NCBI GenBank assembly: GCA_022014175.1
Contig: JAKLLR010000010.1
Location: 1-35,247 of the forward strand
Length of the DNA: 35,247 nucleotides
Direction: 5' to 3'
Origin: Gammaproteobacteria bacterium
Lineage (GTDB): Bacteria; Pseudomonadota; Gammaproteobacteria; Immundisolibacterales; JAKLLR01
A model generated the notes under the pieces. That model was not told the DNA's origin, did not search any database, and worked only from the letters and a program-made list of their open reading frames with translations. Below are positions 1 to 35,247 of this stretch, in pieces. How positions within the stretch are numbered: position 1 is the first letter of the stretch; every line of letters starts with the position of its first letter. The translations under genes were made by a program, and so were the position numbers.

Positions 1-1
1 A

Positions 2-85
2 TTCCCGGGTAAGCCCGCCTACCGAGGCTTAAATCCGTGGTTCTCGCACAAGGTTCGTGCTGACCAAGCACCATTATTTAATTGA
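2..85 (+). CDS. Possible C-terminal tail of an upstream gene (partial)
   Basis: One + strand frame is open from the window edge for 27 codons and ends with TGA at 83-85. The other two + frames stop within the first 30 bases. The encoded tail (about FPGKPAYRGLNPWF..., ending APLFN) has a plausible composition but I recognise no family. It would lie about 70 bp upstream of the lipoprotein gene on the same strand. It may equally be a chance open frame, because it is short and its beginning lies outside the window. Confidence 0.25.
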   Translation, partial: FPGKPAYRGLNPWFSHKVRADQAPLFN

Positions 86-155
86 AACAGTGCAAACTGG
101 TGGCAGTTTCCCGTTGTCGCCGCTGTGACGCGGACAAGAACGAGGTGTTGTGAGC

Positions 156-626
156 ATGACCCCACTCCTGAAATTCGTAATGGCCCTGCTGCTGTGTGGT
201 GTTGTGGCGGGCTGTGCCGGAATGCGGCCCGGCATGGAGCCGCCGGGATTGATGCTTACCAGTTTGCAGCTGACCGAGGTGGCGTTGCTGGCCCAGCAGT
301 ATGAGCTTGGGGTGAGGCTGCAAAACCCGAATCGGGAACCCCTGGTTGTGGAGGGTCTGCGTTACCAGTTGGACCTGAACGGCGAGCGTTTTGCCCGGGG
401 GGCTTCGGCAGCCGGTATTACGGTGCCCGGATATGGTGAGGCGGATCTGACCCTGCAGCTCTCTGTCAATACACTGCAGCTGGCGGGTCGACTGATGGCG
501 TGGATGGAGAATCCGCCGGAGGCGTTCGAGTACCGTATTCTGGGACAGATTGATCTGCAGGGGCTTGTTCGGGGGCTGCCATTCGAGTCCGCTGGTCGGG
601 TCAGCCTGAGTGCGGAAAGCCGATGA
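156..626 (+). CDS. LEA2/WHy-domain outer-membrane-type lipoprotein
   Basis: The 156-residue product starts with a lipoprotein signal: charged start, hydrophobic stretch, and a lipobox-like VVAGC with the lipidated Cys at residue 20. The rest resembles the LEA type 2 (WHy) beta-sandwich family found as small lipoproteins in proteobacteria: ligand-free beta strands with a [11 protein letters not shown] core that matches the usual v.l.v.NPN motif. Its role is unknown in the family. The ORF track begins at GTG 150, but GAGGT at 142-146 is well spaced for ATG 156, so I prefer 156. Its stop overlaps the ttcA start in ATGA, suggesting translational coupling. Confidence 0.8.
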
Positions 627-1462
627 TTCCCGAGGCCTTGCGCGAGGGGGATGGTCGTAAAGTTCGCTACGACTTCAACAAGTTGCAGAAGCGCTTGCGG
701 CGGCAGGTGGGTGAAGCCATTGCCGATTACGGTATGATCGAAGAGGGTGACCGGGTGATGGTCTGTCTCTCCGGCGGTAAAGACTCCTACGCCATGCTGG
801 ATGTTTTGCGCTGCCTCCAGCGCGCTGCGCCGGTCTCATTCGAGCTGGTCGCGGTGAATCTGGATCAAAAACAGCCGGGTTTCCCTGAGCAGGTGCTGCC
901 CGACTATCTGCGACAGGAGGGGGTGCGGTTTGAAATCCTTCAGCAGGACACTTACAGCGTGGTTAAGCGGCTGATTCCTGAAGGTAAAACCACTTGTGGT
1001 CTCTGTTCTCGGCTGAGGCGGGGGGCACTTTACGACTACGCCGCAGCCAACGGCATGACCAAAATCGCCCTGGGCCACCATCGGGATGACATTATTGAAA
1101 CCTTCTTCCTGAATCTCTTTTTCGGCGGCACTCTGAAGGCGATGCCGCCAAAGCTGCGCAGTGATGACGGCCGCAATATGGTGATTCGCCCCATGGCTTA
1201 CTGTCGTGAGTCAGATATTGCCCGTTATGCCGCAGAGCGGGCCTTCCCGATCATTCCCTGCAACCTCTGCGGCAGTCAGCAGAATCTGCAGCGGCAGACC
1301 ATCAAAGAGATGCTGGCCCAATGGGCGCGGCAACATCCAGGTCGTATCGAGACGATCTTTCGAAGTCTGGCCAACGTTGCGCCCTCGCAGCTGCTGGATC
1401 GATCCCTGTTCGAATTTGGCGAGCTGGCGACCGACGATTCCCGGTCCGTAGAATTTGTCTGA
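623..1462 (+). CDS. ttcA: tRNA 2-thiocytidine(32) synthetase TtcA
   Basis: The 279-residue protein is a PP-loop ATPase that thiolates cytidine 32 of certain tRNAs in the cytoplasm, using a [4Fe-4S] cluster. The PP-loop SGGKDS lies at residues 50-55. Two CxxC pairs diagnostic of TtcA are present: CGLC at 125-128 and CNLC at 213-216. The GHHRDD motif at about 151-156 is also typical. The E. coli enzyme is about 311 residues, so this one is slightly short at the C-terminus, without loss of known motifs. It overlaps the lipoprotein gene by 4 nt (ATGA) and probably shares its transcript. The assignment is secure. Confidence 0.95.
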
Positions 1463-1555
1463 AAACCGCCAGCCGTAACCCGAATCACCCCGGTCCGGAG
1501 TACACTGATTTTCTAAACCGTTGATATTGGGTTTAATCGTGTCGGAGATGTGGAC

Positions 1556-2002
1556 ATGACGGAAACTGTAGGGCAGGCCGGTATGGAACTCTGGGTTTTG
1601 TGGTTGCTGGCTTTTCTTCTGGGTTTGGCGGTTGGGGCGGCTCTGGTTTTTGCCCTTGGCCGAGTTGGCCCTGGCCGGTCTCGGGTCCAGCAGGAGCTGG
1701 AACTGAGCCGGCAGGAAATGGACCGCTACCGCAGTTCTGTGGATGCCCATTTTCGTAAAACCGCAGAGCTATTCGAGACCATGAGCAGCCACTACCGGGG
1801 CATATATCAGCACATGGCAGAGGGTGCGCAAACCCTGTGTCAGCCTGACGAGGGCTCAGGTCGATTGGGGTTTTCTGGCGATGCGTTACCTTTTGATGCG
1901 ACCAGCGAAAGGGATGCGACCAGCGAGAGGCCAGAGGCGGCAACGGCGTCTGTGCAGCTGCCACCAGATGAGGTCGTTCGCCGATCCGGGGGTGCGGCAT
2001 GA
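1556..2002 (+). CDS. zapG: ZapG/YhcB family (DUF1043) envelope and division protein
   Basis: The protein has 148 residues with a single N-terminal membrane span at about 11-34, a cytoplasmic helical region, and a low-complexity tail. The stretch around residues 66-93 (HFRKTAELFETM, then HYRGIYQHMA) is the DUF1043 signature shared with E. coli YhcB/ZapG, which links divisome and envelope synthesis. The ORF track starts at GTG 1550, but CGGAG at 1543-1547 is better spaced for ATG 1556. The tail carries a tandem DATSER repeat. The stop overlaps the pyk start in ATGA, an unusual partner for zapG. Confidence 0.85.
   Translation: MTETVGQAGMELWVLWLLAFLLGLAVGAALVFALGRVGPGRSRVQQELELSRQEMDRYRSSVDAHFRKTAELFETMSSHYRGIYQHMAEGAQTLCQPDEGSGRLGFSGDALPFDATSERDATSERPEAATASVQLPPDEVVRRSGGAA
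1895..1930 (+). repeat. 18-bp in-frame tandem duplication in zapG
   Basis: Two adjacent 18-bp units differ at one base and encode DATSER twice. They lie in the acidic, disordered C-terminal tail after the conserved DUF1043 part, where length change should be tolerated. Confidence 0.85.
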
Positions 2003-3444
2003 TGGATCGGGGTACCAAGATTCTGGCGACACTGGGTCCCGCCACCTCTAGCGAAGACGCATTAGCGGAGCTGGTGGAGGCCGGGGTCGATCTGGTTCGA
2101 ATCAATTTCTCCCACGGTGATGCTGAGACCCATCGCCAGGTAGTCGAAAGGCTGCGTCGTCAGGCTGCGCTGGCTGATCGGGAGATCGGTATCCTGGCGG
2201 ACCTGCAGGGGCCAAAGATCCGCATTGGCCGCTTCGCCGATGGTCCCATCACCCTGGCCACCGGCGATGCCTTCACGATTGACTGTGCCCGGACTGCGCC
2301 CGGGGATCAGACGGTCGTGGGGACTTCATATACCGCGCTGGCGGCGGATGTCTCCGCTGGTGACAAGTTGCTGCTGGATGACGGCCGCATCTGCATGGTG
2401 GTGGAACAGGTTGAAGGCAGCGCGGTGCACTGCAGAGTGGAAATCGGTGGTGATCTATCCAACAACAAAGGGCTGAACCGCTTCGGTGGCGGGCTGTCGG
2501 CCCCCGGACTGACCGAAAAGGATAAAGCTGATATCAAGACAGCGGCAGACCTGGGGGTGGACTATCTGGCGGTCTCATTCGTCCGCAGTCGTGATCAGAT
2601 CATGCAGGCCACCGCCCTGTTTCGCACCGCCGGTGGCACCGGTGGCATGGTCGCCAAAATTGAGTGTGCGGAAGTGCTGGATGTGATTGATGAGGTGATC
2701 GAAGCGTGTGACGCGGTTATGGTTGCCCGCGGCGATCTGGGGGTCGAGATTGGTGACGCCCAGCTGCCGGCCGTGCAGAAAATGTTGATCCAGAAGGCCC
2801 GCAACATGGATCGTGCGGTGATTACTGCGACTCAGATGATGCAGTCGATGGTGAGCAGCCCGGTGCCGACCCGGGCGGAGGTCTTCGACGTGGCCAATGC
2901 CGTGGTGGACGGCACCGATGCGGTGATGCTGTCGGAGGAGTCCGCCACGGGTGAATACCCGGCTGAAGCGGTGCGCAGTATGGGCCGGATCTGCCATAGT
3001 GCAGAGCAACAGATCGCTAGCGGCGAGTCCGGTCACCGGATTGAGAGTGGTCAGCGGCGGGTGGATGAAGCCATCGCCAGCGCCGCCATGTATGCGGCGC
3101 GTTATCTGGGCGTGCAATCCATTGTGGCGCTCACCGAGTCTGGCGCGACAGCCCTCTGGATGTCCCGAATCAGTACCGAGATCCCGATTTTCGCCCTCTG
3201 CCGAACCCCTGAAGTGCGGGGCCGAATGACCCTGTTGCGGGGGGTCTATCCGGTGGCGTTCGACACCACCAGCAGTGATGTCACCCGGGTCAATCAGGAG
3301 GCGATCTCTGTATTGCTGGGGCGCGGCATGGTCAAGGAGAATGACCTGGTGCTGATCACCAAGGGAGATCTCATGGGGGTTCGCAGTGGCACCAACTCAA
3401 TCAAGATTATCCGGGTCGGTGATCTGGTGACGTCGATCTATTAA
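1999..3444 (+). CDS. pyk: Pyruvate kinase
   Basis: The 481-residue enzyme transfers phosphate from phosphoenolpyruvate to ADP, the last step of glycolysis. All hallmarks are visible: TLGPATS near the N-terminus, RINFSHGD at about 34-41, LADLQGPKIRIG at 67-77, the active-site AKIE at 219-222, MVARGDLGVE near 240, ITATQMMQSM, and the PTRAEVFDVANAV block. Length and the KGDLMG-type C-terminal domain are close to E. coli PykA. ATG 1999 overlaps the zapG stop; a second ATG follows at 2002, so either could serve. The gene ends 17 bp from the convergent hemerythrin gene, with no terminator visible between them. Confidence 0.96.
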   Translation: MMDRGTKILATLGPATSSEDALAELVEAGVDLVRINFSHGDAETHRQVVERLRRQAALADREIGILADLQGPKIRIGRFADGPITLATGDAFTIDCARTAPGDQTVVGTSYTALAADVSAGDKLLLDDGRICMVVEQVEGSAVHCRVEIGGDLSNNKGLNRFGGGLSAPGLTEKDKADIKTAADLGVDYLAVSFVRSRDQIMQATALFRTAGGTGGMVAKIECAEVLDVIDEVIEACDAVMVARGDLGVEIGDAQLPAVQKMLIQKARNMDRAVITATQMMQSMVSSPVPTRAEVFDVANAVVDGTDAVMLSEESATGEYPAEAVRSMGRICHSAEQQIASGESGHRIESGQRRVDEAIASAAMYAARYLGVQSIVALTESGATALWMSRISTEIPIFALCRTPEVRGRMTLLRGVYPVAFDTTSSDVTRVNQEAISVLLGRGMVKENDLVLITKGDLMGVRSGTNSIKIIRVGDLVTSIY

Positions 3445-3461
3445 ACCGGGTTGGGTTGCGA

Positions 3462-4016
3462 TTAAGCCAGGTAGCGGCTCCGTAGCCGGTCCAGCGCCTC
3501 GTGCATGCTCTGATAGCGCCCGGTTGCCTGGTCTTCGGCCTGTAGAGAACTCAAGGTGGCGCTCAGGCTCTCGGCGGAGACCGGGTCGAGTTTCTGATCC
3601 AGCGGATCAAACAGCTTTTCGTTCTCCAGTTGGAGATGTCTGCGGCTCATGCTGATGTACTCCTGGCTGGCATCGCAGAACTCCGCCATGCGGTTGCGGC
3701 CCTCCCGCATGCCGGCAATCGCCTCCTGGATGCGTTCGATCAAAGTCAGGGCCTGCTGATGTTCCAGCAGCATCTTGTGGACCGCCCCGTGGTCCGCCCC
3801 CATCCCGATTTTGCTGAGTTCCGGTAGCAGGTAATCCTCCTCCTTGCCATGATGATCAATCTCCGAGAAGTTCTCGAGAAAGCGGGCCATGTCGGCGATA
3901 TCCTCAGCGGCGACCAGCGCTTCACTCTCCATTGCCTGGCAGATGCCCTCCAGAATCTGGAGCATTCCTGACAGTTCCGTATGTTCGTTGCGGAAACACT
4001 GGGTTGGCACGGTCAT
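3462..4016 (-). CDS. Hemerythrin HHE cation-binding domain protein
   Basis: The 184-residue all-helical protein carries the His and Glu ligands of a hemerythrin-like di-iron centre: H12, H56 and E60 (HHGKEE), H80 and H86, then H127 and E131 (RRHLQLE). Such proteins bind oxygen or nitric oxide, sense redox state, or help repair iron centres; the exact role here is open. The ORF track uses a TTG at 4034, but AGGAG seven bases before ATG 4016 favours the shorter form. It stands alone on the - strand, divergent from the TraB gene. About 1.1 kb away is a putative Fur-controlled small RNA with a short match to this ribosome binding site. Confidence 0.88.
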   Translation of the reverse strand: MTVPTQCFRNEHTELSGMLQILEGICQAMESEALVAAEDIADMARFLENFSEIDHHGKEEDYLLPELSKIGMGADHGAVHKMLLEHQQALTLIERIQEAIAGMREGRNRMAEFCDASQEYISMSRRHLQLENEKLFDPLDQKLDPVSAESLSATLSSLQAEDQATGRYQSMHEALDRLRSRYLA

Positions 4017-4112
4017 CGCCTTTCTCCTGGGCAACCGGAAGGGTCGCCCGTTGAAACATGGTAGCTAGCAGAGCTTGCCATCCCAGGTCGGTTCGCGCCA
4101 GTGGCGTTTGAA

Positions 4113-4125
4113 TTGTCCCGGACAA
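4113..4125. promoter_or_regulatory. Inverted repeat in the hemerythrin/TraB divergent region
   Basis: TTGTCC and GGACAA flank a single C, giving a perfect 13-bp interrupted palindrome. It lies about 97 bp upstream of the hemerythrin start and 76 bp upstream of the TraB start. The position suits an operator for a dimeric regulator, but I recognise no consensus. Confidence 0.35.
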
Positions 4126-4200
4126 CTGCCAGACTGACTTGCTAATACTCCGCCGCCGGTTTGATTAAGCGGTTAACTCAACGATGGAGCAACAGGCGTT

Positions 4201-5091
4201 ATGGTGAATTTAATGGCGTTGGCCGGGTTGGTCGTTCTGTCGCTGACGGTGGCTTTTGACTGTCGCGCGGACACCAGCCTATGGCGGGTAACCGATGGTG
4301 ACCGGACGTTACTGCTCGGCGGCACCATCCATCTGCTCGGCGGCATCATCCATCTGCTCGGCGAGGGGGACTACCCGTTGCCCGCAGAGTTCGACCGGGC
4401 ATTTGCCGAGGCGGTCGAACTGATGTTCGAGACGGATCTGCAGGCGCTGGAAGCGCCGGCCTTTGGTCAGGAGCTGGCAGCCCGGCTCAGTTATCCCCCC
4501 GAGGAGTCTCTCCGTGCTGACCTGAGTCTGCCCACGATGCGAGCTCTGACGGCGTACTGTAAGCAAACCGGCCTGCCGCTGGCGGTGCTGGAGCGTTACC
4601 GGCCACCTCTGGTGGTGCTGACCCTGCTGAATGCCGAGTTTCAGCGTATCGGTCTGGTTGCGGCGGGGGTGGATGCGCACTTTTATAAGCGGGCCAGAAC
4701 TCAGGGTAAGCCGACCCTGCAACTGGAGGCCCCAGGTGAGCAGCTGGGGTTCATCGTCAACATGGGGCGGGGTCAGGAAGATGCGCTGATCAGAGCCACC
4801 TTGCGGGACATCAGTGAGATGGAGGCTATGATTCGCCGGATACTGCCTGCGTGGCGGGAGGGGGATCATGGTCGTCTGGCGGCTGATCTGCTTGAGCCGA
4901 TGCGGCAGGAGTCGCCGCAGCTCTACCAGGATCTGGTGGTCAGTCGTAATCAGGCCTGGATGCCGAAAATCAGGGCCCAACTGGAGGATTCGGGTACGGA
5001 GCTGGTGCTGGTGGGTGCGTTACATCTGCTGGGTCCGGACGGGTTATTGCAGGGTTTGGTGGAATCCGGCTATGGGGTAGAGCCTTATTAA
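4201..5091 (+). CDS. TraB/GumN family protein
   Basis: The 296-residue protein has an N-terminal hydrophobic segment that looks like a signal peptide ending near residue 23 (CRADTSLW). The mature part shows the TraB/PrgY/GumN family pattern: LWRVTDG, the LLGGTIHLL motif, ETDL near 79, the AGVDAHFYKRA block, and the C-terminal VLVGALHLLGPDGLL. The family has a conserved His/Glu site and is suspected to be metal-dependent hydrolytic, but is not well characterised in proteobacteria. The GTIH motif region is duplicated in tandem (separate entry). The gene is monocistronic, and a strong terminator lies 87 bp downstream. Confidence 0.85.
   Translation: MVNLMALAGLVVLSLTVAFDCRADTSLWRVTDGDRTLLLGGTIHLLGGIIHLLGEGDYPLPAEFDRAFAEAVELMFETDLQALEAPAFGQELAARLSYPPEESLRADLSLPTMRALTAYCKQTGLPLAVLERYRPPLVVLTLLNAEFQRIGLVAAGVDAHFYKRARTQGKPTLQLEAPGEQLGFIVNMGRGQEDALIRATLRDISEMEAMIRRILPAWREGDHGRLAADLLEPMRQESPQLYQDLVVSRNQAWMPKIRAQLEDSGTELVLVGALHLLGPDGLLQGLVESGYGVEPY
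4312..4353 (+). repeat. 21-bp in-frame tandem duplication of the GTIH motif
   Basis: Two adjacent 21-bp units differ at one base and encode LLGGTIH then LLGGIIH, followed by a partial third copy, LLG. The unit contains the family motif expected only once (GTIHLL before the DYPLP segment). Confidence 0.9.
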
Positions 5092-5101
5092 TTTTCCGCC
5101 C

Positions 5102-5130
5102 TTGAAAAATCAAATGAGAAGCATTATCAT
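5102..5130 (+). promoter_or_regulatory. Sigma-70 promoter of the intergenic small RNA
   Basis: TTGAAA at 5102-5107 and TATCAT at 5125-5130 are separated by exactly 17 bp. This is among the best -35/-10 pairs I found in the window. It points into the gap after the TraB gene, where no ORF follows on the + strand. The predicted start of transcription is near 5137. Confidence 0.65.
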
Positions 5131-5131
5131 T
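5113..5131. promoter_or_regulatory. Fur box overlapping the -10 element
   Basis: AATGAGAAGCATTATC matches 14 of 16 positions of the last 16 bases of the Fur consensus (AATGATAATCATTATC). The core TGAGAAG-C-ATTATCA fits the 7-1-7 model with two mismatches. Binding here would cover the -10 of the adjacent promoter, so iron-loaded Fur should repress it. Confidence 0.6.
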
Positions 5132-5136
5132 TAGCT

Positions 5137-5204
5137 ATGCTAGCAGTTTATCTGTTAGTTCTCCTTCCTCAAATTCTGCCCCCGTCTTTACGGGGGCTTT
5201 TTTT
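5137..5204 (+). ncRNA. Putative Fur-regulated small RNA (RyhB/PrrF-like logic)
   Basis: From the predicted start near 5137 the transcript would be about 68 nt. It opens with a hairpin (CTAGCAG 5140-5146 pairing with CTGTTAG 5152-5158 around a TTTAT loop, plus a flanking G-U pair). An unpaired CU-rich stretch, about 5160-5177, then carries CTCCTTCCTC, complementary to Shine-Dalgarno-like sequence. It closes with a seven-pair GC hairpin and seven U. This 5' hairpin, seed, terminator layout is typical of Hfq-dependent base-pairing RNAs, and Fur control is typical of iron-sparing RNAs. No homolog is recognised and expression is inferred only. Confidence 0.58.
5178..5204 (+). terminator. Intrinsic terminator
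   Basis: GCCCCCG (5178-5184), loop TCTTTA, CGGGGGC (5191-5197), then seven T. The T tract exists only for the + strand; the reverse reading lacks one. It ends both the putative small RNA and any transcript running on from the TraB gene. Confidence 0.92.
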
Positions 5205-5264
5205 GCCCACAATCTGGCCTGCCCGGATGCGGGTGACATTCTGAACTAACCGGGCATCTCGGAT

Positions 5265-6932
5265 TCAGCGGACGTCGGCGAGCCCCTGCCGTCGTGGATC
5301 GCTGGCCGCCCGTATGTGGCCGCTGGCCCGATCCCACCAGATTGCCTGCATATTGCCGTAGCGGCGGCCCACCGGTTTTAGCTGGTGGCCCAAGGCACTG
5401 AGCCCGTCCTGTTGGGCGCTGCTCAGGCCGTCAGTTTCAAACTGGATGACATCCGGCAGAAACTGGTGGTGATAACGGGGTAGGCTGACCCAGGATGCGG
5501 GGTCTTTGTTGCCTTCGCCGAACTCCAGGGCCGCCAGCAGCACCATGGTGATGATCCGGCTGCCGCCGGGGGTGCCCAGGACTGCGACGTCGTCACCGAT
5601 CTCCAGAAAGGTCGGGGTCATGCTCGACAGGGGGCGCTTGCCCGGGGCGATGGCGTTGGCCTCCGCGCCGACCAGGCCGTAAGCGTTGGGCAGGCCCGGT
5701 TTGCTGGAGAAGTCATCCATCTCATCGTTCAGCAGCACGCCGGTGCCCGGAGGCACGAAGCCGGAGCCAAATGGCAGGTTAACCGAGAGGGTTGCGGCGA
5801 CCCGGTTGCCATCACCATCAATAATCGAAAAGTGGGTGGTGTCCCGCCCCCGTTGCAGCTTAGCCCGCCCGGGCAGCATGGCACTGGGGGTGGCGCGGTC
5901 TCTGCGAATGCCCGCGGCCAGTCCGGCGGCGTAGGTCTTGTCGATCAGTTGAGCGACCGGCACTTGGGTGAAATCCGGATCCCCCAGATACTGGGCCCGG
6001 TCCCGGTAAGCCCGGCGCATCGCCTCCACCACCAGATGTTTGCGGGTGATGTCATCGACCTCGTCAAGCGCATAACGTTCCAGGATATTCAGCGCCGTGA
6101 TCAAAGCCACGCCGCCGGAGGAGGGTGGTGGTGCGGTGGTGATTTTCATCTGCCGATACTGGCCGGTCACCGGGGTCCGCTGCTTGACCCGGTAAGCGGT
6201 CAGGTCCTGGGTCCGCCAGTGACCCCCTGCGGCATTCACCCCGGCAATCAGCTGCTGGGCGACCAGACCGGTATAGAAGCCGTCCCGGCCCTGTTCGGCG
6301 AGGGCTTCGAGGGTTTTGGCCAGATCTCCCTGTACCAGCCTGAAACCGCTGGCTGGCGCGTCGCCCCGGTCGAGAAAAATCGCTGCGGCGGCGGATGATG
6401 CCCGTAGTGCGTCGAGGCGGTAACCAACCATCTTGAGATAGTGCTCATCCACCACAAAACCGTCACGAGCCAGACGGATGGCAGGTGCCAGACTGGTGGC
6501 GAGGGGCAGGTTGCCATAGGTCTCCGTCAGATGGACCAGCCCGGCGGGTAGCCCCGGAATTCCCGCGCTCAGTGGGCCGTCGATGGAGAGTTTGGGGATC
6601 GGCTCGCCGGTGGCGTCCAGATACATGTCAACCCGGGCGGACAGCGGCGCCCGCTCGCGCCCGTCGACCATGGTACTAAAGTTGTCACTGGCGCGATGCA
6701 GCAGCCAGAAGCCGCCACCACCGATACCTGAACTGCTTGGCTCGACGACCGCCAGTGCTGCGCTGACGGCGACAGCGGCATCGAAGGCATTACCCCCCCT
6801 GCTCAGAATCTCGAAACCGGCCTCGGTGGCCAGGGGGTAGGCGGTGGCGATGGCGGCCGGTGCCGCCTCCGCCGGGTTGACGAAAACCCCAAGCCAGAGC
6901 GCCAGGAGCAGGCCAATTCGCTGTTTGGCCAT
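5265..6932 (-). CDS. ggt: Gamma-glutamyltranspeptidase (glutathione hydrolase)
   Basis: The 555-residue precursor has a signal peptide (MAKQRIGLLLALWLG, cleavage after about residue 23) and acts in the periplasm on glutathione and other gamma-glutamyl compounds. The enzyme self-cleaves before a catalytic Thr, here T365 in RDTTHFSI. Other family landmarks are GGGGFW near 71-76, PPPSSGG at 268-274, NDEMDDFSSKPG near 402-413, LSSMTPT, and GTPGGSRII. The ORF track extends to 7046, but that part overlaps the ferredoxin gene in another frame; ATG 6932 begins a proper signal sequence 2 bp after the ferredoxin stop. It is the last gene of the M16-rsmD-coaD-fdx run. Confidence 0.94.
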   Translation of the reverse strand: MAKQRIGLLLALWLGVFVNPAEAAPAAIATAYPLATEAGFEILSRGGNAFDAAVAVSAALAVVEPSSSGIGGGGFWLLHRASDNFSTMVDGRERAPLSARVDMYLDATGEPIPKLSIDGPLSAGIPGLPAGLVHLTETYGNLPLATSLAPAIRLARDGFVVDEHYLKMVGYRLDALRASSAAAAIFLDRGDAPASGFRLVQGDLAKTLEALAEQGRDGFYTGLVAQQLIAGVNAAGGHWRTQDLTAYRVKQRTPVTGQYRQMKITTAPPPSSGGVALITALNILERYALDEVDDITRKHLVVEAMRRAYRDRAQYLGDPDFTQVPVAQLIDKTYAAGLAAGIRRDRATPSAMLPGRAKLQRGRDTTHFSIIDGDGNRVAATLSVNLPFGSGFVPPGTGVLLNDEMDDFSSKPGLPNAYGLVGAEANAIAPGKRPLSSMTPTFLEIGDDVAVLGTPGGSRIITMVLLAALEFGEGNKDPASWVSLPRYHHQFLPDVIQFETDGLSSAQQDGLSALGHQLKPVGRRYGNMQAIWWDRASGHIRAASDPRRQGLADVR

Positions 6933-6934
6933 GA

Positions 6935-7695
<761 letters not shown>

Positions 7696-7698
7696 GAT

Positions 7699-8286
7699 TC
7701 AGGTGCTCGTGGGCGGCTCGGTTATTCGCAGCAGCCGGTAACGAACGGCCCCTGCCTGTTTGTCTTTCAGTTGTTGCCAGTTCACGGGCCAGGCGGGGTT
7801 CAGTTCCGGCTCACTCTCCAGATAGATCAGTGTGCCGGGTTTACACCAGGGCCATTTTGCCAGGGTGTCTATGAGTTCGCCCGCCAGGTTGCTGTTGAAT
7901 GGCGGGTCCAGGAATACCAGGCCCGGACGACTGGCTTCAGCGGTGAGGGTGTTCAGATAGTCTAACGACTCCGCCCTGACCAGATCGACCTGCTTCAGTG
8001 CGCCCAGCTGCTCCGCAGATTGGCGTAAATTCTCCACCACCCTTCGGTCTCTGTCCACTAGCGTTGCGTGGCCCGCGCCCCGGGAGAGGGCCTCCCAGCT
8101 GAGGATGCCAGAGCCGGCACAGAGGTCAAGGCAGCGTATGCCGGTGATCTCCCGCTGCAGCCAGTTGAACAGAGTTTCCCGTACCCGATCAGGTGTTGGG
8201 CGAAGCTCGCTCAATTCCGGGAACGCCACTACCCGGCTGCGCCATTTGCCGCCGATGATGCGCAGACGGCCCCGGGGTTTGTTCAA
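7699..8286 (-). CDS. rsmD: 16S rRNA (guanine(966)-N(2))-methyltransferase
   Basis: The 195-residue SAM-dependent enzyme methylates G966 of 16S rRNA during 30S assembly. Motifs are RIIGGKWRSR at 9-18, LRPTPDRVRETLFNWL at 28-43, the SAM loop LDLCAGSGIL at 53-62 and the catalytic DPPF at 127-130. No ATG is available upstream of the first conserved block. The start is a TTG whose last bases form the stop of the preceding peptidase gene (TTGA overlap), which implies coupling. It keeps its usual place beside coaD and divergent from ftsY. Confidence 0.95.
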   Translation of the reverse strand: MNKPRGRLRIIGGKWRSRVVAFPELSELRPTPDRVRETLFNWLQREITGIRCLDLCAGSGILSWEALSRGAGHATLVDRDRRVVENLRQSAEQLGALKQVDLVRAESLDYLNTLTAEASRPGLVFLDPPFNSNLAGELIDTLAKWPWCKPGTLIYLESEPELNPAWPVNWQQLKDKQAGAVRYRLLRITEPPTST

Positions 8287-9584
8287 TCCGAGTCGCTGCC
8301 GCCGACGGTGAGTGTCACCAGCCGGTCCGGTTTGATGCGCCGGGCAAAGGCCTGCTGCACGTCGGCCCGGGTGACGGCGGCGACCCGCTGGCTGAAGCGA
8401 TCAAGATAATCCAGGGGCAGATCGTAGAAACCGATGACCGCAAGATAGTTGAGGATCTTGCTATTGCTGTCCAGCCGCAGGGCAAAGCCCCCCAGAATGT
8501 TCTGTTTGGAGCGCTCCAGTTCCGCTTCATCCGGGCCTGCAGCAACAAAGGCTTCTAGCTCCTGCCGCAGCAGTGCGACCGCTTCACCCGCTTGCTCTCC
8601 CTTGGTCTGCATGCCGAGGGTGAAGGGGCCGAGTCCCCTCATCGGAGAAAAGTAGCTGTAGACACTGTAGGCCAGTCCCCGCTCCTCACGAATGGTGCGA
8701 AAGAGTCGAGAGACCAGGCCGCCGCCACCTAGAATATGGTTACCCACGTAGAGGGGGAAGTAGTCCGGATCCAGCCGACTCATGCCGGGCTGGCCGATAC
8801 GGATATGGGTCTGGCTTGACGGGTGCGGCAGGTGTTTCTCAACAGCCCGCTCCAAGGGTTTCACCGATTCGATTGCAGTCGGCGCCTGGCCTTTCGGTAG
8901 TGCTCCGACGAGACGGTCTGCAAGGGTAGCGGCGCCCTGACGATCCAGATCCCCGACAATGGCAACCAGGGCGCCAGCTGCGACGTAATAGCGCTGATGG
9001 AAGGCGATAATCTGTTCCCGGCGGATGTCGGTGATGCTCTCGGTTGTCCCCGAGGGCAGTGAGCCGTAGGGATGACTGCCATAGAGCGCTTTCTGGTAGG
9101 CCCGGTTTGCCACCGCCTCGGGGGATTGAGCTTCGGCCTGGAGTGCCAGCAGCATGTTGGCCCGGTCCCGCTCCAGACTGGAGGCGGGGAAGCTGGGCCT
9201 GGTCAGTAATTGGCTCATCAGTTCGCTGGCCGGCCTTAGATAGTCAGCTTCACTAAGCGCACGCAGCTGCATCCAGGCCATCTCCTGATCTGCGCCGTGG
9301 CTGAGGCGCACGCCGAGCCGGTCAAAACCGGTGGCAATGGCGTCCGCGTCCAGCTCGCCGGCACCCTCGACCAGCAGGCCATTGGTCAGCAGGGCCAGCC
9401 CGGGGCTATTACCGTCCCGTACGCTGCCGGCATCAAATACCACCCGCACATCCACCATCGGCAGATCGCGGCTTTCGACAAAATAGACCGGTACCCCATT
9501 GGCGGTTTGCCAGTGCTGGATCTCAACGGCTTGGGCAACACCCCCGGAGAGTGCGATCAGCAAGAACAGGCTGAGCCGGATCAC
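8283..9584 (-). CDS. M16 family peptidase-like protein, non-catalytic partner
   Basis: The 433-residue protein has a signal peptide ending near VAQAVE and the two M16 lobes, but the zinc motif HxxEH is replaced (GLALLTNGLL at the equivalent place). The C-terminal half keeps the paired R/Y region (ERGLAYSVYSYFS) used by M16B subunits to grip substrate. It therefore looks like the inactive half of a heterodimer whose zinc subunit is the upstream gene, as in mitochondrial processing peptidase and PqqF/YmxG-like pairs. Start is GTG in a GTGA overlap with the upstream stop. The compartment should be periplasmic; the substrate is unknown. Confidence 0.9.
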   Translation of the reverse strand: MIRLSLFLLIALSGGVAQAVEIQHWQTANGVPVYFVESRDLPMVDVRVVFDAGSVRDGNSPGLALLTNGLLVEGAGELDADAIATGFDRLGVRLSHGADQEMAWMQLRALSEADYLRPASELMSQLLTRPSFPASSLERDRANMLLALQAEAQSPEAVANRAYQKALYGSHPYGSLPSGTTESITDIRREQIIAFHQRYYVAAGALVAIVGDLDRQGAATLADRLVGALPKGQAPTAIESVKPLERAVEKHLPHPSSQTHIRIGQPGMSRLDPDYFPLYVGNHILGGGGLVSRLFRTIREERGLAYSVYSYFSPMRGLGPFTLGMQTKGEQAGEAVALLRQELEAFVAAGPDEAELERSKQNILGGFALRLDSNSKILNYLAVIGFYDLPLDYLDRFSQRVAAVTRADVQQAFARRIKPDRLVTLTVGGSDSD

Positions 9585-10942
9585 GACGGCAGCTCCGGTG
9601 AACGCCCGGCTGGCTTGTCGGCGTCGAGTGGATGCAACTCACCGATCGTCCAGCTCTGGGGGGTCAGGTATTTTTTTGCGACAGCCTGAACCTGCTCCGG
9701 GGTGACGGCCTTGATGCGATCCACGTACTGATCAGCCAGCCGCCAGTCCAGCCCCAGTGTTGCGAGGGTGCCGATGCGCATGGCCTGATAGAAGAGGGAG
9801 TCCCGTCCGAAGACATCGGCGGCGATCACCTGGGTTTTGACCCGCTGCAGCTCGTCGCTGCTGACCGTCTCCTGCTGCAGGGTGGTGATCTCTTTCCGGA
9901 TGGCGGCTTCCAGCTGCCCAAGTTCAACCCCGGTGGCCGGGGTCCCGGAGATGGTGAACAGGGTGATGCCACGGCCGGTGGTGTCGACGCCAGCAGAGAC
10001 CCCGGCGGCAAGCTCCTGGCCCCGCTCCAGACGGCTGGCAAAGCGGGCGCTCTGACCGCCGCTGAGGATGCCGGCCAGCACCGCCAGGGCGTAGGGTTCG
10101 GTGTCATCCGGGTTGTCCGGGGAAAGGGTCGGTACATGGCTGGCCATGATCAGGGCGGGGACCTTGGCTGGGCGGTGCAGTTTGATACGGCGCTCCCCCT
10201 GCTGCTGCACTTCACGTAGAGCCCGGGGGGGTTCGACCTCGACTGCGGGCAGGGGACCGAAATATTTCTCTGCCAGCTTGAGCACCGCCTCTGGATCGAC
10301 GTCACCGGCGACCACCAGAGTCGCGTTGTTGGGCTGGTACCAGCGGTTGTACCAGGTTCTCAGGTCACTGATTTTCAGGCTCTCAAGGTCCGCCTTCCAG
10401 CCGATGATCGGGTGGTGGTAGGGGTGGCTCATAAAGGCGGCAGCCTGCACTTGCTCGTAGAGCAGGGCGTTGGGGTTGTCTTCGGTACGCAGGCGGCGCT
10501 CTTCGATCACCACCTGTCGCTCCTTCTGGAATTCCGCTTCCGGCAGGGTCAGGCCCCGCATCCGGTCCGCTTCCAGTTCAAAACTGACCTCCAGCTTGTC
10601 TCGGTGCAGGGTCTGAAAGTAGGCGGTGTAATCGGCGCCGGTGAAGGCGTTTTCTCGTCCCCCGTTGACTGAAACCGTGCTGGAAAATTCACCCGCTGGT
10701 CGTCTCTCGGTGCCTTTGAACATCATGTGTTCCAGCACGTGGGAGATGCCGGTGATGCCACCGGGTTCGTAGCTGCTGCCGACCTTGTACCAGATCTGGG
10801 AGACCACAACCGGGGCGCGATGGTCCGGCCTAACCAGAAGTTTCATGCCGTTGTCGAGCTGGAACTCGCTGATCGGGGTCGTGGCTGCGGCGGGCAGACT
10901 CAGGGTAAATGCCAGCAATGCTGGCAGCAGGATGAATTTCAT
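9581..10942 (-). CDS. M16 family zinc metallopeptidase, catalytic partner
   Basis: The 453-residue protein starts with a clear signal peptide (MKFILLPALLAFTLSLPAAA). It carries the inverted zinc motif HVLEH at 68-72, with the third ligand probably E148 in VVIEERR, so it should be an active periplasmic or envelope-bound oligopeptidase. The ORF track extends to 10993, but ATG 10942 is the one that opens the signal sequence. It is the first gene of a six-gene - strand run ending with ggt and is divergent from ftsY across 86 bp. I could not pick a convincing promoter in that gap. Confidence 0.93.
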   Translation of the reverse strand: MKFILLPALLAFTLSLPAAATTPISEFQLDNGMKLLVRPDHRAPVVVSQIWYKVGSSYEPGGITGISHVLEHMMFKGTERRPAGEFSSTVSVNGGRENAFTGADYTAYFQTLHRDKLEVSFELEADRMRGLTLPEAEFQKERQVVIEERRLRTEDNPNALLYEQVQAAAFMSHPYHHPIIGWKADLESLKISDLRTWYNRWYQPNNATLVVAGDVDPEAVLKLAEKYFGPLPAVEVEPPRALREVQQQGERRIKLHRPAKVPALIMASHVPTLSPDNPDDTEPYALAVLAGILSGGQSARFASRLERGQELAAGVSAGVDTTGRGITLFTISGTPATGVELGQLEAAIRKEITTLQQETVSSDELQRVKTQVIAADVFGRDSLFYQAMRIGTLATLGLDWRLADQYVDRIKAVTPEQVQAVAKKYLTPQSWTIGELHPLDADKPAGRSPELPS

Positions 10943-11028
10943 TTGAATCGAGACCCGATGGGGAGGTGCAATGTTAGGATAGCAGAGAGACATCCTGATA
11001 CGGTTTCTGGTTCCCCTGGGTCCTGCAA

Positions 11029-11967
11029 TTGACTGAAAAATCCCCTGGTCTGTTTGGTCGGCTCAAGGCCGGATTGGGCCGCACCCGGGCGAAACTCGGT
11101 GGCAGCCTGGCGACCCTGATCGTTGGTCGCAAAGCCATTGATGCGGAGCTGATTGAAGAGCTGGAGGCGCTGCTGCTGGGGGCAGATATCGGAATTGAAG
11201 CAACCGGTGTTCTGATCGGAGATCTGGAGTCTCGGCTCTCCCGTAATGCCCTCAGGGATGGTGATGCAGTTTATGCCGCTTTGCGAGAGGGTATGCTGGG
11301 GATTCTTCAGGGCGGAGAGACCACCCTTGAGCTGCCATCCCGTGGCAAGCCGAATCTGATCATGCTGGTGGGGGTGAATGGTGCCGGTAAAACCACCACA
11401 GCCGGCAAGCTTGCACGGCAACTGCAGGACCAGGGCCGCAGCGTGATGCTGGCGGCGGCGGACACCTTCCGCGCCGCCGCAGTGGAACAGTTGCAGAGCT
11501 GGGGTGAGCGAAACCGGATTCCGGTGATAGCCCAGCATAGTGGCGCGGATCCGGCTGCAGTGGTGTTTGACGCCATGTCGGCGGCGGCGGCCCGGGGGCT
11601 GGATGTGGTGATTGCGGACACCTCCGGGCGTCTGCACACCCAGGGCAACCTGATGGCGGAATTGACCAAGATCGCCCGGGTCGCCCGTAAAGCGGACCCT
11701 GAGGCTCCGGCGGAGTGTCTGCTGGTGCTGGATGCGGGGGTTGGGCAGAACGGTTTGGCTCAGGCCGAGCAGTTTGGTCAGGCGGTGGGTTTGACTGGTG
11801 TTGTGCTGACCAAACTGGATGGCACCGCCCGGGGCGGGGTGATTTTTGCCATCCGTAAAAAACTGGATCTGCCGGTGAAATACATCGGGGTGGGGGAGAG
11901 TATTGATGATCTGCGACCGTTTGACCCGGAGGCGTTTGTGGACGCCCTGCTGAGTGGGGAGGCGTAG
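11029..11967 (+). CDS. ftsY: Signal recognition particle receptor FtsY
   Basis: The 312-residue GTPase docks ribosome-SRP complexes at the membrane for co-translational insertion. The G1 loop GVNGAGKTTT is at 115-124, followed by DTFRAAAVEQL, DTSGRLHTQGN and TKLDGTARGG. The acidic A domain seen in E. coli is nearly absent, leaving about 20 basic residues before the N domain. The only possible initiation codon is TTG 11029, because an in-frame stop lies about 30 bp upstream. It begins the ftsYEX operon and is divergent from the M16 operon, a conserved gammaproteobacterial arrangement. Confidence 0.96.
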   Translation: MTEKSPGLFGRLKAGLGRTRAKLGGSLATLIVGRKAIDAELIEELEALLLGADIGIEATGVLIGDLESRLSRNALRDGDAVYAALREGMLGILQGGETTLELPSRGKPNLIMLVGVNGAGKTTTAGKLARQLQDQGRSVMLAAADTFRAAAVEQLQSWGERNRIPVIAQHSGADPAAVVFDAMSAAAARGLDVVIADTSGRLHTQGNLMAELTKIARVARKADPEAPAECLLVLDAGVGQNGLAQAEQFGQAVGLTGVVLTKLDGTARGGVIFAIRKKLDLPVKYIGVGESIDDLRPFDPEAFVDALLSGEA

Positions 11968-11973
11968 AGGCTG

Positions 11974-12645
11974 TTGGCGCTGCTGCAGTTCAGTCAGGTC
12001 TACAAACGTTACCCCGGCGGCAAAGATGCCCTGAAGGGGGTCGATTTCTCGCTGGACGCTGGTGAGATGACCTTCATTACCGGCCATTCCGGCGCTGGCA
12101 AAAGTACCTTCCTGAAGCTGATTGCGGCGATGGAGAAACCGACCCGGGGCGGTGTGCTGTTCGATCACCGTAATCTGGCTCGGCTGCGGCGGGGTCAGAT
12201 CCCGGAACTTCGGCGCAAGCTCGGCATTATTTTCCAGGACTACAAACTGCTGCACGACCGCACTGTTTTCGACAATGTGGCCCTGCCGCTATTGATTGCG
12301 GGCCTGCGGCGTCAGGAGGCAGCCAAGCGAGTTCGGGCGGCTCTGGATAAGGTCGGTCTGCTGGGCAAGGAGCGGCTGCTGCCAGTCACTCTCTCCGGCG
12401 GCGAGCAGCAGCGGGTCGGTATCGCCCGGGCGGTGGTGCATCGACCAAAACTGCTGTTGGCGGATGAGCCCACCGGCAATCTTGATCCGGCGCTTTCCGC
12501 CGAAATTATGGATATATTCGTGGAGTTTCAACGGGTTGGCGTCGCCGTGCTGGTGGTGAGTCACGATCTGCCTCTGGTTAAAGCGATGGGTTGCCGCACC
12601 GTTGCGCTGAGTGACGGTCGGCTGATCGAGGGTCTTTCCGCATGA
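11974..12645 (+). CDS. ftsE: Cell division ATP-binding protein FtsE
   Basis: The 223-residue ABC ATPase works with FtsX at the septum to activate peptidoglycan hydrolases. Walker A GHSGAGKS is at 37-44, the signature [14 protein letters not shown] near 140 and Walker [12 protein letters not shown] near 161. Length equals E. coli FtsE. The start is TTG 11974, six bases after the ftsY stop, with a GGGGAGG element about 11 bases ahead. The stop overlaps ftsX in ATGA. Confidence 0.96.
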
Positions 12646-13559
12646 TTGGCGCGCGCTGGTTGCGGGAGCATCTGGATGTTCTGGTCGAGACCCTGCAACG
12701 GCTGCGACAGGACTGGCTGGAACAACTCCTGTCAGTGGCCGTCATCGGCATCTCCCTGGCGTTGCCCGCCGCAGCTTATCTGGCGGTGGAGAACAGCCGT
12801 TCGGTGGCAGAGAGCTGGGATGGTTCACCCCGAATCAGTCTCTACCTTGATGCTGGACTCTCGGTTGAAAAGGCCAGGGCGCTGACCGGGAAAATAGACG
12901 AAATGGAGAGGGTGGATGGTGCCCGCTTCATCAGCCAGAGTGAGGGTCTGGCCAGCCTTGAACAGCGGATGCAGATCAGTGATGTGATAGGGTTTCTGGA
13001 GAAGAATCCGCTGCCCCACGTGATCGAAGTAACACCTGTTAAAACTGGAGGCGACACTCTAGCCGAAGAGTTGCTTGCAGAGCTGGGTCAGATGGCCGGG
13101 GTGGAGCGAGCCCGGCTTGATCTGGCCTGGGTGAAGCGGTTTTTCGCCCTGCTCGAATTGGCCCAGCGACTGGTGCTGGTGCTGGCGGCTGCTCTGGGGG
13201 TGGCGGTTTTGCTGGTGGTGGGTAATACCGTTCGTCTGGCCATCAGCAGCCGGCGGACGGAGATTGAGGTCTGCAAGCTGGTGGGTGCCAGCGATGCCTA
13301 TGTCTCCCGACCGCTGCTCTATTATGGTGCGATGCAGGGATTTCTCGGGGCGGTTCTGGCCTGGCTGTTGCTACTGCTGACAGGTGGGCTGCTCAGCGCC
13401 CGGGTGGAGCGGCTCGCACAGCTCTATGAGAGTTCGTTTCAGCTTAACGGCCTGGGATTTCAGGATGGTCTGGTGCTATTGCTCGGTGGCACTCTGCTGG
13501 GGCTGGCGGGTGCGGCGCTGGCGGTGGCCCGGGAGCTGCGAGCCATCCAGCCCGCCTGA
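12642..13559 (+). CDS. ftsX: Cell division permease-like protein FtsX
   Basis: The 305-residue protein has a first membrane span at about 28-48, a periplasmic domain that in the family contacts EnvC-type hydrolase activators, and three C-terminal spans. The NTVRLAISSRRTEIEVCKLVGAS segment after the second span is diagnostic of the FtsX family. It is translationally coupled to ftsE. In most gammaproteobacteria rpoH follows ftsX; here the next gene is a convergent transporter 22 bp away. Confidence 0.96.
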   Translation: MIGARWLREHLDVLVETLQRLRQDWLEQLLSVAVIGISLALPAAAYLAVENSRSVAESWDGSPRISLYLDAGLSVEKARALTGKIDEMERVDGARFISQSEGLASLEQRMQISDVIGFLEKNPLPHVIEVTPVKTGGDTLAEELLAELGQMAGVERARLDLAWVKRFFALLELAQRLVLVLAAALGVAVLLVVGNTVRLAISSRRTEIEVCKLVGASDAYVSRPLLYYGAMQGFLGAVLAWLLLLLTGGLLSARVERLAQLYESSFQLNGLGFQDGLVLLLGGTLLGLAGAALAVARELRAIQPA

Positions 13560-13568
13560 ATCTGCCCT

Positions 13569-13581
13569 GGTCAGACTGACC
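13569..13581. other. Palindrome in the ftsX / ZIP convergent gap
   Basis: GGTCAG, A, CTGACC forms a perfect 13-bp interrupted palindrome filling most of the 22-bp space between the two convergent stops. It has no T tract, so it is not a standard intrinsic terminator. It could still form a short hairpin at both 3' ends. Confidence 0.35.
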
Positions 13582-15216
13582 TCAGGAGAGGCTCCGGTGG
13601 GCCAGGGCGATAATGCTGATGCCCGCGCTGATCAGTAGCAACTGCCGCAGGGTCTCTCCTAGCCCCATTCGCTTGTGCAGATTGGGAATCAGATCGGCAA
13701 CCGCGACGTAGATAAAACTGGCTGCGGCCAGCGCCATTAGATAGGGCAGAACGCCCCGCACTTCGTTGAAGGCGTAATAGGCGAGCAGTCCACCCGCGAC
13801 CGTGGTGAGGCTCACCAACAGGTTCAATACCAGTGCCCGCATACGGCTGAAGCCACTGTGCAGCAGGATGGTGAAATCCCCGATCTCCTGAGGAATTTCA
13901 TGGGCGGTTACCGCGATGGTGGTTAGTATTCCAAGTCGAATGTCGGTTAAAAAGGCGCTGCCGATCAGCACGCCGTCGAGAAAGTTGTGGGTGCTGTCCC
14001 CGAGCAGAATCAGTGCGCCCGAGGCGGAGTGAGAGGGCCTTATGCTGGCCTCGTCGGGGTTGTGGGCCTCACAGCTTTCGGTGTGGCAGTGGCGCCAGAG
14101 CACCAGCTTCTCCAGCAGAAAAAACAGCAGGATGCCCCCCAGCAGGGTTGCGGTGATCTGCATCGGTTCCACCAACGGCTGCTCCAGGGCATGGGGCAGT
14201 AGCCCGAGAAATGCGGCACCCAGCAGTGCGCCGATGGCGAAACTGAGCAGGGAGGGCAGTAGCCGGGTTCTTATGGGCTCCGGCACCAGCAGGATGCCGC
14301 CCGCCGCAGTGGCGCTGAGCAGCCCTCCAAACAGGGTGGCGGAGATAATCCAGAACAGGGGGGACATGATGGCGTTGTCAGCGGTCTCGGCAGTGATCGG
14401 GGCGCGCATTGTACGTGACAATGGTGTCACCGCCGGCTTCTCCGGCACGGGGTAGGTTTGCAGTCGGGCCCGCCAGCCCGATAGCCAGCGGGACTCCTGT
14501 CGTTTTGCCGGGGCCAGCGCCACCCGTTGACTGAGCAGCTGGTCCGCCGCAGCCGCAAACGTGCGGGCGCTGGCTTGGTCGGGTTCTCCAGGCCTGGCCA
14601 GTAGCACCTGCAACACTCCCCAGCCCTGGCCCTGATAGCGCTCCTCCGGGTTGATCCCTTCGCCTTTGAAGTTCGTATAGTCGACCAGGGCGTAGAGGCC
14701 GTCCGGCTCTGCAGTCAGGACCTTAAGGCGTTGTGCCACCGTGGCTTGCTGGTGCGGCGGTGCGGCGGCGATGATTTTTGGCCTGGCAGCCTCAAAGCGC
14801 TGGGCAATAAAACGGGCCTGTAGAGCGACTGTGGAGGCCAGCCAGTCCCTCAGCTCGGTCAGCTTTGGGCCACTCATGTCGGCTTCAAAATTTGCACGAT
14901 CTACCCAGGGGCAGGGCTGGTCTGGATTCTCAGCTAACCAGGTCGGGGGCTGTGAGCCCTGTTCGATGGCAAAGCGCAGCCAGTCCGGAAAGCTTTCAGA
15001 AAATGGCCCACTCTGGTTTTCCGGGTACCAGATGAAGTGACCGATGCCGAGGGAGGCAAACTGTTCCCCCTCGTTCCAGTGGGTGAGCTGGTCAACCCGG
15101 CCGTGGGCTTCGTTCTGCCAGATCTTCTGACCCAGGGCCAGAGCGGTGGCTTCGTCAATGGCTGCGTTGAGTGACCCGGTAAACAGGATCAGGAAAAGCA
15201 GCAGCCAGCGGTTCAT
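13582..15216 (-). CDS. Fusion of a periplasmic conserved domain with a ZIP metal transporter
   Basis: This single 544-residue frame has two parts. Residues 1-283 begin with a signal peptide (LLLFLILFTGSLNA) and form a soluble domain with NEAHG at 35-39, SLGIGHFIWYPE at 55-66 and a GEGINPEERYQGQGWGVLQ block near 204-222. This resembles a conserved hypothetical family with a possible lysozyme-like E...GIGH pattern. Residues 284-544 are a ZIP (Slc39, LIV-1-like) transporter with several membrane spans, HNFLDG and AHEIPQEIGD metal-site motifs. No ribosome binding site precedes the internal Met 284 (14367), which supports a true fusion over two genes. The start overlaps the upstream transporter stop in ATGA. 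Zinc or iron transport is inferred. Confidence 0.8.
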   Translation of the reverse strand: MNRWLLLFLILFTGSLNAAIDEATALALGQKIWQNEAHGRVDQLTHWNEGEQFASLGIGHFIWYPENQSGPFSESFPDWLRFAIEQGSQPPTWLAENPDQPCPWVDRANFEADMSGPKLTELRDWLASTVALQARFIAQRFEAARPKIIAAAPPHQQATVAQRLKVLTAEPDGLYALVDYTNFKGEGINPEERYQGQGWGVLQVLLARPGEPDQASARTFAAAADQLLSQRVALAPAKRQESRWLSGWRARLQTYPVPEKPAVTPLSRTMRAPITAETADNAIMSPLFWIISATLFGGLLSATAAGGILLVPEPIRTRLLPSLLSFAIGALLGAAFLGLLPHALEQPLVEPMQITATLLGGILLFFLLEKLVLWRHCHTESCEAHNPDEASIRPSHSASGALILLGDSTHNFLDGVLIGSAFLTDIRLGILTTIAVTAHEIPQEIGDFTILLHSGFSRMRALVLNLLVSLTTVAGGLLAYYAFNEVRGVLPYLMALAAASFIYVAVADLIPNLHKRMGLGETLRQLLLISAGISIIALAHRSLS

Positions 15217-16088
15217 GGCGACACAGGAGGCAGCGGAAGTAAACGCTCACTGGCTCTAAATCCGGCAACAAACAGAGCCAGGACCAACAGCATGGTACTG
15301 CCGTAGATGGTGGGTACCACGGCCATGGTGGCGTTGTTCAACAGTGCAGGGCTGAGCGCGACGGTGCCGCCGAGCAGGGCATTCTGGGCACCGACCTCAA
15401 TGCCTAGGGTCAGCACCTGTTTGCGCTGCAACCGGGCGAGCAGGCCACCGGTTACGCCAATAGCCAGGGTGATCAGGCTCAGGGCCAGGGTCACCACTCC
15501 CGCCTGGGCCAGGTAGGTGCTCAGGCGGCCCTGCTCCTTGCTCCAGATCAGATAGATCATCAGCGGCAGGAAGAGCCAACCCAGAAACCGCAGCACCGGC
15601 TCGACTCGGCTCGCAAAGCCGGGCATCACCGCCCGAATCCCCATGCCGATGGCGATGGGCAGGGCGGTGATCAGCATGATCCGCTGGGCGGTCTGCAGCA
15701 GGGGCAGCTCAACTGAGCTGCTCTGCCCCATGAAATAGGTGAGTGAGCCGTTCAGCAACAGGGGCATGGTGATGACGGTGGCCAGACTGGAGATACAGGT
15801 CAGGGTGACCGAGAGGGCCACCTCTCCCCGGGCCAGATGGGTGATCAGATTGGAGAGAATGCCGCCTGGGCAGACTGCCAGGATCATCACCCCCATTGCA
15901 ATTTCCGGCCTCAGGGGGAGGCTTGCCGCCAGTAGAAAGGCGCAGAGGGGTAGCAGCAGGATTTGACCCGTCAAGCCCACCGCCGCTGCCTTGGGGTAGA
16001 GGGCAACCCGTTTAAAATCCGCTGGTGCCAGGGTCAGTCCCATGCCAAGCATGAGCACAAAAAGAAAAACCGGTAGTGCGGAACTCAT
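15213..16088 (-). CDS. Bile acid:sodium symporter (BASS/SBF) family transporter
   Basis: The 291-residue polytopic inner-membrane protein has about eight to ten hydrophobic spans. It shows the BASS motifs CPGGILSNLITHLARGEVALSV near 83-104 and EVGAQNALL near 223-231, the crossover helix segments that bind sodium in the ASBT fold. Bacterial members carry varied organic anions; the substrate cannot be told. ATG 16088 has GGAG seven bases upstream. It lies 80 bp downstream of the phosphofructokinase gene and is coupled to the ZIP fusion gene. Confidence 0.9.
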   Translation of the reverse strand: MSSALPVFLFVLMLGMGLTLAPADFKRVALYPKAAAVGLTGQILLLPLCAFLLAASLPLRPEIAMGVMILAVCPGGILSNLITHLARGEVALSVTLTCISSLATVITMPLLLNGSLTYFMGQSSSVELPLLQTAQRIMLITALPIAIGMGIRAVMPGFASRVEPVLRFLGWLFLPLMIYLIWSKEQGRLSTYLAQAGVVTLALSLITLAIGVTGGLLARLQRKQVLTLGIEVGAQNALLGGTVALSPALLNNATMAVVPTIYGSTMLLVLALFVAGFRASERLLPLPPVSP

Positions 16089-16168
16089 GAAGCCGCTCCT
16101 GTTATTGTGATCTGCAGGTCACTTCTCCCTGGCGCATCTTACCCCGCAGCGTTTGGCTCGTGGTCGGG

Positions 16169-17218
16169 TCAGACACCCAGACAGACGCCTGTGGCGCGCA
16201 GGGTCTCCAGTAACGGATGATCAGGGGGCACCTGACGGGCTGGTCCCGCGATTTCCGTCAGCGGAACCGGCACCACTGCACCCTGGCGCCAGGCCAGCAT
16301 CAGGCCGAGCGCCGGTTTTGCCATCAGCTGGCTGGCACGGACACCCAGCTCGCTGGCGAGGATGCGGTCGGTGGCGGAGGGTGCGCCACCACGCATCAGG
16401 TAACCCAGGGTGGTCAGGCGGGTCTGCAGCCCGGTCAGGGCTGGTAGGGTTTCCAGCAACTCTGCTGCGGCCCCATGCAGAGGGAGTCCTTCGGGCCGCG
16501 CGTTGGCGGGCTGGGCGCCCTCCGCAACGACCACCATGGCATAGTGCCGCCCCCGGGTACCCCGGGCCTTGACTGCAGCTGCCACGGTTTCAAGATCGTA
16601 GGGGATCTCTGGCAGCAGTACGATGTCTGCGCCGCCAGCGAGGCCGACGGCGGCGGCGAGCCAGCCCGCATGACGACCCATCACCTCGACCAGCATCACC
16701 CGATGGTGGCTGGATGTGGTGGTGTGCAGGCGGTCCAGGGCGTCAACCCCAACCTCAATGGCGCTGTCGAAGCCGAAACAGGTATCGGTGCCGGGAATAT
16801 CGTTGTCGATGGTTTTGGGCAGGGTCAACAGTCGCAGTCCGGCGCTGGAGAGCTGTTGGGCGAATCGCTGGGTGCCGTCACCGCCGAGACAGACCAGCAG
16901 GTCCAGACTCTCTGCCCGATAGTTGGCCACGCAGCGCCGGAGACTCTCTTCCGTGTCTCGCGGGGTGACGGCCTGAGCGCCCCGCCCCGTTCCCAGGATG
17001 CTGCCCCCCAGGTTGATAATGCTCACCACGTCGGGGCGGTGCAGCGGGCGGCACTGGCCCGCCTCAAGACCGATAAAACCGTTCTCAAAACCGATCAGCT
17101 GGGCATCCCACTGCTCCATGGCAGCCAGAGTGACTGCTCGCAGCGCCGCGTTCAGGCCTTGGCAATCCCCCCCGGCTGTTAGAATGCCAATTCGTTTCGG
17201 CGGTCGTGGCGATGACAT
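16169..17218 (-). CDS. 6-phosphofructokinase, PfkA superfamily with mixed-class motifs
   Basis: The 349-residue enzyme phosphorylates fructose 6-phosphate, probably in the cytoplasm as part of glycolysis. Motifs are GGDCQGLN at 16-23, GGDGT at 112-116, PKTIDND at 134-140 and EVMGRHAGW at 178-186. Gly in GGDG is the ATP-type residue, while Lys in PKTIDND is the one found in pyrophosphate-dependent and group III enzymes, so the phosphoryl donor is uncertain. The ORF track adds 38 residues, but GGAGAGG seven bases ahead of ATG 17218 fixes the start. It is divergent from fbp across 63 bp. Confidence 0.92.
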   Translation of the reverse strand: MSSPRPPKRIGILTAGGDCQGLNAALRAVTLAAMEQWDAQLIGFENGFIGLEAGQCRPLHRPDVVSIINLGGSILGTGRGAQAVTPRDTEESLRRCVANYRAESLDLLVCLGGDGTQRFAQQLSSAGLRLLTLPKTIDNDIPGTDTCFGFDSAIEVGVDALDRLHTTTSSHHRVMLVEVMGRHAGWLAAAVGLAGGADIVLLPEIPYDLETVAAAVKARGTRGRHYAMVVVAEGAQPANARPEGLPLHGAAAELLETLPALTGLQTRLTTLGYLMRGGAPSATDRILASELGVRASQLMAKPALGLMLAWRQGAVVPVPLTEIAGPARQVPPDHPLLETLRATGVCLGV

Positions 17219-17281
17219 AAGTGAGCCTCTCCGGCCGGATGTTGTTGCGTTGCGACCCCCACTCACGCCCTGGAGCGTTTC

Positions 17282-18301
17282 ATGACGATCACTGTTGGCA
17301 CCACAATTACACAGTTTATTATTGAACGGCAACGGGCATTGCCGGAGGCGACCGGCGAATTAACCTCGGTGCTGAATGATGTGGTGATCGCCTGCAAGGG
17401 GATTGCTAACGCGATTTCCCATGGTGGCCTGGCGGGTGTGCTGGGGAGTGCCGGCACCGATAATGTGCAGGGTGAGGGTCAGAAGAAACTGGATGTGTTG
17501 TCCAACGATATCTTTCTCAAAGCCAATGAGTGGGCGGGCCACGTCGCCGGACTGGCTTCGGAGGAGATGGAGGATGTGGTGCCCCTGCCGAATGGGGTGA
17601 GCCGGGGTAAATATCTGCTGCTATTCGATCCTCTGGATGGCTCCTCCAATATTGATGTGAACGTCTCGGTGGGTACAATTTTCTCCATTCTGCGCTCTCC
17701 GGAGGGTGTGGATCTGCCCCGGGCCGAGCATTTTTTGCAACCCGGTACCGCTCAAGTCTGCGCGGGTTACGTGATTTACGGCCCCGCCACCATGCTGGTG
17801 CTGACCACCGGCGATGGTGTACACGGTTTTACCCTCAGTCCCGGCATCGGTGAATTTCTGCTGACCCATCCAGATATGCGGATTCCTGAAGAGACCACCG
17901 AGTTCGCAATTAACGCCTCCAACATGCGCTTCTGGGAGCTGCCGATGCGGCGCTACATTGATGAGTGTCTCGCCGGCAGCGACGGCCCCCGGGGCAAGAA
18001 CTTCAATATGCGCTGGGTCGCATCGATGGTGGCGGACGTACACAGAATTCTGTGTCGTGGCGGCATCTTCACCTATCCCCTGGACAGTCGGGAGCCCTCA
18101 AAACCCGGTAAGTTGCGGTTGATGTATGAGGTGAATCCCATGTCATTTATCGTCGAACAGGCGGGGGGCGTCAGCTCCACAGGGCGCCAGCGCTGTATGG
18201 AGATCACGCCGGAGGGGCTGCACCAGCGGGTGCCGGTGGTGCTGGGGTCGAAGTCTGAGGTCGAGCGGGTGGTGGGTTATTACCGGGATGCCGCTGATTA
18301 G
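17282..18301 (+). CDS. fbp: Fructose-1,6-bisphosphatase class I
   Basis: The 339-residue enzyme removes the 1-phosphate of fructose 1,6-bisphosphate in gluconeogenesis and, in autotrophs, the Calvin cycle. The metal site ASEEMED at about 92-98 and DPLDGSSN at 116-123, plus the sugar-binding NMRW and the [15 protein letters not shown] block, are class I hallmarks. GGAG lies six bases before ATG 17282. Its stop overlaps the convergent mobB stop by 4 bp. The divergent neighbour catalyses the opposing reaction. Confidence 0.97.
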
Positions 18302-18846
18302 GGTTTTTCCCTTGTTAAGAAACGCTCGTGAATAAAGACCGCGATAGCTGGCGGGTCATTCAGATCCAGCAGCGGCAGATCAGTTTTCAGGTTTGGGTCG
18401 TCACTGGCGATGGCCACGATGTTCGCATCTGGCGGTAGTGCAGTCTGATTCAAGGCGCTGCGCCGCAGTTCGATTTTGGCCAGTGTGCTCTCCTTGAAAC
18501 CCTCCGCCAGCACCAGATCAAGACGCCCCAGGGCCAGTTCATCCACCAGATCAAGGGGGTCGGGCTCTGGCGGTCTCTCTCCGTCGGCTCCGGCCCGCTC
18601 CTCGAACCGGACCTGCCGCCAGGGAGAGGCCAGAAGCAGCTGCGCCGCCCCGGCCTGACGCAGTCGGTGGCTGTCCTTGCCGGGCCGGTCCACCTCAACC
18701 TCGTGATGGGTGTGTTTGACCACCCCTACCCGCAGTCCCCAACCACTGAACTGAGCCAGCAGCCCTTCAATCAGGGTGGTTTTGCCAGTGCCGCTGGGGG
18801 CCACCAGTGCAACTATCGGTGGCCGGGTCCAGGGTGTTTCAGGCAA
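18298..18846 (-). CDS. mobB: Molybdopterin-guanine dinucleotide biosynthesis adaptor MobB
   Basis: The 182-residue P-loop protein has Walker [10 protein letters not shown] at 16-24, the MobB block [20 protein letters not shown] near 43-62, and LVLAEGFK near 112-119. MobB assists MobA in attaching GMP to molybdopterin. The start is TTG 18846, because the Walker motif comes too soon for any later candidate, and it overlaps the end of the GldG-like gene by 8 bp. No other molybdenum cofactor gene is in the window, so the operon partner seems functionally unrelated. Confidence 0.92.
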
Positions 18847-20791
18847 CCCGGTTGCGCCACCAACGCAGCAGCCCGAGGCCGAGGGCGCCGAGAATAATCA
18901 GCAGCGGTATCAGGGCGATATTGATGAACTTCAGGCGCGCTTCAAGCCGGTCTATGTCGCCCCGCAGATCTCGCTGCACATCTCTCAGCTGTTTGCGCAC
19001 CCTGACTTTCTCGTTGCGGAATCGCTCGATCTCTGCCGCCTGTTCAGGAGAGAGGAGACTCTCCTCTTCCGCGGTTTTCTGCTGCTCAAGCTCCAGTAAT
19101 TTGGCTTCGGTCTGGCGCAGCTGCTCCTGCAGCGTCTGTTCCGTCTCAAGGAAGCGGGATTCCGCATCCATGGCCAGCTGGTTGACCACGGTGAAAGGCC
19201 GGGCGAAGGTGCCGCGACTGCGGACGCTAATCAGGTCGCTGGAGCCGCTCAGGTGCTCCAGTGCGTTCAGCACGAACTTGCCGTTGTCCGCGTAGGGGAA
19301 AGCAATCCGCTCGCCATAGAAGTTCTGAATCTGGACCCAGAACTGGTTATGCAGAAGATCCGCGTCCGCCACTAGGGTGACATTGATCGGGCTCGCTGCT
19401 TCCGCCACGAAATTCGGGTCATCCTCGGTATCAATTCGCAGCACCAGAGGCGTCTCTTCTTCCGGCATTTGAGTATCTGCTTCGGACTGCTCTGCCTCGG
19501 GGTCTTTACGTATCGGCTTGCCGTCCGGGAAGGCGGTGGTGGCCGGGCCAGTCAGGCGGGCGGCCAGTATCTGCCGACCGCTGTCGGGCTGGTAACTGGT
19601 GAGTAACTGCTCCGGCGTCGGGTTGCTCTGGAGTAAATCTGTCTCCAGCAGCTGTACGGAGTCGCTGGACCAGATCAGAGGCGTCAGAGTGGCCTCCGCG
19701 CCATCCAGCAAGCGAATTGAGCCGACGGTCGCGGCGTTGATCTGAGCGAGTCGGCTGGTGAGAATATCGTCGGTTGCCAGATGGTCCGGCAGCAGCCGCA
19801 ACCAGATCAGGTAATCCGCGGTACCGCCGGCACCGGTGGAGACCCGCTGCGCGGCACCCCGGTCGGCGACAACTTTGCCTTCAACCAGTTCCACCCCCCA
19901 TTTCTCCAGCAGTGGTCCCAGGCTGCTGCTCTCTTTGGGCAGCGGAGGTTCGTTGGGACTAAAGGGGTCGCTGGGAATGACTTCACTGGTCGCAAAGGGG
20001 TCGAGAAACGCCAGCAGGTGTCCGCCCCGCAGGACGAACTGATCAATCGCATAGAGACTGGCATCATCCAGATATTTGGGGTGAACCAGCATCAATACGT
20101 CCACCTCCTCCGGAATTTCGGTGGCTTTGTAGTCGATGTCCTGCACCGTGAATAGCTGTTGCATCTGATCGTAGATGCCCCAGGGTGCTGGTGGCGGCTG
20201 ATTGGTAAAGGGGTTGGCGCGACCGCCGCCCTTCAGTGGCAGGCTCGACCAGAGTCCGATGACAATTTTCTCTGGCCCTGTGAGGCGATAGACCAGATTG
20301 GTCAGCTCGTACTCCAGGAACTCAGCGTTGTCCGGCTGAAAAAAGGGGATCACCTCCCTGGCGCGGCCCTCTGCGGATGCGACCAGGCCGAAGTAGGCCA
20401 CTTCACCATCCTGCAGTGGCGCGCCTTTGAGGCCACTGGCCACCGCTTCATCCTCCTCATCAGAGAAGGGCTCCGGATGGATGACTTCAAGCTGGATCTT
20501 GTCTCCAGCCACGGCGGAGTACTCCCGCAGCAGTTGATCAACCCGCTGGGCATAACTGCTCAGTCCCGGTAGTTCGTTTAGAACCTTGGAGTAGTAGAGC
20601 CGCAGAGTGACCGGTTTTTCCAGGGCGCGCAGAATGTTGCGGGAGCCGTCAGTCAGGGTGTAGAGCTGGTTGGCGGTGAGGTCGATCCGGGCGCTGCTGA
20701 ATAGCACCACTGCAAAAATATTGACTACAAACAGCAGGGCCAGAGCGAGCAGTAGACCGGAGCTGGAGAGCAGGGATTTTTTTAGTGCCAT
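18839..20791 (-). CDS. GldG-like ABC transport auxiliary protein (long form)
   Basis: The 650-residue protein has one N-terminal membrane span (about 9-33), a long extracytoplasmic part with the GldG/ABC_transp_aux pattern (ARIDLTANQLYTLTDGSRNIL, then YYSKVLNELPG, and the GGHLLAFLDPF core), a charged coiled coil of roughly residues 535-615, and a C-terminal span (LIPLLIILGALGLGLL). Such proteins accompany GldA/GldF-type ABC-2 exporters, known from Bacteroidetes gliding but widespread and uncharacterised in proteobacteria. AGGA precedes ATG 20791, 5 bp after the permease stop. A shorter paralog lies at 27955-29313. Confidence 0.88.
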   Translation of the reverse strand: MALKKSLLSSSGLLLALALLFVVNIFAVVLFSSARIDLTANQLYTLTDGSRNILRALEKPVTLRLYYSKVLNELPGLSSYAQRVDQLLREYSAVAGDKIQLEVIHPEPFSDEEDEAVASGLKGAPLQDGEVAYFGLVASAEGRAREVIPFFQPDNAEFLEYELTNLVYRLTGPEKIVIGLWSSLPLKGGGRANPFTNQPPPAPWGIYDQMQQLFTVQDIDYKATEIPEEVDVLMLVHPKYLDDASLYAIDQFVLRGGHLLAFLDPFATSEVIPSDPFSPNEPPLPKESSSLGPLLEKWGVELVEGKVVADRGAAQRVSTGAGGTADYLIWLRLLPDHLATDDILTSRLAQINAATVGSIRLLDGAEATLTPLIWSSDSVQLLETDLLQSNPTPEQLLTSYQPDSGRQILAARLTGPATTAFPDGKPIRKDPEAEQSEADTQMPEEETPLVLRIDTEDDPNFVAEAASPINVTLVADADLLHNQFWVQIQNFYGERIAFPYADNGKFVLNALEHLSGSSDLISVRSRGTFARPFTVVNQLAMDAESRFLETEQTLQEQLRQTEAKLLELEQQKTAEEESLLSPEQAAEIERFRNEKVRVRKQLRDVQRDLRGDIDRLEARLKFINIALIPLLIILGALGLGLLRWWRNRVA

Positions 20792-20796
20792 ATTGT

Positions 20797-21531
20797 TTAT
20801 CCTGCCTTTTTCAGTTCGACGACCACTGCGTTGGCGTAGAGCCAGAACAGAATCATAGAGAGGAAGAAGACCATATCCTTGATCTCGACCACGCCCCGGG
20901 TGATGGCATCAAAGTGGGTCAGGAAGCTGAACGACCGCAGCGTCTCCACCAACAGATCCGGCATCCAGCCTGTAAAAACCTCAAGGGTGCTGGGAAAACC
21001 GGTGATCAGGAGCAGAAAGCAGATCATCACACTCACCACAAAAGCGATGACCTGATTTTTGGTCACTGCGGAGATACAGGCGCCGATAGCCAGATAGCTG
21101 CCCGCCATCAATAGACTGCCGAGATAACCCGCTGCGATGACGCCGTGGTCCGGGTCGCCCAGATAACTCACGGTGATCCACATCGGGAAGGTCAGCGCCA
21201 CCGCCACCGCGGTAAAGAGCCAGGCCGCCAGAAACTTACCCACAACCGCCTGCCAGAGGGAGACAGGCAGCGTCATCAGCAGTTCGATGGTGCCACTTTT
21301 GCGCTCCTCGGCCCAGAGTCGCATCGCCACCGCCGGCATCAGGAACAGGTAGAGGAATGGATGGAACTCGAAAAAAGGTTGCAGACTGGCGTACCCGCTG
21401 TCGAAGAATCCGCCCAGATAGAACGTAAAAATTCCATTCAGGAACAGGAAGATAACAATAAACACATAGGCAACTGGGGTTAAAAAGTACCCGGCCAGCT
21501 CTCGTTTGATAATGATGCCAAGGGTGTTCAT
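20797..21531 (-). CDS. ABC-2 type permease (GldF-like)
   Basis: The 244-residue inner-membrane protein has about six hydrophobic spans. The segment MRLWAEERKSGTIELLMTLP near 69-88 is the usual cytoplasmic loop of ABC-2/GldF permeases. It starts with ATG overlapping the ATPase stop (ATGA) and is followed after 5 bp by the GldG-like gene, so ATPase, permease and auxiliary protein form one transporter operon. The substrate is unknown. Confidence 0.92.
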   Translation of the reverse strand: MNTLGIIIKRELAGYFLTPVAYVFIVIFLFLNGIFTFYLGGFFDSGYASLQPFFEFHPFLYLFLMPAVAMRLWAEERKSGTIELLMTLPVSLWQAVVGKFLAAWLFTAVAVALTFPMWITVSYLGDPDHGVIAAGYLGSLLMAGSYLAIGACISAVTKNQVIAFVVSVMICFLLLITGFPSTLEVFTGWMPDLLVETLRSFSFLTHFDAITRGVVEIKDMVFFLSMILFWLYANAVVVELKKAG

Positions 21532-22472
21532 GAACGGGCTCCGGCAGTGTCGGTGAGATCCCTGAAGACGTCATCCAGCTTGCCCCCCTGCTGGTAGATC
21601 TGCTCCACCTGCCAGCCTTCGGTTGTGGCCAGCTGGGCCACGGCGCGAATAACGCTCTGACCGCCCTCGGGGAAGATCAGCAGTGTGCGGTTGTCCAGGG
21701 TCTGACAGCTATCGATCCAGTCCAGCTGGGGTAGCCGGGCCGCCGCCAGGGGTGCCTGCTCTGCGGATAACTGCAGTGATACCGCGTTGTGGTAGCGGGA
21801 GCGCGCCTCAAGCTCCTGCGGGGTACCGTCTGCTACCAGTTTGCCGTTGGCGATAATCAGGGCTCGGCTACAGACCGCCTCCACCTCTTCCAGGATGTGG
21901 GTCGAAATGACAATAGCCTTGTCGGATGCCATCTCCTGAATCAGGCTACGGACTTCCTGTTTTTGATTCGGGTCCAGGCCGTCGGTGGGTTCATCCAGAA
22001 TCAGGACTTGCGGGTCGTGCAGAATCGCCTGGGCCAGCCCGACCCGGCGCTTGAACCCTTTCGACAGGGTATCGATGCGCTGGTTTAACACGTCACCGAG
22101 CTGAATGCGGGAGACTACATCTGCGATCCGCTGGCGCTTTGTCTCGCCCCGCAGGCCGCGAATACCCGCGACAAAATCCAGTAGTGCTGCGGGGGTCATG
22201 TCTGCGTAGAGCGGCGCGCCTTCCGGCAGATAACCAATTTGGCGGCGGCTCTGGAGGGGTTTCTCGGTGATGGACTGGCCACCAATGCAGACGGTGCCCG
22301 AGGTGGGGGTGAGAAATCCGGTGACCATTTTCATGGTGGTGGACTTGCCTGCGCCATTGGGACCGAGGAACCCCAGCACTTCGCCTCGGTCGACCTGAAA
22401 AGTGAGGTCATCCACCACCTTCGACGCGCCAAAGCGTTTACACAGGTGTTGAATCTCGATCAGTGCGGTCAC
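21528..22472 (-). CDS. ABC transporter ATP-binding protein (GldA/NatA-like)
   Basis: The 314-residue protein has Walker A GPNGAGKST at 37-45, a signature read as LSKGFKRRVGLAQA, Walker B VLILDEPTDGLDP, and the switch His in STHILEEVE. The variant LSKGF signature and a C-terminal regulatory extension of about 80 residues are typical of the GldA/CcmA family. The start is GTG 22472, backed by a strong AGGAGG five bases upstream. It opens the first GldAFG-like operon. Confidence 0.94.
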   Translation of the reverse strand: MTALIEIQHLCKRFGASKVVDDLTFQVDRGEVLGFLGPNGAGKSTTMKMVTGFLTPTSGTVCIGGQSITEKPLQSRRQIGYLPEGAPLYADMTPAALLDFVAGIRGLRGETKRQRIADVVSRIQLGDVLNQRIDTLSKGFKRRVGLAQAILHDPQVLILDEPTDGLDPNQKQEVRSLIQEMASDKAIVISTHILEEVEAVCSRALIIANGKLVADGTPQELEARSRYHNAVSLQLSAEQAPLAAARLPQLDWIDSCQTLDNRTLLIFPEGGQSVIRAVAQLATTEGWQVEQIYQQGGKLDDVFRDLTDTAGARS

Positions 22473-22584
22473 AGTATCCTCCTGAAGTTACTCCGCAGCA
22501 GCAGCCCGGTCCGGCCGTGCAGTGGGGTGGTTGTGGTCTGACGCCACTTCCATAATGGCGGTTGATTGTACAAATGGGGCCGGG

Positions 22585-22614
22585 AAAAACAAGGCGAGGC
22601 CGGAGTGGCCGGCC
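22585..22614 (-). terminator. Possible terminator after the DUF3106 gene
   Basis: Reading the - strand, GGCCGG, a five-base loop and CCGGCC (22609-22614 and 22598-22603) are followed after five bases by TTGTTTTT. The U-rich run is offset from the stem, so this is a weaker candidate than the other two terminators. Confidence 0.35.
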
Positions 22615-22620
22615 CGGGGT

Positions 22621-23157
22621 TTATCGAGCCGGGGGGGTGGCTGGCGGTTGTCGTTGCGGTGTCTGCTGCTGTTCGCGCCAGCTGCGGCGCTGTTCGGGCG
22701 TCAGCGACTGCCAGCGTTCGCGGATCTGCTGCCGTTGGGTTGGATCCATCTGCTGGAAGCGACGGCGGGCGGCCTGAATTCGCTCCTGCTGATCCGGATC
22801 CAAGGTTTGCCAGCGCTGAAAATTCTTGCGTAGTTCCGCCCGCTGATCCGGATTGAGTTCACGCCAGCGCTGGATGCGTTGTTGTAGACGTGCTCGCTGC
22901 TCAGGGGTGGCTGTGGCCCAGTGGCCCGCACCCCTTTTTAGCCGCTGCTGGCGGATTGCGGACATCTCGTCCCAGCCATCCTTAAACCGGGACAGGGCCG
23001 ACTGTTCTGACTCCGACAGTTGGCTCCAGGGGGTCGCTGCCGACTGGGGCCTGTGTTCGGTTTCACCTGCGGTAGTGTCGGCCATGAAGGCTAATATCAA
23101 GCCCAGAATCAGAGTACTCCGGATCAGCCAGTGTTGTGCGGGTTTAGCTCTGCTCAT
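22621..23157 (-). CDS. Secreted DUF3106 repeat protein
   Basis: The 178-residue protein has a signal peptide (IRSTLILGLILAFMA, cleavage near TAGE). About five imperfect 18-residue repeats follow, of the form RW..L.PDQR..L...F, which is the DUF3106 pattern and should give a helical periplasmic chain. It is the third gene after an ECF sigma factor and DUF3619, an arrangement familiar from betaproteobacteria. The ORF track begins at TTG 23250, but the 31 extra residues would sit before the signal peptide, so I favour ATG 23157 even though its ribosome site is poor. Function is unknown. Confidence 0.8.
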   Translation of the reverse strand: MSRAKPAQHWLIRSTLILGLILAFMADTTAGETEHRPQSAATPWSQLSESEQSALSRFKDGWDEMSAIRQQRLKRGAGHWATATPEQRARLQQRIQRWRELNPDQRAELRKNFQRWQTLDPDQQERIQAARRRFQQMDPTQRQQIRERWQSLTPEQRRSWREQQQTPQRQPPATPPAR

Positions 23158-23323
23158 CGGCGTTGTCCGGTTCTGGAGATGTTGGGCTGCCAGGGTTTCG
23201 ATGGCGTTGTCGAGCCAGGAACTGTCGGCTTGATCCTGGTCGGCGAGCAACCCCGGAAACGCCCAAGACGGGTTCCGCGAGTCACAGACCTACCCCGGGT
23301 GGTGGATGAACAGCAGCACCGCG

Positions 23324-23659
23324 CTATACCTGACCATTCTCTGAAAGCCAGTCGTAGAACTCGATCTCCTGATAGAACTCAATTTCCTGGGGCGCGGCGA
23401 GCAGGTCAAGACTTTCAATGGGCAGAGCTGCCCCGTTGTCTGCCGTGGGCAGGGCGAGCCAGAGCAGCAGGGCGCAACTGGTGGCGAGGAGCGCCCCAAC
23501 TGCTGGCAGCCGACCTGCTCGGCTTTGTGCTGGGGCGCTGGCGGCAGCCAGGGCCTGCCGTCGTGCTTCGGAGAGGTGGCCCCGAGTCACTGAATCCAGT
23601 TCACCAATGGTGGCGTCCAGCGCTGCGCGAACCTGTTTGTCCAAGTGGGTGTCACTCAT
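23324..23659 (-). CDS. DUF3619-like putative anti-sigma or membrane protein
   Basis: The 111-residue protein has a polar N-terminal half with a DATIGELDSVTRGHLSEARRQAL helix, one membrane span near 54-69 (GALLATSCALLLWLAL), and a short acidic periplasmic tail. Such proteins follow ECF sigma genes and are thought to act as membrane partners of the sigma factor; this is inference from context. It overlaps the sigma gene by 8 bp. The tail holds a QEIEFY tandem repeat just before DWLSENGQV. Confidence 0.75.
   Translation of the reverse strand: MSDTHLDKQVRAALDATIGELDSVTRGHLSEARRQALAAASAPAQSRAGRLPAVGALLATSCALLLWLALPTADNGAALPIESLDLLAAPQEIEFYQEIEFYDWLSENGQV
23354..23389 (-). repeat. 18-bp in-frame tandem duplication in the DUF3619 gene
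   Basis: Two adjacent 18-bp units with three mismatches encode QEIEFY twice. The divergence between copies, all at third codon positions, suggests the duplication is older than those in the TraB and zapG genes. Confidence 0.75.
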
Positions 23660-24191
23660 CAGCCTCGTCCTGCAGTGCGGCGCGAACCCGGCTCATAGCC
23701 CGGGATAGATGTGTTTTGACGCTGCCCTCCGAGCAGGCCATCGCGGTAGCAGTAGAGGTCACGTCGAATCCCTCCCAGACTCTGAGCAGGAAGGCCTGGC
23801 GCTGGCGATGTGGCAGTGTTTTCAGAGTTTTCATCAGTGTTCGCGCGGTATTGTCCCCCAGGGCCAGTGCCACCGGGTCGGGATTGGTGGCATCCGGAAT
23901 TGCGTTGATCGGATCGGTTTCGTCATCTTCGCTTTGAACGAAAAAACCAAAGATTCGCCGACGTGCCCCCTGCCGCCGGTGCCAGTCCCGAATCCGGTTC
24001 TGCAGTACCCGGTGGAATAATGGTGGCCACTGCTCCAGGGGCCGCCGGGCATAGGCTTTGGCAAAGCGTAGCATCGCCTCCTGAACCAGGTCGAGGGCAT
24101 CCTCCCGGTTGCCGGTCGAGAGTTGGGCGATGCCAAAAGCTCTTTTTTCAACGCTGGCCAGAAAGTCATTAAGCGCGATCCTGTTGTTCAG
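23652..24191 (-). CDS. ECF-type RNA polymerase sigma factor with non-canonical start
   Basis: The frame encodes region 2 (FLASVEKRAFGIAQLSTGNR, then EDALDLVQEAMLRFAKAYA, and PLFHRVLQNRIRDWHRR) and region 4 (LKTLPHRQRQAFLLRVWEG, then CSEGSVKTHLSRAMSRVRAAL). The family is the sigma factor that precedes DUF3619/DUF3106 genes. The frame opens upstream after a TGA but holds no ATG, GTG or TTG before conserved region 2; the first ATG (24074) would remove half of it. I therefore place the start tentatively at CTG 24191, giving about 179 residues; ATC 24179 is another option. A sequencing error or frameshift upstream is also possible. Confidence 0.8.
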   Translation of the reverse strand: MNNRIALNDFLASVEKRAFGIAQLSTGNREDALDLVQEAMLRFAKAYARRPLEQWPPLFHRVLQNRIRDWHRRQGARRRIFGFFVQSEDDETDPINAIPDATNPDPVALALGDNTARTLMKTLKTLPHRQRQAFLLRVWEGFDVTSTATAMACSEGSVKTHLSRAMSRVRAALQDEADE

Positions 24192-24291
24192 GCCCTGCCC
24201 CCGATTGGTTGGTGGTTTCAGTCGGCAGTTAACCCGACGAACTGATCAAAGTACAGGCGGTACCTAATGGACAGCACGGTCTATTGGAATC

Positions 24292-24630
24292 TTATCGTCC
24301 TGGGTGCCGCTGCCGAACCTGGGCATGGCGTTCGCCTTTACGGTCGAGCCGATGATCGATACGATCACCTTTGCGGTCGAGGTGCTGGTCGATGCGGTCA
24401 CCCTTGCGGTCAAGCCGCTCCGCCAAACGCTGTTTGCCATTCGCCTCAGCTCGGGCGGATCGCTGATCCAGGCGGTGGTCGATGATGTCGCCGCGGCGGT
24501 CGAGTCGGCGGTCGATCTGGTCACCTATGCGATCAAGCCGGTCATCGACTTCCCGCGGATGAGATGCGGTTGCTACGGCGCTGATGGTGGCCAAGAGGAT
24601 AACCAGTGCTATGTTAGATCCTGTTTTCAT
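24292..24630 (-). CDS. Small secreted protein with 11-residue RLDRKGDRIDx repeats
   Basis: The 112-residue protein has a signal peptide (SNIALVILLATISAVATA, cleavage near residue 22). Repeats follow of the form RLDRKGDRIDx: three toward the N-terminal side (31-41, 42-52 and a degenerate unit from 53), a short spacer, then three at 72-82, 83-93 and 94-104. Eleven-residue periodicity with Leu and Ile at fixed places fits a right-handed coiled coil. AGGAG lies seven bases before ATG 24630, so this is a real gene although the ORF track buries it inside a longer antisense frame of the nitrilase gene. It is divergent from that amidase gene. Function is unknown. Confidence 0.82.
   Translation of the reverse strand: MKTGSNIALVILLATISAVATASHPREVDDRLDRIGDQIDRRLDRRGDIIDHRLDQRSARAEANGKQRLAERLDRKGDRIDQHLDRKGDRIDHRLDRKGERHAQVRQRHPGR
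24319..24540 (-). repeat. Degenerate 33-bp repeats encoding the RLDRKGDRIDx units
   Basis: The DNA repeats follow the protein units, with 33-bp spacing and a 24-bp insertion in the middle unit. The last three copies are the most alike, suggesting recent expansion or homogenisation at the 3' end. Confidence 0.7.
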
Positions 24631-24650
24631 CTTTTTCTCCTGCAACATTT

Positions 24651-24662
24651 GGGGTTTACCCC
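24651..24662. promoter_or_regulatory. Inverted repeat upstream of the repeat-protein gene
   Basis: GGGGT, TT, ACCCC in the 93-bp divergent gap, about 20 bp from the repeat-protein start. It may be an operator or a small hairpin in the leader; no known consensus is recognised. Confidence 0.25.
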
Positions 24663-24723
24663 AGCAACAACGGGTGAGATCGGTTTTGGTTGACAGCTCA
24701 GGGAAAATTTTCAGGCGTGGGTT

Positions 24724-25548
24724 ATGACCCAGGGTCTGCCCAGACTCGCCGCGGTGCAAATGACCTCCGGTCCGGAGGTCTCGGCCAATCTGGCCGTGGC
24801 GGCGGAGCTGATTGGCATCGCCGCAGGGCAGGGAGCGAAGCTGGTGGTGCTGCCGGAGAACTTCGCCTTTTTTGGTGCCCGGGAGCGAGACAAACTGGCG
24901 GTGGCGGAGACAGAGGGCGTTGGTCCGATTCAGACATTTCTGGCGGATCAGGCGGGGCATCACGGGATCTGGCTGGTTGGTGGCACGCTGCCGATGGCCG
25001 CCAGGGATGGCCGGATTCGTGCGGCGAGTCTGCTGTTCGGGCCGGACGGTCAGCAAACGGCCCGCTACGACAAGATCCACCTGTTTGATGTAGCCCTCGA
25101 TGGGGGCGAGCAGTACCGGGAGTCCCGCCACATCGAGCCCGGTGACGAGGTGGTTGTGGCGGACACGGCGCTGGGGCTGGGGCTGGTCGGTATGGCGGTC
25201 TGTTACGACCTGCGGTTTCCAGAGCTGTTTCGACAGATGGTGGCGAGGGGCGCCCGGATTATGGTACTGCCGTCCGCTTTTACCGCCGCCAGCGGAGCTG
25301 CTCACTGGCACTTGCTGTTGCGGGCCAGAGCGGTTGAAAACCTCTGTTATGTAGTCGCTCCTGACCAGGTCGGTCGCCACGCCAATGGCCGGGACACCTA
25401 CGGCCACTCCCTGATCGTTGATCCCTGGGGTGCTGTGCTGGCCGAGTGCAGTGGCGGCCCGGGTATTGTCACGGCCGATTTCGATTCAGACCAGCTAGCC
25501 GCCCGCCGCAGACGGTTTCCCGCGCTGACCCATCGCCGTCTCCCATGA
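24724..25548 (+). CDS. Nitrilase-superfamily amidase (Nit1/Nit2-like)
   Basis: The 274-residue enzyme shows the Glu-Lys-Cys triad of the carbon-nitrogen hydrolase fold: E45 in LPENF, K117 in RYDKIHLFDV and C160 in VCYDLRFPE. Sequence around these sites is closest to the Nit1/Nit2 branch, whose members hydrolyse deaminated glutathione or omega-amides; gammaproteobacterial copies are usually annotated as deaminated glutathione amidase. A ggt gene elsewhere in the window also deals with glutathione, but no operon links them. The ribosome site before ATG 24724 is weak. Confidence 0.93.
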   Translation: MTQGLPRLAAVQMTSGPEVSANLAVAAELIGIAAGQGAKLVVLPENFAFFGARERDKLAVAETEGVGPIQTFLADQAGHHGIWLVGGTLPMAARDGRIRAASLLFGPDGQQTARYDKIHLFDVALDGGEQYRESRHIEPGDEVVVADTALGLGLVGMAVCYDLRFPELFRQMVARGARIMVLPSAFTAASGAAHWHLLLRARAVENLCYVVAPDQVGRHANGRDTYGHSLIVDPWGAVLAECSGGPGIVTADFDSDQLAARRRRFPALTHRRLP

Positions 25549-25749
25549 GAGTTGAGGCGTTCGGGATGAAGCCCCGGAATTCTCTCGATTGTTCTGTGAG
25601 TGAGCCGGTGGTGAGGGAGGGTCGCTCTGGTTGGCTGGTAACTCCCGGGTGATTATTCGCCAGGAGAAGTACTGATTATTGGTGGTTTTCGGCCGCCTCT
25701 TTCGGGGGCAGAATGGGTGGTCTCAAACTGTGTTCTTGGGGGAGGGGCG

Positions 25750-26226
25750 ATGAAGCGTAAATGGGCTCTAGTTGGGGTATCACTGCTGCTGGCCGCTGCG
25801 GCCGCTAATGCGGGCAAAGGGGGCTGGATTACAGGTGATACGGATGAGCGGTTTGAGACCGTGGCCCGGCACCTGCGGGGGCTGGATATGGCTATGGTCG
25901 AGATCGGCTACCGCTACCAGGAACTCTATTGGGGCACGGTTCAAAAAAACTGGCCCTACGCTGAGTATCAGGTCGCCAAAATCCGCCAGACGCTGGATAA
26001 CGCCCTGCAGCGGCGGCCAAAACGGGCGGAATCCGCCCAGAATCTCTTTCTGCCGGAGCTGGAACGTTTTACAAGGCGGGTTGCTGAGCAGGATGATAGG
26101 GCGGTTGCTGCCGGCTTTCGTGATCTGACCGCCAGCTGTAACGCCTGCCACAAGGCTGAGGGCGTGGGAAGTTTCGTGGTGGTGCCACCGGAATTGCATC
26201 GCCCTGCACCCTTTGGGATGCCCTGA
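25750..26226 (+). CDS. Small periplasmic haem protein with C-terminal CxxCH
   Basis: The 158-residue protein has a signal peptide (KRKWALVGVSLLLAAAAANA, cleavage near residue 21). A helical body contains GYRYQELYWGTVQKNWPYAEYQVAKI near 53-78, and one haem attachment site CNACH is at 130-134. A four-helix shape with a C-terminal haem site recalls cytochrome c' types, but the fit is loose and other small c-type families are possible. GAGGGG lies just before ATG 25750, which I prefer to the upstream start in the ORF track. The 201 bp upstream shows no clear gene or promoter. It has no obvious operon partner. Confidence 0.78.
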   Translation: MKRKWALVGVSLLLAAAAANAGKGGWITGDTDERFETVARHLRGLDMAMVEIGYRYQELYWGTVQKNWPYAEYQVAKIRQTLDNALQRRPKRAESAQNLFLPELERFTRRVAEQDDRAVAAGFRDLTASCNACHKAEGVGSFVVVPPELHRPAPFGMP

Positions 26227-26255
26227 AGCTTGTCCAGGGCGGGCTGAGTCGGGGG

Positions 26256-27092
26256 TCAGTGTTGACAGCCTGGACACCAGTAGCTGGCCCGCTGGCCCAG
26301 AACGGCCTGCCGGATGGTGCCATCACAGCGGTTACAGGGCCGGTCCGTCCGACCATAAACCTGCAATACCTGCTGGAAGTAACCGGGGCGGCCATCGCTG
26401 GAGCGGAAATCCCGCAGGGTGGTGCCCCCGGCGGCAATGGCCTGTTGTAGTACCCGTCGTGCCGCTGCCGCCAGCAGAATATAGCGTGCCAGACTGACCC
26501 GCCCAGCCGCTCGTTTGGGGTGTATGCCCGCCAGGTGCAGCGCCTCACTGGCATAGATATTGCCGACCCCGACCACCATTTTATGGTCCATTAAAAAGGG
26601 TTTGATTGCGGCGGTTCGGCCTCGGGCGTGGTGGTGCAGATGGGTACCTAACACGTCACTGCTGAGCTCCAGTGGTTCCGGGCCCAGATGGCTGAGCAGT
26701 GGGTGGGTGGCCGGATCCAGGCTCCAGAGTGCGGCACCAAACCGTCTGGGATCGTTCAGCCGCAGACAATCGCCGTTGGCAAGCACGAGATCCAGATGGT
26801 CATGTTTCCGCAGCGGCGTCTCCACTGGCAGGTAGAAGAGCGCGCCGGACATGCCTAGATGCAGAATCAGGCTGCCCCGCTCTTTGCTGCCTTCACCCCC
26901 GGTTTCCAGCAGCAGATATTTACCCCGGCGACGGACGCTCTGGATGGTCTGCCCGGCCAGTGTCTGATCCAGAGTCGGCGGAACCGGCCAGCGTAATCGG
27001 GGCTCCCGAACCTCGACTCCGGTGATCCGCTGACCCTCCACCAGGGGCGCGATGGCCCGCCGGGTGGTCTCGACCTCTGGCAACTCCGGCAT
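26256..27092 (-). CDS. mutM: Formamidopyrimidine-DNA glycosylase
   Basis: The 278-residue enzyme excises 8-oxoguanine and ring-opened purines. The N-terminal PELPEVE supplies the catalytic Pro and Glu, K58 lies in RRGKYLLLE, and a zinc finger closes the protein (C253, C256, C273, C276). Its ATG shares one base with the stop of the DUF4340 gene (TGATG), so it is the last gene of the second ABC operon and likely depends on it for translation. Confidence 0.97.
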   Translation of the reverse strand: MPELPEVETTRRAIAPLVEGQRITGVEVREPRLRWPVPPTLDQTLAGQTIQSVRRRGKYLLLETGGEGSKERGSLILHLGMSGALFYLPVETPLRKHDHLDLVLANGDCLRLNDPRRFGAALWSLDPATHPLLSHLGPEPLELSSDVLGTHLHHHARGRTAAIKPFLMDHKMVVGVGNIYASEALHLAGIHPKRAAGRVSLARYILLAAAARRVLQQAIAAGGTTLRDFRSSDGRPGYFQQVLQVYGRTDRPCNRCDGTIRQAVLGQRASYWCPGCQH

Positions 27093-27958
27093 CAGTCGAT
27101 GGTGGTCGTCAGACCGGGGTAGAGCAGGCGCCGACCGAGGGCGAGGGAGAGGCGATAACTGACTGCGGGCTCCAGCCGATGCAGCCAGAAGCCGGTGTCG
27201 TCACCCTCGACCCTGAACTCGATCTGGTGGTCGCGCCCAGACTGCCGGTAGTGGATCTGCACGGGTGCGCCGAGCCATTCAGCCAGTGGTACAAGCCGCT
27301 CGGCTCTGGCGGTCAGCCAGAGTGCTGTAGTGGCCTTCGGAATCTCTGCGCCTAAGGGTTGTGGGTCGGCAATGCGCCAGCTCCCGTCGCTGGGGGTGAT
27401 GGTCTGCGACGGCAGCTCCAGCTTTAGAATCTCTACCCCATCGGGCAACAGGCGATGCTCCACCAGTGTGGGCCAGCCCCCCGCAATCTGATAGAGATAA
27501 CGGTCGTCAGTCTGTACCACCAGTTCGCCGATGCCCATATAGCGCCGCTGATTCAGGGGGTTGGTGCTACCGAAAACGAATTCGGTCTCGTTCATGAAGA
27601 GCCGATAGCGCGGCTCGGCCAGACCGTATTCCGCGAGGGTGTGTGGGCGGGCGGCCAAGCTCATGTGGATAGGTGCCTCAATCAGCGCCAGCAGCTGCTC
27701 CAGTCGGGTGTTGTCAGCTGGCAGGGTAACCGGTTTCCGCAGCTGCCAGCCACTCTCAAGCCGCTCAAACAGGGCGTCGGGCTGACCCACGATCTGCAAG
27801 CCAATCCAGTTGACCTGCTCCGCCTGAAGTGGAGTGATCTTCCGCAGCGGTGTCGGGGCTTCACGCTCCGGCGGGTGACCGGGTTTGGCCAGAAAACCGA
27901 TGGCAATGGCCGCAGAAATCAGCAGGATGTAGTTGATTAACCAGCGTTTGCGGTTCAT
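27092..27958 (-). CDS. DUF4340 membrane-anchored protein of the second ABC cluster
   Basis: The 288-residue protein has one N-terminal membrane span (LINYILLISAAIAIGFL) and an extracytoplasmic domain with the DUF4340 feel: LESGWQLRKPV, then TLAEYGLAEPRYRLF, FGSTNPLNQRRYM and VVQTDDRYLYQI. DUF4340 proteins occur next to GldG-like proteins of ABC exporters; their role is unknown. The ORF track starts at 28006, but ATG 27958 overlaps the GldG-like stop in ATGA. Confidence 0.85.
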   Translation of the reverse strand: MNRKRWLINYILLISAAIAIGFLAKPGHPPEREAPTPLRKITPLQAEQVNWIGLQIVGQPDALFERLESGWQLRKPVTLPADNTRLEQLLALIEAPIHMSLAARPHTLAEYGLAEPRYRLFMNETEFVFGSTNPLNQRRYMGIGELVVQTDDRYLYQIAGGWPTLVEHRLLPDGVEILKLELPSQTITPSDGSWRIADPQPLGAEIPKATTALWLTARAERLVPLAEWLGAPVQIHYRQSGRDHQIEFRVEGDDTGFWLHRLEPAVSYRLSLALGRRLLYPGLTTTID

Positions 27959-29313
27959 GCGGACTCTCTTCTGCGCCACCAGAGTCGAGCGGCAATGATC
28001 AGGCAAATCATCGGCAGCAGGAGCAGAAAACCAAAGGCAATCACCATACCTTCACGCTGGGACAGTCTGAGTTGCGCGTCTGCAGCCTGATACGGGGGAA
28101 TATCCAGAAACTGCTCGTCAATGGCCAGCCAGTTCAACAGATTCAGCCCCAGTTGCAGATTACCGCCATTGCCCAGATAACGGTTGGAGAGGAAGTCACC
28201 ATCGCAGATCACCACTGCCCGTTGGGGACCCTGCTCCAGCGCGACTCCGAGCAAGTGGGGGCCAGGTTGATCCTGGCCCGGGTTGAATTGTGGGGGTTGA
28301 TCGGGCGGGTGGTCTGCGGGGTTGATATCCACCCAGCTGTGGCGGGCAGTGGTAATCAGTGGGGTCTGTTGCCAGGTTTGGTTCTGCGGGGTTAGCTGTT
28401 GAGCCGGCGTGATCGAGCAGGCTTCAGGGAACACCGTGGTCAGTTGCATTGCTGCTGTGATCGGGTGGTTGGCGTACTCCCCTGGGCGGGCGACTACGAA
28501 GTTCTCCGGGGCGTTGATCAATTTGGCATTGGGATCGATGATTGGATCACCTGAGAGTTGAAGCCCCAGTTCAGTGGCGAGGAAGCCGAGGCTGCTGTGA
28601 CCCGGATCGGCCAGCCAGAGCAGCTTGCCGCCGCCGCGCATGAATGCTTCGATGGCTGCCTGGTCTTTGGGCAGCAGCGCCACCGAGGGGTGACTGATTA
28701 GCAAAATGCCCTCTTGTGGCAGCGGGTCACCGGCTGCTGGAAGCACGGTTTGGAGACGGAACTCCTGAGCTTTCAAGGCTGCGGCGAATTCGGACAGATC
28801 ATGGTTGGCCTGACGAGCCGGGCTGCGTTCACCATGGCCGGAGAGAAACAGCAGCAAGGGTGGTTCGCTGCGCTGTAGCTGCAGCATCGCCTGGGTGATC
28901 GTCTGCTCATTCAGATTGCGGAGCTGGCGTGACCGCCTCTGATACTCCAGCAGCAGTTCGCCATTGGCCTGAATTCCCAATTTCCGGACCTGCCCCGGGT
29001 GCCTGTTGGGGTCGATAAACTCAAAACTAATCTTCTGGGAGTGCTCGAGATAGGGGCGCAGCAGTGCGCTGATCCGTTTGCGCAGGGTTTTGTCGTCGCT
29101 GGCGAAGGCGGTGATGGTGAGCGGTGCCTGTAGTTTTTGGATTACTGTGCGGCTGGCGGGCGACAGGGTGTGGCGGCCGTCGGCGGTGAGATCGAGGCGT
29201 ACCGGGTAGCGCTCCCCGAGCCAGGCCAGCAGGCCAGCGGTGAGGATCAGCCCGAGCAGAAAAACAGCGAGTTGAAAGCGGTGGTGGTAACGGTTTTCCG
29301 GACAGAGTTTCAC
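27955..29313 (-). CDS. GldG-like ABC transport auxiliary protein (short form)
   Basis: The 452-residue protein has an N-terminal span (FQLAVFLLGLILTAGLLAWL), an extracytoplasmic GldG-type part (VRLDLTADGRHTLSPASRTVI, LFLSGHGERSP, FMRGGGKLLWLADPG, VVICDGDFLSNRYLGN) and a C-terminal span (VIAFGFLLLLPMICLIIAA). The ORF track lists a 748-residue frame because the reading frame stays open through the permease gene; the real start is GTG 29313, overlapping the permease stop in GTGA. Compared with the paralog at 18839-20791 it lacks the coiled coil and has a separate DUF4340 gene instead. Confidence 0.88.
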   Translation of the reverse strand: MKLCPENRYHHRFQLAVFLLGLILTAGLLAWLGERYPVRLDLTADGRHTLSPASRTVIQKLQAPLTITAFASDDKTLRKRISALLRPYLEHSQKISFEFIDPNRHPGQVRKLGIQANGELLLEYQRRSRQLRNLNEQTITQAMLQLQRSEPPLLLFLSGHGERSPARQANHDLSEFAAALKAQEFRLQTVLPAAGDPLPQEGILLISHPSVALLPKDQAAIEAFMRGGGKLLWLADPGHSSLGFLATELGLQLSGDPIIDPNAKLINAPENFVVARPGEYANHPITAAMQLTTVFPEACSITPAQQLTPQNQTWQQTPLITTARHSWVDINPADHPPDQPPQFNPGQDQPGPHLLGVALEQGPQRAVVICDGDFLSNRYLGNGGNLQLGLNLLNWLAIDEQFLDIPPYQAADAQLRLSQREGMVIAFGFLLLLPMICLIIAARLWWRRRESA

Positions 29314-30059
29314 AGCGGCCGCCGCTCCAGATCCAGCCGCAGTACTGCCAGCGCCAGTGCAGTGCAGGTCAGCAGCAGGTGGTAGAGCAGATCCCCGGAG
29401 TTCAGCAGGCCCTGGGTGAATGGGGTCAGGTGTCCAGGCAGCGCCAGGTAGCTGAGAATCCCCCCCGCTGTGGCGCTGCCATCCGCAGGCTGAATAACCC
29501 ATAGCAGCAGTATGGTCGCGAAGGTGCTCATGGCGGCCAGCAGGGGTGTGCGGGTGACCGTTGAGAAAAACAGGCCGATGGCACTGACGCTGGCACAGAG
29601 CAGCAGCAGACCGATCACTCCGGTGAGCCACTGACCCCAGTCCAGCTGGGTCCCGATCGCTAAACTGGCGGTGGGGGCGATTGCAAGGGTGACTGGCGCT
29701 GTGAGAAAGAGTAGGCAGCCCAGGTATTTGCCCAAAATAATCTCGCTGCTTGAGATCGGTGCGCTGAGGAGCAGCCGGATGGTGCCGGTGCGGTACTCCT
29801 CGCTGATCAGCGGCATGGTCAGCAGCGGGATCGCGGTCAGCAACAGGGCTGCGGCACTGCTGAAGAGCGGCGCCGCGATTAAATCGGTCACTCCCGGGGC
29901 GCCTACCTGATTGGCCAGTTTTGGTGCGACAGTTTGATACCACTCCAGTTGCAGCAGAAACAGATAGGCCAGCACAAATTGCAGCAGAGCCAGTAGTACC
30001 CAGTTTCCCGGAGCGCCCAGGGCGCGTGTCAGCTCCCGTTGTGCCAGAGCGCGGATCAA
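29310..30059 (-). CDS. ABC-2 type permease (second cluster)
   Basis: The 249-residue inner-membrane protein has about six hydrophobic spans and the SEEYRTGTIRLLLSAPISSSEIILGK loop typical of GldF/NosY-like ABC-2 permeases. The start is TTG 30059, overlapping the ATPase stop as TTGA; no ATG is available nearby. It pairs with the ATPase encoded just upstream. Confidence 0.9.
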   Translation of the reverse strand: MIRALAQRELTRALGAPGNWVLLALLQFVLAYLFLLQLEWYQTVAPKLANQVGAPGVTDLIAAPLFSSAAALLLTAIPLLTMPLISEEYRTGTIRLLLSAPISSSEIILGKYLGCLLFLTAPVTLAIAPTASLAIGTQLDWGQWLTGVIGLLLLCASVSAIGLFFSTVTRTPLLAAMSTFATILLLWVIQPADGSATAGGILSYLALPGHLTPFTQGLLNSGDLLYHLLLTCTALALAVLRLDLERRPL

Positions 30060-31003
30060 GCCGTGGTGCCGGGCGTGGTTGGTGGCTGGGTGATCTCCAT
30101 AAATCGCCGCTCCAGCAGGCGTCCGGCGGGGCTGATCTCCCGTATTTGCCAGCCCTGGATGAGTGCTGCGGTGCTGATCTCAGCGATAGCCTGGTCAGCA
30201 CTTTTGGCGTGGATCAGGACGCTCTCTGCGCCAATGCTTTCGACCCGATTCGTAGAACTCAGGGCGTTGAGCTCGGCGACTGTCGGGGGGTTGTTAAACC
30301 GCACCAGCAGAGTCTCTCCAAACTGGGGTTGGGTACTCCCCCGGGTCGGGCTCTCCTGATGGAGCTGACCCTTGTGCAGAATCAGGATGCGGTGACAGAG
30401 CGCCTCAGCCTCGTTCAGAATATGGGTGGAGAGCAGCAGAGCGCGGGTGGTGCTGAGCTGCCGGATGAGGGTGTGGATCTGTTCGATCTGGAGTGGATCG
30501 AGGGCGCTGGTGGGTTCGTCCAGAATCACCACCTGGGGGTCGTGGATAATGGCCTGGGCAATACCGGTACGCTGCCTGAAACCCTTTGAAAGGTGGCTGA
30601 TAAGTGTTCCCCCCACGGCTTCCAGATTGCACTCGGCTTTGACCTTGGCCAGCTGAGCGCGGGCCTGGCCGCCTTTTACGCCGTGCAGGCGGGCGCAGTA
30701 GAGCAGGTACTGATCCACCGTCATGTCGAGATAGAGCGGCGGGTTATCCGGTAGATAACCGAGACACCGTTTTGCCTTGATGGGGGATTCAGCCAGATCA
30801 TGGTCGGCAATCTTGATGCGGCCGCGGGTGGGTGCCAGCGTACCGCAAAGCATAGCCATGGTGGTGCTTTTGCCAGCCCCGTTGGGACCGAGCAGGCCGA
30901 CAATCTCGCCCCGCCGGAGTTCGAGGTTGATCGGTCCGAGCCGATATCCTCCGGGGTAGCAGCGCTCAACGGCGTCGGCCTGCAGCAAGGTATCGGCTAT
31001 CAT
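30056..31003 (-). CDS. ABC transporter ATP-binding protein (second cluster)
   Basis: The 315-residue protein has Walker A GPNGAGKST at 39-47, signature LSKGFRQRTGIAQA, Walker B VVILDEPTSALDP and STHILNEAE. Its C-terminal extension of about 85 residues parallels the first ATPase. The ORF track starts 30 residues earlier, but ATG 31003 fits the usual N-terminus (MIADTLLQADAVERCYPGG). It begins a five-gene operon ending in mutM and is divergent from the desaturase gene. Confidence 0.93.
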   Translation of the reverse strand: MIADTLLQADAVERCYPGGYRLGPINLELRRGEIVGLLGPNGAGKSTTMAMLCGTLAPTRGRIKIADHDLAESPIKAKRCLGYLPDNPPLYLDMTVDQYLLYCARLHGVKGGQARAQLAKVKAECNLEAVGGTLISHLSKGFRQRTGIAQAIIHDPQVVILDEPTSALDPLQIEQIHTLIRQLSTTRALLLSTHILNEAEALCHRILILHKGQLHQESPTRGSTQPQFGETLLVRFNNPPTVAELNALSSTNRVESIGAESVLIHAKSADQAIAEISTAALIQGWQIREISPAGRLLERRFMEITQPPTTPGTTA

Positions 31004-31114
31004 TAGCACATTATTGGCCGAATTCCCTGTTTTGCAAACCGGATTTGGTGGCTGAGCTTGTGTGAATTCTAAAGGGCCCCCAGCTATTGTCACGCACCAG
31101 TCATCAGGCCCTGC

Positions 31115-31142
31115 TTGGCTGGTTGATTCGGTTGCGTATACT
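31115..31142 (+). promoter_or_regulatory. Candidate sigma-70 promoter of the desaturase gene
   Basis: TTGGCT at 31115-31120 and TATACT at 31137-31142 are 16 bp apart. This predicts a start near 31149 and a leader of about 29 nt before the TTG start. Confidence 0.45.
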
Positions 31143-31177
31143 GCGCTCTACCAATCCAAGGATGGAGGACTTCCCGT

Positions 31178-32365
31178 TTGATACCACTATTTTCTTTCTC
31201 CTGGCCGGTTCTACTGCTAATCACGCTGCTGTTGACCCACGTGACGATCATCTCTGTGACGGTTTTTCTGCATCGGCATCAGGCGCATCGGGCGCTTGAG
31301 CTCCACCCACTGGTTTCCCACCTCTTTCGGTTCTGGCTCTGGCTGACCACCGGCATGGTGACCAAGGAGTGGGTGGCGATTCACCGTAAGCACCATGTTC
31401 ACTGTGAGACTGAAAAGGATCCCCACAGCCCACAGGTCGAGGGGGTCTGGCGGGTGCTGTTCGGTGGCGTACTGTTCTATCGTCGTGAAGCCCATAAGCC
31501 AGAGACCCTGCAGCGATTCGGTAGCGGCACGCCGGATGACTGGCTGGAGCGGCACCTCTATACCGGCCGTAATTATTGGGGTGTTGTGGTGTTGCTGGGG
31601 CTCGATCTGGTGCTGTTTGGCTGGCCCGGCAGTCTGATCTGGCTGGCGCAGGTGTTATGGATTCCGTTCTGGGCGGCGGGGGTTGTTAACGGGGCTGCCC
31701 ATTTTTGGGGTTACCGTAATTTTGAGATCCCGGACGCTTCGACCAACCTCTGGCCCTGGGGTCTGATTATCGGGGGTGAAGAACTCCACAATAACCACCA
31801 CACCTATCCTCAGTCTGCCCGGTTATCGAACAAACCCTGGGAGCTGGACATCGGCTGGGCCTATATTCGCCTGTTCCAGGCTATGGGACTGGCCAGGGTT
31901 CGGCGGGTCGCACCCCGTTTGCGGGTTGAGAGCCCGCGTAACCGGGTGGATATGGATAACCTGCGGGCGGTGATCTCCAACCGTTTCCAGTTGATGTCCG
32001 ATTACGCCAGTCAGGTGCTTGGTCAGGTCTGTGGTGAGCAGTTAAGCCGGGCAGATATTGGCCGGGAGGACCGACGTCAGCTTAAACGGGCTCGGCGTTT
32101 AATCGCCCGGGACGCGGCGCGATTGACCCCTGCCGCGGAAGCCCGCTTGCAGGTGGTCCTGGTGGATAACCGCGAGTTGCGGACAATATATGAATTCAAG
32201 CAGCGGTTGCAGCAGCTCTGGACCCGCAGTGAGGGGCAGGGTGGTGACTGGGGTCTGACCGCGCTGCAGGAGTGGTGTGCCCAGGCTGAGAAAACCGGGA
32301 TTGCTGCTTTGGCAGACTTTGCGGAGCGTCTGCGGGGCTGTGTGCCGGAACCCCATCCGGCCTAG
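31178..32365 (+). CDS. Delta-9-type fatty acid desaturase with C-terminal extension
   Basis: The 395-residue membrane di-iron enzyme introduces a double bond into acyl chains. The three His boxes are HRHQAHR at 32-38, HRKHH at 69-73 and HNNHH at 204-208, with hydrophobic spans between. Residues of about 290-395 are a charged, soluble extension (LTPAAEARLQVVLVDNRELR, then LQEWCAQAEKTGIAALADFAERL) not part of the catalytic fold; it recalls the end of ISL3-family transposases. The start is TTG 31178 with GGAGG nine bases ahead. It is monocistronic and ends at a bidirectional terminator. Confidence 0.92.
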   Translation: MIPLFSFSWPVLLLITLLLTHVTIISVTVFLHRHQAHRALELHPLVSHLFRFWLWLTTGMVTKEWVAIHRKHHVHCETEKDPHSPQVEGVWRVLFGGVLFYRREAHKPETLQRFGSGTPDDWLERHLYTGRNYWGVVVLLGLDLVLFGWPGSLIWLAQVLWIPFWAAGVVNGAAHFWGYRNFEIPDASTNLWPWGLIIGGEELHNNHHTYPQSARLSNKPWELDIGWAYIRLFQAMGLARVRRVAPRLRVESPRNRVDMDNLRAVISNRFQLMSDYASQVLGQVCGEQLSRADIGREDRRQLKRARRLIARDAARLTPAAEARLQVVLVDNRELRTIYEFKQRLQQLWTRSEGQGGDWGLTALQEWCAQAEKTGIAALADFAERLRGCVPEPHPA

Positions 32366-32390
32366 TCGGCAGCTGTTTTTTCGCCCAAAT

Positions 32391-32421
32391 AAAAAAGCCC
32401 GGGATCTCCCGGGCTTTTTTT
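32391..32421. terminator. Bidirectional intrinsic terminator
   Basis: Six A, GCCCGGG, four-base loop ATCT, CCCGGGC, seven T. It can end the desaturase transcript on the + strand and the rpmB-rpmG transcript on the - strand. Confidence 0.93.
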
Positions 32422-32436
32422 CAGCGGCTCGCCAAA

Positions 32437-32592
32437 TTATTTTATTTTGGCTTCTTTGTAGGGCACATGTTTACGCACTACCGGATCAAATTTCTTGATC
32501 TCGAACTTTTCGGTCATGGTCCGTTTGTTCTTGGTGGTGGTGTAGTAGTGGCCGGTGCCGGCACTGGAAACCAGTTTGATCTTGTCGCGCAT
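32437..32592 (-). CDS. rpmG: 50S ribosomal protein L33
   Basis: The gene is too short for the ORF track. Translating the - strand from ATG 32592 gives 51 residues ([20 protein letters not shown], then [20 protein letters not shown] and [11 protein letters not shown]), which is a typical L33 of the cysteine-free type, so it does not bind zinc. It follows rpmB by 14 bp, the conserved order, and ends just before the bidirectional terminator. Confidence 0.97.
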
Positions 32593-32606
32593 GGTCTGCC
32601 TTCCGA

Positions 32607-32840
32607 TTAGTGTCTGTTGCGCTTGCGGATGTCCGCCAGCACGGTTTCAATGCCCTTTTTGTCAATCACCCGCATGCCGTGATGTGACACACGCAGTTTG
32701 ACGTAACGCCTCTCCGACGGAATCCAGAAGCGGTGTGTCTGCAGGTTCGGCAGAAAGCGGCGACGGGTCCTGTTGTTGGCGTGGGAGACGTTATTGCCGC
32801 TCATTGGACGTTTGCCGGTGACCTCGCAAATCTTGGACAT
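32607..32840 (-). CDS. rpmB: 50S ribosomal protein L28
   Basis: The 77-residue basic protein starts [20 protein letters not shown], the L28 signature, and ends with the usual [10 protein letters not shown]-type tail. Only one Cys is present, so it is the non-zinc form. GGAG lies about ten bases ahead of ATG 32840. It is the first gene of the rpmB-rpmG operon, transcribed from an extended -10 promoter about 65 bp upstream. Confidence 0.97.
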
Positions 32841-32902
32841 GTGAATGATCTCCGATTCTGAATCTTCTGAATAATTGGGTCGGCTGTGAGGCCGGGCGCG
32901 AA

Positions 32903-32911
32903 TTTATACCA
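32903..32911 (-). promoter_or_regulatory. Extended -10 promoter of rpmB-rpmG
   Basis: On the - strand TGGTATAAA matches the extended -10 form TGnTATAAT. No good -35 is seen 17 bp upstream, which extended -10 promoters tolerate. It lies in the 119-bp gap between radC and rpmB. Confidence 0.5.
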
Positions 32912-32959
32912 GATTTGGGCGCTGTCGCCTAGGGCCACAATGATCGGATCAGTCACGAA

Positions 32960-33634
32960 TTACAGCAGCCCCCGCTCCGCCATGGAGGTCGGTACACCAT
33001 CTCCCACAATCACATGATCCAGCAGGCGGATATCGAGCAGCTCCAGCGCGGTGCGGATCTGTCGGGTGATGTTCTGGTCTGATGCGCTGGGTTCAGCCAC
33101 GCCAGAGGGGTGGTTGTGAGCGAGTATGACTGCCGCCGCATTCAGTTGCAGCCCCCGTTTAGCGATCTCTCGGGGGTAGACAGCGGCACTGTCTATGGTG
33201 CCGTAGAACAGCTCTTCGAAAACCAGTACCCGGTTGCGGTTGTCGAGAAAGAGACAGCCGAAAACCTCCTGCTGGTGCCCCCGCAGTCGCATACGCAGAT
33301 AATCGATGGCGCTGGTCGGCGAGGTCAGTGGCTGGTTATGGGTGATCTCCTCGGCCAGATAACGGGCGCCGATCTCGACCACGGCCCGGAACTGGGCGTA
33401 TTTGGCGGGGCCAAGACCCGCTTCCGCGCAAAAGCTCTGCTGATCAGCATTCAGAAGCTGCTTGAGAGAGCCAAAACGGGTGAGCAGGTCCCGGGCCAGA
33501 TCGATTGCGGTCCGTCCCGGCAGGCCGGTTCGCAGGATGATCGCCAGAAGTTCGGCGTCTGAGAGGGCCTCGGCCCCCCGTTCCAGCAGTTTTTCTCGTG
33601 GCCGTTCAGAGGGGTGCCATTCGCTGATGGTCAT
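32960..33634 (-). CDS. radC: RadC/YicR family JAB-domain protein
   Basis: The 224-residue protein has an N-terminal helix-hairpin-helix-like part (residues 15-80) and a C-terminal JAB domain with the metal motif HNHPSG...D (H173, H175, D186) and VFEELFYGT near 138-146. The family was once linked to DNA repair; that is no longer supported and its role is unclear. GGAG lies eight bases before ATG 33634. It is divergent from coaBC, a conserved arrangement. Confidence 0.94.
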
Positions 33635-33724
33635 CGTCGGCGCTCCGGCGGGCTGGGCTTCGCCCCTATAGTGCCGTTAAGGCCGTTATGGCGCAATGTC
33701 TGCGGCAATCGGTACACTGCGGCG

Positions 33725-34933
33725 ATGAGTCTTTTACAGAACAGGCGGGTGCTGCTGGGTATCACGGGTGGCATCGCTGCATATAAAAGTGCGGATTTGG
33801 TCAGGCGACTGCAGGATCAGGGTGCCGAAGTTCGGGTCGTGATGACCCGGGCCGCCACAGAGTTCATTACGCCACTCACCCTGCAGGCACTGAGCGGTCA
33901 TCCGGTGGCGCTGGATCTGCTCGATCCCGACACGGAAGCGGCGATGGGACATATTGAGCTGGCCCGGTGGGCGGATTTTCTGCTGGTGGCTCCCGCCACC
34001 GCTGATTTTCTTGCCCGGGCGGTCAGCGGAGCCAGCGATGATCTGCTGACCGCAGTCTGGCGGGCCGCGGCTTGTCCCCGGGCAGTGGCGCCAGCAATGA
34101 ACCGGCAGATGTGGCTTGATCCGGCGACCCAACGTAATGTCCGGCAGCTGTCAGCGGATGGAGTGGCCCGCTTCGGCCCGGATGATGGCCTGCAAGCCTG
34201 TGGTGAGATTGGCCCCGGACGAATGCTGGAACCCCAGGCTCTGGCTGACCAGGTTGCCGCCTGTTTCGAGACCGGCGAGTTGGTCGGGGCCAGCGTGCTG
34301 ATTACCGCAGGGCCCACCTATGAGGATATTGACCCGGTGCGGTTTATCGGCAACCGCAGCAGCGGCAGGATGGGTTATGCCATTGCTGAGGCGGCCCGGG
34401 ATGCGGGTGCCCGGGTGGTGCTGGTCAGCGGGCCGACTGCCCTGGAGCCGCCGGATCGGGTCGATTTCGTCCAGGTTCGTTCTGCTGCCCAGATGTTTGA
34501 GGCAGTGCAGGCGCGGGTGGCCGCTGCCAGCATCTTCATCGGTAGTGCCGCAGTGGCTGATTATCGACCCGAGCGGATGATCGAGCATAAACTCAAACGG
34601 AAGGGTGACCCACTCACTCTGAAATTGGTGCCTAATCCCGATATCCTGGCCTGGGTGGCGAGTCGGCCGGGCTCGCCATTTACTCTGGGTTTTGCGGCGG
34701 AAACCGGCGATCTGCTGGAGTATGCCCATGCTAAACTCAAAACCAAGGGCATCGATCTGATTGCCGCAAATCTAGTGGGTGGTGAGACCGGTTTTGATAG
34801 CGACGAGAACGCATTGATCCTGATTTCGGCCAGCGGTGAGACCCATGAACTGCCTCGGGAGCGCAAAGCTAAACTCGCAGGTCAGCTAGTGACCTGTCTG
34901 GCCCGGCAATACCATGGCAAACATACAGCTTAA
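33725..34933 (+). CDS. coaBC: Bifunctional phosphopantothenoylcysteine synthetase/decarboxylase
   Basis: The 402-residue protein carries two steps of CoA synthesis. The N-terminal CoaC flavoprotein has [10 protein letters not shown] at 12-21, catalytic H76 in [18 protein letters not shown] near 123-130 and C159 in [10 protein letters not shown]. The C-terminal CoaB begins around 190 with [20 protein letters not shown] and holds PNPDIL and GFAAET. The ORF track starts at 33614 over the radC start; ATG 33725 fits the family N-terminus. It overlaps dut by 20 bp. Confidence 0.97.
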
Positions 34934-35247
34934 ACTACTCGATCCGCGCATCGGCAAAGAGTATCCGGTACCGGGTTATGCCACGACGGGTTCCGCCGGG
35001 ATAGACCTGCGCGCTTGTCTTCAGCAGCCGCTCAGGCTTGCTGCTGGCGAGACCCAACTGATTCCCACTGGAATCGCGATTTATATCGGCGATCCAAACG
35101 TGGCAGCGGTGCTGCTGCCCCGTTCCGGGCTGGGGCATAAACAGGGTATCGTGCTGGGCAATCTGGTTGGGTTGATTGATTCGGATTATCAGGGGCAGGT
35201 GATGGTCTCCTGCTGGAACCGCAGTGCAGACGAATTCGTGGTCGAGC
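34914..35247 (+). CDS. dut: Deoxyuridine 5'-triphosphate nucleotidohydrolase (partial, runs off the window)
   Basis: ATG 34914 lies inside the end of coaBC. The open frame runs 111 codons to the window edge. It reads [14 protein letters not shown], then [13 protein letters not shown] (motif 1), PRSGLG (motif 2) and [17 protein letters not shown] (motif 3), which identifies trimeric dUTPase; motifs 4 and 5 lie beyond the window. The enzyme removes dUTP and supplies dUMP for thymidylate. coaBC-dut is a common gammaproteobacterial pair. The ORF track missed it because it has no stop in the window. Confidence 0.95.

Follow-up and report, generated by a model that had tools for sequence, protein, structure and literature searches.

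The window analysed here, a stretch of 35,247 nucleotides from a gammaproteobacterial contig, raises the question of whether a short repetitive reading frame on its minus strand, hidden inside a longer one, encodes a genuine protein, and, if so, which shape this protein adopts, under whose control it is made and what it does in the cell. The frame (24292..24630, minus strand, stop codon at 24292-24294) begins with ATG and codes for 112 aa, and a ribosome binding site (AGGAG, 24637..24641, minus strand) lies 6 nt before the start codon, just as an earlier note on this DNA had reported. The N-terminus, read by eye as MKTGSNIALVILLATISAVATA, has the features of a signal peptide (residues 1-22, 24565..24630, minus strand) with an ATA/S cleavage site, and Ala22 is nearly invariant in an alignment of 59 relatives, which upholds the previously proposed export of the protein. 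The warning that the gene would be easily missed within a longer antisense ORF also proved justified, because the open frame extends beyond the start codon, on the strand opposite the divergent CN_hydrolase gene, to form a 371-aa ORF in which a longest-ORF caller can easily misplace the start of the short gene. The CN_hydrolase neighbour occurs in none of the relatives' loci and was dropped as functional context.

Searching genomes for homologues, we detected the family in 8 out of 56 sampled genomes of relatives and in 29 out of 369 genomes of the class. The named collection comprises 61 loci, 59 of them credible, and since these homologues keep the frame, the signal peptide and the register of the repeat, the gene is placed beyond chance, confirming that it is genuine and encodes a small bacterial protein with the sequence features of export. 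Two Lachnospiraceae matches (L107, L108; E 1e-5) were set aside as chance repeats. Hosts include Chromatiales, Woeseiaceae, Microbulbifer, Lysobacter/Luteimonas, Cycloclasticus, Methylophilaceae and Gallionellaceae, as well as Desulfobulbus, Desulfocapsa, Desulfuromusa and Nitrospinaceae MAGs, with binning errors being possible for MAGs. Comparison of the 59 members with Pfam, NCBIfam and PHROGs returned nothing beyond weak matches, either to coiled-coil-like families or to unrelated ones; for instance, the window protein reached 19.1 bits against MT0933_antitox (PF14013), below the gathering cut-off of 27. A PDB sequence search gave no match at E<=0.001, no match to the family was present in the plasmid collection, and a literature search on DUF3619, DUF3106 (see below) and the repeat motif found nothing. 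The family is thus unnamed and has neither a Pfam or NCBIfam family nor a solved structure. Some copies have decayed, as in G050 (L006/L127), where a frameshift separates the two repeat arms, N-arm and C-arm, and in G041 (L007/L137), which carries a stop-containing remnant and in which no sigma factor of the NF006550 type was found.

The earlier note had described six 11-residue units whose periodicity would favour a right-handed coiled coil or an extended helical rod in the periplasm, stitched by salt bridges. Six units are present, and the DNA of the gene forms a tandem repeat with a period of 33 nt (TRF score 103), but the units are not contiguous and fall into two groups of three on either side of a turn. 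Unit counting places the N-arm at residues 31-63 (24442..24540, minus strand), followed by a turn or linker block, NGKQRLAE, at residues 64-71 (24418..24441, minus strand), which was delimited by its invariant Gly65 and the Leu-to-Leu step, and by the C-arm at residues 72-104 (24319..24417, minus strand). The unit consensus reads R-L-D-R/N-K/R-G-D-R-I-D/E/N-x (position 4 is also given as x), and across 489 units the 4-3-4 core spacing of hendecads is found, formed by Leu1, Gly5 and Ile8 with Gly in the centre; Gly occupies position 5 in 218 of 219 N-arm units and in 257 of 270 C-arm units. These three residues share one face of an 11/3 helix, and in both arms a basic flank (positions 0/4/7) and an acidic flank (positions 2/6/9) border the Leu1-Gly5-Ile8 seam; salt bridges along the repeats are plausible. 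The mean charge per unit is near neutral in N-arms (-0.09) and basic in C-arms (+1.66). The turn Gly is found in 67 of 68 relatives, with Ala or Ser at -7 and, in most cases, Ala at -4 and +5, and the Leu-to-Leu distance across the turn is conserved at 19 residues. Counted from this Gly, the core residues lie at -4/+5, -7/+8, -11/+12, -15/+15 and -18/+19, and even before structure prediction this register suggested that antiparallel pairing of the arms would put Leu opposite Gly and Ile opposite Ile.

If the protein folds into a hairpin, its arms are expected to be equal in length. The number of units per arm varies from 3 to 7 across the family (4-7 in the longer members), and of the two features that the earlier note expected to be kept in relatives, the reading frame, together with the unit pattern, is maintained, while the repeat number is not fixed; instead, the two arms vary together. 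Of 68 single-module proteins, 49 have the same number of units in both arms and 65 show a difference of no more than one (Spearman 0.72, p=4e-12; a match this close arose in none of 20,000 permutations), with rho unchanged in a reduced set of 55 proteins and a rho of 0.68 when arm lengths are measured in residues, independently of unit scoring. For these final counts the scoring of terminal units was relaxed and multi-module and fragment proteins were left out; a first pass with a stricter unit score gave a rho of 0.51 and equal arms in 46 of 82. Arm matching persists after phylogenetic correction, for which a tree of the neighbouring sigma factors served to compute independent contrasts (r=0.56, n=42, p=9e-5). 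Five members contain two hairpin modules (L004, L031, L054, L061, L062).

AlphaFold2, supplied with small alignments of family members, predicts helices at residues 25-63 and 67-108 of the window protein, with a turn at 64-66 (mean pLDDT 82), and at residues 29-90 and 94-160 of the longer relative L003 (mean pLDDT 83); in both models the turn coincides with the conserved Gly, and the arms mostly have a pLDDT of 85-95. The helical part of the earlier proposal therefore stands, and the single rod gives way to two helices joined by a turn. Foldseek with the two models retrieved nothing from the PDB at E<=0.001; with the longer model the best matches, generic and non-significant, came from antiparallel coiled coils, among them the p85 iSH2 domain, with PspA ranking lower. 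Taken with the arm matching, the models indicate that the protein is probably a length-matched two-helix hairpin of 11-residue repeats and not a single rod, in which the turn and the matched arms point to packing of the helices on each other, and for which a right-handed supercoil would follow from the 11/3 periodicity. PspA/Vipp1 and p85 iSH2 likewise combine two long helices with a tight turn, but they have no significant structural or sequence match to the family, and PspA is cytoplasmic and not built of 11-mers.

The genomic context gives a hint to the regulation of the gene. Downstream, on the same minus strand, follow an ECF sigma factor gene of the PRK09047/NF006550 type (23652..24191; 211 bits vs a cut-off of 173), a gene for a 111-aa DUF3619 protein with one hydrophobic segment (23324..23659; PF12279, 23.8 bits vs a cut-off of 22.2) and a gene for a DUF3106 protein with an N-terminal hydrophobic segment (22621..23157; PF11304, E 3.7e-25; the frame opens at 23250, with 23157 as the likely Met). 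By its position and by analogy with AabA (see below) the DUF3619 protein is a putative membrane anti-sigma factor, and the DUF3106 protein a putative periplasmic partner. The sigma gene lies directly downstream of the hairpin gene, on the same strand, in 53 of 82 distinct loci, accompanied by DUF3619 in 43 and by DUF3106 in 49 of these 53; in about a third of the loci the hairpin gene is located elsewhere, and DUF3619 and DUF3106 remain with the sigma gene. The association also holds at the genome level, the sigma factor being present in 27 of 29 hairpin-bearing genomes (all except G073 and G212, where none was detected) vs 70 of 340 others (OR 52, p=3e-15). In the window, the start of the sigma gene is uncertain, as no in-frame ATG, GTG or TTG occurs between the upstream stop and the conserved N-terminus (24180-24245, minus strand), and the nearest candidate is a CTG at 24191 preceded by GGGGGCAGGG. 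The DUF3619 gene contains an 18-nt tandem duplication (QEIEFYQEIEFY) at 23355-23389, near the C-terminus of the protein.

Upstream, the divergent intergenic region of 93 bp contains an ECF-type promoter, TGTCAACC-N15-CGTT (24669..24695, minus strand), bearing out the suggestion of a control region of the gene's own. The -35 element GTCAAC (24689-24694) and the -10 element CGTT (24669-24672) are separated by N16, the distance from the site to the start codon of the hairpin gene is 38 bp, and the pattern TGTCAAC-N15-17-CGTT has this promoter as its sole match in the 2.2-Mb host genome. The 5' untranslated region contains an inverted repeat, GGGGTTTACCCC, at 24651-24662, downstream of the -10 element and ahead of the ribosome site. 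Scans for sigma-70 promoters and terminators found none, and Rfam gave no match across the region from 22.5 to 25.6 kb.

The promoter is kept in relatives. A count of spaced dyads that used no preset motif returned TGTC-N19-CGTT as the best dyad upstream of 41 of 50 sigma-linked loci (shuffles at most 5), with similar numbers upstream of unlinked hairpin genes. The full pattern, TGTCAACC-N15-CGTT, is found in 68 of 79 upstream regions of hairpin genes, unlinked copies included (among which L048 is counted, its duplicate L135 being linked); the spacer is exactly 15 in 67, and the distance to the ATG is mostly 35-68 bp. Several Methylophilaceae and Gallionellaceae loci have the variants TGTCGTC or TGTAGAC with GCGTT. 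Where the hairpin gene and the sigma gene lie apart, the exact site precedes both in five genomes (G332, G118, G297, G350, G203); in G227 it is exact before the sigma gene and has one mismatch before the hairpin gene, and in G234 and G173 it is present before the hairpin gene only. The site also often precedes the sigma gene in genomes where no hairpin gene was detected. Together, these data suggest that promoters of one type probably drive both the hairpin gene and the neighbouring envelope-stress sigma gene. In 28 genomes the exact pattern occurs 56 times vs 32 times for a reversed control; this modest enrichment indicates that the regulon is small and that most further sites may be chance.

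A closely similar arrangement has been described experimentally for SigAb, an ECF factor reported as Acinetobacter-specific and responsive to copper, whose promoter was mapped by 5' RACE, mutagenesis and ChIP-seq to a -35 element GTCAAC and a -10 element CGTT with a spacer of 17 (16 tolerated) (Bacon et al. 2025, PMC12153292). Its operon encodes the sigma factor, the 107-aa membrane anti-sigma factor AabA, which was compared with CnrY, and the helical periplasmic protein AabB, and its three direct targets are sigAb itself, relA and the sRNA sabS, with no mention of a hairpin repeat gene (PMC12153292). Shared with our system are both promoter elements at near-identical spacing, the order of sigma factor, small membrane anti-sigma factor and periplasmic helical protein (in the window the compartments are judged from sequence), autoregulation through the same site before the sigma gene, and a very small direct regulon. 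The likeness is thus one of promoter and gene order, and a difference is the hairpin gene, absent from the reported SigAb targets; by analogy with the SigAb experiments, the neighbouring sigma factor would recognise the hairpin promoter. In the Cnr (CnrYXH) and RpoE-RseA-RseB systems, too, an ECF sigma factor, a membrane anti-sigma factor and a periplasmic partner are encoded side by side, but their periplasmic proteins and promoter motifs are different and a hendecad hairpin is lacking.

Both the hairpin fold and its regulation are well supported computationally, and we consider it quite probable that the hairpin is an ECF-induced periplasmic effector of a SigAb-like circuit answering envelope, possibly metal, stress. 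Envelope stress would free the sigma factor from the DUF3619 membrane anti-sigma factor, with the DUF3106 protein as periplasmic partner; the freed sigma factor would then fire the promoters before the hairpin gene and before its own operon, and hairpins would build up in the periplasm. As to their biochemical action, we can only guess that they serve as a protective scaffold or bind unfolded protein or components of the envelope. The hairpin might instead belong to the signalling part, acting in the periplasm as a sensor or a feedback inhibitor, where it would bind the anti-sigma factor and tune sigma release. RseB, CnrX and CpxP are periplasmic regulators of this sort in their own systems, helical sensors being known from ECF systems such as Cnr, and such a role would fit a hairpin gene that heads the sigma cassette in 53 of 82 loci and shares its promoter type with the sigma gene. 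A core sensor, however, ought to accompany the anti-sigma factor, as DUF3619 and DUF3106 do by staying with the sigma gene in the third or so of loci where the hairpin gene is unlinked; because, in addition, 70 of the 97 genomes with the sigma factor have no detected hairpin gene, while the promoter is retained even where the hairpin gene is unlinked, we prefer the effector and regard a sensor as rather unlikely.

The repeats themselves invite further readings. Their 11-residue helical periodicity and charged flanks recall the lipid-binding amphipathic helices of apolipoproteins (A1/A4/E, PF01442), synuclein and LEA proteins, and the hairpin could accordingly open on the membrane to coat or stabilise envelope lipid under stress. 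Weak PF01442 matches in 42 of 59 members and the common face of Leu, Gly and Ile are in keeping with this, but the scores stay far below the gathering cut-off of 90 bits (best 39.2 bits among the ten members listed), the hydrophobic face is narrow and has Gly, present in nearly every unit, as one of its three positions, and surface binding does not require length-matched arms, which here flank a fixed turn; we consider this reading improbable. It is also unlikely, though slightly less so, that the hairpins, once induced by the sigma factor, self-assemble into a polymer in the periplasm, in the form of fibres or sheets with a width dictated by arm length. In an antiparallel pair the like-charged flanks would adjoin, leaving the hairpin positive on one face and negative on the other, and such faces could, speculatively, allow stacking, with Leu of one arm packed on Gly of the other. 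Finally, the highly repetitive DNA and the differing unit numbers among relatives could mean that the repeats are mere low-complexity sequence, under no selection for a fold and maintained by slippage of the DNA repeats. Conservation of unit positions and turn in the protein across phyla at 35-57% identity, co-variation of the arms after phylogenetic correction, and a conserved promoter and cassette all speak against this, and we disfavour slippage as highly improbable.

For an unnamed exported family across Gamma- and Betaproteobacteria, these results predict the fold, point to a likely regulator and supply a DNA signature. Moreover, the circuit reported as specific to Acinetobacter, with its GTCAAC/CGTT promoter and its membrane and periplasmic anti-sigma pair, may represent a single instance of a far more widespread system, in which our data suggest the hairpin protein to be the most conserved target besides the sigma factor itself. 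The arm lengths varying in step provide a natural series for studying how helical hairpins with core Gly are specified.

Additional regulon genes are tentative. Recurrent among the extra targets of the promoter pattern are DUF4382 lipoproteins (G203, G296, G190), the pattern preceding the DUF4382-type lipoproteins L199, L203 and L204, with an HMM match in L199 and L204. It also lies ahead of genes for small secreted proteins that are rich in Gly and have GxG-type repeats (L201, L206, L207; G190, G129), for which no Pfam family was found, and in G243 the Gly-rich protein has a looser form of the pattern. In G236 (L158), a different small secreted His-rich frame occupies the interval between the promoter (919) and the sigma gene (1501), where other genomes carry the hairpin gene.
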